A stretch of 64,000 bases of DNA from an uncultured Lachnospiraceae bacterium (lineage in GTDB: Bacteria > Bacillota > Clostridia > Lachnospirales > Lachnospiraceae), in NCBI GenBank assembly GCA_905234245.1, contig CAJOGN010000001.1, forward strand, positions 186,001 to 250,000. The letters are read 5' to 3'. Of this stretch, positions 1-64,000 are shown one piece after another. Each line of letters starts with the position of its first letter. Within the stretch, counting starts at the first letter, position 1. Made by a program: the position numbers and the translations under genes. The notes beneath the pieces were generated by a model. The model ran no database searches and was not told the origin of the DNA. It worked only from the letters and a program-made list of their open reading frames with translations.

Positions 1-518
1 CCATCCTTTAGTTCTTTATCATATTTTTTGAATAGCTCTGCTTTTTTCTTCTGGACAGATGCTGGGGTTTTAATTGTATTCATAGTAAAGGAAGCACATA
101 TGACAGGATGTAATTGCATACCAAGATTATCTCTATAATCCACATAGTCATAAAATTGGTCTACTGTCATCCTATCTTCTACTAGTGCTTTTGCTAGCAA
201 TGCTTCATTCTTTTGTCCAGCACCTTTTGTAAGAGGTTCATTTACATATCCTAGTATATCTTGTAGACCAATTCGTTCTACGATATACTTATTGTAAATA
301 AACCTTCCCACTGTAGTATTTGTCTTTTCTTTTACGAAATACTCTCCAGGATTTAATACCATCTCATCGGTTGTATTGAATTTACTCGTAGGTTTATTTT
401 TTATAGCAGTTTTTGGATCCACAGTATCTCCAAATAAATCAACCAACGTGGAGAATGTTAAATCATCTGGTGTTAAAGACAATAAGTATTTCTTTTGAGC
501 TTCAGTTATCATAGCCAT
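1..518 (-). CDS. Phage multisubunit RNA polymerase beta' subunit, middle/C-terminal fragment (3' end outside window)
   Basis: Hand translation of minus strand from ATG at 518: MAMITEAQKKYLLSLTPDDL...KEKTNTTVGRFIYNKYIVERIGLQDILGYVNEPLTKGAGQKNEALLAKALVEDRMTVDQFYDY...; TTVGR...VN.PL pattern matches the bacterial beta' segment TTVGR-x-ILW..VP...VNQAL that follows the catalytic domain. Open to window edge. Confidence 0.82.
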   Translation of the reverse strand, partial: MAMITEAQKKYLLSLTPDDLTFSTLVDLFGDTVDPKTAIKNKPTSKFNTTDEMVLNPGEYFVKEKTNTTVGRFIYNKYIVERIGLQDILGYVNEPLTKGAGQKNEALLAKALVEDRMTVDQFYDYVDYRDNLGMQLHPVICASFTMNTIKTPASVQKKKAELFKKYDKELKD

Positions 519-546
519 TTCATCAATCTAACCTCCTATCCAGTAC

Positions 547-600
547 TTACTTTATTATTATGTTTTTTAGCTGTTTTTACATATATACAGAGAATTTTTG
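547..600. repeat. Intergenic repeat R, copy 1 (in front of beta' C-part)
   Basis: TTACTTTATTATTATGTTTTTTAGCTGTTTTTACATATATACAGAGAATTTTT, near-identical at 2745-2798 and 15992-16046. Confidence 0.9.
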
Positions 601-734
601 CTTATATACTATACAAGTGCATAGAAAGAGAAGGTGATGAAAATGTTTCATAAGGTTGAGAGGTGAGCATATATGGTGTCGTAGTCCATATATGCTCACA
701 CAAAACTCATACTACTAGAAATCAGGTGATAAGG

Positions 735-902
735 ATGTCAATGACTGAACTACGAGAGCTCATCTCAGTTTACCGCAATACTTTACAACGGTATGGGGTC
801 AAGGACTCTGACGTATTTACCCTCGCTCAGAAAGACCCACGCTGGATTCCGGTGCTACAGATGAGAAACGCTATAGCTCTTAACATGCCATCAGTATGTT
901 AA
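735..902 (+). CDS. Small early protein of unknown function (55 aa)
   Basis: Start refined from the 663 ORF-track start, which lies inside a perfect hairpin; ATG 735 follows GATAAGG. MSMTELRELISVYRNTLQRYGVKDSD... Confidence 0.6.
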   Translation: MSMTELRELISVYRNTLQRYGVKDSDVFTLAQKDPRWIPVLQMRNAIALNMPSVC

Positions 903-1045
903 ACTATGGTGAATCCAAAAAAGTAATACAAGGTAAATGAGATGCAACCTAATTATCTAGTATTACATTCTTGTTATAGATAAAATTTAATATAAAAATA
1001 ATTATATACTATATACTTGAAAATAATTTATGGAGGTATGTAACC

Positions 1046-1309
1046 ATGAAAAATAAACTTCAGAGATATTTCAAAATCAAGAATGTGACTTCAGTATGCG
1101 GTGGCTGCATCGTAGCAAGAGCGGTAACAAACAATACAGACTCTGTTGCAAAGGGTCTGGTTGCTGGTACTGCAGCTGGCGTCGGTTTCTCTTTAATCGG
1201 AGGAGCCATCCTGGTTAGAAAAACTGATAAAATCATGGAAAAGGATGGATATACAAAAGTCGGTGATAGTCAATATGAAAAGGTTATCCGTGTGGATTTC
1301 AAAGGGTAA
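1046..1309 (+). CDS. Small protein with glycine-zipper membrane segment
   Basis: GGAGG upstream; KGLVAGTAAGVGFSLIGGAIL hydrophobic Gly-rich segment. Confidence 0.7.
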   Translation: MKNKLQRYFKIKNVTSVCGGCIVARAVTNNTDSVAKGLVAGTAAGVGFSLIGGAILVRKTDKIMEKDGYTKVGDSQYEKVIRVDFKG

Positions 1310-1315
1310 TAAAAA

Positions 1316-1347
1316 AAGAAGGTGCTGAAATATGCACCTTCTTTTTT
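1316..1347 (+). terminator. Rho-independent terminator
   Basis: AGAAGGTGC-tgaaatat-GCACCTTCTTTTTT hairpin plus T-run. Confidence 0.8.
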
Positions 1348-1995
1348 CTTAATAAAAAGCATGACCACCAACCAATGAAAGAAAGGAAAATTTATATGCA
1401 TGGGTTTATCAACATAATAAAACCAAAACAAGACAATCATGCTTTTTAAAACTAGAAATAAATGAATTGTGTAATCTACATATTATCCAGAAGAAAACAT
1501 TTGGCTATAGCTTACGCTGTTGATTTATCGAGAGTGCCGCTCTAGATAGAATAGACATTGCAAAAGACGTAGTGACCCCGAACGATCTATACACAGAAAA
1601 AATCATAAAGGCCACAAATCTTTCCCTGCACAGCAGAAGCTATCATCTATATGATCCACAATGGGACATGAGATGCCAAATTACGATAAATACTAATTGC
1701 AGAGGTGTATCGCAATAAATTTTGTTCTCTTACTTCTGGGTACCAAATAGTATAATCCAGAAAGAAATTGAATTAATATGATGACTCTTTGTCAATGATT
1801 ACAGTCTTCAATGGATATACTGCCGATTATCTCAACTCTCTCAGTATCCTCTCTCTTGTAAATCTGTATTCAATGTCATACTAATTCAGATAGAATAAAA
1901 TGAGTACAATTCATCTTTCTAGTATTACATTTTTGTTAGGACCTCTATAAAATAATATTTTTTATCTATCATATAGGTAATAAAAAGAAAAACTA

Positions 1996-2721
1996 TTAAG
2001 CTTCTTCATTTAATGTCTTCTTAGTCATAAGTCCCTTAGTGACTAGGTCAGTATTTAGACCCATTCCTAAGAAATAAACATCACAAGTAGACAGAGTGGT
2101 TTTATTTGCTGGGTCAGAATCCATATCATCTAAAGACACAAATCCCTTATTACTAATAGCGGAATACATCTGTTGTTTCATAACAGGGTCATCTGCTCTT
2201 GGTCCATTTAGTTCCTTTAGTACATTCTCCATACCAAGGGATACTAATAGAGAGTTTTCGAGGTCAGATTCACGACCATTCTTATCAGCACCAGTAACCT
2301 GACCAGTAAGAGAAGATCTTGTATCAATAGATGTAGAAAGACCATTCTTTTTTGCCAGAATCTGCTGTGTACGTTTTACATGACAGTACCCAACAGGAAC
2401 TCTCTCTTTTGTTACAATTGTTTTATTCTTATCCATTGTATAGTGGGGGAATGCTACTTTTTCAAATAGAGGAACTCCTAGTACCTTAGCAGCTTTCTCA
2501 ATATCTTCAATTCTCAAATCAACTTCATAGTCACAGATATTTAGAATCAGATACTGATTTTCGTCAGCAAAGAATTCTCTAAAGAATTTATCAAATTCCT
2601 TGTCTGTCATGGAAGCAAACATCTTCTTATATTTTTCAGTATTAGCCCCGGTTTTATCTAAAGCGGAAAATGTATCATATACTACTTTTTCCATCTTTTC
2701 TCTTTTCAATGGAGTAATCAT
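1996..2721 (-). CDS. Phage multisubunit RNA polymerase beta subunit, C-terminal fragment
   Basis: AGGAGG upstream of ATG 2721; YCHVKRTQQILAKKNGLSTSIDTRSSLTGQVTGADKNGRESDLENSLLVSLG resembles the beta C-terminal HARSTGPYSLVTQQPLGG...FGEMEVWAL region; terminal VYFLGMGLNTDL resembles beta LLKEIRSLGINIEL. Confidence 0.72.
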   Translation of the reverse strand: MITPLKREKMEKVVYDTFSALDKTGANTEKYKKMFASMTDKEFDKFFREFFADENQYLILNICDYEVDLRIEDIEKAAKVLGVPLFEKVAFPHYTMDKNKTIVTKERVPVGYCHVKRTQQILAKKNGLSTSIDTRSSLTGQVTGADKNGRESDLENSLLVSLGMENVLKELNGPRADDPVMKQQMYSAISNKGFVSLDDMDSDPANKTTLSTCDVYFLGMGLNTDLVTKGLMTKKTLNEEA

Positions 2722-2743
2722 TCAATAACCTCCTATCTGAAAG

Positions 2744-2799
2744 TTTACTTTATTATTATGTTTTTTAGCTGTTTTTACATATATACAGAGAATTTTTAG
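2744..2799. repeat. Intergenic repeat R, copy 2 (in front of beta C-part)
   Basis: GTTTACTTTATTATTATGTTTTTTAGCTGTTTTTACATATATACAGAGAATTTTTAG. Confidence 0.9.
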
Positions 2800-2836
2800 T
2801 GATATATTATATTAGTAAGATAATAGAAGGTAGTAA

Positions 2837-2869
2837 ATGAGAACCAAGAGTGTGAGTCTTGGTTCTCAT
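2837..2869 (+). ncRNA. Structured 5' leader hairpin P1 (copy A)
   Basis: Perfect 13-bp stem ATGAGAACCAAGA / TCTTGGTTCTCAT, 7-nt loop, followed by CTACTAGAGGAATCTCC. Confidence 0.75.
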
Positions 2870-2950
2870 TCTACTAGAGGAATCTCCTTGCATGAGGATA
2901 CACGTGCACTTACTCTGAAAAGAGCCATGCAAGAGATTACAATGAGAGGA

Positions 2951-3097
2951 AGTGAAAAACGTGGATCTGTATAGATTAATTCTCAGATCAGCCGCGGATG
3001 GTTTTTACAACCACCGTGGTGAAGAATTTACTCTTCACAAATTAAACGATGAGTACAATTCTTCTAAGTCTGATGAAAAGTCTAAGAAGACTAAATA
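2951..3097 (+). CDS. Small conserved phage protein, paralog of 16199-16351
   Basis: GTG start after GAGAGGAA; MKNVDLYRLILRSAADGFYNHRGEEFTLHKLNDEYNSSKSDEKSKKTK. Paralog at 16 kb shares protein with many silent changes. Confidence 0.75.
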
Positions 3098-3114
3098 AAC
3101 AGACTTTAAGCATA

Positions 3115-3155
3115 CAGCAACTGTTTAATCCATTCCTCATTAAACAGTTGTTAGG
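3115..3155 (+). terminator. Terminator-like hairpin (identical to copy near 16370)
   Basis: AACTGTTTAAT ccattcctc ATTAAACAGTT. Confidence 0.7.
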
Positions 3156-3309
3156 TCTTTAATAATAAATAAAGCTCTAGATTTTCTAGAGCTTTATTTT
3201 TTTATCCGTATTTTCTTTTTTTTAGATTATGTATCATATAAGTAAGAATAAAAAGAAAGGTAGATGGAGATAATATCAAGAGTCTAGCTTATCTATTGGA
3301 GGTAATATT

Positions 3310-3549
3310 ATGTATAATAAGACTACTAAGGAATACATCCTCAACACCCTCGCAGGAATCGGTGTCGGGAGTATCACCGAGATTGCTGTCCGGAAGATCT
3401 CCGGCAGTAAAAACATCAGCTCCGTGATAGGTGGTATCACTGCTGGCACCACCACCTGGATCCTCAACGGTACAGATTCCCGCGATATCAAGCGGGCGAT
3501 CTACGATTTCCGCATGAAGATTCGGGATCCGGAATGGGTTGGTAACTAA
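3310..3549 (+). CDS. Small Gly-rich membrane-associated protein
   Basis: ATTGGAGG upstream; LAGIGVGSITEIAVRKISGSKNISSVIGGITAGTTTWIL; followed by terminator hairpin. Confidence 0.75.
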   Translation: MYNKTTKEYILNTLAGIGVGSITEIAVRKISGSKNISSVIGGITAGTTTWILNGTDSRDIKRAIYDFRMKIRDPEWVGN

Positions 3550-3665
3550 TCCATCCCATTCTAAAAAGAGGCCCTGGGAGAAAATCTCGGGACCTTCTTT
3601 TTTTTCTTATTTTAAGCCCAAAATTAATTATATACTATATCCATAGAAAATAAGGAGGTGAGTAT

Positions 3666-3878
3666 ATGAATAGTCAGTTATCCAGTCTATCTTTATATCA
3701 ATTAGTCGATGTACTCAAACTATGGAACAAAATTCTCTCCAGGACACTAAAAGAAAATCCGAATGCCAAGAATAGCATTCGGATTCTCCGGAAGAAAATA
3801 CAAGAGACTGAAACTTGTATTATCAATATGTTATTAGAGGAGGGAACATACAAAAAGATCAAGGATATGAGATTATAA
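3666..3878 (+). CDS. Small helical protein, unknown function
   Basis: AAGGAGG upstream; MNSQLSSLSLYQLVDVLKLWNKILSR... Confidence 0.7.
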   Translation: MNSQLSSLSLYQLVDVLKLWNKILSRTLKENPNAKNSIRILRKKIQETETCIINMLLEEGTYKKIKDMRL

Positions 3879-3892
3879 ATAAGGAGGTTGAA

Positions 3893-3976
3893 ATGAAGTT
3901 TATATTATTCATTGATAGATTCATAATTAAGCTGAATGTTGCCATGATTAAAAGATGGCTTAGGAAACACGCGTAA
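3893..3976 (+). CDS. 27-aa amphipathic micro-protein
   Basis: AAGGAGG 5 nt upstream; MKFILFIDRFIIKLNVAMIKRWLRKHA. Confidence 0.5.
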   Translation: MKFILFIDRFIIKLNVAMIKRWLRKHA

Positions 3977-4074
3977 AGTACATATATAAAGTGATATATT
4001 ATAATGGTGAAATTAAAAAAGAACTGGATGGAGATAATATCAAGAGTCCAGTATCTTATTAATGGAGGCAACAA

Positions 4075-4245
4075 ATGAAGAACAGTATCAAGGCTATCGT
4101 CAAAAGCATCAACTTTTCCAGAGAAGTGAGGGCTTATAATAAGTACCTCAAACTCAACGTGGCTCGGAAGGCAGCCGAGGGTGGGGGCAACAAGCTCTTC
4201 CACACCCTCGATAATATCCGCCGCCAGTGCGGATTCGTCAAGTGA
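4075..4245 (+). CDS. Small basic protein (56 aa)
   Basis: TGGAGG upstream; MKNSIKAIVKSINFSREVRAYNKYLKLNVARKAAEGGGNKLFHTLDNIRRQCGFVK; GC3-rich host-like codons. Confidence 0.65.
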   Translation: MKNSIKAIVKSINFSREVRAYNKYLKLNVARKAAEGGGNKLFHTLDNIRRQCGFVK

Positions 4246-4262
4246 AAGGAGGCAAAAACATC

Positions 4263-4535
4263 ATGTTCAAACGCATCAACCCCATCTCCCTGGCCAAAAA
4301 TATGGCTGTCGAGGGTGTTAGTGTGGGCGCAGGCATGGCCATTGGCGTCTACACAACAAACCACGACCCACTTAACTTGGGGGATCGCGAGAACCAGCAG
4401 ATTGCTGGGGCGATCTCCGGTGGCGCGGCGTATGCCCTCACCAAGGGCATCATTACGGGAGTCACCGCGGCTCCCCGTAAGATTAAGAAAGCCGCGGTAA
4501 GCCGGCGCGCCAAGAAGATGGCCGCTGGCGATTGA
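4263..4535 (+). CDS. Small Gly-zipper membrane protein with basic tail
   Basis: AAAGGAGG upstream of ATG 4263 (track start 4227 is upstream); GVSVGAGMAIGVYTT...GAISGGAAYALTKGIITG. Confidence 0.7.
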   Translation: MFKRINPISLAKNMAVEGVSVGAGMAIGVYTTNHDPLNLGDRENQQIAGAISGGAAYALTKGIITGVTAAPRKIKKAAVSRRAKKMAAGD

Positions 4536-4631
4536 AAGGAGGCCCCTGGATAATTCTGGGGGCTTCTTTTTTTCTTATTTTTTAATGATATATTATAAAG
4601 GTAACCAAAAATAAAAAAGGAGGACATAATC

Positions 4632-5240
4632 ATGTTCAAAACTCTCATTTCTGCAACTACCGCCCTGGCCGCCGGTGCTCTCGGCTATAAAATTGCCGAG
4701 AAGACCAAGCATGAAAAAAGTGCTCCTCTTGTTGGAGCAGTTGTGAGTGCTATCACTTACAATGCTGTATCCGATACATTGAAGGAGGATAAGGAGGAAA
4801 CTGCTGAAGAGATTCCGTTGGATCCCATGGCCGACTTCGTGGATCTTGAGGAAGAAGAACCCCAGGAAGCAACTACCCCCGACGAAACTGTCACTGATGA
4901 AGTGATGAATGAAGAGGAGATTGAAACTCCGGTAGATGAGCCTGTGAATGAGGAACCTGAAGTGCAGGTTGAAGATTCCTATCCCGATGAGGATATGGAT
5001 GCACCTTATGATGAACCTTCAGAGGAAGCTACCGAAGAAGAGCCTTCTCCGATTGAGAATCGTGAGGCGTTTGTAAACAAGTTCATCGAAGCTGCTGAGA
5101 AAGGAGAGGATGCTGTACAGCAATTCATTGAAGCCTTAGACACGGAGGACTCTGGAATCGCAGATTCCCTTCCTGCATTTCAGAATGAAGAAACAAGTGA
5201 TACTGATGATAAAGCACCTGAAGAGAGTGCAGAAGGGTAA
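4632..5240 (+). CDS. Membrane-anchored highly acidic protein
   Basis: AAAGGAGG upstream; N-terminal TALAAGALGYKIAEK hydrophobic segment, then Glu/Asp-rich region; followed by terminator 5249-5282. Confidence 0.75.
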   Translation: MFKTLISATTALAAGALGYKIAEKTKHEKSAPLVGAVVSAITYNAVSDTLKEDKEETAEEIPLDPMADFVDLEEEEPQEATTPDETVTDEVMNEEEIETPVDEPVNEEPEVQVEDSYPDEDMDAPYDEPSEEATEEEPSPIENREAFVNKFIEAAEKGEDAVQQFIEALDTEDSGIADSLPAFQNEETSDTDDKAPEESAEG

Positions 5241-5331
5241 TATAAAATATGGCCAGGGGATTTCTCTGGCCATATTTTTTTATTATTATTTTACATTTCT
5301 TTAATAATTAATACAGAAAGGAGATAGTGAA

Positions 5332-5610
5332 ATGGCTGTTTCTACAAAAGTATTACTCCTTAGTAGTTCTGATATGTCTCTTTACGGAACCGGCCTACGC
5401 GCAATCAGAGAATTATCTTCAAAGATGATTGATATTAGTGAATTTGCAGATGCCGGTGCCCTTGGTGATAGTAGCTCTGCTACAAATGCTACAAATGTAG
5501 TTAAAGAAGATAAAGTCTATAGAATTGCGAAGTCTTTCTTTGACCTTGATAATAATCTTAGAATCCTTCTTGCCACTGAAGAATTTCTTCCTAGTCATAA
5601 ATTAAACTAA
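5332..5610 (+). CDS. Hypothetical protein (92 aa)
   Basis: AAAGGAG upstream; downstream bidirectional hairpin 5618-5652. Confidence 0.7.
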   Translation: MAVSTKVLLLSSSDMSLYGTGLRAIRELSSKMIDISEFADAGALGDSSSATNATNVVKEDKVYRIAKSFFDLDNNLRILLATEEFLPSHKLN

Positions 5611-5651
5611 AATAAAATAAGGTGTGAGATAATATTCTCACACCTTATTTA

Positions 5652-6881
5652 TTAATTGTATTTTTGAATGGAAAGGACAAAGTATAAGAAAATACCTTTT
5701 GTATAATCTACTCTGGTAGCAAGTCTATTAAACTTACCATAGATACCAGAATCAACACCCCATTTATCTAATGTTGTTTTTACATTGGTAATATTCTTAT
5801 CTTTGGAATTTGTTTTCTTAAATAATGCTATAGCAAAAGATAAGAACTGCTTACTATTAATTTCAGCAAATGTATGTTTTCCATCATAGAGATAGAGGAA
5901 AAGAATACTCTCAATGAAAGAATACATAATAGAGGAATTCTTCTCTACTGCAATCTTAGTTAAGTAGTTCCTCAATTCTATCTTAGAGACATTGGCAGCA
6001 TTTGCTGCAAAGTCACACAGCTTTAAATCTATACCATTTGTAATCATGGCTAGAACGATTTTATTCGTTACACTTTCAACCTTATTGGTATCATTCTCAT
6101 TATCTACAATAACAGCATCATCATAAGAATCTACCTGAGTATATACAGAAAGACCTTTCTTATGATTCTCATAATAGTTATTGGATATCTTTCTCATAAG
6201 AGAGTTCTGGTCATTTCTAATTCTCTGAATGAATCTGATGATTTCACCATCATTACCATTAAAGAAATCTTTTTCATGGAACTTCCAAGAACCCTGAATA
6301 GAATACGCTAGCATACCAAAAATATGGTTTGTTTTCTTAATGATGAATCTCTGAGATAGATTATCAATGGTATAATGCATGACACCTGGGTTTACTTCAT
6401 ATTTAAAATACTTACTAAAGATGGATGGATAGAATGCTAAAGCTGTGATAATCAGAGCATTATTTAATTGCTTTGGATCTTTATTGATTGTGAAGTATCT
6501 GATAACGCAATAGAATAGAATATACTGTGGGTTATTCTTTAGGAATAACCAGTTTGCATTACTATTTGCTTTATTTACCATCTCAAGTACCATTTTTCTT
6601 ATTTCATTATCCGATGTTTCAAATAAGTCATAATAGTCTTGTTTGTCATTATTGGTAAATGGAATTAGATACATTGGACCAATGGTAGTAAGCTTACTAC
6701 TATTTCTATTCACAAATTGCTCAACTAGAATAGAAAATTTTCTCTTTCCATCTGGTGTATTTAAAACTTTCTCTACTTTAGGATATAAATTATCTCGAAT
6801 GATAGTAGTATCTGTGGATGCTTCATATAGAGCATCTTCAGATAATAATTTATCAAAAGTTTTCTCCGTGAAAACTAACAT
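5652..6881 (-). CDS. Hypothetical protein (409 aa)
   Basis: Long uninterrupted ORF with RBS AAAAGGATG. Confidence 0.85.
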   Translation of the reverse strand: MLVFTEKTFDKLLSEDALYEASTDTTIIRDNLYPKVEKVLNTPDGKRKFSILVEQFVNRNSSKLTTIGPMYLIPFTNNDKQDYYDLFETSDNEIRKMVLEMVNKANSNANWLFLKNNPQYILFYCVIRYFTINKDPKQLNNALIITALAFYPSIFSKYFKYEVNPGVMHYTIDNLSQRFIIKKTNHIFGMLAYSIQGSWKFHEKDFFNGNDGEIIRFIQRIRNDQNSLMRKISNNYYENHKKGLSVYTQVDSYDDAVIVDNENDTNKVESVTNKIVLAMITNGIDLKLCDFAANAANVSKIELRNYLTKIAVEKNSSIMYSFIESILFLYLYDGKHTFAEINSKQFLSFAIALFKKTNSKDKNITNVKTTLDKWGVDSGIYGKFNRLATRVDYTKGIFLYFVLSIQKYN

Positions 6882-6986
6882 ACACTCACATCCTTTTTAC
6901 AAAGAAATTCTTAATAAAATGTCCAATCATAGGAAAAAATAAAATGATATATTATACACATGAAATTTATACAAAGGAGGATAGTC

Positions 6987-7913
6987 ATGGATATTACTAA
7001 GATCGAAGATAATACCAAAAAAGAAGACGATCGTAAATATCCGGAAGTTCAAAGATTTAGAAAGGGTGATGTGTTTTTCGTATATGAGCAGCCCTGGATT
7101 AGTGGGCAGAAAATCAATGGGAATAGTCATACAATGGCAAAGACTCGTCCATATGTAGTTGTCTCAGGTGATTCTGTGCTCAAATCCAATCCACCAATTC
7201 TCCAGATGGTTCCTATTACATCTTCTGTGGATTTAAGCAGAATGGACGATGTTATCTATAAGGATTCTTATGGAAAATTTAGCAGGGTTGTAACAAACCA
7301 AATTTTCACGATTGATGTAAATGACATTCGTCAGTATCTCTATCATCTGAATGATGAAATCATACTAGACATAGACAGAAGTATTGCATCCGGTCTCGGT
7401 ATTGCTGATGCTATCGTGAAAATTGCATTTGAAGCAGCTGCATTGGAGGACAAGATCAAGAAAGCGAAGGCATCTGCTGTTGAGTTCATAGAAGAGCAGA
7501 GGAAGACTACTGAAACAAAAACTAAAAAGGTTACTAAACCTAAAGAAAAAACTGAGAAAATAACAGAGGGGGAGATAGAAGAAATTATTGAGGAAGTAGC
7601 CAGTGGCAATAAAGAAAATGCCACAGGGTCTGAAAAGAAAGTAGAAGATGAAGCAAAGGAGGATGATACACAAATCATCAGTGAGGAAGATCTTAAAAAA
7701 GAACCTACTCATGATGAACCTGAAACAAAACCAAAACGCCGTACAGGGCGTGCACCAACTGAAGAAAGTTGGTCTATGGAAACAATCACAGAGTTCATGA
7801 AAGCTTATAATAGTGAACTCCTGAGTAACACTGAAGTCGGTGAGATGTTTAGGATCAGTGGAGCTACTGTTCCTCGTGTCTACAAGAGACTTCTGAAGCA
7901 ATGCTGTACCTGA
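6987..7913 (+). CDS. MazF/PemK-like domain protein with charged linker and C-terminal HTH-like domain
   Basis: AAAGGAGG before ATG 6987; KGDVFFVYEQPW...TRPYVVVSGDSVLKSNPPILQMVPITS...VVTNQIFTID resembles the PemK/MazF fold; C-terminus METITEFMKAYNSELLSNTEVGEMFRISGATVPRVYKRLLKQ looks HTH-like. Confidence 0.7.
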   Translation: MDITKIEDNTKKEDDRKYPEVQRFRKGDVFFVYEQPWISGQKINGNSHTMAKTRPYVVVSGDSVLKSNPPILQMVPITSSVDLSRMDDVIYKDSYGKFSRVVTNQIFTIDVNDIRQYLYHLNDEIILDIDRSIASGLGIADAIVKIAFEAAALEDKIKKAKASAVEFIEEQRKTTETKTKKVTKPKEKTEKITEGEIEEIIEEVASGNKENATGSEKKVEDEAKEDDTQIISEEDLKKEPTHDEPETKPKRRTGRAPTEESWSMETITEFMKAYNSELLSNTEVGEMFRISGATVPRVYKRLLKQCCT

Positions 7914-7924
7914 AATGAGATATA

Positions 7925-7958
7925 ATAGAGGTGGAGAATTTCTCCACCTCTATTTTTT
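7925..7958. terminator. Convergent terminator hairpin
   Basis: AGAGGTGGAGAA-ttTCTCCACCTCTATTTTTT. Confidence 0.8.
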
Positions 7959-9465
7959 ATAAAGTTTGCAAAATTAATCGAAGCTTATCTTCTTTTAATA
8001 TTTGAATCTCTTTGCATTTCTTTTTTAGATATGATAATTTATTCTTGTATTGTCTTTCACAAGATGAGAAAGATAAGTCGATTAAATCGAAGAAATAGGT
8101 ATCTTTATCTGGTGCATATTCTCTTAATCTTCCAGCTAACTGGTTTGCAGTAATATCAGAACTAAATGGTTCCAGATTAATGATACATCTTAAATTTTTT
8201 ATATTAACACCAGTACCACAAGATTTTATTGTGGAACAGATAATATCAGCATTTTGTTTTACATCTTCATTGTGTTGTTTTGTATTTCTTGAATTTATGG
8301 TAGATATAAATAAATCCTCAGTATCCATATTATCTTTAATCTCTTCTTCTAAATAAAAAGTGTCATCTATTCTAGGAGTAGTGACAAGTATCTTTCCTTC
8401 ATAATGCATAGCTAAATTTAGTACATCCAAGAATATGCGAAGCTGTTTTCTTTCTGAATCATCGTGAAGAGCATACTTTGAAAATCCTAATACAGAGAAT
8501 CCATATCTACTGGATGCCATAGCTAATTGATTTGCATTCGGGGAGCTTCTATATAGCACTGGAACATAGATAATATGCTTCCTTTTTTCTTCGTAGTTTT
8601 TTGTCTGTTCTCCGAATTTATATACAGAAGAAAATGCTTTTTTAAATAAGTATCCCTCCTGGGTATCACTTCTTCCAAAATTCGCTGTAAGATAAAATGT
8701 CTTCATTGTGTTGGAAAAGAAATCTACTCGTAAAACATTCTTAAATGCTAAATGAGCTTCATCAAAAACTTTTATTCCAACTTCTATCTTCTTAAAGAAT
8801 CTCCTTACAGCTTCCCATCCATGAAGTCTAGCATAACTAGATAGAGACTGATGATTAACGAAATAATAGTACCCCTTAGGATATCTTTCTTTCATAATCT
8901 TTTCAATTACTTCACTTCCATCTATGTTAATTAACATATCTTCTGATACTGTAGTCTTGGTTAAGAATTCTTGTATCCACTGATTCTTTATTTTATCCTG
9001 GTGTGTGATAATAATTGCTTTCATACCAAGATTTATTATAGCATGAATCGTAGCATACGTTTTTCCATCTCCAGTATCAAGAATGAGGGCTTGTTGAGAA
9101 GAAGACCTAGTATTTTTAAAATCTCCATCGGATGATAAGAATTCAATTGATTCAGTCTGAATTCTATCTCTTGGAGGAAATAGCATTTTAACACCTCTTA
9201 CATGTTTCATTTTATCAGGTTTCGTCATAATAAAAGGTGTGGAATTAAATATATTCTCCAGTAGGAATGAACTAATTCCTCTTGGTATATACAAAATATT
9301 ATTTGATACATAGTATCCAATTGGTTCATATCTATATTCAGCATCTATCCAAATGGATAGTAATCTTTCAATTCTTTCAGATTCTCCAGGAGTGTAAGGA
9401 GAAATCTCAATATGTGTATGATATATCCTAATTTGTTTCTCTTCTGAATAATATAGTTTCTGCAT
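7957..9465 (-). CDS. SF2 DEAD/DEAH-box helicase (UvsW-like type)
   Basis: Start refined to ATG 9465 (GGAAGTGG upstream). Walker-type DTGDGKT, FDEAH box, YLTANFGRSD, INLEPFSSDITANQLAGRLREY motif VI-like. Confidence 0.85.
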   Translation of the reverse strand: MQKLYYSEEKQIRIYHTHIEISPYTPGESERIERLLSIWIDAEYRYEPIGYYVSNNILYIPRGISSFLLENIFNSTPFIMTKPDKMKHVRGVKMLFPPRDRIQTESIEFLSSDGDFKNTRSSSQQALILDTGDGKTYATIHAIINLGMKAIIITHQDKIKNQWIQEFLTKTTVSEDMLINIDGSEVIEKIMKERYPKGYYYFVNHQSLSSYARLHGWEAVRRFFKKIEVGIKVFDEAHLAFKNVLRVDFFSNTMKTFYLTANFGRSDTQEGYLFKKAFSSVYKFGEQTKNYEEKRKHIIYVPVLYRSSPNANQLAMASSRYGFSVLGFSKYALHDDSERKQLRIFLDVLNLAMHYEGKILVTTPRIDDTFYLEEEIKDNMDTEDLFISTINSRNTKQHNEDVKQNADIICSTIKSCGTGVNIKNLRCIINLEPFSSDITANQLAGRLREYAPDKDTYFFDLIDLSFSSCERQYKNKLSYLKKKCKEIQILKEDKLRLILQTL

Positions 9466-9535
9466 CTTACCACTTCCTTTCATATCCATAAAAAACTGTT
9501 TTTGCGAATATAAAGATAAAAAAAGAAGGTTCCGA

Positions 9536-9922
9536 CTATATGCCGGAACCTTCTGAGAAACTGAATTCAACCCTGTCCATCGTGGACATGAGGGAGTGTG
9601 CATCACATGAAAACTTGTTGTAAAAACCTTCACAATCAAGTTTTTCCTCGATACACTTCTTCAATTCCAGACCAAGATTGTACCACTCACCTCTTACATG
9701 GTCTCCATATGGGGATTCATCAATGGTAGATTCCAAACGAGCGTAGGCTTCGCAGACATCTAAAGCCCCCTGTTTATTTTTCCACCAGTCGAATCTTAAA
9801 TACCACCCATTTGGTGCTGGAGAGAGATCTGGATCCCACTCGCCAAACCAATCCCAGATCTCTGAAATAACATCATTGATTCTGGCATTGATGATTTTGT
9901 GATACTTGATGTACTCTTCCAT
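9536..9922 (-). CDS. Hypothetical protein
   Basis: GAGGAGG upstream of ATG 9922; terminator-like hairpin around 9521-9554. Confidence 0.7.
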   Translation of the reverse strand: MEEYIKYHKIINARINDVISEIWDWFGEWDPDLSPAPNGWYLRFDWWKNKQGALDVCEAYARLESTIDESPYGDHVRGEWYNLGLELKKCIEEKLDCEGFYNKFSCDAHSLMSTMDRVEFSFSEGSGI

Positions 9923-9949
9923 ATAAAACCTCCTCACCCTTTAAAACGA

Positions 9950-10753
9950 TCAATTCATGGTTATGCTGAAATCATGAGTATCAAGTTTTTCAGCAATAGA
10001 TAGAAAAGCTGCAACGTCTATATCCATGATAACAGGTTTATCACTTTTACAGAACGCAATTTCTTCTCTTTTCCTATTGAGGAAATCTGGAGAAATATAC
10101 ATCCACTCTTGCTTATGAGCATCTTCGTACACACATATAACTTTCAATTTCGCATTTTTTCTGGTCTTTCTCATACCACGAATAGCGCTATCATCATCTT
10201 CATCCAAAAGAATTGGAGCGGTTTTTTCGCTTGGCCTAGTTATAGCAAACTTGAGAGAGATGTCGTCTTGATATAAAATATGATATTCAGTCCGTACATC
10301 ATCTATAATGTCATCTCTGGTGTTACAATCCGTAACAATTAAATCGGACTCGTCGATTATGACTTTTCCTTCCTTTATTTTCTGAAGAGCCTCGAGGGCT
10401 CTTTTGGTAGTTAATGGCCAAATCCCAGTATTAAGATGCGTACGATGCATAATAAGATTCCCATTCTCATCACATGGGTTTTGCGGATTGAATACAAGAT
10501 AGGACTTACATATGCCAATTAGATACAGTCGAGCGGACCCCCATTCAGTTTCGTCCTCTTTGTATATTTCGGATATAGTCATTGTAAGAGGATTATCAAC
10601 GAATTTCTCACATAAATCTTCTAATGGCAATGCCAAGGATATGTGCCCGAAGTATGGATTTTTAACGTACAAATCCTCAATTTGAATGAAGTACGTACCA
10701 TTTACCAGGCCATCTAGATTGAAACCATTGTAATCCCATTCAGTGTCTCGCAT
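9950..10753 (-). CDS. Hypothetical protein, partly paralogous to 10770-11189
   Basis: Start refined to ATG 10753 (GAAAGG upstream); shares DENGNLI...ALEALQKIKEGK with upstream gene. Confidence 0.7.
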   Translation of the reverse strand: MRDTEWDYNGFNLDGLVNGTYFIQIEDLYVKNPYFGHISLALPLEDLCEKFVDNPLTMTISEIYKEDETEWGSARLYLIGICKSYLVFNPQNPCDENGNLIMHRTHLNTGIWPLTTKRALEALQKIKEGKVIIDESDLIVTDCNTRDDIIDDVRTEYHILYQDDISLKFAITRPSEKTAPILLDEDDDSAIRGMRKTRKNAKLKVICVYEDAHKQEWMYISPDFLNRKREEIAFCKSDKPVIMDIDVAAFLSIAEKLDTHDFSITMN

Positions 10754-10769
10754 AACACTCAGCCTTTCT

Positions 10770-11189
10770 TCAGAACAACCAATCATGGTTGAAAACGAAT
10801 TTCCCTTCAGAAATCTTATCGATTGCCTCAAAGACAGTTTCCAGTGGAGAATAGAATGGCTCCCCTGGTATGAGAATAAGATTCCCATTCTCATCATAGA
10901 GATTCTCAGAATCCATAGTCCATTCACTGTTTATGCACTCTTCATCGTCAAGATCCCATGGTTCGCCATCCATCTCCACTTCAACGAGTTGGGCCGTAGG
11001 AAACATATCACGAAGTGTGATATTTGAAAAGCCCGATACTGGGGATGTCTGAATATTTGCTATTCTTATGAAACCGATAGGGCAGCTCTTCTGCGGATAG
11101 ATATATAAATCTTGGTTTGCCATTGACTTAACATCAATGTCATCAGGCTCATCCACTGGGTGCATGTCAATTTCAAAATTAAATAACAT
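10770..11189 (-). CDS. Hypothetical protein, partly paralogous to 9950-10753
   Basis: GAAAGGAG upstream; DENGNLI...VFEAIDKISEGK. Confidence 0.75.
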   Translation of the reverse strand: MLFNFEIDMHPVDEPDDIDVKSMANQDLYIYPQKSCPIGFIRIANIQTSPVSGFSNITLRDMFPTAQLVEVEMDGEPWDLDDEECINSEWTMDSENLYDENGNLILIPGEPFYSPLETVFEAIDKISEGKFVFNHDWLF

Positions 11190-11191
11190 GA

Positions 11192-11641
11192 TTATTCTCC
11201 TTTCGGTTCATATGTTTTTACAGCCCAAAGTGAGAGATCTGATAGAATCCGGAGAGTATCATTACGGTCTAAACCCATGTCGGCTTCCATCTTCTCTATA
11301 CGACCCCTCATGTCGTACTTCAGACTCTCCACAAGGGATTTCTTATCCCTTATGAACATCTTGTCCGATATGGTGGTCTTCCCATCCCAAAATTCTACAA
11401 AGATAGTAGAACCTGACGACGGAATAATCTTATAGATAGTTTTGTTATCCGGCCTAACCCCGGCAAGCTGGGCAAGTCGTCCTTGGAGAATCTGACCCAT
11501 GATACCACTATCATCCTTCAGCTGGTTTTCAGTTCTGTCGCGGTAGTCATCGAAAGTGAGAGCTGCAGTCTCATATGGAAAGCATACTACTCTTGTTCTG
11601 TCTCGATCAATGATCTTGTTAAGATCTTCAAAAGTATACAT
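11192..11641 (-). CDS. Hypothetical protein (149 aa)
   Basis: ATATGGAGG upstream; preceded by TGATATATTATT promoter-like motif. Confidence 0.75.
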   Translation of the reverse strand: MYTFEDLNKIIDRDRTRVVCFPYETAALTFDDYRDRTENQLKDDSGIMGQILQGRLAQLAGVRPDNKTIYKIIPSSGSTIFVEFWDGKTTISDKMFIRDKKSLVESLKYDMRGRIEKMEADMGLDRNDTLRILSDLSLWAVKTYEPKGE

Positions 11642-11723
11642 GTTTACATACCTCCATATATAAGTTTATACAACGGAATAATATATCATTAAAATATCTT
11701 ACTCCGTTGTATATTTATTGGTT

Positions 11724-13328
11724 TTATAACAGACAGTCTATCTTATCAGAAGAATTATCATTCATAATATATGCTAGAAATCTCATCGCAATAATTCCAA
11801 CCGCTAATTCATCGTCTTCATTTACATCTACCCACTGAGAATAAATCTTTGGATCTGCATATATAAAGAATCTGAATAATTCTGGAGTGGAATACTTTTT
11901 CTTACTCTTTAAGATTTCATATCCTAACTCACTAATCATCTCCCTGGTTTCTCTTGTCTTATAAAACTTATAATTGTCATTATAAGTTATTTTACCTTTC
12001 ACCTTCGGATCATTGGTTGACACCATATAAGCGAGTTTCAATATACTATTCATAGTTCTAGCTTGCTCTGGAATGAACAACCGATTCATTCTATCACTTA
12101 CAATTCTCACTTGCTCATGATAGTTTGAAATCTTCTTAAATGTCTTCGTATGGTTATCCTTATTGATATTGAGAAGAATCATTAAGGTCTGGAAATACAG
12201 CAAATCATCTTCAAAAGATTCGCCAGAAAGTACCTTTGTCACAAAGTCCATAGTTCTCTTTGAGATATACTTTGCATAATCCAACTTAGATTCATACTCA
12301 ATAAACTCTCCATCATCGTTATACTCATAAGAGAGTTCCGACAATACTGCGAGATTCTTTATAACCCATGCAATCACATAAGTTATGAATCTCATAACAA
12401 ATTTATCTGTCTCAATATCAGCCTCCTCATTATCAAACCATTTTGATTTATTCATGAACTTCTCATCGATTGCAATTGCTTTTACTTCTTTTCCATAAAT
12501 ACTATTTTTCTCTACATACTTCTTCATCTTCATTTCATTAATCTGAAACAGAATACTGGATAATGCATACCGATACTTTTCAACCTTCTTCCTAAACTTG
12601 AAATCAGTATCGACTGTTTCTCCCGGATGCTTCAAACGAACTCCAGATTCTTTATCCAGTTCATTTACATTTTGTCTCAGTTCTTCCTTCTTTCTTTTTT
12701 CTGCTGTATTATTGAAATGAATCTTATCTTTCGTAAGAGTCTGAATAACTTTTTCTCCAGATTCTTTTCTTTCTATTTCAACCATATCGACCTCACCTCT
12801 TGCTGTTTTCTCGACCTTTACCAGTTCATTCACAATTGAACTGATTGAAATGAATAACCAATCACAAAGTTTCTTATAAACAACATCACCATATTTCGTG
12901 CAATGATTATTTAACTCAAGAAACATGGTATTCTTATTGATACTGAAATTCTTCAGTAGCTTATAATAATTCTTTGTGATTTCATATGCACTCTCATTTT
13001 GTAATACATGTGATGCTAAATACTTTTGATATCGTAAGATATCTTTTCCACACTTATCGATTATTTTAAGAAAATCTGGTAACGGATTCTCTTCCTGGAT
13101 TTCTTCCAGATCATCATCCCTTATTCCATGGGAACTTAATAACTTCGAGAAAGTCTCATCCTCCAATTCATACACAAATAAAGATTCAAACAGATCATCC
13201 AACGTGTCACTTAATACAGACAAATATGGATATCCTTCCATTGGGAGTTCCAAGTCTAAAATATTATATAAGATATATAAGGGATCCAATAATGCTTCTT
13301 TAACCATAGTATATTCCATGTGTTTCAC
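11724..13328 (-). CDS. Hypothetical protein (534 aa)
   Basis: Long ORF; AGAGGTG upstream; TATATTATACA promoter-like motif upstream (minus). Confidence 0.85.
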   Translation of the reverse strand: MKHMEYTMVKEALLDPLYILYNILDLELPMEGYPYLSVLSDTLDDLFESLFVYELEDETFSKLLSSHGIRDDDLEEIQEENPLPDFLKIIDKCGKDILRYQKYLASHVLQNESAYEITKNYYKLLKNFSINKNTMFLELNNHCTKYGDVVYKKLCDWLFISISSIVNELVKVEKTARGEVDMVEIERKESGEKVIQTLTKDKIHFNNTAEKRKKEELRQNVNELDKESGVRLKHPGETVDTDFKFRKKVEKYRYALSSILFQINEMKMKKYVEKNSIYGKEVKAIAIDEKFMNKSKWFDNEEADIETDKFVMRFITYVIAWVIKNLAVLSELSYEYNDDGEFIEYESKLDYAKYISKRTMDFVTKVLSGESFEDDLLYFQTLMILLNINKDNHTKTFKKISNYHEQVRIVSDRMNRLFIPEQARTMNSILKLAYMVSTNDPKVKGKITYNDNYKFYKTRETREMISELGYEILKSKKKYSTPELFRFFIYADPKIYSQWVDVNEDDELAVGIIAMRFLAYIMNDNSSDKIDCLL

Positions 13329-13479
13329 CTCTAATTTAGTTTCTGTTACATGTATAATATATGATTAAAAAACTCAAGGAAATTCACATGTTGATAATTA
13401 TCTATAGTTGAAAACATTATTATAATTCAAAAGAATTTACTCACTTATGAATATATAAAGAAAGGACGTGAATTTATTC

Positions 13480-13773
13480 ATGTTTGCTGGACTAAAATCT
13501 ATTCGTAGAGAACGTGCTGAACTAGAAAGAGCACGTGTTATGATTACTTCTATGATGGAGAGCTCCGAGATTCAGGACACCTTCGATGCTATCGAGACTG
13601 GTGACTTTTTCGAAGGGGTTACCGCAGAAGAAATCGAAGATATGATTGATAAAATTCCCGAGACTGACCTAGAGGATGAGCAAGTAGACAAAATCCTAGG
13701 GTCTGAGGAGAATTTAACGATTGACCAGATTCTGGGTATCGAAGATGATGGTACAGTCGAGATTGATGTATAA
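13480..13773 (+). CDS. Acidic hypothetical protein
   Basis: AAAGGACG upstream; MFAGLKSIRRERAELERAR... (track start 13468 GTG/in-frame alternative). Confidence 0.65.
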   Translation: MFAGLKSIRRERAELERARVMITSMMESSEIQDTFDAIETGDFFEGVTAEEIEDMIDKIPETDLEDEQVDKILGSEENLTIDQILGIEDDGTVEIDV

Positions 13774-13789
13774 TGGAGGTTAATAGAAA

Positions 13790-14149
13790 ATGCCAAAGAC
13801 TGAAGAGCCTAAGAAGCTAATCGTAGTGGAGTCCCCTGGTGCTATTACTGAACTAGGTGGAATCTCCGGCCCCGTACTAAATCCTTGCTATGTATCAATT
13901 CCTCTTATTAATCGTATGATTAATAAACATCGTGCTGTTTATGAGGTAAACCCCAATGATTATTCTGAGCGTGTTCGGCTTAGCCTGAAGAACCTCAGAA
14001 CAAAAAATTTTAAGGGTTCCTCTAATGACACAGCACCTTCTTCTACTACCCTAGCTGTAGTAAAAAATGCAATGGAAAATAACAATTCTTCTGAACCTGC
14101 CAATGAGTCTACCTCTAGTAGACCCGTAAGTGATTTCACAAAAATGTAA
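13790..14149 (+). CDS. Hypothetical protein (119 aa)
   Basis: ATGGAGG upstream; directly downstream of 13480 ORF. Confidence 0.7.
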   Translation: MPKTEEPKKLIVVESPGAITELGGISGPVLNPCYVSIPLINRMINKHRAVYEVNPNDYSERVRLSLKNLRTKNFKGSSNDTAPSSTTLAVVKNAMENNNSSEPANESTSSRPVSDFTKM

Positions 14150-14151
14150 AA

Positions 14152-14191
14152 AATAAGGAGTTACACAAAATCGTGTAACTCCTTATTTTCT
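14152..14191. terminator. Bidirectional terminator
   Basis: AAATAAGGAGTTACAC-aaaatc-GTGTAACTCCTTATTTT. Confidence 0.8.
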
Positions 14192-14362
14192 GTTTTTTTA
14201 AATTATATAATCATAAATTCATATTCGCATATACTTCTCCTTTTTATCTAAAGATGAGCACTTTCCAGGATTATTCTGAGATCACGGTGGATTCTGTATC
14301 CATAGGTATTACCTCCTTTCCTATTGATACAGAAGCCATGTCTTTGTTTCCTTGGCTTCTAC
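14190..14362 (-). ncRNA. Candidate structured small RNA / leader with 10-codon ORF
   Basis: Minus strand: promoter-like TAAATATATTATATGTGT, then AGAAGCC...GGCTTCT hairpin, then 14-bp hairpin with AAAGGAGGT in the loop, ATGGATACAGAATCCACCGTGATCTCAGAATAA, ending at hairpin 14152-14191. Confidence 0.5.
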
Positions 14363-14384
14363 ACATATAATATATTTATAAAAA

Positions 14385-15965
14385 TTATCTATGTGCGGAA
14401 GCCGGTGCTTTTGTTAAAACATACATAGTCTGGTCACATTCTAGACCGCATTCACGAGTATTCTTTCCATTTGGACCTAAGAAGAAAGATTTGGAATTCA
14501 TCAGCTTTTCACATTCTTCATTACCTTCTAGAGTCCATATAATCTTACCAGTAATCTGGTCACCATCATAGTCTCCGTCCATACCAGCCAGATAACTGTT
14601 GGAGAATCTGGTGGTATCGATAAAGTTATTAGCGACAGCAGATTTACTGAGTTTTAAATCAATATATGGATACCATTTATATATTACACCGTTTACTTCC
14701 ATTGGAATTGTAGTCCGTGTAGAAGCAACCCGGATTCTAGAGATAAATATACCAAAGTTATCTAAGATAGGATATCTAGTAACCATGATATGTTTATCTT
14801 TAGTAATTTCATTTGCTGCAATGAATAACAAATCTGTCCATGTCATATATCTATTGACAAGACCAGATTTTTCTGCATTTACATTTGGATTCATTCCTCT
14901 AAACACTAGATATCTTGGTTTATTATCTGTAGTGGGGACAGGAATTAAATCATATCTACTAGAGGGGTCTTTTATAAATTTATCGATGGCTTTCTTAATA
15001 AATGTATCATTATAGAAAGCTTCTGGATTCTTTAATTGAACTAGAGTTTCTTCTGGATTATCTGGTGTAATATCCCATTTTACGTACTGCTGCTCCATTA
15101 ACTCTCTTTCAAAGAAGTTTCTTAGCCAAGCAACCATAAATGGATAACACTCTGTGCATATCTGAGTAATTGGAACTGCAGAATACCTCATACTGACCAT
15201 ATTATCTTTCGGGTCATCTTGATTATACACAGGACCAGAAATGACTGTACGTACACAATAGTCTACGTTCTTACCCATTAGGTATTTTCTTAATAGACCA
15301 GATTTTTTATCTAGCTTATCTTTGAAATAATTATAAATATCTACTAGAGTATTCTGGATATTATAATTTGTACTATGGAATGAGATATCAAACATATCTC
15401 TATCCTTTAGTAGTGCAGCCATTCTGATTAGCTTTATATAGAATTGGTCAAGTTCTGGAACTTCACCACCACCAGCTTGAGAAGAATTAATATCACGATA
15501 GAATGCAGGAATTACAATCTCTTTGGAAATCCAAACTTCTTTTTTCTTGGATTTTCCAATCAGATTTGTACGTTCCGAAGACATTCCAGCGTTTCCTTCC
15601 CACTTAATCTTACTCCAGTTATCATATAAGAAATCAATACCAGTTTGTCCTTTGGGGTCTTTTACTAAATGGCCTTCCTTATCAATACTATAATATTCTT
15701 CACCATTGATAATCTTATCAATATTTCTAAAGACACGTTTAATTATCTTATAGATATGAGGAGTAAAGAAGTGACCATTTAAGTTAATATATGCAAAAGT
15801 CTCTTTTCTACTTTTTATACTAACACCAAAAATTTCATTAGAAACTAAACCATTAGGATTTGGAATTCCCCCTCTTTCAAAAAGAACTGGGGATGTAACT
15901 TCCTGGAGATGGTTCAGCTCAATGAATTCATCAACATCGAAAAGATTTATTCTCACAAAACTCAC
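14385..15965 (-). CDS. Phage multisubunit RNA polymerase beta' subunit, N-terminal fragment
   Basis: Contains NSYLAGMDGDYDGDQITGKI, equivalent to the beta' NADFDGDQMAVH catalytic motif, and KYLMGKNVDYCVRTVISGP, equivalent to beta' KRVDYSGRSVIVVGP. Confidence 0.93.
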   Translation of the reverse strand: MSFVRINLFDVDEFIELNHLQEVTSPVLFERGGIPNPNGLVSNEIFGVSIKSRKETFAYINLNGHFFTPHIYKIIKRVFRNIDKIINGEEYYSIDKEGHLVKDPKGQTGIDFLYDNWSKIKWEGNAGMSSERTNLIGKSKKKEVWISKEIVIPAFYRDINSSQAGGGEVPELDQFYIKLIRMAALLKDRDMFDISFHSTNYNIQNTLVDIYNYFKDKLDKKSGLLRKYLMGKNVDYCVRTVISGPVYNQDDPKDNMVSMRYSAVPITQICTECYPFMVAWLRNFFERELMEQQYVKWDITPDNPEETLVQLKNPEAFYNDTFIKKAIDKFIKDPSSRYDLIPVPTTDNKPRYLVFRGMNPNVNAEKSGLVNRYMTWTDLLFIAANEITKDKHIMVTRYPILDNFGIFISRIRVASTRTTIPMEVNGVIYKWYPYIDLKLSKSAVANNFIDTTRFSNSYLAGMDGDYDGDQITGKIIWTLEGNEECEKLMNSKSFFLGPNGKNTRECGLECDQTMYVLTKAPASAHR

Positions 15966-15990
15966 TTCCTTCTTTAATTAAATAACTAGA

Positions 15991-16048
15991 AGTTTACTTT
16001 ATTATTATGTTTTTTAGCTGTTTTTACATATATACAGAGAATTTTTAG
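15991..16048. repeat. Intergenic repeat R, copy 3 (in front of beta' N-part)
   Basis: AGTTTACTTTATTATTATGTTTTTTAGCTGTTTTTACATATATACAGAGAATTTTTAGTG. Confidence 0.9.
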
Positions 16049-16084
16049 TGATATACTATACCAGTAAGATATTAGAGGGTAGTA

Positions 16085-16118
16085 AACAAGAGCTAAGACC
16101 GCCATCTTAGCTCTTGTT
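16085..16118 (+). ncRNA. Structured 5' leader hairpin P1 (copy C)
   Basis: Perfect 14-bp stem AACAAGAGCTAAGA / TCTTAGCTCTTGTT followed by CTACTAGAGGAATCTCC; same fold as copy A with compensatory changes. Confidence 0.75.
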
Positions 16119-16198
16119 CTACTAGAGGAATCTCCTTGCATGAGGATAACCACTACACTTACTCTGAAAAGAGCCATGCAAGAGATTAATGAGAGGAA

Positions 16199-16351
16199 GT
16201 GAAAAACATGGATTTTTGTCAAATCATGCTAAAATCTGCGGCTGATTGTTTTTGTAATCATCGTGGAGAAAAGTTCACTCTTCAGCAACTAGCTGATAAG
16301 TATAACTCAGATAAAAACAAGTCTGATGAAAAGACAAAGGAGTCAAAGTAA
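16199..16351 (+). CDS. Small conserved phage protein, paralog of 2951-3097
   Basis: GTG start after GAGAGGAA; MKNMDFCQIMLKSAADCFCNHRGEKFTLQQLADKYNSDKNKSDEKTKESK. Confidence 0.75.
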   Translation: MKNMDFCQIMLKSAADCFCNHRGEKFTLQQLADKYNSDKNKSDEKTKESK

Positions 16352-16530
16352 TCAGGCACAAACTAACAGCAACTGTTTAATCCATTCCTCATTAAACAGT
16401 TGTTGTATCATTAATATTTAATTATAAAAGGGAGGGCTAAGCCCTCCCTATAATCCTTTTTTGTCTGTATAGCGAGTTTTTTCAATTATGTATTATATAG
16501 GTAAGAAAAAATAAAAAGGAGGCATATGGC

Positions 16531-16671
16531 ATGAAAAAAGAACCTAAGAAGGATCTGAATCCAAAACAGAATGACTCCCGGAAACAGGAGTACCTAGAGA
16601 GATGCAAAAAAGCTATGGAAACTTTTAAGGATCTTTATATCAAAGATATTAAAGATCCGCTTGAAGAATGA
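16531..16671 (+). CDS. Small charged protein (46 aa)
   Basis: AAAAGGAGG upstream; MKKEPKKDLNPKQNDSRKQEYLERCKKAMETFKDLYIKDIKDPLEE; terminator 16684-16719. Confidence 0.65.
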   Translation: MKKEPKKDLNPKQNDSRKQEYLERCKKAMETFKDLYIKDIKDPLEE

Positions 16672-16716
16672 AAGTGATATAAAAATAAGGGGACAGAAAT
16701 AATTCTGTCCCCTTAT

Positions 16717-17037
16717 TTAATCTTCAACAAGTGTTAGTGAAATATACATATTTTTTTTCGAGAGTTTTATTTCTCCCTCATATTCACTCTTCTTCATAGA
16801 AGATTCTAATTCTTTTTTTATACTACTGAGATTTTTCGATGTATCAAAACTTAGCACAACGTCCAAACTTGATGGTGAATTGAATTCGTATTTAATCTTG
16901 GAAATCATCTCAGAGTATTCTCGTACAAGCCTATAGAATCTAACGAATTTTCTATATTGAAGAGAAATGATTTGCTCAAATACATCAAAATCATTGGATG
17001 ATAGTGTATTTAAGTATTCTATCATGTCTTTCTTCAT
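16717..17037 (-). CDS. Hypothetical protein
   Basis: ORF between terminator and virion operon. Confidence 0.6.
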   Translation of the reverse strand: MKKDMIEYLNTLSSNDFDVFEQIISLQYRKFVRFYRLVREYSEMISKIKYEFNSPSSLDVVLSFDTSKNLSSIKKELESSMKKSEYEGEIKLSKKNMYISLTLVED

Positions 17038-17101
17038 TTATTCAAACTCCTATTAAAAATATTAATAGGAATAAAAAATTCATTAATTTCCACCACTGAT
17101 A

Positions 17102-17293
17102 TTATAAACCTGATGCACGCAGTCGTTGCTGAATGGCATCAAAATCATTAGAATTTTTGTTATTTTCAGCTTCTCGTTTTTGTTCATCGAGAATCTGTTT
17201 TACTCGGGCATCTCTCAGAGCCAGCATTTCGCTATAGGTCATCTCCCTCATGAATTCATGATAACGGAGTTCACCTTTGAATAGAGCAAGCAT
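17102..17293 (-). CDS. Small protein downstream of baseplate-like gene
   Basis: ATG lies 6 nt below the 17299 stop; MLALFKGELRYHEFMREMTYSEMLALRDARVKQILDEQ. Confidence 0.6.
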   Translation of the reverse strand: MLALFKGELRYHEFMREMTYSEMLALRDARVKQILDEQKREAENNKNSNDFDAIQQRLRASGL

Positions 17294-17298
17294 CTCAT

Positions 17299-18966
17299 TT
17301 ATAATACTGACATGTTGCTGATATCTATTTCTTCGCTCATCAGGCTCTGATACTTCCGAAAAACCAGTTCATTAATGTTAATAGGAATCCTCTCTGTTTT
17401 AGTCCCACAGTGTGGGCAAGTAATATTAGTAAGCTCAAAAGTAACGGCATATGCTTCCGTATACTTCTGAAGTAGTGTGGTAATGATACGAATATCTTCA
17501 GGCTTAGCCATGTAGAGAACACGAATCATATCTTCGAAATCTTCATACTGAACGTATTCATCACCATCTGGTACATAAACACTACGAATCAATGCAAGCA
17601 TGCTGGAATTGGCAAACAGAATACCATTAACGTCATCAGGATGTTCATTGGCAAACTTGTCAGTGATAACACCATTCTGGACTAGTGTATATAGGAATTC
17701 ATATGCAGATGCAACACCAATCTCAACAATGAACTTGGACATAGGTAGTACATACCGACGATGCATATTGGTGGGAGACTCATTGAAAATTCTCTGATAA
17801 TCCTCAGGCTTAGCATTGACAATTTCATTCATCGTATTGATGAACTTGGAATTGGTCTTGTCAAATCTGAGCAGGGATGCAGGTCTAAACCGATGGTTGA
17901 AACCACGACGGCATCTTGGGTTATTACAGGTAAGAGCAATCTCATCAACTTCAGGATAAGTTGCTACAACAAGACCGAACATAGCAAGGTCCATGTCAAG
18001 ATAAGAGAACTTCTTCAGGAAGTCATCAAAATCTTCAAACTCACCACAGCTCGGATTCTTCATCTTATTATAGATGACAGTGAATCTCTTACGCATCTGT
18101 TCAAAAGTAATGGACTCATCACCAGTAACGATGATATCACCCATTTCACCATATGTCATTCCACACATATCTGCCTTAAAGCGAGATGCAGGGAATATCA
18201 TAGGCATCTTAGTACCAGCAAATTCATATTCCTTGACAGAGTCAACGAAAGATTTTACTGGCTTCTTAACCTTAATGGACTTTAGCTCAACTTCTTCAAC
18301 CTCGGTTAAGACAATCTGCTTTGCATTGACAATCTTTTCTCTTTCTTCATCAGTAAATGCAAAGTCTCCACCTAAACCAGTCTTATCGATTAGAACCTGA
18401 ATGGTCTGCTGATCCTCTTCACTTAGCTGATTCTCAGGCTCGGTCTCTTCAGTTTCCTCGAACTGGCTATCATCCAGAGTAGCATTACCACCCTCTACGA
18501 CTCCAGATTCAATTTCTTCATCAGTGAGTAGACGAATATTGGGATTATCAACATTCTCACCTACGTCACCATTGATACTAACATTCTCGAGGTTATCCAT
18601 TAACTGAACCATCTCTTCGGGGGAGGATGGTGGACGAGTGACGACAGTCTTCTTGGCAGCTTCAATTAGCTTGTCTTGCTCAGCCATATAAGCTGCAACT
18701 TCTTCTTCAGCGTCAGATTCATTCTTACTCTTAATTTCCTTGGGTGCATTCTTCTCAGCAAGCACCTTATTATCTACAACCATTCCTTGCGGACGGCTTT
18801 CTTTTTCCTCCTTCATCTTCTGGAGGGGACTCTTCTCTTCTTCTACAGTTTCTTCTTCGTTAGTTTCGCGTGCGGCTTTCAGTAGCGAAGTAATATCGAT
18901 ACTTTCATCGCGGCCTGGTTCAATACCCTTGGACTTATCTACAGTAGCGTTCATCTCTTCGGACAT
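17299..18966 (-). CDS. Virion/baseplate-associated protein with two Cys-pair zinc-binding motifs
   Basis: Acidic N-terminus, CNNPRCRRGFNHRF and CPHCGTKTERIPI motifs; gp25-like gene immediately upstream. Confidence 0.65.
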   Translation of the reverse strand: MSEEMNATVDKSKGIEPGRDESIDITSLLKAARETNEEETVEEEKSPLQKMKEEKESRPQGMVVDNKVLAEKNAPKEIKSKNESDAEEEVAAYMAEQDKLIEAAKKTVVTRPPSSPEEMVQLMDNLENVSINGDVGENVDNPNIRLLTDEEIESGVVEGGNATLDDSQFEETEETEPENQLSEEDQQTIQVLIDKTGLGGDFAFTDEEREKIVNAKQIVLTEVEEVELKSIKVKKPVKSFVDSVKEYEFAGTKMPMIFPASRFKADMCGMTYGEMGDIIVTGDESITFEQMRKRFTVIYNKMKNPSCGEFEDFDDFLKKFSYLDMDLAMFGLVVATYPEVDEIALTCNNPRCRRGFNHRFRPASLLRFDKTNSKFINTMNEIVNAKPEDYQRIFNESPTNMHRRYVLPMSKFIVEIGVASAYEFLYTLVQNGVITDKFANEHPDDVNGILFANSSMLALIRSVYVPDGDEYVQYEDFEDMIRVLYMAKPEDIRIITTLLQKYTEAYAVTFELTNITCPHCGTKTERIPININELVFRKYQSLMSEEIDISNMSVL

Positions 18967-18992
18967 TGTGTTATCTTCCTTTCTTAAGTATT

Positions 18993-19436
18993 TTAAATAA
19001 ACTCATCATGGTAAGTGTAGTTATAGGTAATAGCACCTTCACTATTTTGAGTAATAGCAATTGCTAAATTTTCGCGTATATTTTTAACGATTACAGGAAG
19101 TACGATAATAAGTAATGGTTTCTTCTCGTAGCTAGACTTAATGACATCCAGAGTACCATCATCTGCATATTGTCTAAGTTCGCTACACTGAGCTACAATC
19201 TCGGCCTTTAGCCGAGTTTCATCAATCTCATCCCAAAAGGAATAAATTCTTTCTTGGATGTTTAAACCTAAATTTGGCATGGATGGAAAGAATCCAGGTT
19301 TACCAAAAAGAATGTTTAAGATTGCATGAGCAACCGTTTCACTCTCATTTGTATATTTAGGTTTATTAAAATTATTTACTCCAAATGAAGGTTCTGAGTG
19401 CACCAATGTATCATCACCTCTATTCGACATAAACAT
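18993..19436 (-). CDS. gp25/GPW-like baseplate wedge protein
   Basis: AHAILNILFGKPGFFPSMPNLGLNIQERIY resembles the gp25 'LLTxPGExxxxPxxGxxL' core. Confidence 0.55.
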   Translation of the reverse strand: MFMSNRGDDTLVHSEPSFGVNNFNKPKYTNESETVAHAILNILFGKPGFFPSMPNLGLNIQERIYSFWDEIDETRLKAEIVAQCSELRQYADDGTLDVIKSSYEKKPLLIIVLPVIVKNIRENLAIAITQNSEGAITYNYTYHDEFI

Positions 19437-19532
19437 TAATCAATTGTATTTATATTAGTTTTATATTTTCTCGCTATAAAAACAATGCTATAATACTTAA
19501 CACGACTATTTTTATGGTTTGGGGGAATTCAT

Positions 19533-20306
19533 GTGAAAACAATAAAGTGTAATTTCTGTGATGCTCGGTTTCAAGATGCAAACCAAATCATTGAGCACCT
19601 TGAACGGAAACATCCAGATATGATTCCAAAGGATATGTCTGCTGGCCAATATTGGTATTTTTTAAAGACTGGTAAGGAGAATGGCAGTTGTGTAATTTGT
19701 CATAAGCCAACAGAATGGAACCCTAAGACGAATAAATATAAGAGGTTTTGTAATAACCCTAAATGTAAAGAAACTTATATTAAGACATTCCAAAATAGAA
19801 TGATAGGAAAATATGGAAAAGTAACTCTATTAAATGACCCAGAGCAACAGAAGAAGATGCTTTCACATAGAAAAATTAGTAATGAATATGTCTGGTCTGA
19901 TAGAGTGCATAAGACATTGTATACTGGCACATATGAATTATCTTTTTTGGAATTCTTGGATAAAATTATGGATTTCGATCCCGATGATGTGATTGCACCA
20001 TCTCCTCACACTTACACATATATTTATGAGGGTACACCTCATTTTTATATTCCAGATTTCTTCATACCATCTCTAAATCTTGAGATTGAGATTAAAGATG
20101 GTGGAGATAATATGAATCAACATCCAAAGATTCAAGCTGTGGATAAAGTAAAAGAAAAACTAAAAGATGAAGTAATGGCATCCAATAGTAAGAATTTCAA
20201 TTATCTTAAAATTGTAAATAAAGATAATAAAATTTTCTTTAAGTATCTAGAAAAAGCAAAAGAGAATTTTATAACCGGTCAAGATAAACCTATTGTAATG
20301 CTATAA
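19533..20306 (+). CDS. Zinc-finger / restriction-endonuclease-like nuclease
   Basis: C2H2-like CNFCDARFQDANQIIEHLERKH, second CxxC...CxxxxC cluster, then HFYIPDFFIPSLNLEIEIKDGG (PD-(D/E)xK/VSR-like). Confidence 0.6.
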   Translation: MKTIKCNFCDARFQDANQIIEHLERKHPDMIPKDMSAGQYWYFLKTGKENGSCVICHKPTEWNPKTNKYKRFCNNPKCKETYIKTFQNRMIGKYGKVTLLNDPEQQKKMLSHRKISNEYVWSDRVHKTLYTGTYELSFLEFLDKIMDFDPDDVIAPSPHTYTYIYEGTPHFYIPDFFIPSLNLEIEIKDGGDNMNQHPKIQAVDKVKEKLKDEVMASNSKNFNYLKIVNKDNKIFFKYLEKAKENFITGQDKPIVML

Positions 20307-20323
20307 TAGGAGGAATCAGATTT

Positions 20324-21667
20324 ATGGATAAGGAAATTATTTATACTCTATCACCTGGCAATAAGCTCAAGCTGATTAATTATATGGAAGGACTTCCATA
20401 TGATGTAAAGAATTTTCTAAAAGGAAGGATTAATGATAAAGAATTTGATCCATCCTTATTCCGTGGAGAAACTAGAGTTCTTCATAATCTAACTACAATC
20501 TCTAGATACATGGATAAAAAACATGTAAAATACACAAATAATCCAAATGAATCTTTTTATCAAGCAGAGTACTGTAAGGTACTGGCTAAAATAACTGATA
20601 AACGTCTTCCTGTAAATAACTTTATAAGACAACGTCTTGTTAAACTCCTTGATATGGATTTCTATGATAATGATACTCTGATTGCAACTGAGCTTGCTAT
20701 TGTGGATATTATATCTGAGATGAAAAAAGAATATATGCATTTAACATCTCCAGATTCTGAGACAATATCTTATTCTATTATCCCAGAGATAGCTCAATTA
20801 ATCAATGTAGATATCATGGGGTATAAATACAAGAGTTATGACTTCTACAATTACATTCTCTATTCCAATTATTTAGACTTAGGAGAAAAAGATTATAATC
20901 ATATGTATAATCTTTATTCTATGATAAATAATGTGATGAGTTCTGATGATGGAGCGATTACAGTAAATGATTTATCCATCCTACTATATATTTATTTCAA
21001 TGATATTGGAATGAATAAAGTGATCGATAAGTATCATTTGCTTGATAGATTTGAGATGGGCTTAAGATATCTTAACCATTCTGATTCGTTTATTGCAGAT
21101 GTACACGATCATGTTATGAAAATGGCAGACAATGGACTAAATATAAAGGTTATGGATTTAAGTAAAACTCTAATCAATCAAGATAAAATTCAAAACCTAC
21201 TTAACACTCCAGATAAAGCTAATACTTCAAATCAAACAACTCCTGATATCATGGCAACTGGTGGATATATTTTCACTTTCAAGAATATAAACTCCTTTGA
21301 TGCCGAAGAGATTAACCAATTAGCAATTAAGCTAAGAGGGATTCCAAAGAATGAAATCACTCATTTCATGAATGGAATTGATTTGAGGTACATCACATTT
21401 GAATTATCTGAGAACGACTATGGTCATCTTAAGAATATTGATAATCTCCAGATTGGTACTATATATGATGAGCTAGAGAAAACTCTAAAGTATATAGCAT
21501 ACTATGACGGAAAATTCTATCTACTATTCAAAGATAGATTCAATTCCAGAACAGTTTATGGAATCTCTGTTGACAAAATTTTCAATGGTGGAAATGAGCT
21601 CGCAAGAAACATTCTTACAGTTGAAGAAAGTAAGCAATATTATTACTCCTTCATTCATGAATATTAA
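20324..21667 (+). CDS. Hypothetical (probably virion) protein
   Basis: Long ORF with AGGAGG upstream; terminator 21676-21707. Confidence 0.8.
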   Translation: MDKEIIYTLSPGNKLKLINYMEGLPYDVKNFLKGRINDKEFDPSLFRGETRVLHNLTTISRYMDKKHVKYTNNPNESFYQAEYCKVLAKITDKRLPVNNFIRQRLVKLLDMDFYDNDTLIATELAIVDIISEMKKEYMHLTSPDSETISYSIIPEIAQLINVDIMGYKYKSYDFYNYILYSNYLDLGEKDYNHMYNLYSMINNVMSSDDGAITVNDLSILLYIYFNDIGMNKVIDKYHLLDRFEMGLRYLNHSDSFIADVHDHVMKMADNGLNIKVMDLSKTLINQDKIQNLLNTPDKANTSNQTTPDIMATGGYIFTFKNINSFDAEEINQLAIKLRGIPKNEITHFMNGIDLRYITFELSENDYGHLKNIDNLQIGTIYDELEKTLKYIAYYDGKFYLLFKDRFNSRTVYGISVDKIFNGGNELARNILTVEESKQYYYSFIHEY

Positions 21668-21755
21668 AACTATTAATAAGAACTATTCACCATGAATAGT
21701 TCTTATTAATTTATATATTATTAATGAGTATAATAAAAATAAAGAGGATGATTAA

Positions 21756-22352
21756 ATGGAAGACTTTTTAACTGTATGGAGCATGCAGCCAAAAGAAGTA
21801 ATTGACGAAATTAGTCATCACGGTGTTTATATTTGTGATCCGCATAAAATTGAAAGAGATTTTGGAAGCGAGAACGATTCTTTTAAACCCGCATATGACT
21901 GGCTTGTTCATAAGATGGAAATGATGATTGGAAATAAACCAGAGAATGTGCAATATCCTGTATGGGCATGGTATGCTTCGGACTGGAAAAATAAACGTCC
22001 TGATTTAAGAAAAAATCATTATGCTTTGCCCGGAACTACTATGTACTGTATTGAATGTAATATACCAGTACGAGATGTTGTATTACATGATTATAGTGAG
22101 TGGCATTGTGTATTAAATAAGTTTCCAAGCTTACTGGCAAACAGTGAAGAAGAATATGATAAGCTCTATGATGAATATCAAGCTATGAGCCAAGCAGAGC
22201 AGAATAATTTAATGGTGAAGTCTTGGGAGAATATTTTTAATATTACTCCATTCCAGAATAATTTTAGAGAAAATGGTAGATTCGTTCAGGCAACTTTCTG
22301 GGAACTTCGTGACGAATATATACAAAGTATTAAACGATTCAAGGCTAGGTGA
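21756..22352 (+). CDS. DUF3841-like protein
   Basis: WSMQPKEVIDEISHHGVYICD...AYDWLVHKM...YPVWAWY...KKRPDLR-type motifs and IPVRDVVLHDYSEWHCVLNK typical of that family. Confidence 0.75.
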   Translation: MEDFLTVWSMQPKEVIDEISHHGVYICDPHKIERDFGSENDSFKPAYDWLVHKMEMMIGNKPENVQYPVWAWYASDWKNKRPDLRKNHYALPGTTMYCIECNIPVRDVVLHDYSEWHCVLNKFPSLLANSEEEYDKLYDEYQAMSQAEQNNLMVKSWENIFNITPFQNNFRENGRFVQATFWELRDEYIQSIKRFKAR

Positions 22353-22424
22353 CTAAAAAAGTATATCACCCAATACAAAGACTTAAATCTAGTAATAGAT
22401 TATATATTATATCTTAGTATATAA

Positions 22425-22465
22425 AGAGTCGAAGCTGTCGGTGACGGTATGGCTCTTTATAAATA
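22425..22465 (+). ncRNA. Leader stem-loop upstream of 22488 gene
   Basis: TATAAAGAG...CTCTTTATA enclosing gctGTCggtGACggt, just downstream of TATATATTATAT promoter-like motif. Confidence 0.55.
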
Positions 22466-22487
22466 AACAAGTGAAAGGAATATCACT

Positions 22488-23297
22488 ATGTCTAAAAAGC
22501 AAAGAGATAGCCAGGAAAACTGGCTCAAGCCTGAGAATGCTCCAAAAGCAAGGGCTTGGATGAAAGAAGTAGTGTCCGATGCGAAATGGACAACTACAAC
22601 AAAAGAAGCAGAAGGCTTCTTACAGTATCTCATGGACTGCATTATTAAACAGATGCAGGACGAAGAGAATGAGCTGGCAAAGAAGGAAAACAGAGAGCCT
22701 GAAGAGATTCCTCCTGTTAATGTCCAGCTGTCTTCCCATAGGGTTGGGAAGAGATTTATTCCGTTAGTTGCAATTTTCGACACCACATGCCTTAAGAATC
22801 GTAGTAGAAGGAGAAACAGTAAAGAACTGGATATCTTCAATCCGGAGACTCGTTCTAGAGGTGCTCGGCTGAAGGCTCCTATCTACAAGTATGTAGTAAA
22901 ACCGTTCATGTATACTCAAAAAGACATGAATGCGTTTTTCCAGAGAGATGCTGCAAGAGCACTTGGTCTGGAACCGGGTCAAGCAAGTATGCTCAAGCAG
23001 TATAGAGAACCGAAGATTCAAAAGTTCAATAAAGGACATGACGAATATGTCACACTCATGATTGATCCAATCCGTCTGTTCTCTGCTATGGCAGCTCAGA
23101 CTAAAATGGTCAGAGGCGACAAGGATGCCAATCAGAAGTTCGAGACAATCATCTATACGGATTCTGTTGAAAGAATTCATAGTGGTAACTGGAAGTATGT
23201 GTGTACCACTAAGAATATCAGAAATAAGAATAAGAAGAATAAGAAGTACGAGGATCAAATCTACAACGAGATGGAGCGTAGAATGAGAGGTAGATAA
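22488..23297 (+). CDS. Basic hypothetical protein (269 aa)
   Basis: GAAAGGAAT upstream; terminator 23305-23347. Confidence 0.8.
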   Translation: MSKKQRDSQENWLKPENAPKARAWMKEVVSDAKWTTTTKEAEGFLQYLMDCIIKQMQDEENELAKKENREPEEIPPVNVQLSSHRVGKRFIPLVAIFDTTCLKNRSRRRNSKELDIFNPETRSRGARLKAPIYKYVVKPFMYTQKDMNAFFQRDAARALGLEPGQASMLKQYREPKIQKFNKGHDEYVTLMIDPIRLFSAMAAQTKMVRGDKDANQKFETIIYTDSVERIHSGNWKYVCTTKNIRNKNKKNKKYEDQIYNEMERRMRGR

Positions 23298-23372
23298 GAT
23301 CCCCATTAGTAGGATGTCGGTTTATCTGGCATCCTACTAATTTTTTTATTATAAAACTTTTTCATAATAGGA

Positions 23373-24485
23373 ATGGAAAGGTGGTCTAATTATATGGCGT
23401 ATACTGGAACAAATCCTTTTTCGGTTAGTTTTACTGCCATGAAATTGCGTTATCATGATTATGATAATTCAATTGAAAGTTTAAATTTTCTAAATCCCAC
23501 TGATAAGGTTAATGTCTTTATTAACTTTGAATCAGTTTTGAATAATCTAAGTATGATGCGTGACATTGACACGAAATTATTACTAGAAAGAAAGTTTCCA
23601 ACTATTTTCGAATCTGAGATGATTAACCTCTGTGCTCATTATAAAAAATTCTTTAGGGGAAATGGATTAGACACAAAGGTGTTTTTATATTATACGGATT
23701 TATCTTCCCCGGATTTTATTAATTATAAATACAATGATGAGTATCGGAGTTATTATATAAATAAGTATTTACAGAATCCAAAATTCCAATTACTCGGTAA
23801 TAAACTCTTGGATGTAATCATTCCAAGAGTCCAAAAAATCTCCGAATTCATTCCGAATGTATATTTTATCAATGCTCCAAGAATAGATGGTTCCTTAGTA
23901 CCATTTATTATTTCTAAAGAATATCCAGATTCTAAGAATTTCATTATCTCTACAGATAAGTACGACACACAGTATCTTCTATATAGAGACAAATTCTGTG
24001 TTCATTATATCAAGAGATCTAGTTCTGGAAGTGGAGTATTCTGTAATTTTGAAAAATACATTTCCGATTTATTCAAAGAGAACTATGAAGAAAATAATGA
24101 ATCTTCTTTATTCTTAAATCCATCATTCTATTCTTTACTACTATCATCTTTAGGGGATAAACCAAGATCCTTGGAACCACTAAAGGGGATTGGAGTAAAA
24201 ACTGTAATGAAATATTTATCTTCTGGGATCAGCAATGGACTATTCACAAAACAATCTGGATCCATTGATATGATTCTGAAAACATTCCCAGAAGACCAAG
24301 AAGAAAGAGCAAATGAGAATTTTCATTGCTTCAATATTGAAAAACAATATTCAGACCTAACACAAAAGGAGATATTCCAGATAACGAATCAGATTGTAGA
24401 TAGGTCTGATTTTACATCCCTCATTCAATTAAATAACGAAGATTATAGAGATTATCCGTTAATGCTTCCTGAATTAACTTCTTAA
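23373..24485 (+). CDS. Hypothetical virion protein (370 aa)
   Basis: Long ORF in structural operon. Confidence 0.75.
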   Translation: MERWSNYMAYTGTNPFSVSFTAMKLRYHDYDNSIESLNFLNPTDKVNVFINFESVLNNLSMMRDIDTKLLLERKFPTIFESEMINLCAHYKKFFRGNGLDTKVFLYYTDLSSPDFINYKYNDEYRSYYINKYLQNPKFQLLGNKLLDVIIPRVQKISEFIPNVYFINAPRIDGSLVPFIISKEYPDSKNFIISTDKYDTQYLLYRDKFCVHYIKRSSSGSGVFCNFEKYISDLFKENYEENNESSLFLNPSFYSLLLSSLGDKPRSLEPLKGIGVKTVMKYLSSGISNGLFTKQSGSIDMILKTFPEDQEERANENFHCFNIEKQYSDLTQKEIFQITNQIVDRSDFTSLIQLNNEDYRDYPLMLPELTS

Positions 24486-24496
24486 GGAGGGGTACA

Positions 24497-25762
24497 ATGC
24501 AAACAAACGGTTCTAAACTTTTAAAAGAAGAAGATAGACTATGTGAGTATAGATATCAAATCACAGAGTTTTATGTTTTAATTAATGGGGAGAAAGATGA
24601 ACTTCCAGTAGAGAGAATCTCAAGTTTTAAAATCGAGCATTATTTTGAAGAAGCATTATTTCCTATCTTCAAGATTAGCTTGGTGATGGAACAGAGTAGA
24701 TACTATAAAATGATGCAGAACAAGAAAGATGTAAAGTTCAAAGTAAGAATTCAAGAATTTTACACAATCAATGATACAGAAGAGAGTTCTATGTTAAGAG
24801 ATGTCATCAATGATACTTTTGTATTCTTTCCAGACGATGATGATAGTAACTACGATATCGATGTTAAGAAGGATGATGAAAGTCAACAGCCGGATGATAC
24901 AAATAAACTAGAAGCTCTTGAGAACGAAGTTGATTTATTTTTATTCAAAGAAATGGTTACATCCTTAAGAGGTAAATGTAACTATATTCTGCAAAATGTA
25001 AACCTATCTACTGCTGTAACATATATGCTATATAAAGGTGGAGCAAAGAACGTATTAATGTCCCCATTTGAGAATAATGATATTTATAACGAATTAGTTC
25101 TTCCTCCACAGTCTTATGATAAGCAATTAATGTATTTAAATAACAACTTTGGATTCCATAAAGAAGGAAGCATTGTATATTTTGGATTATATCACTCATA
25201 TATCTTAAATTGCAAAGCTGGGTGTACGGCATATGCTAAAAAAGAATGGCAAGACACTGTCATATATGTACTAGAGAGAACAAATAGTTCTTCTCAGTTG
25301 GAGGGTGCTATCATAAGAAAGGATGAAGAGAAATTCTATTTCTTATCCAATTCTGATACAATCTCCATTGAAAATACATTGGTAACACAAAATGTTACTG
25401 GTGGTGTTAATCCAAAAATTATCGATGTTCATGACAATGTGGTCAATACTAACGAGAGTGGAGCTAAGGATGTTAATTCTGAGAATGACGCCATTGTATT
25501 TAATACCACTTCAAATAAATTTATGCCATCTGCCACCACTGCTCAAATGAAAGCAAATGGCCTTGTCATATCGATGAAAATAGATAATGTGAATATGGAT
25601 GCGTTTAATCCAAATAAAAGATTTTCGATTATATTTGAAAATCAGGCACACAATGATAAGTATAAAGGTATCTATAGAATTTCTACAGCACTTTATACAT
25701 TTAATCATTCTGGTGCAGATTTTTCTTTAACTGCAATATTGACTTTCAAGAAAGTCGGATAA
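24497..25762 (+). CDS. Putative baseplate/tail hub-type protein
   Basis: AAGGAGGGG upstream; ISSFKIEHYFEEALFPIFKISLVME...KFKVRIQEFY pattern; operon context. Confidence 0.5.
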   Translation: MQTNGSKLLKEEDRLCEYRYQITEFYVLINGEKDELPVERISSFKIEHYFEEALFPIFKISLVMEQSRYYKMMQNKKDVKFKVRIQEFYTINDTEESSMLRDVINDTFVFFPDDDDSNYDIDVKKDDESQQPDDTNKLEALENEVDLFLFKEMVTSLRGKCNYILQNVNLSTAVTYMLYKGGAKNVLMSPFENNDIYNELVLPPQSYDKQLMYLNNNFGFHKEGSIVYFGLYHSYILNCKAGCTAYAKKEWQDTVIYVLERTNSSSQLEGAIIRKDEEKFYFLSNSDTISIENTLVTQNVTGGVNPKIIDVHDNVVNTNESGAKDVNSENDAIVFNTTSNKFMPSATTAQMKANGLVISMKIDNVNMDAFNPNKRFSIIFENQAHNDKYKGIYRISTALYTFNHSGADFSLTAILTFKKVG

Positions 25763-25763
25763 A

Positions 25764-25807
25764 ATACTATGGGAAAGAGAATAAAATCTTTCCCATAGTA
25801 TTTTTTT
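25764..25807. terminator. Convergent terminator
   Basis: ATACTATGGGAAAGA...TCTTTCCCATAGTATTTTTTT. Confidence 0.85.
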
Positions 25808-25808
25808 G

Positions 25809-28619
25809 TTATAGTAGATCGTCGATATTGAATTCAGAGGATGATTCAATAATGAGATTCATCCGTTCTTCAATTACCTTCTCATCAACTTCGGGTCCGT
25901 TCTCTACTTCAGCAGACTCATTTTTATTTTCTGCATTACTCTCAGGCTGAGGTTGCTCAGCATTCTTCTTAGGAGCTAGTTTACTTAGAACCTTGATGTA
26001 GTCAAGATACTTTTTCTCAATGATTGTGAGAATTGCTCCCATATATTCTCTTGCTACAGTAGTAATGACTGAAGAACTAGTAATCTTATCTTTCGTCTCT
26101 TTATCATTACCTGTATTGGTACCATTCTGCTGGACATTCTGAGTCTCTGCTTCAAATAGAACAGCTTCAGTAACATCATTATTTGCGGTTGTAGTACGAG
26201 ATGCTTGAGCATGAGTCCCAAGAGTATTGATAATATCTTGCTGCTTCTTAGCCGCAGCATCCTTCAGTTTATCAAGCTCATTAGAGATTCTGTTATACAT
26301 ATCCTCATACTGCTCACAGAAGGTAATCATATTAGCAATCTTTGTCTTTGCATCATCACCAGAGTAGGCAGTCAGAGTTGTCTTATCAGTATTACCAAAC
26401 GTCATATACTGACGAATTCTTCCATTCAGTGTAGTTTCATTACCAATCTTATCTGGGATATCCGGGAAGATATACTTCTCAGCACCAGCTCTAGATTTCA
26501 GATCCTGTGGAAGATTGCTTGGATTTAGTGTATTAATCTTATTAGACGCAGAGGAAATTTCTGCAAGAATCTTTTCAGAAGTGGCATTTTCATACTTTGC
26601 AATATTAATTGTAGTATTAGAGGTATCGAGATTATTTAGATCAGCTTTTACAGTCTGTAGCCATCTATTGTTTTTAGCTGTGAGTCCTCTAGACTTATCT
26701 CTGAATTTATCCAGAATATCATTGACCCACTTTTTAAATGTTTCTACTAGACTCTTAGTGACCTTAGTATCAGCTTTCTGAGGAGTGCTCTTCTCCTGAG
26801 CCTCTTTATGCTGAATCTGGGCATCAGTTTGTACAGTAGGAGCAGTACCGTTAGTATCAGCTTCTCCAACGTCTTCTAAGATTGCACCAGTTTCTTTTCT
26901 GATACGAAGCTTGTGATAATCATTTAGCATGGATTCGAATACCACACTCTGATATACGTCAAGCTCTTCATAAGCTTCTCTATAAGACTCTAGATCATAA
27001 TCGAATGGGACGAATTCTTCTGGGTCAGCAGAAGGAATAATGTCTTCATCTTCGACTAGGTCGTTTAGTTCATCGAATCTAGAGAGAAGTTTCTTTGCAA
27101 CAGCTAGTGCGTATTCTCTATAATTCTTCCAAGTCTTTTCAATGATATCTTGATACTCATTGAAAGAGCTGTCATCTAAATCATGATGATTGAATTCTAG
27201 AGAATCCTTTAGCTCTTCAATATATTTATTTACTTTACCAGCATTAGAAGAAATGATGGAAAGGTTTTTCTTGAAGCTGCAAATATCACTAAAGATAGCC
27301 ATGCTTACAGAGCCATCATTATTAATATTTGTATTTTTCTGAGAAGTATAATACTCTACATTATCCAGAGAGATTAGGATATTACTATATCTAGAGACAA
27401 AACTGTCATCCAGATTGGATTTAGCCAATACATCATCCACAATAGCATTTGGATCCTTCATATTTACTTCAAAGATATGAAGGTTATTCATAATATCCAT
27501 GAAGGATTTATTTACTGCTGCATATGGATATGTATCATATGGATATTTGGTAGTATCCACATCATCAGTATAATTTACTCTATAATTATACTTCTTAGAG
27601 ATGATATTAGCCATCTGCATCTTCTTTTTATTGATAGCAGAATCAATATATGGAATTGCAACATTCATATCTCTATTTAGCATAGAAGTCAGAATGGTGC
27701 TATCATCCAGATCATCAATATCGTCGCCCTCAACACTCTCATGTAAAACATTTTCACCATCAGGGAAATAGTTTAAGAAAGTATTGTAGAGATTTGTATA
27801 AGACATCATATTATAGAAATAATACTTAGACTTCCGAATAATCATTGCTGTAAGATAAGCACACAGATTCATGTACTGACGCATAGCATTGTACTTGAAA
27901 TAATTGAGAATACGAGCAACATTTGGAGATACTTTACCATCTGCTACTAGAGTCTCAAGTGTATTCAGAAGTACCTTAATATCGCCATAACTATTATTAA
28001 TTCTACCCTTAGCATTCATAGCAATTACGACGAGTTCTTTCACACTCTGTCTATAACCGCGAATGAAAGGAATAATATTATTTACAATATATGTCTCATC
28101 AATCTTAACAACTGCTGGACTGTCCAGAACCATTAAGTCCTTTACGGTATTAGTATTAAGGGTAGTTTTCACCAGTTGTTTCTTTGTCTTTTCATAAAAT
28201 TCACCAGAGACATACTTCTTACGAATATCAGATTCTTTAAAATCACCACTAATGATTTTCTTCATAGTGGCTTCAAAGTCAAGAGGAACATTTGCTAAAT
28301 ACTCAGGACGTATCTTTTCAATGTTCTCATATGGCTGAACATAAATGCTGATATTCTTGTCATCAATATATACACTATCATGAATCTTTGTAAAGAAATT
28401 ATCTAAAGTCTCTGTATCAGCAGAAGCAGTATTTAAATATGTGATAGTCTTATCAATATATTTACAATACATTTCAGGAGAGACTATAGTTGGAGAAGGT
28501 AGCATAGAACCTTCCATCATAGAAGTTGAAGCCGACTGAAAGTTTTCAATATCAAAACTCATCAGTTCAACTCTATGTTCAAGAATAGATTGATTTAGTA
28601 AATCAATAATCTCATTCAT
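25809..28619 (-). CDS. Large virion-associated protein (936 aa)
   Basis: Long ORF, AGGTGA upstream, in minus virion operon. Confidence 0.8.
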   Translation of the reverse strand: MNEIIDLLNQSILEHRVELMSFDIENFQSASTSMMEGSMLPSPTIVSPEMYCKYIDKTITYLNTASADTETLDNFFTKIHDSVYIDDKNISIYVQPYENIEKIRPEYLANVPLDFEATMKKIISGDFKESDIRKKYVSGEFYEKTKKQLVKTTLNTNTVKDLMVLDSPAVVKIDETYIVNNIIPFIRGYRQSVKELVVIAMNAKGRINNSYGDIKVLLNTLETLVADGKVSPNVARILNYFKYNAMRQYMNLCAYLTAMIIRKSKYYFYNMMSYTNLYNTFLNYFPDGENVLHESVEGDDIDDLDDSTILTSMLNRDMNVAIPYIDSAINKKKMQMANIISKKYNYRVNYTDDVDTTKYPYDTYPYAAVNKSFMDIMNNLHIFEVNMKDPNAIVDDVLAKSNLDDSFVSRYSNILISLDNVEYYTSQKNTNINNDGSVSMAIFSDICSFKKNLSIISSNAGKVNKYIEELKDSLEFNHHDLDDSSFNEYQDIIEKTWKNYREYALAVAKKLLSRFDELNDLVEDEDIIPSADPEEFVPFDYDLESYREAYEELDVYQSVVFESMLNDYHKLRIRKETGAILEDVGEADTNGTAPTVQTDAQIQHKEAQEKSTPQKADTKVTKSLVETFKKWVNDILDKFRDKSRGLTAKNNRWLQTVKADLNNLDTSNTTINIAKYENATSEKILAEISSASNKINTLNPSNLPQDLKSRAGAEKYIFPDIPDKIGNETTLNGRIRQYMTFGNTDKTTLTAYSGDDAKTKIANMITFCEQYEDMYNRISNELDKLKDAAAKKQQDIINTLGTHAQASRTTTANNDVTEAVLFEAETQNVQQNGTNTGNDKETKDKITSSSVITTVAREYMGAILTIIEKKYLDYIKVLSKLAPKKNAEQPQPESNAENKNESAEVENGPEVDEKVIEERMNLIIESSSEFNIDDLL

Positions 28620-28634
28620 ACTGATTCACCTCCA

Positions 28635-29750
28635 TTACGGATTATTTTTATTCTTGTTTTTATTATTCTTTTTAGAATCAGTTACGCTTAAGTATGCATC
28701 TCTTATTTCATCCAGAGTGTACTTGCCAGGCTCTTGTTCATTAACAGCTTTAACAACATCACCTAATTTTACATTAGATCTGTTAAGTCTTTTGAGAACA
28801 GCTTTGACAATACCTTCTGCATAAGCATCCTGTTTATCCTTAGCTTCCTGTTCACGTTTATTATCTAGCTTTTCTTTAACTTTAGCCTGACGCTCATGCT
28901 GACTTTCGTCATCGGCATGAACCAGCTTACCAGCTTTACTGTTAGCAATCTTATTTAGGAATTTAGCAAAAGCAGACTGGTTTGCAGCTCTTCTCTCACA
29001 CTCTTTTGTGGTAACACCAACAACATTACCAAGAGCGTTCATGATAGCTTGGGCTTTGCTAACTTCTTTTTCACCGTAGTTACGATCGACTCTGTCTTTA
29101 AATTCCTCGCAAGTTTTGCTGAGATTCTGAAGAGCCTCCTTAGTACCAGCTGCACCCTTGTTGATAGCTGCACCAGCTTTTAAAAAACCAGCGGCAGTCG
29201 TTGCCACACCAAGAAATGGAGCTGCAGACTTAGTGAACGCGGCACAGCGAGCAGCAACTCTTTCCTTAAAGGTCTGATGGTCAATTGCATTCTTCTCCAG
29301 CATCTGGATAAGACCAGTGATATCTTTTTCAAATGGTGCAATGTCACGCACAGTGAACCATTCTTTATTGATACCCTTGACGATTTGCTCTTGAAGCTCG
29401 GGGTGATCTTTAATCATCTTATTGACAATCTCTTCGTCGGTTCTGATCTGCTTAGCGTTACCGAAGACTTTGTCCATTAGGCTCTTAATAAGACCAGTAA
29501 TTTTAGAGATAATCTTCAGAATAGCATTGCCAATCTTAGCAAGAACACCTTCGCCTTCTTTCTCGAGGAGAACATCATAATCCTCAACATCTTCGAAATA
29601 ATGACGCATCTCGAGGCTATGCTTCTTTATCTCAAAATCCGCGAATTGAGTATTCATGTCGTTCATAGTGGATTCTAAGCAGTTATACATATCATCAAAG
29701 AAACCGAATTCATTGATGTATGCTGCATTCGTAGATACCATTATTATCAT
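28635..29750 (-). CDS. Inner-body/ejection-type virion protein family, member 1
   Basis: N-terminal helical acidic region, then amphipathic helix KIGNAILKIISKITGLIKSLMDKVFG, then Ala/Lys-rich coiled coil. Confidence 0.6.
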   Translation of the reverse strand: MIIMVSTNAAYINEFGFFDDMYNCLESTMNDMNTQFADFEIKKHSLEMRHYFEDVEDYDVLLEKEGEGVLAKIGNAILKIISKITGLIKSLMDKVFGNAKQIRTDEEIVNKMIKDHPELQEQIVKGINKEWFTVRDIAPFEKDITGLIQMLEKNAIDHQTFKERVAARCAAFTKSAAPFLGVATTAAGFLKAGAAINKGAAGTKEALQNLSKTCEEFKDRVDRNYGEKEVSKAQAIMNALGNVVGVTTKECERRAANQSAFAKFLNKIANSKAGKLVHADDESQHERQAKVKEKLDNKREQEAKDKQDAYAEGIVKAVLKRLNRSNVKLGDVVKAVNEQEPGKYTLDEIRDAYLSVTDSKKNNKNKNKNNP

Positions 29751-29845
29751 CCTTTCTTAATTTTACTATAAGAAGAACTTATTATACTAATGTTTTTTCT
29801 AGGAAAATAAAGTGTATGAGAAACTCATACACTTTATTTCTTATT

Positions 29846-30865
29846 TTAATTGGATCCCGTTAAGAAATCCTTTAAATCTTTACCCTCACGTTTTGTCTTC
29901 TTAACTACTTTCTTTGCTTTAGTTTCGAATATTTTTGCTTTAACTGCAGTACCTGCCATATTCTTAGCCATCTTAGCAGCGTTCTTAGGTCCTCCGGCAG
30001 CATCTAATAAAAGTCCAGGATTTTTACGAGCACCCCTAAGGACAGAACCACTATCAACGATAGGCTTAGAAGGATTGTCATAGTTTGTAAAAGACATGAG
30101 ATTAGTTATTTCTTTCTTAATAATGCTCTGTAAGTCCTGTTCTTTTCTATGAAGAACTTTACTTATGAGTCTATGAACTTTACCAGCATTAGCAAGCTTC
30201 TCAATCTTCTTTTCAAACTTAGCTGCTCTATGTTCACCGAGTTCTTTTTGAATAGCTTCCATAGAAATAATCTCTTTCTTAATGGCAGCATTAATAGCTT
30301 TTGCACATGTAGAATTTCTATCAGCAATTTCAAGTGCAGTTTTCATTGTAACAGATAGTGCAGCTCTGGTAGCAACAGAGCTTGCTTCATCACCAATACC
30401 TTTTAACTTTTGTTCCAGGGCATTGACAATTTCTTCGGCAAATTCAGCAGACGGACTTTCTTTCTTGGCTTCAGCTTCAAGTTTCTTTAAAGCTTCATCG
30501 TAAAGTTTTTCATGTTGACGAAAATCCGTAACAGTAACTCTTTTCTTTGCTAATTCAGGATTTTTATTAACTTCATCTACGAATTTATCATATCTCGCTT
30601 TTTCTTCTTTAGACATAAACATCAGCTTGATGCCATCAGAGATTCTTGCAAAAGCTTCCTTCAGCTTATCAATGATAACTTTGAATGCTTTTTGTAGAGA
30701 TGCAATTGCTCCAGCTTTATGTTTTTCATTAGAATTAACTGCATCGATTGGTACTGCCGCTTTATCAGATTCAAGGAATACATCTGCTAGAGGAATATCA
30801 ATAAAAGCATCTATGTGCATCTGAGCTTCTGTTAAATAATATAGAGCTTCATCCATGGGTTTCAA
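29846..30865 (-). CDS. Inner-body/ejection-type virion protein family, member 2
   Basis: Same architecture: KVIIDKLKEAFARISDGIKLMF helix after N-terminal segment. Confidence 0.6.
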   Translation of the reverse strand: MKPMDEALYYLTEAQMHIDAFIDIPLADVFLESDKAAVPIDAVNSNEKHKAGAIASLQKAFKVIIDKLKEAFARISDGIKLMFMSKEEKARYDKFVDEVNKNPELAKKRVTVTDFRQHEKLYDEALKKLEAEAKKESPSAEFAEEIVNALEQKLKGIGDEASSVATRAALSVTMKTALEIADRNSTCAKAINAAIKKEIISMEAIQKELGEHRAAKFEKKIEKLANAGKVHRLISKVLHRKEQDLQSIIKKEITNLMSFTNYDNPSKPIVDSGSVLRGARKNPGLLLDAAGGPKNAAKMAKNMAGTAVKAKIFETKAKKVVKKTKREGKDLKDFLTGSN

Positions 30866-30926
30866 CTCCTTTATTTTAGTATAAGAGATGAGTGAGTGAT
30901 TTTATACACTCACTCATCTCCTGTGT

Positions 30927-32276
30927 TTATAGGTTTTCGAGCTCGGCCATTAATTGGTCAAATGCACTCTCTTTGATATCTTCTACAGGTTTAACAGTAG
31001 TCTGATTGCCCTCTAAACCTTTAGCGGTGTTCATAACATCTTTGAAGATATCAGCAAGGAGCTTGTCGTTGTTTGGCTTACCATCTAATGCAGCATCATC
31101 GGAAGGGCTGGGATCACTCTCACCGACGATCTTCTTATACAGAGTCTCGAAAGAATCTGTAGCACCCTCGGTCTTGCAATTGGTACCACACTCTGTGCCA
31201 CACTCAGGACCGCATTCGGGGCCGCACTCATCTGGGTCATCACCAGGGATAGAAACATCCTGATTCAGACCAAGGTCGTTCATGATAGTAGACCAGGGAT
31301 CATTGGCGACAGCATCGATGGGATCAGTGGGAACACCATCATCGTCACCATCTTCTTTGGCTACACCACTATTCTTCTCAATTTCCTTAACAGCATTATC
31401 GATGGACTTATCATCAGTGGAGCTGCCAGAGGAAGTGAAATCATCAGTGCTCTCCTTAGTCTCGGCACCCTTGGATGCGAAAGACTTAACGGAGCCCTTG
31501 ATGGTGGAACCAATATTGCTCATGCAACGGATGAAGTCAGAAGTCTTTGTTCTGAAGAAGGATGCAATAAGACGACCAAGAGCCTGGATATTACGAGGAT
31601 CTTTAGCCTCTGCAGCCATATCCTTCAGGTCCTTCATATGGGACACGGCTTCTTTCTGGTTCTTCTTCAGCACGCCAGCAGCATCTGCAGTCATGCTCTT
31701 AAGAACATCCAGAGCGGAAGAAATAGTAACAGGAACAGCCTTTGCAACGCCAATGACTTTCTCGTGAGCATCACGGAACCAAGTCTCGACATCGCTAATT
31801 TCGTCCATAGCAATCTCCTGGCCAGCCTTTAGCTTAGCCTTAATTTTAACTAGACGAGAGACCGCTTCATCACAAACCTTGGCCTCATCATTATAGTTCT
31901 CAACCAGAACCTTCTTACGGCCAAGTAGAGGAACCAGCTTAATCTTCTTCTCAATGTTAGAGATAACATCCTTGCTCTTGATATCAGTAGCAATTGCAAT
32001 TACCTTCTCCTGAGTGTCATAGAAGAACTTCTGGATAGCATCAATAATCTTATCGATAGACTTACGAATATTATCTGCCATAGCACTAGCAGCAGCCTCA
32101 TAATAATATGCAAGAGCATCCTCAGTGCCGTTTTCCTGCATAACTTTTAGTTCGGCCTCATGATAGTTAATGGCTAGAGTGCGATCTACTGCCTCAGTAA
32201 AGGAAGTGACACGCATCATCATTGTATCAAAATCGTTTGAAGCTTCGGCTAGATATTTATCCATTAACTCAAACAT
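30927..32276 (-). CDS. Inner-body/ejection-type virion protein family, member 3, with Cys-rich repeat
   Basis: Same architecture: RKSIDKIIDAIQKFFYDTQEKV; contains DECGPECGPECGTECGTNCKTEG. Confidence 0.6.
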   Translation of the reverse strand: MFELMDKYLAEASNDFDTMMMRVTSFTEAVDRTLAINYHEAELKVMQENGTEDALAYYYEAAASAMADNIRKSIDKIIDAIQKFFYDTQEKVIAIATDIKSKDVISNIEKKIKLVPLLGRKKVLVENYNDEAKVCDEAVSRLVKIKAKLKAGQEIAMDEISDVETWFRDAHEKVIGVAKAVPVTISSALDVLKSMTADAAGVLKKNQKEAVSHMKDLKDMAAEAKDPRNIQALGRLIASFFRTKTSDFIRCMSNIGSTIKGSVKSFASKGAETKESTDDFTSSGSSTDDKSIDNAVKEIEKNSGVAKEDGDDDGVPTDPIDAVANDPWSTIMNDLGLNQDVSIPGDDPDECGPECGPECGTECGTNCKTEGATDSFETLYKKIVGESDPSPSDDAALDGKPNNDKLLADIFKDVMNTAKGLEGNQTTVKPVEDIKESAFDQLMAELENL

Positions 32277-32321
32277 TTTATAATCAACTCCTATCCTTAA
32301 GAATAAAGATATTTATATTAA

Positions 32322-33581
32322 TTAAGTGTTTTCCGACTTATTACGCATATTCTGCTTTCTAATTGCCTTAGCCTGAGTAACAGCGCCCTTATCGATTTCT
32401 TTATTGCGGCTAGCAATATTCTTATCGATTAGCTTCTGTTTCTTCTCTAGTCTTTTCAGCTTCTTAGAAAGATCTAAAACAGTTCTATCAAGTTTGGACT
32501 CGATATCGGCAATCTCAGTAGTCAGACGAACATATTCTTTTCTCTCAGAATCTGTCTTCTTATCCCCCAGCTTTGCAAGCTTATCTCTACGTTTTCTCAT
32601 TTGAGTCATTTTACCAAGATGCTTACTGAAGAAACTACCTTTACCATTTTTATTTCGTAGAGCTTCGATTTCTTTTTTAGTGGTAGCAATCTCTCTGTTA
32701 GTCTTATCTCTTTCCTGGTGCAATTGAGGAAGCCGCATGAAGTTAATCTCACGATTCTCTTCGGAATTCTCAATCTTTTCTTCATCTTTACTATCGAGAG
32801 AAGATTTAACAGCAGAGGAGACAGCCTCACCAGCTTTTTTCATACCTCTACGAAGAACACTCTTTTCTTTCCGCTCTTCACGGTTTTTCTTTGCAATATC
32901 TTTATATTCTTGAGTGTTCATTTTAGGAACAGCTTTGATTATTTTATTAGCTTGAGCACCATAAGAACGGAGCTGACCAACAGCTTTCTTTAACCAGGAC
33001 TGTTCCTCAGGATTCAGTTTTCCAGAATCAGTCACTTCTTGTGCTCTTCCAAGAGTTTTGTCAACTTCATCTGTGAACTCCTGTAGATTTTGCATGGTTG
33101 GAGTAATTGCTTTCTTTGCAATAACAGTTACTCCTAAAATTGCTCCAATAGCAGCTAGAGGTTTCATTGCAGATTTGTCACCATTCAGGAACTTGTTAAT
33201 TAGACCATTGGTTTCTTTACCAGCATTCTCAAGTTTCTTCGGATCACAATCTACTTCAAGATTATCAGGGAGATTTTCTTCATCTACTTTTGTACCAGTA
33301 ATAGCTTCTTTAATCTTTTTAAAGAAAGCTCTTACTGCAGAAATCATAGAAGATAGAAGTCCCTTGCTCTTTTCAGCAGTTTTTTCAACCTCTTCTTTAA
33401 ATACAGTATAAATATCATCATATGTGGTAAATTCAGTCATGTATAAACACTCGAGGTCTGCCATTCTCTCAGCATGCTCAAACATGATTTGATCGAACTC
33501 AAGACCTAGTTTAAGGAATTTATTTTCAATGACTGACTCTACCACATCCAGATAGTCAACTTCCATTGAAATAATTTCCAT
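32322..33581 (-). CDS. Inner-body/ejection-type virion protein family, member 4
   Basis: KGLLSSMISAVRAFFKKIKEAITGTK amphipathic helix; coiled-coil basic C-terminus. Confidence 0.6.
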   Translation of the reverse strand: MEIISMEVDYLDVVESVIENKFLKLGLEFDQIMFEHAERMADLECLYMTEFTTYDDIYTVFKEEVEKTAEKSKGLLSSMISAVRAFFKKIKEAITGTKVDEENLPDNLEVDCDPKKLENAGKETNGLINKFLNGDKSAMKPLAAIGAILGVTVIAKKAITPTMQNLQEFTDEVDKTLGRAQEVTDSGKLNPEEQSWLKKAVGQLRSYGAQANKIIKAVPKMNTQEYKDIAKKNREERKEKSVLRRGMKKAGEAVSSAVKSSLDSKDEEKIENSEENREINFMRLPQLHQERDKTNREIATTKKEIEALRNKNGKGSFFSKHLGKMTQMRKRRDKLAKLGDKKTDSERKEYVRLTTEIADIESKLDRTVLDLSKKLKRLEKKQKLIDKNIASRNKEIDKGAVTQAKAIRKQNMRNKSENT

Positions 33582-33596
33582 AGTATCACCCCTTTA

Positions 33597-34871
33597 TCAG
33601 AGATTGTCTACTAATTCAAGAAGCTCAGTCATATCTCCACGAGGGGAAGGATTCATGAAATCTTCAATGTTGAGAGAAGACTCACCAACATATTCAGCAT
33701 CGTCATCCATGGCATGATAATCATACTCATAGAAAACATCCATAGCTAGGATGGGATCATAGCGAGTGGCTTCGTTGAATTTAATGTCACCCTTATGCTG
33801 CTGGACGTATGCCATCAGCGGACCCCACTTCTTAGCTCTATCAGGCATAGCCTTCTTCATATGATTACGAATCTTAGACAGCATGGATAGATCAATTACG
33901 ATATCCTTTGTCTCGATGTCATCATCAATACCGAGATCTTTTCTATACTCGTTAGCATAGTTTCTCAGAGACTCAATTCTCTCATTACTCTCAGTCTTGG
34001 AGAGAACTTCACTCAGCTTCTCTTCACCAGCACTCTTGGCAGCCTCAGGCTTTCCATCTTTGGCCTCACCTTTATCAGAAGCAGCTTTATCATCAGTCTT
34101 GTCTTCTGCCTTGTCTTCAGACTTACCACCGAAGAGCTTGGCTTTAGCTTCATTGATCTTTGCATTCAGTGCCTGAACAGGAGCCTTGATAATAGACATA
34201 ACAGTGGAGAGTTTTCCACTACTATCCTTTTCGCTGATCTTATCACCATCCGCTAGAGACTGGTTCAGGAACTCATTCGTTTCATTGGATACTTCAAGAA
34301 TAGCATCCTTGGCTTCTTTGCGGGACATCTTGGTGGGCTTCAGAACCTTCTCTTTTAGAACGGTAGCAGCAGTAGCAGTTGCAGTAAGTGTGGTTCCCAG
34401 AATTACGAGATTCTTAGTCTGCTCAGACGTATCAACAACACCTTCAGAATTCGTAGGAACGAGGAACTGCTTAATAGCATTACGAGCATCTGCTAAGAAT
34501 TTCTTTGCTGCTGCAGGGCTGAAGGGTAGATCAATGGAATCGTCAGGATTCTCAAGCTCAAGATTTTTGATATCCTTGGATCTGCCAAGAATCTTATTGA
34601 TGATACCCTTGATGAAATTCTTGAATTTCTGCCAAATGCTCTGGGTCTCTTCCATATAGATATCCATTTCACGAGCATACATTGCAGTCAGATCACTTTC
34701 AGTGCACTCATTCACGAAACTATTTACTTCAATATCACTCATGCGAATTTCATGACGCATCTCAGCGATATTAAAAGCATGCTCTAATTTCAGAGCTTCA
34801 CTATCGATCTGTGCAGATTCTTTAGCAATTGCTAATTCATCAGAGTTCATGTATTCATAAAGAAAAGTCAT
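33597..34871 (-). CDS. Inner-body/ejection-type virion protein family, member 5
   Basis: ETQSIWQKFKNFIKGIINKILGRSKD amphipathic helix following N-terminal acidic helical region. Confidence 0.6.
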   Translation of the reverse strand: MTFLYEYMNSDELAIAKESAQIDSEALKLEHAFNIAEMRHEIRMSDIEVNSFVNECTESDLTAMYAREMDIYMEETQSIWQKFKNFIKGIINKILGRSKDIKNLELENPDDSIDLPFSPAAAKKFLADARNAIKQFLVPTNSEGVVDTSEQTKNLVILGTTLTATATAATVLKEKVLKPTKMSRKEAKDAILEVSNETNEFLNQSLADGDKISEKDSSGKLSTVMSIIKAPVQALNAKINEAKAKLFGGKSEDKAEDKTDDKAASDKGEAKDGKPEAAKSAGEEKLSEVLSKTESNERIESLRNYANEYRKDLGIDDDIETKDIVIDLSMLSKIRNHMKKAMPDRAKKWGPLMAYVQQHKGDIKFNEATRYDPILAMDVFYEYDYHAMDDDAEYVGESSLNIEDFMNPSPRGDMTELLELVDNL

Positions 34872-34893
34872 AATTTTCTACCTCGCTTTCTGG

Positions 34894-35604
34894 TCAAAAC
34901 ATCTGATACTCCGGAGTTTCTTTAGGAGGTGTTACAGGAGTTCTACTCTTTAAACTATCTTGAATATCCATATAGCAATTTAAGATAGTTTTCATACAGT
35001 AGTAAATATATTGTCTTACAGATCTTACATACACTGTAACTGCCTTAGAAACCACAGATTTATAAAGCTCGTCAGTTGAATTATATTTATTAACCAAATT
35101 AGAAATATTTGTTTTAAATACATTAAAATCGGAATTCGTATCAATAAGGACTTCAATATTCTTCATAGAAGAATTCAAATCCTCATCAATTGGAGGATTT
35201 TTATCTCCTCCAAAAATAGATAGTATAAACAGTTCATCACGCTCTCTAATTAGAGCAATATTATCAGATAATGTGTTTACGTTTACATTATCCGTATTCT
35301 TTAAGTCTGTCATCCGCAGCATATACTCAGTCATTCCAGCACTGTATTCTAGATACATATGCCTGGACTGTACTACATCAACGGATTTAATTTTATTATA
35401 TGGGTATTTATTTGTCCTGATAGAATAATAGATATTCTTAATCTCGTCTTCTTTTCCAGTGAAAAAATTACGAATAATACCAGAATACGTGTTAAATTCA
35501 CTTGTCACATATTCGGTAAACTTTTCAATTTCTTCATCAGAAAATTTTTTAGCAAAAGAATTGAATGAATTTTCCAATTCTTCTAGTGCAGCTGTAATAT
35601 CCAT
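34894..35604 (-). CDS. Hypothetical virion protein
   Basis: ORF in minus virion operon. Confidence 0.7.
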   Translation of the reverse strand: MDITAALEELENSFNSFAKKFSDEEIEKFTEYVTSEFNTYSGIIRNFFTGKEDEIKNIYYSIRTNKYPYNKIKSVDVVQSRHMYLEYSAGMTEYMLRMTDLKNTDNVNVNTLSDNIALIRERDELFILSIFGGDKNPPIDEDLNSSMKNIEVLIDTNSDFNVFKTNISNLVNKYNSTDELYKSVVSKAVTVYVRSVRQYIYYCMKTILNCYMDIQDSLKSRTPVTPPKETPEYQMF

Positions 35605-35640
35605 TATTTTTTGATGCCTCCTTTCCGATTTTTTAGAAAT

Positions 35641-36648
35641 TTATAAAAGAGTTATTGGAGAATCAGAAATCTCCTTTTTAATATTATCGATTGTCAGAAG
35701 CTTGTTATCACTCTGAAGACTAGCTTTACCACTATCAATAGACTTGATATGAGTTACACGGAGTTTCTCAGATAGACGAGAACACAGATTTTTAATCTTC
35801 TCCTGCTTCATCAGAATAGCAGCTTTCTTCTTCTCATTGAAATCACTATTTGCTTCGATGACAGTCTTATTCATTTCTAAAAAATAGGCTTGCTGTGCAA
35901 GACAATCGGAAACATTAGATTTGAGGTTATAGTAATGATAGACCAATTCACGAGTGATTGGTACAATAGCCAGGGCAACTACAATAATTGCAGTAAGGCC
36001 CACTAGTTCGACACCAGTAAAGTTATTCCTATCATTCTGAAGCATTGCTTCAAGGAACTTACCATACTGCATTGTCTTATTAATCTTATTGAACTTATTT
36101 AGCTGATTAATATAATAGGTATTTGCACGATATTTTGTATTCTTTAATGTAATTTCCATTGTCTTGGAGGTAGGCTTTTTCACATAGTCTACAAACTCAT
36201 ATAGTAGAGTAGAGACTGCCTGAATAATTGTATACACGAATGTGTTATACTCGAGCATTACATACTCATTCTTGAGTCTGAAGCCTTTTTGATAAATAGG
36301 TGCTAAAGTTCTCATATAAGAGATAGAATCCTTGATAATATTCGTATATTCAATCACACTTTCAGATTTAGAATCAGAAGCTAATTTTAGAATATTCTCA
36401 AGAACTTCAATCATATTCGTATATCCGACATATTCAACAATGTTTCCTCGAGACTGAGGAATATTGTCAAAATCAATATGACTCTTTGAAATCACAGAGT
36501 CATATAATTTTTCTAAGTATTTATTTCTTATAGGAGATTCAGCATCCTCTAATACCATTTGAATCTCACGCTGCTCTTTTAAAGATGCGTTTTCAGATTC
36601 TAATAGAACTTGTGTAGCAGAATACATTGGGTCAAAAAAGAAAAACAT
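35641..36648 (-). CDS. Hypothetical virion protein with hydrophobic segment
   Basis: ORF in operon; FTGVELVGLTAIIVVALAIVPITREL putative TM. Confidence 0.7.
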   Translation of the reverse strand: MFFFFDPMYSATQVLLESENASLKEQREIQMVLEDAESPIRNKYLEKLYDSVISKSHIDFDNIPQSRGNIVEYVGYTNMIEVLENILKLASDSKSESVIEYTNIIKDSISYMRTLAPIYQKGFRLKNEYVMLEYNTFVYTIIQAVSTLLYEFVDYVKKPTSKTMEITLKNTKYRANTYYINQLNKFNKINKTMQYGKFLEAMLQNDRNNFTGVELVGLTAIIVVALAIVPITRELVYHYYNLKSNVSDCLAQQAYFLEMNKTVIEANSDFNEKKKAAILMKQEKIKNLCSRLSEKLRVTHIKSIDSGKASLQSDNKLLTIDNIKKEISDSPITLL

Positions 36649-36671
36649 AACTCACAAACCTCCTTTCTTAG

Positions 36672-38057
36672 TTATCGACTAATCATTCTAGTAAGTTCTC
36701 TACCAATCTTATTGGAGCTTGCAGTAACTTCTCTCTCAAGAGTTTCCAGAGCATAAGTTTGGTAGCTGGTTTCACCATCATAGAGAATGTCGACAGTCCG
36801 AGTACCATCATCGACAATGATGAAGTTCATTAAGAAAAGAGAGTCCATGACTTTCTTAGCAAACCTTGGATCTCTTAGAGAATAACCATAGTTCTTCTGA
36901 ATAGCATCAGCTTCATAAGAACTAATTACAATCGTAGAATTAGGAACGAATTGAGTACGAGACATGAATGCTGCCTGTGCTCTTGACTGTTCCTTCATTC
37001 TCTTTAAAGATAACCACCAAGGACTTGCACCTTTGGATCTATTTGCCACGTCAAGTTTAATGTCATTAATATTGAGAAGTAAATCTTTAACAAGAGACTT
37101 CTCACCAGTTGTCCAACGGATGAAATTAAAAAGCTTACCATTATTCTGTAGAGCATACTGAAGATTCAGAATCATCTCATTGGACTTAATGTTATGAAGA
37201 ACTACCTTTACACCAACAACGAAATCCATGAACTGTACAAATTCATTTTCATCATTAATTGCCATAAGACGTACTTGCATTAGATAAGGCTGCATGTCAT
37301 TAGATTTCTTAACATCATTGTCAGTCATCTGAGGAACACGAAGCTTATCATTATTCATCAGCTTAAACTGCTCTTTATTCATATCTGCAGCAGTATTAAT
37401 CTGAGAATTTACTTTTGTCTTAAGGGCACCTAATTGTAAGTCATGGAGTTCATCTGTACTGAAATCCTCAGTAACAACTTTAGTTTTATAATGAGGACTG
37501 TTACTCACATTTGGAAATGGAGTAAAATCAATATCCTTCAGAGATAATTCAAGTTCTTCTCTATGGGACTCAAATACTTCACGATTGAATTTATCGGAGA
37601 AGTTAAACACAATCATTCTATCTTCTCTTTCATTAATATACGCTTGAGTTGTCCCATCATAGATTCTTTCCATTAATGCGTCATATTCTTCATCAGCTTC
37701 TAAAAAGTTTTCTTTATATAAGTCTTCATGTGTAGCTTCTAAACGCACATTCTTATGAAATCTCTTTAGGAACATACTTGGATTTTTATCTACAGAGATA
37801 TCAATTGTGTTGTTTAGAGATAGGTATGTTTGCACGAAAGACGCATAAACTCTCTCCAGGGTTCTTGCAATCGTAGCTCCCATATCAATTGGAATAGCAT
37901 CAGATACCAGACAGGGAAATTGCAGAGTACCATCCAGAGCTCCCCTGGCAAAGCTTTTATGCTTATACTGATCTTTTAATCCTTGTAGATCAGAGAGAGC
38001 CGTGGTCTTCCGGGAAACTGCTTTTGCAATACTGGCAATCTCATCGAAATAACCCAT
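36672..38057 (-). CDS. Virion structural protein (461 aa)
   Basis: First gene of minus virion operon, AAAGGATG upstream; late-promoter-like AACAATAATATA upstream. Confidence 0.75.
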   Translation of the reverse strand: MGYFDEIASIAKAVSRKTTALSDLQGLKDQYKHKSFARGALDGTLQFPCLVSDAIPIDMGATIARTLERVYASFVQTYLSLNNTIDISVDKNPSMFLKRFHKNVRLEATHEDLYKENFLEADEEYDALMERIYDGTTQAYINEREDRMIVFNFSDKFNREVFESHREELELSLKDIDFTPFPNVSNSPHYKTKVVTEDFSTDELHDLQLGALKTKVNSQINTAADMNKEQFKLMNNDKLRVPQMTDNDVKKSNDMQPYLMQVRLMAINDENEFVQFMDFVVGVKVVLHNIKSNEMILNLQYALQNNGKLFNFIRWTTGEKSLVKDLLLNINDIKLDVANRSKGASPWWLSLKRMKEQSRAQAAFMSRTQFVPNSTIVISSYEADAIQKNYGYSLRDPRFAKKVMDSLFLMNFIIVDDGTRTVDILYDGETSYQTYALETLEREVTASSNKIGRELTRMISR

Positions 38058-38208
38058 AGATTAATCATCCTTTCTATAGTATTATAAGTATCTTATGTTA
38101 AATTATATTATTGTTTTACTATGGGTTTTTATAACAATAACAATGTACCCATTCGTAAAGACTAGAAAAAATAAGGTGAAACCAAAGCTTCACCTTATTT
38201 TATTTTTC

Positions 38209-38451
38209 TTATAATTTAATTTTCGTGATACCCTTCTTTTTGTTTTTCTTCTTCTTTTTCTTTTTAGGCTTATCTTTATATTTTAATTTTTCTTTCTGTT
38301 TTGGAGATAATATCTCTCCATCCATACAGTCTTTCACAGATCTTGTCTTGCCATCAGAATACGTACCAAGAATAACTCTCTGGACATCTTTATTGGTTAA
38401 TAACCCAATCAATGCCTCTGTAGTTATTTTTATGGCTTTCTTTTTTGACAT
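38209..38451 (-). CDS. Small Lys-rich protein
   Basis: GAAGGGATG upstream; C-terminus KPKKKKKKKNKKKGITKIKL; TATATATTATACAC promoter-like motif upstream. Confidence 0.6.
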   Translation of the reverse strand: MSKKKAIKITTEALIGLLTNKDVQRVILGTYSDGKTRSVKDCMDGEILSPKQKEKLKYKDKPKKKKKKKNKKKGITKIKL

Positions 38452-38595
38452 AGATAATCATCCCTTCGTTTGTTTAATTCTTGTTTCAGAGGTTTTTAAC
38501 TTCTAAGTGTATAATATATAAATATGTGCTATGCATATTAAATACTTTAAAAAACATTAATATAAGGATTTTTCTTCCTAAAAAGAGGTGATAAT

Positions 38596-40149
38596 ATGGC
38601 TACAAGTGTAAAAGTTGGTGATAAAGTAACTACGACTGCAGAGTATGATGTTCAGGGAACACACCTGGCATCTTTCGTGAGAACTACTACATATGATGTG
38701 ATACAAGTCGGGTGGCATGGAAATCCAAACCATATTATTATTGGTTTGGGAAAAGCAGTCACTGCTGTTGTAGATATATCCACATTGACAAATCTGAGTG
38801 AAACTCCTCCAGAACCAGTTCCTAAAGATGAAATTCATTGGGAGATAGTTCAACCGGAACCTGAGGAGGTAGATCCTAATAAGCTCGCTCAAGATATTGC
38901 AAAAGGGTTAAAAGAGCAAGAATTTTCTTTTGGATATAAACCAATCAACGGTAGCGGCGTAATGTATCCAGACGGTAGTAGAGAAACTGCGTCTCTTGAT
39001 TCAGAAAATAATCCAGAAGGTACATTCTCTCTTCAAAGAGCTATGATGCCACCTGAGGATTTAAGAAGATTAGATAGAAAAGACCCAACCTATGTACAGA
39101 ACTCTCATGGATTTCCAAAAGTAAAAGAATTTGATTCTAGGCTTGGGTATTATAGATACAACTATGATATGAACTACGAAGCAGATGGTCTCGCTGATAT
39201 GACTGCAGTCTGGAATGTTGCAAATATTGATGTAAGAAGTCCGAGAGAACTATATAGAAGATATGTGACCAAATACAATAAATACAAATTACAAAATCCA
39301 AATGATTTTCTTGCTAAGAGTTTCGGTCATATATTTTTTATACGTCCTGACTGTAATATCTTTGCTGAGAATTCTACAGTAGTAGATCCTAAGCTTCAGA
39401 GTAATCTTGAAAAGGCTGCTGATTTTTACTATGCTAAAAAACACAGTCCAGAATTACTCGAATCATTAACACAGCACAATACAAGATTCAATCATGAATT
39501 CTTACTTCTATTATCTAACAAAGCAGAGAGTTTTGATCTTTCTGATGAATATATCGATACTGATACTTACGGTTCGAGCCTTACTGGGTATAAAATCCCA
39601 TATAGTAAGAGCGATAATGCAAGTAAGACTGCAAACTCGTTCTCTGTTTCATACAAAGATGATAACCTCTTACATATATACCATCTCCACAAACTTTGGT
39701 TAGCATATATGACAAGAGAATATCGTGGAAAAGTTCTTCCAAGATATGAATATATCTGTAATAAGATATTAGATTATCCAACCTGTGTTTACTATATTCT
39801 ATGTGCACCAGATGGTGAAACGATTATCTTCTGGTCTAAATACTGGGGTGTATTTCCAAAGAATGCACCATCCTCACAGTACAGTTATACTGCTGGTAAT
39901 GCTGGTGGTGTAAGTAACCCAGAATTGAAGGTTGAATATCAGTATGCATGGAAAGAAGACTTTAACCCATTGACATTAATTGAATTTAATAATCATAGTA
40001 ATAAAAATCTTAGATACGTTAGTACGTATCAACCTGGAAAACTTGGGACTGGTTATACATGGGGAGGAGTTCCCTTTGTAGAGACTTATGCCAATCATGA
40101 ACTGGAAATCCCATATACATTTAAACTTAGATTCCGTCCGAATACATAA
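38596..40149 (+). CDS. Virion protein with N-terminal SH3-like domain (shared with 59158-61050)
   Basis: MATSVKVGDKVTTTAEYDVQGTHLASFVR...VIQVGWHGNPNHIIIGLGKAVTAVVDISTLTNL. Confidence 0.75.
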   Translation: MATSVKVGDKVTTTAEYDVQGTHLASFVRTTTYDVIQVGWHGNPNHIIIGLGKAVTAVVDISTLTNLSETPPEPVPKDEIHWEIVQPEPEEVDPNKLAQDIAKGLKEQEFSFGYKPINGSGVMYPDGSRETASLDSENNPEGTFSLQRAMMPPEDLRRLDRKDPTYVQNSHGFPKVKEFDSRLGYYRYNYDMNYEADGLADMTAVWNVANIDVRSPRELYRRYVTKYNKYKLQNPNDFLAKSFGHIFFIRPDCNIFAENSTVVDPKLQSNLEKAADFYYAKKHSPELLESLTQHNTRFNHEFLLLLSNKAESFDLSDEYIDTDTYGSSLTGYKIPYSKSDNASKTANSFSVSYKDDNLLHIYHLHKLWLAYMTREYRGKVLPRYEYICNKILDYPTCVYYILCAPDGETIIFWSKYWGVFPKNAPSSQYSYTAGNAGGVSNPELKVEYQYAWKEDFNPLTLIEFNNHSNKNLRYVSTYQPGKLGTGYTWGGVPFVETYANHELEIPYTFKLRFRPNT

Positions 40150-40166
40150 ATGGGAGGTGTCATATA

Positions 40167-42875
40167 ATGCCAGGTGCTGTAACAACAGATGAAAATATTC
40201 TTGTAACAAGAGACTATACAGATAACTTTTCAGTTAAGAAAACTGCAATTGAAAAACTTGGTCCAAAATATTTTGAAGATTTAGATGATACTGGACTAAA
40301 CGTAGGTGTCCTTGGTTTTACTCTTGAGCAGATTGCAAATATTACTGAGGACTCTTTTAATACAGCAGCAATTCTAGTGAATGAGGCTTTTCCAAATAAA
40401 GCTGTCATTCCGGAATCTATTTATTCTCATGCTGCAATATTCCAGCTTGATAATACTTTCACAACCTGTGGTGTTTGTAAATTCATCATGTTATTAGTAC
40501 AGGAAGAAGTTCTAAGATATGGTGAAAAAGTTGGAAATAAGATTAGATTCTATATTGATAAAAATACAGTCTTCTCTGTAGAAGACATTCCATTTACTTT
40601 TGATTATACTATCCAGATAGAAGCTATGCAGAAACAGATTACTGGTTCTGAAGCTGAGTATAACTATTCAGCTAAATATGTACTGGATGGTGTAAATGCA
40701 GTATCTAATGTAAATGATCCATATCTAAAAATAAGAAAATTCCCCAATGGATTATTAGCAGTAACCTTCTCAGCTCATCAGGTAGAAAGAACTGAGATTA
40801 TTGATACAATCACAAAGAATACTCGTGTAAACTATCCAGTCTTGACATATGATTTTTCTGATAGTCTTGCTGGATTTGATATCTATTATAAAGCTCCATC
40901 TGATAGTGATTGGGTGCAGTTACGTAAGAAAGTAAAATTCTCTCTACCAATTAAAGACCCATTCTGTTATTATCGGTTAAAAGATACCAATGTATTGGAA
41001 ATTACTTTTACTACTCGTGAAGGTTATTTCCAACCAGAATTTAACTCTGATATCAGAATTGTGTTATATACAACGATTGGTAAAGCCGGAGAATTTGAAA
41101 CTTATATCGGTAACCATGTAGAGATTATACCAAATTCTGAAACTTATGGTTACAATGATGAAATCACAATTTCTATAAAACCATCTAGTGACTGTACTGG
41201 TGCTAAAGAAAATTATTCTCTTGAAGCATTACAGGCTTTAACTGTTGAGGCATATTGCTCTGCAACAGAAATCTCCAATGAGAATGACCTCTCAACGTAT
41301 TTCTATAATCATAAATATAGATATGATAATGAGATTTATGTCATTAAAAGACGAGATGATATTACAGAGCGTCTATACTCAGCATTCCTACTGATTAAAA
41401 ATCAAGATTATATCTATCCAACCAATACTCTTAGTGTCAATCTCAAATATGATGACTTTGATACTGCAGAGGGTAAAATGTTGATTCTAAAGCCAGGTCA
41501 TCTGTTTGTTTATGATGGAGAAAGTCTTGATACTGCAAAGATTCTAACTAGAATAGATGAAGAGGGAAAGAAAGTTCCTCTTATGGCATATAACGCTGAA
41601 GACTTAGAGGAAGCAGAAGCAAATAACCAATTTGTTTATACAAATCCTTTCCTAATCTCCATCAACACATATCCAAATGTCGTTGGTCTATATAGCACTC
41701 TTATTAATCAGAATGCTATACTAGATTTCATTAGTGCAAATGATACTCTCTTTACCCAGTTCATTGCATCTAATGTAACAATGACGAGAAGTTTAACTAA
41801 GAAACAAGCATATCATATGTCTCTAACGATTGCTCCTTCTTCTTCTCTGGAAAAGTTTATAACCACATTTGGTGGATATGAAGAGAATATGGCTAGAGTC
41901 ATCGTAGGTCTCTGTAATTCTTCTAATGAAGAAGTTGGCTATATTGAACTATATCCAGAAGAATTAGATCCTGGAGATTCTTCCACAGTTAAATTTGGAA
42001 GAGACTTAGAGACAATTGATGATATTTCCAATATTGGTACAATTTCAATTACGAATGCTGTTAATATACAGACAGCTAGAGAATATGCTACTGTGCCAAT
42101 TAAGGATGCACAAATTAATGTATACATTCTTTTTGAGGATGGCATTACAAGAACGAATATCTTCAGTCCACATTTTGAAGGAATGGAGTTTTTCACGATT
42201 GCTAATGTATATAGTAATAGAAATGATAAGCTCAATTTCGTCATTCCTATGAATATGATGAGAAGTACAGTTATATTTACAAATATGGGAACTGAAACTC
42301 TTCCTGTTGTAAATTGTAATCTATCTCTACTTCCAATGATTAAGGCTGATTTAATACAGGATGAAGATAACTTTGCTGTATTCATTGATAGATTTGGTAG
42401 AAACTATGAGGCATTGGATGAAAGTCTTCCTCTGCTTAGAAATAATACCAATCTAGACGTTAAATTTTATAATACCTATGGAAGAAGCATCAACTATTAT
42501 ATCGGGGATGATAATGAACTAATTGATAGAGTCAATCTAACAATTAAATTCCAAATCTCTCTCTATGATGGTGTTGATGACATAGAAGTAACGAAAAATG
42601 TAAGAGACTTCATTAAGTCTTATATTGAACAAGTAAACTCTTCTGGCACAAATGACCTTTATATCTCTAACCTAATTCGTGCTATTGAAAATAAATTCCC
42701 TGAGATTCATCACCAGAAATTCTTGGGAATTAATGAATATAGTACAGATTATCAGACTATCATGGTAAAAGAGTCCGATTTAAATAATCTGACAAAAGAG
42801 GAACGTAGAAAATACGTCCCAGAGATTTTGGTTGTTGAACCAGAGAATGTCCAACTCACAATGGTTATTAACTAA
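40167..42875 (+). CDS. Large baseplate-type structural protein (902 aa)
   Basis: GGGAGG upstream; size and position in tail/baseplate operon. Family assignment by context only. Confidence 0.6.
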   Translation: MPGAVTTDENILVTRDYTDNFSVKKTAIEKLGPKYFEDLDDTGLNVGVLGFTLEQIANITEDSFNTAAILVNEAFPNKAVIPESIYSHAAIFQLDNTFTTCGVCKFIMLLVQEEVLRYGEKVGNKIRFYIDKNTVFSVEDIPFTFDYTIQIEAMQKQITGSEAEYNYSAKYVLDGVNAVSNVNDPYLKIRKFPNGLLAVTFSAHQVERTEIIDTITKNTRVNYPVLTYDFSDSLAGFDIYYKAPSDSDWVQLRKKVKFSLPIKDPFCYYRLKDTNVLEITFTTREGYFQPEFNSDIRIVLYTTIGKAGEFETYIGNHVEIIPNSETYGYNDEITISIKPSSDCTGAKENYSLEALQALTVEAYCSATEISNENDLSTYFYNHKYRYDNEIYVIKRRDDITERLYSAFLLIKNQDYIYPTNTLSVNLKYDDFDTAEGKMLILKPGHLFVYDGESLDTAKILTRIDEEGKKVPLMAYNAEDLEEAEANNQFVYTNPFLISINTYPNVVGLYSTLINQNAILDFISANDTLFTQFIASNVTMTRSLTKKQAYHMSLTIAPSSSLEKFITTFGGYEENMARVIVGLCNSSNEEVGYIELYPEELDPGDSSTVKFGRDLETIDDISNIGTISITNAVNIQTAREYATVPIKDAQINVYILFEDGITRTNIFSPHFEGMEFFTIANVYSNRNDKLNFVIPMNMMRSTVIFTNMGTETLPVVNCNLSLLPMIKADLIQDEDNFAVFIDRFGRNYEALDESLPLLRNNTNLDVKFYNTYGRSINYYIGDDNELIDRVNLTIKFQISLYDGVDDIEVTKNVRDFIKSYIEQVNSSGTNDLYISNLIRAIENKFPEIHHQKFLGINEYSTDYQTIMVKESDLNNLTKEERRKYVPEILVVEPENVQLTMVIN

Positions 42876-42912
42876 AAACAATTTATTAAGTTTAAGAAAG
42901 GAGCGGTGATTC

Positions 42913-43776
42913 ATGAATACTGAATTAGATCAGCGCGAGTCTAAGGTTCTTGATTTTATCAACGCTAAGAATAAAGAGCTGAGCGCTGTTAATAGTCAGA
43001 ATGCTTTAGATAATGATCCTGCACTTAAAATGAAGAAGCTAAATGATGAGTGCAAAAAAGGCACCTCCATCTGTATTGATACAATCCTAGGAAAGCTATA
43101 TAAAGATGCTCTTCCATTTGATGACCCCAAGAAGAATTGCAGTGATGATGAAATGCGTGACGAAATTCACGATTACATTGCAAGACGTACTGGTGGTAAA
43201 AATTCTGAATACTATGTCAGAGAAGGTATTAAGCGTACCAACTCTAAAACTCTAAAGGAACTGCTAAATGTCTCTGAAAGCATCTCCTCTAATTTCTATA
43301 GAGAAAAGGTAAAGGATCTTGGTTCTATCCGTGTTAAGGATTTAAACTTCAATCCTAATATTAGCACTGATGATATGAATAAGATCACTCGGAAATTAGA
43401 GCTAGATGAAATCTCTGATATTATCATGAATAATGTCCAGACAGCATTAAAGAATGAAACTGATAAAGCAAACAGAGAGACTGAGTATTATAACAACATC
43501 GAAAATCAGCTAGCTGATAATCCCGAGGTTCAAGATGATTCCTCTATGGAATCTGCTCTGGAGAAGATGCGTGTAATCGGTCGTCCCACTGTATATCAGC
43601 CATCTTTAATGGAAGCAATTCTTTTAGGTAAGACAAAAACCATGAAAGAATCCGCTGGTAATGATATTATTTATGAGGCAATTGAAGAATATACTAAACT
43701 ATCCATGTCTAAAGCACTCAAGCTTGAAAAGTTTGATTTAGCTTCTGTAAAGAAACTAGCAAATTCCTATCTATAA
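42913..43776 (+). CDS. Hypothetical virion protein (287 aa)
   Basis: AAAGGAG upstream; terminator 43780-43813. Confidence 0.75.
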   Translation: MNTELDQRESKVLDFINAKNKELSAVNSQNALDNDPALKMKKLNDECKKGTSICIDTILGKLYKDALPFDDPKKNCSDDEMRDEIHDYIARRTGGKNSEYYVREGIKRTNSKTLKELLNVSESISSNFYREKVKDLGSIRVKDLNFNPNISTDDMNKITRKLELDEISDIIMNNVQTALKNETDKANRETEYYNNIENQLADNPEVQDDSSMESALEKMRVIGRPTVYQPSLMEAILLGKTKTMKESAGNDIIYEAIEEYTKLSMSKALKLEKFDLASVKKLANSYL

Positions 43777-43868
43777 ATTTTAAAGAGTATCTGGTTAATT
43801 CCGGATACTCTTTAAACTGTAATTTATCATGTTACAATTATTTATTTAATAATTATGGGGTGATATAA

Positions 43869-44051
43869 ATGACTATGAATTGGAGTAACTCATCTACATA
43901 TAGCTATGGTGGCGGTCTTAGTGAGTTTCAACTTCTTAGTATAATGAAATTACTAAATACTGCAACGACTGATCAGTTACGTACAATCAAGAATGCCTGT
44001 GAAGCTAAAATTAAAACTCAAACAAGTCCTTACTCATACACTAATCTATGA
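43869..44051 (+). CDS. Small hypothetical protein (60 aa)
   Basis: GGGGTGA upstream; terminator 44052-44088. Confidence 0.6.
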   Translation: MTMNWSNSSTYSYGGGLSEFQLLSIMKLLNTATTDQLRTIKNACEAKIKTQTSPYSYTNL

Positions 44052-44121
44052 TAATAAGGGTAGCTATTAATTTAGCTACCCTTATTTTATTTTTAACTGA
44101 TATATTATAACCTTGAATCTA

Positions 44122-44162
44122 TATAATATTATCGTGTTGCAAACCAAATAGATAATATTATA
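44122..44162 (+). ncRNA. Leader stem-loop
   Basis: Perfect 12-bp stem TATAATATTATC / GATAATATTATA immediately after TGATATATTATA promoter-like motif (44098). Confidence 0.6.
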
Positions 44163-44183
44163 ACTCAGGAAAGGTGCTGATCT

Positions 44184-44297
44184 ATGATTGTGAAAAAGAG
44201 TTTTGATCCAAATCGTTTTTGTATAGACGATATACTGGATTACGTCAAGCGAAAAAAGAAAAAGCAGAAAAAGAAATCCGGAAAGAGTAAAAAATAA
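44184..44297 (+). CDS. Micro-protein with Lys-rich tail (37 aa)
   Basis: GGAAAGG upstream; MIVKKSFDPNRFCIDDILDYVKRKKKKQKKKSGKSKK. Confidence 0.55.
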   Translation: MIVKKSFDPNRFCIDDILDYVKRKKKKQKKKSGKSKK

Positions 44298-44379
44298 TAC
44301 CAGAAACTATAGTGTAAGGGTAAACATACCTTACAAGGCAAAAAATTAAATGTACAAAAGTACAATGGAGGTTATTACA

Positions 44380-44946
44380 ATGACAAATATTCTAACCGTA
44401 GACGAAGTTCTGAATGAAATGAAGGCGTCCCATAAGAAGGACGGAAAGTTTAACTACAATAGATTCAACCGGAAGAATTTTGAAAAGCTGCTGAAGGCAA
44501 TGCTCAACGACCCTAAATTCGAGACTGAGGTTGCCAAGACCAAGAAGGGTGAGCTTGACAGTGTTGAGAAGATTAAGGTCACCCAGGGATTCAGAAAGTT
44601 CTGCAAGAGAGTTCTGGAAAAGAGCGGCGTTGACAAGAACGAGTCCGAGAGAATTCTGACTAGTGAATTCACCTTTGACAATGTCGAGGGTCTGTATGAG
44701 TTCTTTGCTACTGCTATCTACCTCTATATCGAGCAGGGTAATAGATTTGATCTGATCCCCAAGAAGGATTTCAAGGGCTCCATTGCCATTAAGAATGTCG
44801 ACAAGAGCACTAAGGTTACTAGTGCACACAGTCCTCAGACCCGTGAGTATCTGGGTGACTTCGAAGTCACTAAGGGCGCTCATAAGGTGCTCGCAGTTAA
44901 GTCCTCTTGTCCTTCTTACCTGAAGTCTCGTAAGAAGGTTAAGTAA
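44380..44946 (+). CDS. Basic, probably highly expressed protein; possible DNA-binding protein
   Basis: TGGAGG before ATG 44380; GC3-rich codons unlike neighbours; GNRFDLIPKKDFKGSIAIKNV...VLAVKSSCPSYLKSRKKVK. Confidence 0.65.
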   Translation: MTNILTVDEVLNEMKASHKKDGKFNYNRFNRKNFEKLLKAMLNDPKFETEVAKTKKGELDSVEKIKVTQGFRKFCKRVLEKSGVDKNESERILTSEFTFDNVEGLYEFFATAIYLYIEQGNRFDLIPKKDFKGSIAIKNVDKSTKVTSAHSPQTREYLGDFEVTKGAHKVLAVKSSCPSYLKSRKKVK

Positions 44947-45140
44947 ATATAACACCTCATCTACCTTTCACACCAATTTCAGTAATTATCCAGTAGAGTT
45001 TTTCTACTGGATAATTACCCCTAAATAAGATGCAGATTCTGTCTGCATCTTATTTTTTCCTATAAATTTCTATAAAAAACATATGTTTAATACATTTATT
45101 ATTATTTTATCCCATATCCTTTAAGAAAGGAGAAGGATCT

Positions 45141-48100
45141 ATGCCTGATAATGATAAAAATAAAGTTAAAAAATCTACTTCTAATTTAAATTCTAAATGG
45201 CTGCAAAATACCATGAAGTCCTTAGGCGTTGCTAGTACAAAAGTCATTAGAGACTTAATGCCTGCAACATCAGAAACCGTAGGGACAGCTTCTAAGGTTA
45301 CAGCCAACACAATTAAAGATATCAGAAGTAGTCGGGCAAGCTTACGTAGAGTACAGAATGCATTTAATCAGACTCCTATTGCAAAAACTGCACAGGATTT
45401 CTTCAAGAATGCTATCGAGGACATGAAATCCGGTGATTTCTACAAAGACCGTACGAGCACTGGAGATGATAGTGATCTATCATTTGGTGATCTCGACAAC
45501 ATGTTCGGAGATACTAGCATTGAAGGCGATGTAAATGTAGAGAATAATACTCATATTGAAAGCTCTGCGGCTACAGATGCTGTATTGGCTTCTATCAATA
45601 AACAAGTAGAATTCAATGTAAAAGCAGCAAAAGCCCAAACAGACACAATGATGTCACTTGGGTCTTCAATGATACTAAAGCATAATGAATTTAGCGGTAA
45701 GCTATTATCCGAAATCAGTTCTATCGGTGCGAATGTTGCTGCATTGGTTGAGTATCAGAATACCAACATGACGAAACTCATCGATGCATCCATTGGTTTC
45801 TTTGAACAAATGGTACCAAAAGAAGACGTTAGCTCAACTGATAGTTCAAAAGTAAACGCTGATAATATCTTCGGTTCTAATGGCGGATTAGATTTCGAAA
45901 ATTACCTTCAGTATGTGAAGGGTAATATAGCAGATCTTAAGAATGGTAGTATGGCAGGATCAATGCTTTCGATGATACTCGAAAACAAAGATATGCTATT
46001 TACCAATCCTATGGGAATGGTTGCTGAAGGTCTGATAAAACAGGTAATACCTGCCGCAACTAAGACCGCTATGCAAAGACTGGATCAATCTGTGAAAGAT
46101 TTCATTCCAGTCATGCTTGAAAGACTCGGTAATCTTGGGGCTGGAGACAACAGTATGTTTGGCTCGTTCCTCAGGAGTGTCGGTGGCATATTTGGTATCA
46201 AGAGAAACAGGACCACCGAGTTTGACTTTAGTAAAATTAAGAAAGGACCTGTTCCTTATAATGGTATGGCAAACCATACCATTGTGGAAATCATTCCAAA
46301 ATATCTGAGAGAAAGTACGTCTTATCTGAAAGAAATTGCTACGTACTTTACTGGCAAGACTGAAGCTGAGATGAATCAAAATGCTCTTGGATTTGATTGG
46401 AGTAGTGGTCGATTTAAGACCATTGGTGATATGACTACTGAACTATATAACCAAATTGGTTCAGAGATTACAGGAGCATATCAGTCCAGTGATTTCCATA
46501 AGTATCTCATGTCCAGACGTGATTTACTCAATTCGGATGCAGATAAAGAGAATCTTGAATCAGCTCTTGGCGAACTAGAGCTAATAGCAGAACAACGCGG
46601 TACACTTAAAGTCGATGCTGAGAATTTCAATGCTGAAGTTGAAGATATGGTTGGTAATCTTCAATTGGCATCTGAAAATATCAAAGAATTCTTTAGAGCT
46701 GCGTTTGCAGATGCTAAGGAGAGAAGCGATGAAATGCTTGGTAATTTTATCGCTACTACTCAGAAAGCTAGTCGCCAAAGAAATGCTATGATAAAGAGCA
46801 TGAACGAAGGTGCAGCCGAGAATGGTCTGTACCAAGTGAATGCTGCTCTTACTAAAGATAATATTGATGAAAAAACTCTTGAAATCTATAGACAGAAACA
46901 TGGTTCTTCTGACGCTACTATATCTCCAGCAGGAGGTAGTGGTGGTGCAGGTGGCTCTGGTGGTGGAACTGGCAGTGGCGGACCTTCACCAAACCAAGGT
47001 GCGTTGCATGGAGCTCCACATCAGTCCAAAGCAGAACTAAAAGCCAAGTTTGCGGAACGTGCTGCTGATGATAGATCTTATGAACCTACTCCTAGTGGTG
47101 GGGGAATAAGAAATGAAATTGGCGATGCTGCGGCTAGACCAATGAATAGACTCTCCAGTGTATTGAATGCTATCATGGCAGGTAACTCTGACCAGGCATT
47201 CGATGAACTGATGAAGGGTGTCGGCAATATTTTCCGTAAAGCCGGAAATTATTTAACTACGAATTTCCTTGGACCAATTAAGAAAAGTCTTTTCGGTGAA
47301 AAGGATGACCAAGGATTCCTTCGTGGTGGTATTTTCGAAGGTGTTCAGAATAGATTGAAAGATGCTTCTTTTAGTCTAAGAAGAATTATTACAGGTAAAG
47401 GCTATGTAGATTCTACTGGTAAGGAATTTCCAGATGTTCCTGAAGAAGAAAAAGACAAGACTGTCGTAGGAAAACTGAGTAAGGCAGTAGATTTCTTCAA
47501 GAGCTCTATAAAAGAAAGATTATTTGGTGTTAAAAGTGAAGAAGGCGAAGAAGGTGAGGAGAAAGAGGGCATCGTCGGTAAATTCAGACGAGGCTTATCA
47601 TCTGTATCATCTTCTTTATTACGAGGCCTTACTGGATGGAAACATGCCCTATTCGGAAAATCTGATGATGAAAATGAGGATGAAGAAGAACAGGGCAAAG
47701 TAATTTATGCTAAATTAAAAGAAAAAGCAAAAGAAATTGCACCCGATGCCATTGCTGGTAGTATTGGTGGTGGTATCTTAGGTCTTATGGTCGGTGGTCC
47801 AATTGGTGGCGCTTTATTAGGTTTTGCAGGAGGAATCCTGAAGAGATCTGATAGATTCCAAAATTGGCTATTCGGTGAAAAAGATGAAGATGGTGAACGT
47901 ACCGGTGGATTTATTTCCAAGGGAGTACAAGATTACTTCAAAAAGAATGGTAAGTTCCTATCTGGTGGTGCAATTCTTGGTGGCCTCTCAGGTGCTATTA
48001 CTGGTGGCGGCTTATTAGGTACACTAGTCGGTGGACCACTTGCCGGTGCTATCATGGGTATCGGTTCTTCCATGCTACTTAAGTCTGATGCATTCCAGAA

Positions 48101-51100
48101 ATTCCTATTTGGTGATGCTGAGAATGGTCAGCTTGGTATTGTCTCTCATATTAAGAGATGGACTTCTAACATAGGTAGAAATAAGGAAACTGGAGACCCA
48201 GAAGCATCTAAAATGTTTGGAATGAGTGCTATCGGTGTTGGTACTGGTGGTATTCTAGGCATGCTAGTTGGTGGTCCAATCGTTGGTGCCATCGCTGGAC
48301 TAGGAGCTTCAATTCTAGCACAACGGAATAACTTCAAAGAGTGGTTATTCGGTAGTGTAGATAAAGAGACTGGTGCTAAAAAAGAGGGTGTTCTTGGTAA
48401 ATTCCGGAACATGCTCACTGTTACTGTACTCCATCCAATCAGAAATGGTCTTGCTGATATCGGTAGACGTACTAAAACTTGGGGTAAAGACATCCTAGGT
48501 AAAGCAGCTATTGTATTTGGTGATATCGGTGATGGTATTCGTAATACCGTTCATAAAATCACTGGTGCTTTTGGTACTGCTATCGGTGGAGTAGCAAAAT
48601 CCATTAAAGAGAATTTCTTAGATAATATTATTGAGGGCGCCAGAAAAGTCTTTGAACCCCTAACAAATATCGTCACGATGCTTGGTAAGGGTGTTGCTGG
48701 TGCTGCAAGAACTATTATCGGATTCCCTGTAAATCTTCTTTATAAACTAACAAGCCCAATTGCTAAAGCTGTCTCCAAGGGTATTGGTACAGTATTTAGT
48801 ATTGTGGGTAAAGCTGTTAGAATTGCTCTAGCACCTGTTGCTTTAATGATTAAGGGTGTTGGTGGAATTCTTAAGGTAGCAGGAAAAGTTGTTGCTGCGC
48901 CATTTAAACTAGTATCTGGTATATTCAATTTCTTCAATGAAAAAGTATCTGCTCTTGTTGTTCATGTTGGTGGATTCTTTAGTAAGCTAGGGGATGTGAT
49001 CTATAAGAAGATTGACGATGTCCTACTTAGACCTATTAGAGAATTTGGTCAGCATATAAAAGATGCTGGTAAAGCAATTGTCGAAAGAATTACTCGTCCA
49101 TTTAGATTGATGGGTAATTTCGTCAAGGGTATATTTAAAGGTATCGGGCATGAAATCTCTGAGAGTATTAAGCAATCTGTAAACCGGATGTTTAGTATTC
49201 TGAATCCTCTCAACTGGGTCAGAGCTTTAATGAAGGGTGGTAAATCCTTAATTGGATTACTTACCGGAAGAAAGCCTGGCGAGGATAACCAGCCCAAGAA
49301 AAAGAGTTGGCTGAGACAAATCTGGGATGATACTAAATATGGTTATCAGAAAGACTATTCTGGTGAGATGGTCTATGATGATGACGGTAATCCTATTAAT
49401 ACCACATTGTCTAGAAGCCAGCAGAGAAGAGCTCTTGAGAATAGAACTAGGATTGAGAAGAGAAAAGACAGAGAAAAGAAATTCGATGATCGTAACAGAT
49501 TAAAGAATGAAAAATTAATCTATAAGTACACTAAGGGTCAAAGGACAGAAGATACAGAAGAGAATAGAAAACTCGCTGAGATGATGTCCGGTAAAGTTGG
49601 AGGAATCCAATGGAAGTCTGTTGACCCAATTAAGAAGATTGAAGAATCTCAGTTAAGTGAGACACAAAGTCTTCACAAGACCGTTAAATTAATTGCTAAA
49701 TTCTTATCTGGTGGAAGAATCAAAACCGATGAAGAATTAAGCGAGACTGCCGAAAACATTGGCGCAAGTATGGCCAAAGTTGAAGGCAAAGCCAAAGATA
49801 TTAAGACTGCTGCTCAACGCTCTGGTACATTTGATTCTAAAGATAGAATCAAAATGGCTGAGAGAGATCTTAATAAAGCTATCAAAGATCTCAATAAGCG
49901 CCATCAAGATATGGTGCAAGAAGCATTTGAGACAAAGGGCTGGAAAGCTGCATGGGATTTACAAGTAAAGCTCAGTAAAGTAGAAAAAGAAGAGCGTAAA
50001 AAGTACGAAGCAGAATACAAAGCAAAGTACGATAGCGCTATGGATGTTGTCGCTGATGGGCAGACAACATGGAATAAAGCTACTGATAGAGTTATTAAAA
50101 AATACTGGGATACTGAGGGCATGAATGTCCTTGGTAGACTTAAGGGAAGAAGTCGTAAGGGTCTGATCAATAGTGTCAAGAGACTTGGTCTCATGCCTAA
50201 AGATTGGAATCCAGGTGAAGAATCTCAAGATGCTACTCCAGACGAAGCTCCTGCTGAAGGTTATGCTACTGGTACTTCTAATGCAAGACGTGGTTTCCAT
50301 ATTCTTGGTGAGAATGGTCCAGAAGCTGGCTTTGGCGGCGTTTTCGGTAAAGGTAAGATTTTTGCATTAAATGGGCCACAAGTTAAATTCTTAACTGGTG
50401 GTGAACAGATAATTCCTAACGATAGAATTGAGGCTCCCTCAATTGATAAAGCATCACTCCTTGGTGAATTCTCTGAAAGTACTGATGCTGAAATTTCTAG
50501 AGTTTCTGATACTAGAAAACTTAGTATCGGTGAAAGACTTATCAGAGGTCTAAATGATATTAAGGCTTCTTATAATGAAGCCAAAGAAATTTATGGTGAA
50601 AACACTGACGACAACGAAGACGACAGTGATATGACCAATGTAGAGAGACTGAAGAAAATGCTTAAGAATGGCATCTTTGGTGTTCTTGGCATGATTCCTG
50701 GATTCAATCTATTGATGAATGCAGCGATATTCGGTAAGACTCTCGTTGGTGCTACTGGAGAAGTAATTGGTGCCGGTGTTGATAAAGTAAAAGGTGTTGC
50801 TACTGGTGTAGCAAATAGAGTCAGTACTGCAAGAAAAATTATTTCTGGAACTATAACAGGTTTCAGGAATAGACAAGATGCTCGTGATGGAGTACAGTAC
50901 GACGATGAAGGTAATATAATTAGTACTCCCACAGAGGGTGAAGCTGCTTCTGCTGAGAATACTGATGCTAAACTTGCTCCTGTTACTGCGGGTGATAAAC
51001 TTCGTGCTACACTTAATGCAAGAAGAGAAGCAATGGGTACAGTCAGTAGCTCTGGTGCTATCATTCGTGATGACCAGATGTATGCTGATCAACAAGCTGC

Positions 51101-54100
51101 TCAGGCTGCTGTAAGTGGAAGAACTGCTGAAGCTGAGAGAAAACGTAGAGAAGAAGAAGAACAAAAAGAACGTGAGAATGAGAGAGCCGATGCTACTCTT
51201 GCTGAGATCAAAGGTTTACATAAGACTGAGAAAGAACACAGTGGTATGTGGAATAGTATCTTCAGTAAGAAGGGCTTAATCACTGGCGGTCTTCTACTTC
51301 TTGGTCCACTACTGATGAACTTCTTAAAGAATGGCATTGGTGGTGCTATCATTAATATTGCAAATGCTATTAAAGACTTTGCTCAGGCAATCTGGGATAA
51401 AATCAAGCCATTTGTAGATAAAGTAATTCAATTCGGTAAAGATTTAGCAGTCAACCTCAAAGATCAATGGGATCAGACCGAAGCAGGTCATGAACGTGAA
51501 AACGGTGAAACCGTTGGAGAAAGAGCTTCTCAGAATCTAGAGAATCTCGCCAAAGGCCATTGGTTCTATGATGAGAATGGTGAAGTAACAAACCAAACTT
51601 CTCCAAGAGCTAAACTAGCTGCAAGGCTTGGTTTAAATTTCGCACTTAAACATCCAGTAATAACTGCAACCGCTAAAACAGCTGCCGATGATGTTGCAAA
51701 GCTTGGTGGTAAGGGTCTTAGCAAAGTGGGTGGAAAAGCTGCTCAGAAACTCGGACCTGGTACATTAGGCTTAAAAGCATTAGATAAAGCTGGAAGTGTG
51801 AAAAACCCACTTCTTAAGAAAGTTCTTGAGATGGTTGGTAAGTTCTTTACTACAATCTCTGATAAATTATTTAAATTCGCATCCTTTGGTAAGAAGTCAA
51901 CTGCAATATTTAGTAAACTTTCTAAGAATGTAACAAAAGTTGTCACAGAGAGATGGGCTTCAATATCTTCTAAGGTCTCTCGTATTCTTGGCGTGAAAGC
52001 TGCAACTCTGAACCCAATCGGATTCATTGCCAATGCTGCATTCATTGGATTTAGTGCACTGAACGGTCTCAGCGGTACAGCTAAACTATTCCATGTCGAT
52101 CAAGAAGCAGTTGATGGAAAGATGAAGATCATTTCCACAATTATGGGTGGCTTTAGTGGTACACTAATTGGTGCAATCATTGAAGTTATCTCTGCTTTAA
52201 TGGCTGACGTTACTGGTGTTGATTTCCTGTCTGCTGTTGCTGTTGCTGCATATAACTTCCTTGCAGATGATGAAGAAGCAGCTGCATTGGATAGTGCTCA
52301 AACAGCATTTGATCAAGAGTATCAAAACTATAGACTAGATGAAATTGAGAAGCAGTATAATACCCAGAAAGCTGCCGGGTTAATCGGTGCGAATATGACG
52401 CTCGAAGAGTTCCAAGCAGCTACAGAATCTGGTGAAATTAAAGTTGATTATAAGAGCGAAGATAATTACAATACTGACGTTAATGCATCTCTATCCGATA
52501 AGTTCATGAAGGGCCTCGGTAAAGGTATTGGTGGCCTTAAGAACTTCTTCGGAGGAAAAGATACTATAAAATACGAGGACCAGAGTGGTAAGCAATATAT
52601 CAAAAATGATAACGGTACTTACCAGGTTTATGATAAACTTGGAAATGACCTTGGTTATATTGCCGAAGATGCTGTCATGGCTATCGAAGGCCTCGTTGAT
52701 AAATCTGAGCATAAAGCTAATATATTAAAACGTGCGGGTGCTGCTTTAACTAAAGCATTCATTCCAGACACTAAGATGGGCTACAGAGATCTGTCAGATG
52801 GTAGCTGGTATGATGGAAATGGCGACCATTATAGCGCATCCAATGAACTGATTGAAGCAAAAGCCCTAACTCCAGAAGAAATTGGTGCAATGGTTGCGAG
52901 CGGTGCTCTACAAGAAGAAACCATTATAACCAGAGAATCCGTCTTAACACTTATTGGCCATCCAATCAAGACGGCCAAAGAACTGGCACGCATTTTCGGT
53001 GTGCCAAGTGAAAGCATGGATAAATTTGGAGATTGGCTTAAAGATAAAGGTGGTAAAGTTGTAAAAGGAATTGGAAATATAATCGGTGGAGCAACCACTG
53101 GAATAACCAATTTCTTCAATACACATAAAGAAAAAGTATTCGTCGATCCAACCGATGGCACTTACTATACTGCTGATGGTAATCATTATAGTAGATCTGG
53201 TCTTCTACTAAGTGTAGATAAGCCGATATCTCAGGCTGAATTGAAAATTATGATTGATGAAGGCGCTCTATTACCAGCAGTAAAAGAGCTACCTCCAAAC
53301 ATTGATACAAAACTTTCGAATATTGGAATGAAGATGCGTGAAGCATGGAATTCTGGTCTCGAAAGAATGCAATATCTATGGGATCATAAGAAAGAAATTG
53401 CAACAGCTACACTTGAAAAAATAAAGACAGGTGGAGCTAACTTTGCAAAGAACTGGATTGCTACTTTCAGTGAGCATACCGAGAAGAGATGGCATTCCGT
53501 TGATGGTGGTTATTATCAGTCTAATGGTAGCGTCTTTAGCTACTACAACGATAATGGTGACCTATTACAAGATGGAATCAGTGCGGAGGAATTCGCAGAA
53601 ATCTGTCAAAGCGGTTTAGTCACTGAAGAAGACTATGAAGAAGTTACCGTAAATTCCAGAGTAAGAGTCGCGGTTAAAGATCTCAGAGAAAAGATTGGTC
53701 ATGCATACACTACGGTGATTGAGAGTGCCAAGAAATCATTTACTAAAATCGCTAATAGCCCAGTTGTAAAACTCATGGGCGAGATAGCAAAACATGGATT
53801 TTTCGGAACCCTTGGTGAACTAAAATCTAAAACCACCAAAATGGCATGGTGGGACGAGGAAGGGTGCTACTATGAGCAAATAGGTAATACCTGGACTAAA
53901 TACAACATGCACGGTGATGTTGTTGAAGAGAATATCCCTGACGAAACAGTAAAATCTCTTCAGAAAACCGGTCATTTGACATGGTGTGAGAAGCAGGTTG
54001 ACAATACTGCTCAGAGAGCCGTTAAGGATATTAAGAAGGCAGCATCGAATGCATGGAAGAAGTCTAAAGAAACTATTGTCAGTGCATGGAAAAAGTTTAC

Positions 54101-57100
54101 CAACTGGATCACTGGTGGAAATAATGATGAAAAATCCGGAGGAAACGGTTCTGGTGGAGCTGGAAACGGAAAGTCCCTTGCTAGTATGATTGCTAATGCA
54201 TCTAAACCTACTAAGCAACCTTTCGGCGGATCTGGTAATGGTAATGTTCCAGAGAGACTAAATGGTATTCCATATTATTCTCAAAATGACCCAAGATGGG
54301 CTAATAAGAGCTATAATATGATTGGTGGAAGAAGTGACGGTGCTACCATAGGTGACACAGGATGTGGTCCTGCGGCTATGTCCATGGTTGTCAACGATAT
54401 GGAAAATAAACGTCCTACTCCAGCAGATATGGCTAATCTAGCTCAGAAAACTGGGGACAGAGATGAAACTGGAACCAATGCAAACTTCATTAAAAATAGT
54501 GCCAAGAGTTATGGTATTGACTCTTATCGTCAATTTTCACCAGACTCAGAAACCATTAAAAAAGGATTGTCCACAGGCAACCCAATGGTTCTACTCGGTC
54601 AAGGTGATAAGAATACACCATATACTCAAGTTGGTCACTATATCGTGGTTACTGGAATGGATAGTTCTGGTAATATCATTTATAACGACCCCAGAGGTGT
54701 TCAATACTCTGGTGTAATGGATGCAAATACTGTTCTGAATAGTACTCAGGCTGCATGGGCATTCAAAGATGCTACAGGTGGTAGAGGAAAGCTGTCTGAT
54801 AGTGAAAAACCGAAGACAGATAGAATCATGATATCACCTAATAACGGATACGAAAAAACAGTTACTCCCGGCAATTACCTCAGATATAGTATGGATGGTG
54901 TTTATCATTCCCTCGGAGGTAAGGGTGTTGAGAATCCAACTGAAGAAGATCTGTACAAAAACGACTTAACCGCAGATAGCTTACTTGATGATGAATACGA
55001 CACTCCGAAAGGACAGATGATAGCTCATGATACTACTAACACCGCCCTATATTCACCGACACCTGTGGGTGGACGAGGTGATGTTAATAGAATAAATGCA
55101 GCATCGATAGGTGGTAGAGGAACACCAGCAGAAGCTATCCAGGCATTGATGGGAGAGTATATCACAAGGCACTGGACACGAACCGACACTTCCGGTTATG
55201 GTGCATATAGATCGTCTTATGGTGGTAGATACCATGCCGGTATTGACCTCTGTTTTGCTTCCAATTCTTATACTGGTAGACCAATTAAATCATTTACTTC
55301 TGGTACAGTATATCTCACAAACAATAATGCTTCTGGACGTGGGTATTATATTATCATAAAAGATAATAATGGTTATTATCATTTCTATCAACATCTAAAC
55401 AAATACCCAACTCTAAAAGCAGGTGCAACCGTAAAAATTGGCGATGTTGTTGGTGGTTACGGAAATAGTGGTGCATCCCACGGAAACCATCTTCACTATG
55501 AAGTAAGGCCACCATCTGCCGCGAATCAGCCAGGTGGTGTAACTGGTACAGACCCAGGGCACAAAGGATTTATTAGAAGTAAGAGTGAACTTGCAAGATA
55601 TACTGTCAATCCATATACATACTTAAAACAATACATGAACGGAAAAATTGATCCATCTCAGCTTGGAACTATAGGATCTTCCGATGGGATTAGTCCTGGC
55701 TCTACAACAACAGGTGATGGTTCTACATCTGCTTATACGACCGCAACTCCATCTTATGATGGCGGGCTTATCACGCAATTGACATCTGCATTCGGTAATG
55801 TATCTAATGCGTTACTTGATGCTGCTGTTACAGGTGACCTTGACATTGACTGGAATGAGGTCCTTAAGAGGGGTGAAGCTGCTCAACAGGGCGCTGAACT
55901 TAATGCTTCCACTAGCTCTGGTTCTACTGACGTTCCATCTGTTTCCGGAAATCAAGGTTCACGAGAAGACAATGCAAAATATATTTATAAATTCTTAAAA
56001 GCTATTAATGTTCCAAATACTCATATAGCTGCAGTTCTGAGTAACTGGACAGCAGAATCTGGAATCGACCCAACCGGTGTTGAAACTATCTATTCACCCA
56101 AATATAAGATGTCTCAAGAGAAGCTAAATGCTATGAGCGATCCTAATGCATTCTCGCTGAATGTCATGTTCCCGAGATATGCTAGATCTGGTATTAAGCT
56201 TCATAAGAGTGCATATAAGGGCGACGATGGTAAATATTATCCTGGTGTCGGTCTTGGCGGATTTACTGGTCCTGCAGTTTCTGGACTGCTGAGAAAATCT
56301 CAAGAGATTGGTAAACCATGGTATGATCTGGAAACACAGCTAAGATACTTCAGTGACCCATCCGGCTCTGTATATACTCGTGGTAAATACGGTGGCCGTG
56401 ATTGGATTAATAAGGTATTTATTCCTAAGAAGTTCTCAAGTCCGGCTGAAGGTGCCAAATGGTTCGAAAAGAACTGGGAAGGCACCACATTCAAGCAAGC
56501 TGAACATATGAGAACTGCACAAGAGTGGTATAACAAGATGTCTGGTTGGGATTCCGGTGCTGGATTTGGCATTGGTGGCAGAGGTTCTGGCACTAATGTT
56601 TCCACTGGTCCTGACAAACTAAATGGTATTCCATATTATTCTCAGAATGACCCAAGATGGGCTACTAATAGATATAAACTTCCAAATGGTGAAGACGATG
56701 GTTCTACTATGTCTAACTCTGGATGTGGTCCAACTGCTATGTCTATGGTTATTAATAGTATGAAGGGTGATACTTCTCCTGTTGGAATGGCTAAACTAGC
56801 TCAGGCTACTGGGGATAGAGATGAAACTGGAACCAACTGGAACTTCATTGACAAAGCTGCAAATGCTTATGGAATCGATTCCACGAGAGCTACTAATCCG
56901 TCCTCTGATGTAATTAAGGCTGGATTGGGTACAGGACATCCAATGATTCTCTCTGGATATGGTTCTGAAAGTGATTCTCCTTATACTGATGCTGGTCACT
57001 ACATCGTAGCAACTGGTCTGAAAGGAAATCAATTAACTTACAATGATCCAAGAGGTAAAGCATACTCTGGATCCATGGATATTAATAAAGTCGCCGATAA

Positions 57101-59060
57101 TACAAGTGCCGCATGGGCATTTGGGGGCGGATTCGGAGCAATGGTTAATAATATTATCAATAAGAGAAACCATCGTATGGGTGGTAGAGGTACAAATAGT
57201 AGCCTGGCTACTGTAAAGATCATGTCTCCGAATAAGAATATTGGTCGTAACCACGCAATTGATACAATTACAATCCACTGTATGGCCGGTAACCTTACTG
57301 CAAAAGCTTGTGGTGAACTATTTGCAAAATCCTCCAGAGGCGCAAGTAGTAACTACGGTGTTGATAGTGATGGTGTAATCGGTCTGTATGTAAATGAGTC
57401 CGATAGAAGCTGGTGTACATCTAACAGTGGAAATGATAATCGTGCTATCACGATTGAAGTTGCTAATACATCTAATCAGGAACCATTCCCAATTTCTGAT
57501 AAAGCATATGATGCACTGGTTAAACTCTGTGCTGACATCTGTCACAGAAATAATATTCCTGAATTAAGATGGAAAGCAGATAAGAGTCTAATTGGACAAG
57601 TCGATAAACAAAACATGACAGTCCATAGATGGTTTGCAAACAAGAGCTGCCCCGGCGAGTGGCTATATAGTCACATGGGACAGATTGCTGATGATGTTAA
57701 TAAACTACTTGGTAATGAAAGCCACTTTGCTTCTTATGATAGTGCAGGTGTCGCCGATGGTGCTTCTACATCTACGGACACTTCTGCTACTGTAAGTTCT
57801 ACTGCAACTGCAGGTGGATATCAATCCTTCATTTCCAAGACAACATCTGCATTTACTAATATCAGTAATGCGCTTATGAAGGGTATGACAACTGGTGATC
57901 TAGATATAGATTGGGCAGGTGTCCTATCTGATGGTAAAGATAACAGTGGTGGTGTTGATGCGTCTGCCTCCACTTCTACAAGTGGTGGAACAACTCCGAC
58001 CATAGGTAATTATGAAGAATCTGAAGAAGGAATGGCTAAAGGTGCCTATGACTGGATGAAACAACTCGGACTTCCTGATATGCATATCGCTGGTATGCTA
58101 TCTAACTGGAACCACGAGAGTCACCTTGACCCAAGTGCAGTTGAAGGCGACTACTATTACTTCCCGGATGAATACTATAAGATAGGTCCTAAGAAGAAAG
58201 CTGCATTTGCTGATCTAAACTCTTACACAAAGAAAGTTATGAAACTCCACCATACTTCGTCTTCGTTCTATCAAGCAAAGACTTCTCAGGGCGGTGACAA
58301 TAACTGGTATGCTGGTATCGGATTCCCGCAATTTACTGGTATTAATGCATATAAGCTAGTCAATTATGCAAACAGTATCGGTAAACCTTGGTATAGTCTA
58401 GAAACTCAGATGAGATACTTCACTGAGCCTGGTAAGTATTATGATGGCTTCAAAGAAGGTACGAATGCAATCGCGACTTGGAAGAGTCAGAATTTCAAGA
58501 CACCTGAAGAAGCTGCTGCATACTATTATTCTCATTGGGAGATGCCGGGTAAGACAATAGACAATAACCATAGGAAAAATGCAAGTAGATGGTATAAGAA
58601 AGCCCAAGAATGGAGTAAAGGCGGTGGATCTGGTGAGGGTGCAACCTTACAAGATAAACGCTACATTATTCCTCAGGCTGAAAAGGAGCCTACTGTTGAT
58701 AACAGTGTAACTCCTGCAAGTGTTAAAATTATTCCACACAATGAAAGAGGAATTCACGTTCCTCAGGCTGCATTGTATAATAATACAAATAACTTTGTTG
58801 CAGATAATACTGATGTAGTAGCAATTCTGAATAGAATGGCTTCTGCCATTGATAATATCAATGAAAACAGTAATAATCTGAGCAAACTTGATATGCTATC
58901 TGATATCAATTCTGGCATTTCTGAAGTAAGTGTAACCCAGATTAACGGTGGTTCAAAGAACGTCGTTACTACAACTGGAAAACAAACTCAGAATAGACCT
59001 GCATCTGGAACAATATCTAGATCAGAAGAAAAAGCTAGAAAGATAGCATTCGGAAGATAA
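45141..59060 (+). CDS. Giant tape measure protein with multiple cell-wall hydrolase/peptidase domains (4639 aa)
   Basis: Single ORF; TMP signature GYATGTSNARRGFHILGENGPEAGFGG...GGEQIIPNDR; Gly-zipper hydrophobic repeats; C-terminal hydrolase domains listed separately. Confidence 0.93.
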   Translation: MPDNDKNKVKKSTSNLNSKWLQNTMKSLGVASTKVIRDLMPATSETVGTASKVTANTIKDIRSSRASLRRVQNAFNQTPIAKTAQDFFKNAIEDMKSGDFYKDRTSTGDDSDLSFGDLDNMFGDTSIEGDVNVENNTHIESSAATDAVLASINKQVEFNVKAAKAQTDTMMSLGSSMILKHNEFSGKLLSEISSIGANVAALVEYQNTNMTKLIDASIGFFEQMVPKEDVSSTDSSKVNADNIFGSNGGLDFENYLQYVKGNIADLKNGSMAGSMLSMILENKDMLFTNPMGMVAEGLIKQVIPAATKTAMQRLDQSVKDFIPVMLERLGNLGAGDNSMFGSFLRSVGGIFGIKRNRTTEFDFSKIKKGPVPYNGMANHTIVEIIPKYLRESTSYLKEIATYFTGKTEAEMNQNALGFDWSSGRFKTIGDMTTELYNQIGSEITGAYQSSDFHKYLMSRRDLLNSDADKENLESALGELELIAEQRGTLKVDAENFNAEVEDMVGNLQLASENIKEFFRAAFADAKERSDEMLGNFIATTQKASRQRNAMIKSMNEGAAENGLYQVNAALTKDNIDEKTLEIYRQKHGSSDATISPAGGSGGAGGSGGGTGSGGPSPNQGALHGAPHQSKAELKAKFAERAADDRSYEPTPSGGGIRNEIGDAAARPMNRLSSVLNAIMAGNSDQAFDELMKGVGNIFRKAGNYLTTNFLGPIKKSLFGEKDDQGFLRGGIFEGVQNRLKDASFSLRRIITGKGYVDSTGKEFPDVPEEEKDKTVVGKLSKAVDFFKSSIKERLFGVKSEEGEEGEEKEGIVGKFRRGLSSVSSSLLRGLTGWKHALFGKSDDENEDEEEQGKVIYAKLKEKAKEIAPDAIAGSIGGGILGLMVGGPIGGALLGFAGGILKRSDRFQNWLFGEKDEDGERTGGFISKGVQDYFKKNGKFLSGGAILGGLSGAITGGGLLGTLVGGPLAGAIMGIGSSMLLKSDAFQKFLFGDAENGQLGIVSHIKRWTSNIGRNKETGDPEASKMFGMSAIGVGTGGILGMLVGGPIVGAIAGLGASILAQRNNFKEWLFGSVDKETGAKKEGVLGKFRNMLTVTVLHPIRNGLADIGRRTKTWGKDILGKAAIVFGDIGDGIRNTVHKITGAFGTAIGGVAKSIKENFLDNIIEGARKVFEPLTNIVTMLGKGVAGAARTIIGFPVNLLYKLTSPIAKAVSKGIGTVFSIVGKAVRIALAPVALMIKGVGGILKVAGKVVAAPFKLVSGIFNFFNEKVSALVVHVGGFFSKLGDVIYKKIDDVLLRPIREFGQHIKDAGKAIVERITRPFRLMGNFVKGIFKGIGHEISESIKQSVNRMFSILNPLNWVRALMKGGKSLIGLLTGRKPGEDNQPKKKSWLRQIWDDTKYGYQKDYSGEMVYDDDGNPINTTLSRSQQRRALENRTRIEKRKDREKKFDDRNRLKNEKLIYKYTKGQRTEDTEENRKLAEMMSGKVGGIQWKSVDPIKKIEESQLSETQSLHKTVKLIAKFLSGGRIKTDEELSETAENIGASMAKVEGKAKDIKTAAQRSGTFDSKDRIKMAERDLNKAIKDLNKRHQDMVQEAFETKGWKAAWDLQVKLSKVEKEERKKYEAEYKAKYDSAMDVVADGQTTWNKATDRVIKKYWDTEGMNVLGRLKGRSRKGLINSVKRLGLMPKDWNPGEESQDATPDEAPAEGYATGTSNARRGFHILGENGPEAGFGGVFGKGKIFALNGPQVKFLTGGEQIIPNDRIEAPSIDKASLLGEFSESTDAEISRVSDTRKLSIGERLIRGLNDIKASYNEAKEIYGENTDDNEDDSDMTNVERLKKMLKNGIFGVLGMIPGFNLLMNAAIFGKTLVGATGEVIGAGVDKVKGVATGVANRVSTARKIISGTITGFRNRQDARDGVQYDDEGNIISTPTEGEAASAENTDAKLAPVTAGDKLRATLNARREAMGTVSSSGAIIRDDQMYADQQAAQAAVSGRTAEAERKRREEEEQKERENERADATLAEIKGLHKTEKEHSGMWNSIFSKKGLITGGLLLLGPLLMNFLKNGIGGAIINIANAIKDFAQAIWDKIKPFVDKVIQFGKDLAVNLKDQWDQTEAGHERENGETVGERASQNLENLAKGHWFYDENGEVTNQTSPRAKLAARLGLNFALKHPVITATAKTAADDVAKLGGKGLSKVGGKAAQKLGPGTLGLKALDKAGSVKNPLLKKVLEMVGKFFTTISDKLFKFASFGKKSTAIFSKLSKNVTKVVTERWASISSKVSRILGVKAATLNPIGFIANAAFIGFSALNGLSGTAKLFHVDQEAVDGKMKIISTIMGGFSGTLIGAIIEVISALMADVTGVDFLSAVAVAAYNFLADDEEAAALDSAQTAFDQEYQNYRLDEIEKQYNTQKAAGLIGANMTLEEFQAATESGEIKVDYKSEDNYNTDVNASLSDKFMKGLGKGIGGLKNFFGGKDTIKYEDQSGKQYIKNDNGTYQVYDKLGNDLGYIAEDAVMAIEGLVDKSEHKANILKRAGAALTKAFIPDTKMGYRDLSDGSWYDGNGDHYSASNELIEAKALTPEEIGAMVASGALQEETIITRESVLTLIGHPIKTAKELARIFGVPSESMDKFGDWLKDKGGKVVKGIGNIIGGATTGITNFFNTHKEKVFVDPTDGTYYTADGNHYSRSGLLLSVDKPISQAELKIMIDEGALLPAVKELPPNIDTKLSNIGMKMREAWNSGLERMQYLWDHKKEIATATLEKIKTGGANFAKNWIATFSEHTEKRWHSVDGGYYQSNGSVFSYYNDNGDLLQDGISAEEFAEICQSGLVTEEDYEEVTVNSRVRVAVKDLREKIGHAYTTVIESAKKSFTKIANSPVVKLMGEIAKHGFFGTLGELKSKTTKMAWWDEEGCYYEQIGNTWTKYNMHGDVVEENIPDETVKSLQKTGHLTWCEKQVDNTAQRAVKDIKKAASNAWKKSKETIVSAWKKFTNWITGGNNDEKSGGNGSGGAGNGKSLASMIANASKPTKQPFGGSGNGNVPERLNGIPYYSQNDPRWANKSYNMIGGRSDGATIGDTGCGPAAMSMVVNDMENKRPTPADMANLAQKTGDRDETGTNANFIKNSAKSYGIDSYRQFSPDSETIKKGLSTGNPMVLLGQGDKNTPYTQVGHYIVVTGMDSSGNIIYNDPRGVQYSGVMDANTVLNSTQAAWAFKDATGGRGKLSDSEKPKTDRIMISPNNGYEKTVTPGNYLRYSMDGVYHSLGGKGVENPTEEDLYKNDLTADSLLDDEYDTPKGQMIAHDTTNTALYSPTPVGGRGDVNRINAASIGGRGTPAEAIQALMGEYITRHWTRTDTSGYGAYRSSYGGRYHAGIDLCFASNSYTGRPIKSFTSGTVYLTNNNASGRGYYIIIKDNNGYYHFYQHLNKYPTLKAGATVKIGDVVGGYGNSGASHGNHLHYEVRPPSAANQPGGVTGTDPGHKGFIRSKSELARYTVNPYTYLKQYMNGKIDPSQLGTIGSSDGISPGSTTTGDGSTSAYTTATPSYDGGLITQLTSAFGNVSNALLDAAVTGDLDIDWNEVLKRGEAAQQGAELNASTSSGSTDVPSVSGNQGSREDNAKYIYKFLKAINVPNTHIAAVLSNWTAESGIDPTGVETIYSPKYKMSQEKLNAMSDPNAFSLNVMFPRYARSGIKLHKSAYKGDDGKYYPGVGLGGFTGPAVSGLLRKSQEIGKPWYDLETQLRYFSDPSGSVYTRGKYGGRDWINKVFIPKKFSSPAEGAKWFEKNWEGTTFKQAEHMRTAQEWYNKMSGWDSGAGFGIGGRGSGTNVSTGPDKLNGIPYYSQNDPRWATNRYKLPNGEDDGSTMSNSGCGPTAMSMVINSMKGDTSPVGMAKLAQATGDRDETGTNWNFIDKAANAYGIDSTRATNPSSDVIKAGLGTGHPMILSGYGSESDSPYTDAGHYIVATGLKGNQLTYNDPRGKAYSGSMDINKVADNTSAAWAFGGGFGAMVNNIINKRNHRMGGRGTNSSLATVKIMSPNKNIGRNHAIDTITIHCMAGNLTAKACGELFAKSSRGASSNYGVDSDGVIGLYVNESDRSWCTSNSGNDNRAITIEVANTSNQEPFPISDKAYDALVKLCADICHRNNIPELRWKADKSLIGQVDKQNMTVHRWFANKSCPGEWLYSHMGQIADDVNKLLGNESHFASYDSAGVADGASTSTDTSATVSSTATAGGYQSFISKTTSAFTNISNALMKGMTTGDLDIDWAGVLSDGKDNSGGVDASASTSTSGGTTPTIGNYEESEEGMAKGAYDWMKQLGLPDMHIAGMLSNWNHESHLDPSAVEGDYYYFPDEYYKIGPKKKAAFADLNSYTKKVMKLHHTSSSFYQAKTSQGGDNNWYAGIGFPQFTGINAYKLVNYANSIGKPWYSLETQMRYFTEPGKYYDGFKEGTNAIATWKSQNFKTPEEAAAYYYSHWEMPGKTIDNNHRKNASRWYKKAQEWSKGGGSGEGATLQDKRYIIPQAEKEPTVDNSVTPASVKIIPHNERGIHVPQAALYNNTNNFVADNTDVVAILNRMASAIDNINENSNNLSKLDMLSDINSGISEVSVTQINGGSKNVVTTTGKQTQNRPASGTISRSEEKARKIAFGR
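54261..54768 (+). other. TMP domain: C39-like cysteine peptidase, copy 1
   Basis: NGIPYYSQNDPRWANKSY...GDTGCGPAAMSMV...VGHYIVVTGMD...YNDPRG. Confidence 0.8.
55225..55520 (+). other. TMP domain: M23 metallopeptidase
   Basis: YHAGIDLCF...YQHL...GNSGASHGNHLHYEVR. Confidence 0.9.
55955..56550 (+). other. TMP domain: phage tail lysozyme-like, copy 1
   Basis: EDNAKYIYKFLKAINVPNTHIAAVLSNWTAESGIDPTGVE...GLGGFTGP. Confidence 0.75.
56622..57125 (+). other. TMP domain: C39-like cysteine peptidase, copy 2
   Basis: NGIPYYSQNDPRWATNRYK...SGCGPTAMSMV...AGHYIVATGL...YNDPRG. Confidence 0.8.
57235..57710 (+). other. TMP domain: N-acetylmuramoyl-L-alanine amidase (Amidase_2 type)
   Basis: NHAIDTITIHCMAG...SSNYGVDSDGVIGLYV...RAITIEVAN...MTVHRWFANKSCPGEWL. 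Confidence 0.85.
58015..58620 (+). other. TMP domain: phage tail lysozyme-like, copy 2
   Basis: EEGMAKGAYDWMKQLGLPDMHIAGMLSNWNHESHLDPSAVE...GIGFPQFTG. Confidence 0.75.
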
Positions 59061-59074
59061 CAAACATAAATAGA

Positions 59075-59106
59075 GGTACTCAGTTTTGAGTACCTCTATT
59101 TATTTA
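59075..59106 (+). terminator. Terminator after tape measure gene
   Basis: AATAGAGGTACTCA-gttt-TGAGTACCTCTATTTATT. Confidence 0.8.
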
Positions 59107-59169
59107 TACGATATTTTATCACGTTTAACAAATTGATAATGTATTGCAAAAAAGAAGGTGAAGTTATAT

Positions 59170-61050
59170 ATGGCTACAAGCGTAAAAGTAGGAGATAAGG
59201 TAACTTGTAACGCTCAAACCGACGTTACTGGTGTACACCTAGCAAATATAGTTCGTGATAACGCCTCTTGGGTTATACAAGTAGGATGGCGTGGTAATCC
59301 GAACAACATTGTTATTAGTTTAAATAATAAGCAAGCAACTGCTGTTGTAGATATATCTACTCTTACAAATTTAACTACACCAGAACCACTACCTGAAGAT
59401 ACTGCTACGGAAGCAGAATTAACTCCACCAGCAACTGTTGATGAGAATGCATATACATCTGAAGGTATTGAAGATGCTATGGCAGCTCTACTAGATGCTG
59501 CTAATGGTGATGATATTCTAAAATATAGTATGAAACTGTTTGGGATTCCTCATCAGTTTACACACTATTGTGATTATAGAGCTTATTCAGCACTACCTGC
59601 TAATAAGAGGTCTGACCCAAAACTAGTTGGTAGAAAGTTTATTGAAAACATTATGCTGGAAGCTCCTGTTATTACAATTATCCCAGGAAAACCTGTCTAT
59701 ATGCCTGCTTCTACTAAAAAATTCTCTGCATGGGCTATGGTACAAGCTGCAAATGGTAACGTAGCAGCTCTAGCTCAAAAACTAGATGAAGAGGAAATGA
59801 GACAGAAATTAAGATACTATGACTTTGAACAAGATTATTTCACCTATATGGAATATGTAAATATCATGTGTCAAGTAGGTGCAGCATTCCTAGATATTGG
59901 TGATTATGTCATTGATGGAACAGGAAAACCACTGAGAAAATATGACTGGAAAGATTATAGATGGAATAATGAAAGCTACAGACATGCTGGTGCAACCCTC
60001 GTTAAATCTGCAATAGGTGCTTTCGTCGATGCACTAATATCATTTGGTAAAAGTGTCGGAAGCGCGGTCGTGAATTTTATCACCGGTAATGAGACTGGAG
60101 GGACAGAAGACGATGGTTCTATCACAGCATTAAATGCTGGAGGAGAAGATAAAGATTTCATATCAACACTGGAAGATTTGCTTGCAAATGTGAACTATGT
60201 ACAGTTCTATATAGATTCATCTTCAGGGGTTGGAGAAAGTGCAAATAACCAAACTACTCAATCTAAACTTGCTGGTGTTTTTGATGCCGGCAATGAATTA
60301 TTGAAGGAAGTTGCATTCATTGCAAACTCTGGTGGTCTTGACTCTCAAGCATTACAAGACTCTCTTGTGAAACTCCCCGAAGCTCTGGCAGACCATCTAG
60401 CATCCTCTAAGCATGGTACCGCTGGCGGTATTCTACAAAGACTGTTGGAGAGCTCTAGTAGTGTTATTAAGGGTGAAAAGATGATTTTCCCTGAAATCTA
60501 CATGAGTAGTTCTTATCAAAAGAATTATAGTATAACTGTTGACTTGAGAGCTCCAGATGGAAACAAGCTCAGTTATTATCTAAATATTCTAGTTCCACTA
60601 TTTCATATTATGTGTTTAGCAATTCCGAAACAAGGTACTGCTAATACATATAGTGCACCATTCCTAGTAAGATGCTACTATCCAGGTGTTTTTTCTTGCA
60701 ATCTTGGTATTGTAGAAAGTATCCAGATTGATAGACCTGGTAATGATACCTGGACGATTGATAACTTACCAAATGAAATGAAAGTTACAATTAATATTAA
60801 AGACCTATATAGTGATATGGCTATGTCTCCAAGAGGAGATGTGGCATTATTCTTATCCAATTCAAGCTTAATCGAATACATTGCAACAAACTGTGGAGTA
60901 AACTTAGTAACTCCACAATTAAGAAAGAGAGTCGAATTAATCCTTACTGCTGTAAAACAAGCATTTAGCTTTGAAGAAAATCTGGATGTTGTTTCCAACA
61001 AGATTTGGTCTGGATTAGATAATCTAATCGATTCTATCGTACGTCTATAA
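59170..61050 (+). CDS. Virion protein with N-terminal SH3-like domain (paralogous N-terminus to 38596-40149)
   Basis: ATG 59170 MATSVKVGDKVTCNAQTDVTGVHLANIVR...VIQVGWRGNPNNIVISL...TAVVDISTLTNL (track start 59158 adds MKLY). Confidence 0.8.
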   Translation: MATSVKVGDKVTCNAQTDVTGVHLANIVRDNASWVIQVGWRGNPNNIVISLNNKQATAVVDISTLTNLTTPEPLPEDTATEAELTPPATVDENAYTSEGIEDAMAALLDAANGDDILKYSMKLFGIPHQFTHYCDYRAYSALPANKRSDPKLVGRKFIENIMLEAPVITIIPGKPVYMPASTKKFSAWAMVQAANGNVAALAQKLDEEEMRQKLRYYDFEQDYFTYMEYVNIMCQVGAAFLDIGDYVIDGTGKPLRKYDWKDYRWNNESYRHAGATLVKSAIGAFVDALISFGKSVGSAVVNFITGNETGGTEDDGSITALNAGGEDKDFISTLEDLLANVNYVQFYIDSSSGVGESANNQTTQSKLAGVFDAGNELLKEVAFIANSGGLDSQALQDSLVKLPEALADHLASSKHGTAGGILQRLLESSSSVIKGEKMIFPEIYMSSSYQKNYSITVDLRAPDGNKLSYYLNILVPLFHIMCLAIPKQGTANTYSAPFLVRCYYPGVFSCNLGIVESIQIDRPGNDTWTIDNLPNEMKVTINIKDLYSDMAMSPRGDVALFLSNSSLIEYIATNCGVNLVTPQLRKRVELILTAVKQAFSFEENLDVVSNKIWSGLDNLIDSIVRL

Positions 61051-61062
61051 AAAGGAAGTATT

Positions 61063-61680
61063 ATGAAGAAAATAGAAAATGATTATCTAGAGAAGTATGG
61101 GAGTATCCCTAAAGATGAAGATAAAAGATTCAAAGAATTATTGTATTCTCTGAATTTATCAAATAAAGCGAGATCTATGATTTTCCCAGAAATCAATAGA
61201 ATACTAAATATGAAATGGAAGAGATTAGACTTTGTCATATATCTCGTTCCAAAACCTACTCCAAGACCAAGACATAATGGATTTCAACATATTTTTTATG
61301 TCAGTGGTGCAAAAGATAATAAAGACATATTTAGAAAATTCTATATTAAAAATGATTTACCTATGATTACTACTCCATGTAAATTCACATGCATTTCTTA
61401 TCTCCCCATCCCAAATTCTATGAGCAATTTAGAAAAACTAATTGCAGAAATTGGATTAATACGCCCTATAGCGAAGCCTGACTGGGATAATATTGGAAAG
61501 ACATATTCTGATATGATACAAGGAACTCTTTTATTGGATGATTCTCTTATTATAGAGGGAGTCTCAAAGAAATACTATTCAACGAAACCTAGAGTTGAAA
61601 TTCATATAGAATACATGGAAGAATATGATTGTAAATTTAACGAAAAGAAAATAAGAAAGAAGGTTGAGGTAGATGAGTAA
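61063..61680 (+). CDS. RusA-like Holliday junction resolvase
   Basis: PKPTPRPRHN...RPIAKPDWDNIGKTYSDMIQGTLLLDDSLIIEGVSKKYYSTKPRVEIHIEYM: KPDxDN...D...DD...K.Y...P pattern of RusA family. Confidence 0.85.
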   Translation: MKKIENDYLEKYGSIPKDEDKRFKELLYSLNLSNKARSMIFPEINRILNMKWKRLDFVIYLVPKPTPRPRHNGFQHIFYVSGAKDNKDIFRKFYIKNDLPMITTPCKFTCISYLPIPNSMSNLEKLIAEIGLIRPIAKPDWDNIGKTYSDMIQGTLLLDDSLIIEGVSKKYYSTKPRVEIHIEYMEEYDCKFNEKKIRKKVEVDE

Positions 61681-62824
61681 GGTTCATCAACTATTTGGTT
61701 ATTTTGGTGATAAATATTACATGGTACCACATTGTAGCCATATTGTCATTCCTGAAAATATTGACTACACTGGAAAATCCATTCAGACTCAGCTAAGTGA
61801 TTCTTATCCCGAAGCTGAAATTGATATGTATCATTATCACACTGATCTAGTTACAACCTGTAATGTAAAGCGGGTTGCTAACATGAAAGAGATGATAATC
61901 TCTGAAGAAATTAAGAATATTGATGCTATCAATACAAACTATGTATTTGGTATTGAATATGAATTATTCAATAAAGATGGTAAGCTACTTCGTTCTGGTA
62001 CTTCTGAGACAGAAGCTCAATATTGCTCTGCACTCATTACAGATGATATCCTAGAAGGAAATGTAATGGAGTACAGAAAAGCCCTAGTTTTCGATGGGAG
62101 AATTGAGATTAATGTACCAGAAATTTCTCGTTATGGTATTCGGAATGCATGTGCTCAGCATCCATACATTATAAAAATTAAATCCATTTATGTAGCATCT
62201 GCATTAGGAGATGGAGCTATTATCACCGAGACTGGTTCTCAGGTAGATATTCCTGATGATTGTATTACGAATCATGATCATCATGCTTATAGCTCTAACT
62301 ATAGATGCCATATGCATGATACTCTCTGTAATAGAAACTTTGCATCTTGTTTCCTAACCAATGCAAAAGTTGGTACTACTATGATTGATGCTACCGTACT
62401 TCCTATGAAGCTAGAAGTTCCCGAGGAAGTTCAGAGAGTTACTCTATGCACTATTCCCTGTAATGGTACTGATTATACAATCAAGATTAATAAGAAACTG
62501 AATCTGATTGTATTAAATCTAGAGGTTCTTCTAGATAACTTCAACTATGTCTATGATATTGAAGATATCAAAGAACTCCTAAAACTGAATGGTTCTGATG
62601 ATGAGACTGATGGTAGCCAGGAATATAATCCAGATGATGCTATCCCAATTCATCCAGACCATCCAGATGCAAATAACACTAACACAGATAGTAGTACTGA
62701 TACCACAAATAATACAGATACAACCGGAGATAATACTGGTGGGAATAATAACAATAGTTCTACAACCAATACTACTACAGACACTACTACGGATAATACT
62801 GCCAATACAGATAATAATGGTTAA
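61673..62824 (+). CDS. Hypothetical virion protein with Thr/Asn/Asp low-complexity C-terminus
   Basis: Overlaps RusA stop; C-term DANNTNTDSSTDTTNNTDTTGDNTGG...; terminator 62833-62866. Confidence 0.75.
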   Translation: MSKVHQLFGYFGDKYYMVPHCSHIVIPENIDYTGKSIQTQLSDSYPEAEIDMYHYHTDLVTTCNVKRVANMKEMIISEEIKNIDAINTNYVFGIEYELFNKDGKLLRSGTSETEAQYCSALITDDILEGNVMEYRKALVFDGRIEINVPEISRYGIRNACAQHPYIIKIKSIYVASALGDGAIITETGSQVDIPDDCITNHDHHAYSSNYRCHMHDTLCNRNFASCFLTNAKVGTTMIDATVLPMKLEVPEEVQRVTLCTIPCNGTDYTIKINKKLNLIVLNLEVLLDNFNYVYDIEDIKELLKLNGSDDETDGSQEYNPDDAIPIHPDHPDANNTNTDSSTDTTNNTDTTGDNTGGNNNNSSTTNTTTDTTTDNTANTDNNG

Positions 62825-62931
62825 TTAATAAAAGAGAGTGATGGTATAATTCCATCACTCTCTTTATAAAACTTTATCTAAGAAAAAACACCTACTTAAA
62901 AAATCTTAAGCGAAAAGGGATGATGACTATG

Positions 62932-63198
62932 GCCACATTAAATGACAATTATAATGAGTCTAAGAAATACTCGCCAACCATTATGAACGACATTAAGGCT
63001 ATACTAACAAAAAAGAAACTATCCTATGAAGAAAAATCAAATGGCTCTGAACTTATCATTTCTAATACAAAAAAGAAAAAAGAAGATATTTTGAAAATTT
63101 TAAAGAAAGAATTAGATATTCCTGATTCTGTAATTTCTATTTTAATTAAAATTGCTGAGGTAAATAATACAATTTACATTCGACAAAATACAAAATAA
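62932..63198 (+). CDS. Hypothetical protein (~88 aa)
   Basis: Short ORF; hairpin terminator 63200-63239 downstream. Confidence 0.6.
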   Translation, partial: ATLNDNYNESKKYSPTIMNDIKAILTKKKLSYEEKSNGSELIISNTKKKKEDILKILKKELDIPDSVISILIKIAEVNNTIYIRQNTK

Positions 63199-63199
63199 A

Positions 63200-63239
63200 A
63201 ATAAGTCTAGTATGTATTCAACATACTAGACTTATTTAT
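63200..63239. terminator. Convergent terminator
   Basis: AATAAGTCTAGTATGT-attca-ACATACTAGACTTATT. Confidence 0.8.
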
Positions 63240-63256
63240 TGTCGATATGAATAGAA

Positions 63257-63391
63257 TTAGGGAGCAATGATATAATCATACTCCGCCTGGCTGATTTTAC
63301 CATTCTCAAGCATCTGCTGAAGCTTCTCCAGAGTAACTCTTGGAGGATTATTGTGATACAGACGACGCAGGCTCTCAACTAACATAGACAT
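63257..63391 (-). CDS. XkdX-like small phage protein (44 aa)
   Basis: Hand translation MSMLVESLRRLYHNNPPRVTLEKLQQMLENGKISQAEYDYIIAP; start overlaps upstream stop (TAATG). Confidence 0.6.
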   Translation of the reverse strand: MSMLVESLRRLYHNNPPRVTLEKLQQMLENGKISQAEYDYIIAP

Positions 63392-63690
63392 TATAGCAGG
63401 CCCTCCTCCATAAGATTTACGGTGTATTCATCAATAATATCGTTGTCGTGCTTAAAGCTGATAGCAGGAACAACGCTTTCACGTGTGGCAGTGACTAGAT
63501 TATACTCTTCACGTGTGAAGGTGCGCTCTTCATATTCCCACATAAGGGTTTCTTCCTCTTCCTCACTCTGAGCAGGAACAGTGATTTCCTTAAAGTTTCT
63601 ACGTTCATAAACAGTCGTAGGGCTGGAAGTCAGATCAAGAGCTTCGGGTTTATCATCATAACCACACTGGGCTACAGTCCATTGAGTCAT
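63391..63690 (-). CDS. Hypothetical tail-associated protein (99 aa)
   Basis: GAAAGGAAT upstream of ATG; coupled to XkdX-like ORF. Confidence 0.65.
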   Translation of the reverse strand: MTQWTVAQCGYDDKPEALDLTSSPTTVYERRNFKEITVPAQSEEEEETLMWEYEERTFTREEYNLVTATRESVVPAISFKHDNDIIDEYTVNLMEEGLL

Positions 63691-63840
63691 AGCTATTCAT
63701 TCCTTTCTATAATGAAGAGTCAATTATAGTTATAATTAATTGGACTCCCAATTAAGTATTTGTTGGAAAAACAAAATAAAAAGAAAAATAAAGTAACCTA
63801 GAGTCAAGAGGTTACTTTATTTTTATCTCTATATGGAATA

Positions 63841-64000
63841 TTAATCATCCTCTTCTTCGATTAAAGGGTCTTTAGACCTACGGATATATTCATTTCTTAC
63901 AATCTTTTTTAAATCCTTCAGTCTTACATGTGGTTTTAGTAATTTTGTATATAATCCCTTAGCATCAGACCAATATATGAAACCATAATAACTGAGCATA
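63841..64000 (-). CDS. C-terminal end of an ORF running off the right edge
   Basis: Minus frame ...MLSYYGFIYWSDAKGLYTKLLKPHVRLKDLKKIVRNEYIRRSKDPLIEEEDD*; terminator hairpin 63795-63833. Confidence 0.65.
   Translation of the reverse strand, partial: MLSYYGFIYWSDAKGLYTKLLKPHVRLKDLKKIVRNEYIRRSKDPLIEEEDD

Follow-up and report, generated by a model that had tools for sequence, protein, structure and literature searches.

Upstream of a small gene on a large phage contig lies what the comparison of seven natural copies indicates is a real, selected RNA structure, ordinary in kind (a phage early-gene leader) and unusual in belonging to a seven-copy cassette with a conserved 3' end. We give a probability of about 50% to the reading in which it is the structured 5' leader of a seven-copy early-gene cassette and would act in cis after transcription, a first stem (P1) serving as stabiliser or insulator and a second (P2) in recognition. 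The window that we analysed, 64,000 nucleotides in length, comprises bases 186001-250000 of C1, a contig of 258,041 bp with 35% GC whose ends overlap by 33 bp. Because of this overlap and base composition, C1 is probably a complete circular phage genome that was binned with a bacterial genome. As a 258-kb circular jumbo-phage contig it carries a multisubunit RNA polymerase (RNAP) of the AR9/PBS1 type, and the nearest annotated relatives of its encoded beta'-like RNAP subunits, at about 33% identity, belong to jumbo phages of Listeria, Bacillus and Staphylococcus. Closer relatives, judged by one RNAP subunit, were found in IMG/VR, namely G418 (70% identity), G420 (56%) and G419 (51%). Jumbo phages with their own RNA polymerases transcribe their early genes independently of the host, and the long 5' UTRs recorded in them have so far had no explanation.

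The first-pass annotation had reported two copies of the leader, A and C. Both are present where it had placed them, but a search of the phage's own assembly brought the total to seven, five of them outside the window. All lie on the plus strand, in the order L003, L007, L006, L005, L004, L001 (copy A) and L002 (copy C) along C1, and the genes that flank the cassette differ from copy to copy. Each cassette consists of an early-type promoter, P1, an AGAGG linker, P2 (usually enclosing a further hairpin, P3), a Shine-Dalgarno (SD) sequence, an open reading frame (ORF) of 43-47 amino acids and a 3' hairpin, P4; L007 is the most diverged copy. The parts of the two copies within the window are as follows, in window coordinates.

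2803..2810, plus strand: early-type promoter core of copy A, TATATTAT; predicted +1 at A2817, 6 nt downstream, by analogy with AR9
2829..2875, plus strand: P1 of copy A; GGTAG 2829-2833 with CTACT 2871-2875, a TA bulge, 2836-2849 with 2857-2870, loop 2850-2856
2876..2880, plus strand: linker AGAGG between P1 and P2 of copy A, identical in all seven copies
2881..2938, plus strand: P2 of copy A; AATCTC 2881-2886, bulged C2887 and TTGCATG 2888-2894 with CATGCAA 2926-2932 and GAGATT 2933-2938; P3 lies inside
2913..2924, plus strand: P3 of copy A, CTCT-GAAA-AGAG; the loop varies among copies
2945..2950, plus strand: Shine-Dalgarno sequence AGAGGA of copy A
2961..3098, plus strand: small ORF of copy A, 45 codons, GTG start, a second in-frame GTG at 2952, predicted pI 8.2
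3118..3150, plus strand: 3' hairpin P4 of copy A, CAACTGTTTAATCCATTCCTCATTAAACAGTTG; inner core identical in all seven copies
16052..16059, plus strand: early-type promoter core of copy C, TATACTAT; predicted +1 at A16066
16078..16123, plus strand: P1 of copy C, by pairing
16129..16187, plus strand: P2 with P3 of copy C, by pairing
16208..16351, plus strand: small ORF of copy C, 47 codons, ATG start
16370..16402, plus strand: 3' hairpin P4 of copy C, by sequence

The window also holds a further copy of the promoter region at 536-651 (67 bp at 94% identity), with another leader hairpin (GTGAGCATATATGG...CCATATATGCTCAC) and without P1 or P2; the copy B implied by the earlier naming is probably this promoter-only repeat.

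As first proposed, P1 of copy A is formed by 2836-2849 (AATGAGAACCAAGA) pairing with 2857-2870 (TCTTGGTTCTCATT), and P1 of copy C by 16085-16098 (AACAAGAGCTAAGA) pairing with 16105-16118 (TCTTAGCTCTTGTT). The two copies differ at exactly four positions in each arm and every one of these changes is compensated on the opposite arm (4/4), just as had been claimed; with four random changes in each 14-nt arm, perfect compensation would arise by chance with a probability of about 1e-5. The stem proved longer than originally described, since GGTAG/CTACT extends its base below a 2-nt TA bulge. The arms of P1 are 77% identical between copies, and in L007 the stem is shorter and largely replaced.

A model of 36 base pairs derived from six copies, with L007 withheld, recovered L007 at 71 bits. 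Across all seven copies, 11 of the 36 pairs are changed on both sides and 95.0% of cells are paired, against at most 4 double-changed pairs and at most 44% paired in slid controls. None of 500 shuffles reached the observed pairing percentage, double-change count or covariation score, a statistic that kinship inflates, as the set consists of seven related paralogues of one genome in an alignment fitted to the model. Some shared changes are single events (those in L005/L006 and in L001/L003/L004). Where one side of a pair has changed, the outcome is mostly a G-U pair on the transcribed strand, and six pair positions hold such intermediates. In L005 the alignment is shifted over P3, which contributes some of the few non-standard pairs; the others lie at helix ends of P1 and P2 or at one basal P1 pair. 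The copies being few and related, and the seven-row alignment having been fitted to the model, we regard the covariation evidence as strong in the case of P1 and moderate in those of P2 and P3. The compensatory changes are on the transcribed strand, and in all seven copies the element occupies a 5' UTR position, within predicted UTR limits, with conserved spacing. That the leader preceding the small gene contains a selected RNA fold is well supported by covariation among seven paralogues, by G-U half-steps, by a constant place after an early-type promoter and by the spacing between P2 and the start codon.

A different pattern of conservation was seen in the second half of the leader. The sequence CTACTAGAGGAATCTCC, said to follow both stems, is present in copies A and C, with a chance expectation of 0.15 at up to three mismatches. 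The AGAGG linker is 100% identical among the copies and the arms of P2 are 90-94% identical; as the inner helix of P2 is near-constant and hardly varies, its covariation support comes mostly from the diverged L007. P2 and P3 were found as described in copies A and C, whereas the outer two pairs of P2 are not preserved in L005-L007. The suggestion of a GNRA-type tetraloop in P3 did not extend to the family: the loop is GAAA in just four of the seven copies, AAAC in L005 and AATA in L007, and P3 is absent from L006, so that a conserved GNRA loop was rejected. In single-sequence folding the SD is for the most part unpaired in L001 and L003 and to some extent so in L006, whereas the other four copies (L002, L004, L005 and L007) have it partly paired, which argues against the leader being a simple uniform lock. 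The same folding, examined for a riboswitch, gave no alternative SD-sequestering fold common to the seven copies.

The sequence TATAYTATA is present in all seven copies, with the spacing TATAYTAT-N6-A. This resembles the early promoter consensus AAATATATATTAT-N6-G given for AR9 (PMC5312081), and with start positions assigned by the AR9 rule, transcription would begin at about 2817 in copy A and about 16066 in copy C. P1 begins about 12-15 nt from this predicted 5' end, not at the very end; in the copies checked, about 20-24 nt separate the end of P2 from the start codon. At 79 other early-type promoter sites in the phage, a strong hairpin is not general, about 10% having a hairpin with z < -3. 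Early-type promoters with strong hairpins within 70 nt, all of different sequences, were noted on C1 at 9680 (minus strand), 31612 (minus), 158212, 200370 (minus), 208406 and 230104.

In the reading that we favour, the leader would act in cis, after transcription. P1 would stabilise or insulate the message, a role that it suits because its letters are free and its pairing is fixed; pairing alone would matter there, and letters could drift. P2 and the AGAGG linker, whose letters are fixed, suit a role in recognition in which letters would matter, with P2 ending at what would be the edge of the ribosome footprint. Recognition may be by the ribosome or by a protein, for which the small protein itself and other phage proteins are possible candidates, and it would set how the small protein is translated at an early stage of infection. 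The leader appears to represent a new family of control elements in phage mRNA, and the earlier suggestion that it may act as a riboregulator of the downstream small gene is plausible.

The strongest competitor, which we nevertheless consider unlikely, is that specific regulation is absent, P1 and P4 being mere generic end-protecting hairpins, akin to the 5' stabilisers of Firmicutes, and P2 a spacer. Such protection would explain why P1 keeps its pairing and not its letters and could be largely replaced in L007, and strong hairpins do occur in the first 70 nt at some other early-type promoters. However, it requires neither a near-invariant P2 core nor the AGAGG linker nor the P4 loop, and the start of P1 some 12-15 nt inside the predicted message also sits poorly with it.

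The 3' hairpin raises a further alternative. The 36-nt core of P4 is 95% identical among copies and its inner stem and loop are identical in all seven; it has no adjoining U run, and a separate terminator-like hairpin lies downstream. In the leaders of L001-L006 the loop, AUUCCUC, has a full complement in GAGGAAU; in that of L007 the counterpart is GAGGGAU, with one G-U pair. Pairing between the two ends of the message, as in icaR, where a C-rich 3'-UTR motif pairs to the SD region (PMC3868564), would let the P4 loop bind GAGGAAU or the SD and thereby block translation or create an RNase III site, and both the invariance of the loop and the 7-nt complement in six copies fit this idea. We nonetheless judge it improbable: the leaders are purine-rich, the pairing energy in no single copy beats that of shuffled leaders (p 0.07-0.66 per copy), the P4 loop shows no compensating change, and P2 itself uses part of GAGGAAU in L001-L004. 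A broader version, which we rate as somewhat more doubtful, has the structured 5' leader and the invariant 3' loop cooperating, either in cis or from one of the seven transcripts to another; the paralogues would then form one RNA-linked regulatory network.

Attenuation by a leader peptide is very unlikely. AGAGG is followed about 11 nt on by an ATG within P2 in all seven copies, which could begin a short upstream ORF whose translation opens P2, but the frame is not conserved, running by eye to 8, 20, fused with the main ORF, 8, 20, 1 and 16 codons. We give slightly less credence still to a DNA-level palindrome (an operator, a cruciform or a site of recombination or packaging). P1 is a long inverted repeat, and compensated changes would preserve a palindrome as well as a helix; the G-U half-steps on the transcribed strand, however, favour RNA, the element always lies between an early-type promoter just upstream and the SD, and a bulged P2 that encloses P3 is unlike a DNA operator. 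Altogether, these features point to a fold of the plus-strand RNA rather than of the DNA.

The small ORF is itself under purifying selection, as judged from its substitution pattern, with dN of about 0.11-0.34 and dS from 0.37 to saturated, mostly above 1 or saturated, among the seven copies. Identity between copies is 56% at third codon positions and 79% at positions one and two. Set against the 56% at third positions, the values for the linker (100%), P2 (90-94%), P1 (77%) and the P4 core (95%) suggest that protein, leader and 3' hairpin each appear to be under selection. The leader always accompanies the same ORF family, the ORF never occurs on C1 without the leader, and a model of the small protein found the same seven copies on C1 and no others. 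No relatives of the protein were detected in the viral contigs, the genome contigs, INPHARED or 60 relatives of the binned genome, and it had no confident Pfam or PHROG family; AlphaFold2 predicted one low-confidence helix (pTM 0.31). Seven strongly structured copies with an invariant anti-SD-like loop seed would also suit a dual-function transcript whose main role is that of a regulatory RNA or decoy, with the CU-rich P4 loop or the structured leader as its means of acting in trans, but the protein-level selection on the ORF makes this the least credible of the alternatives.

The leader was called undescribed by the first-pass annotation, which agrees with our searches: it belongs to no Rfam 15 family, and no description of it was found in the literature. 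Rfam 15 gave no matches in the window at the gathering threshold. A weak likeness to RF03012 (Mu-gpT-DE RNA) over P2, at 2886-2944 of the window, scored 18.4 bits against a gathering score of 49 (E = 0.29), so that the leader is not a member. The DNA of the element had no match in INPHARED, and the leader covariance model, R1, gave chance-level matches only in 18 related viral records and simple hairpins only in about 300 genomes of the family of the binned genome, collections some of which may omit records very near the window's own genome. Two viral matches to the linker/P2 pattern and three to the 3' loop pattern were rejected, having no R1 match. An R1 match in G419 (16.8 bits) was ascribed to chance, as it had no early-type promoter ahead, related ORF or similar repeats; matches of 28-32 bits in the host-family genomes were also set aside, those inspected having little beyond a long hairpin and no P2 sequence. 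In G418, the nearest relative, available as a 114-kb fragment that allows comparison at three syntenic sites (L001, L002 and L004), the cassette is absent from all three. Other genes occupy these sites or, for L004, 212 bp separate the flanking orthologues, versus about 1.06 kb in C1. Each copy therefore behaves as a self-contained added unit, and this absence, together with that from the collections searched, makes the cassette look like an accessory unit that has spread within this phage lineage.

A second element, motif 2, was found in several large phages, where it lies in the 5' leaders of various genes. It consists of TGGAGATAATATCAAGAG (18 nt) held in a covarying stem of 4-5 bp and is unrelated to P1/P2. 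A scan of early leaders located TGGAGATAATATCAAGAG seven times on the plus strand of C1, one copy with one change, and two of these are in the window.

3260..3288, plus strand: motif 2 in the leader of ORF 3310-3549, the gene next after copy A
4024..4052, plus strand: motif 2 in the leader of ORF 4075-4245
46628, 59557, 85725, 105194 and 127664 of C1, plus strand: the other copies of motif 2, by sequence

Four of the seven P1/P2 cassettes directly precede a gene with motif 2, which is also present in L145, L146, L151-L154, L158, L160 and L161. An exact search of the viral contigs for TGGAGATAATATCAAGAG returned 18 stretches, most of them in a 5' leader within a stem of different letters. In these 18 sequences all four outer pairs are changed on both sides and 96.8% of cells are paired, versus at most 47% in slid controls, and none of 500 shuffles reached the pairing percentage or the covariation score; the invariance of the loop is partly by design because the search fixed it, which leaves the stem covariation unaffected. 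The resulting model found the seven copies on C1, copies in G419 and two in G432, which had not been used in building it. Motif 2 was not in Rfam at the thresholds tested, nor was TGGAGATAATATCAAGAG found in the literature examined. By these searches motif 2 is more widespread than the P1/P2 leader. Since the leader is confined to its own ORF family, whereas motif 2 precedes different genes, gene-specific or autogenous control is our leading guess for the leader. Together, the leader and motif 2 suggest dedicated leader RNAs on early genes of such phages. Because seven natural variants of one leader are available in this well-bounded case, structure-function tests can begin from natural compensatory mutants.

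Other repeats were seen on C1. Numerous dispersed repeats of 150-250 bp at about 75.3-75.9, 94.4, 102.5, 108.4, 123-127, 141-143, 165-167 and 173.8-174.5 kb, some with GAAGATATAGTC, look like group I introns or their remnants, to judge from sequence. In the window, repeats at 54245-54523 and 56606-56881 (75-89% identity, about 2.36 kb apart) are probably duplicated genes.

Three known systems invite comparison. The icaR mRNA of Staphylococcus aureus is controlled by pairing between its 5' and 3' UTRs (PMC3868564). Like it, the cassette combines a pyrimidine-rich motif in the 3' UTR with an SD-like run of purines in the 5' UTR to which that motif is complementary, although in the cassette this complementarity is energetically not above chance. 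The phage is of the AR9 type, with an early-type promoter core that resembles that of AR9 and a predicted start 6 nt downstream (PMC5312081). The 5' UTRs of AR9 are 26-491 nt long, and its authors note a motif in the early UTRs and another in the late ones, assigning a function to neither. In contrast, a scan of the AR9 genome record found nothing comparable to the leader or motif 2, the R1 match being at chance level. Hairpins that stabilise mRNAs from the 5' end are known from Bacillus phage SP82, aprE and T4 gene 32. P1 is like these in being a 5'-proximal hairpin that keeps its pairing and not its sequence; unlike them, the cassette adds a second hairpin conserved in sequence and a conserved hairpin at the 3' end.
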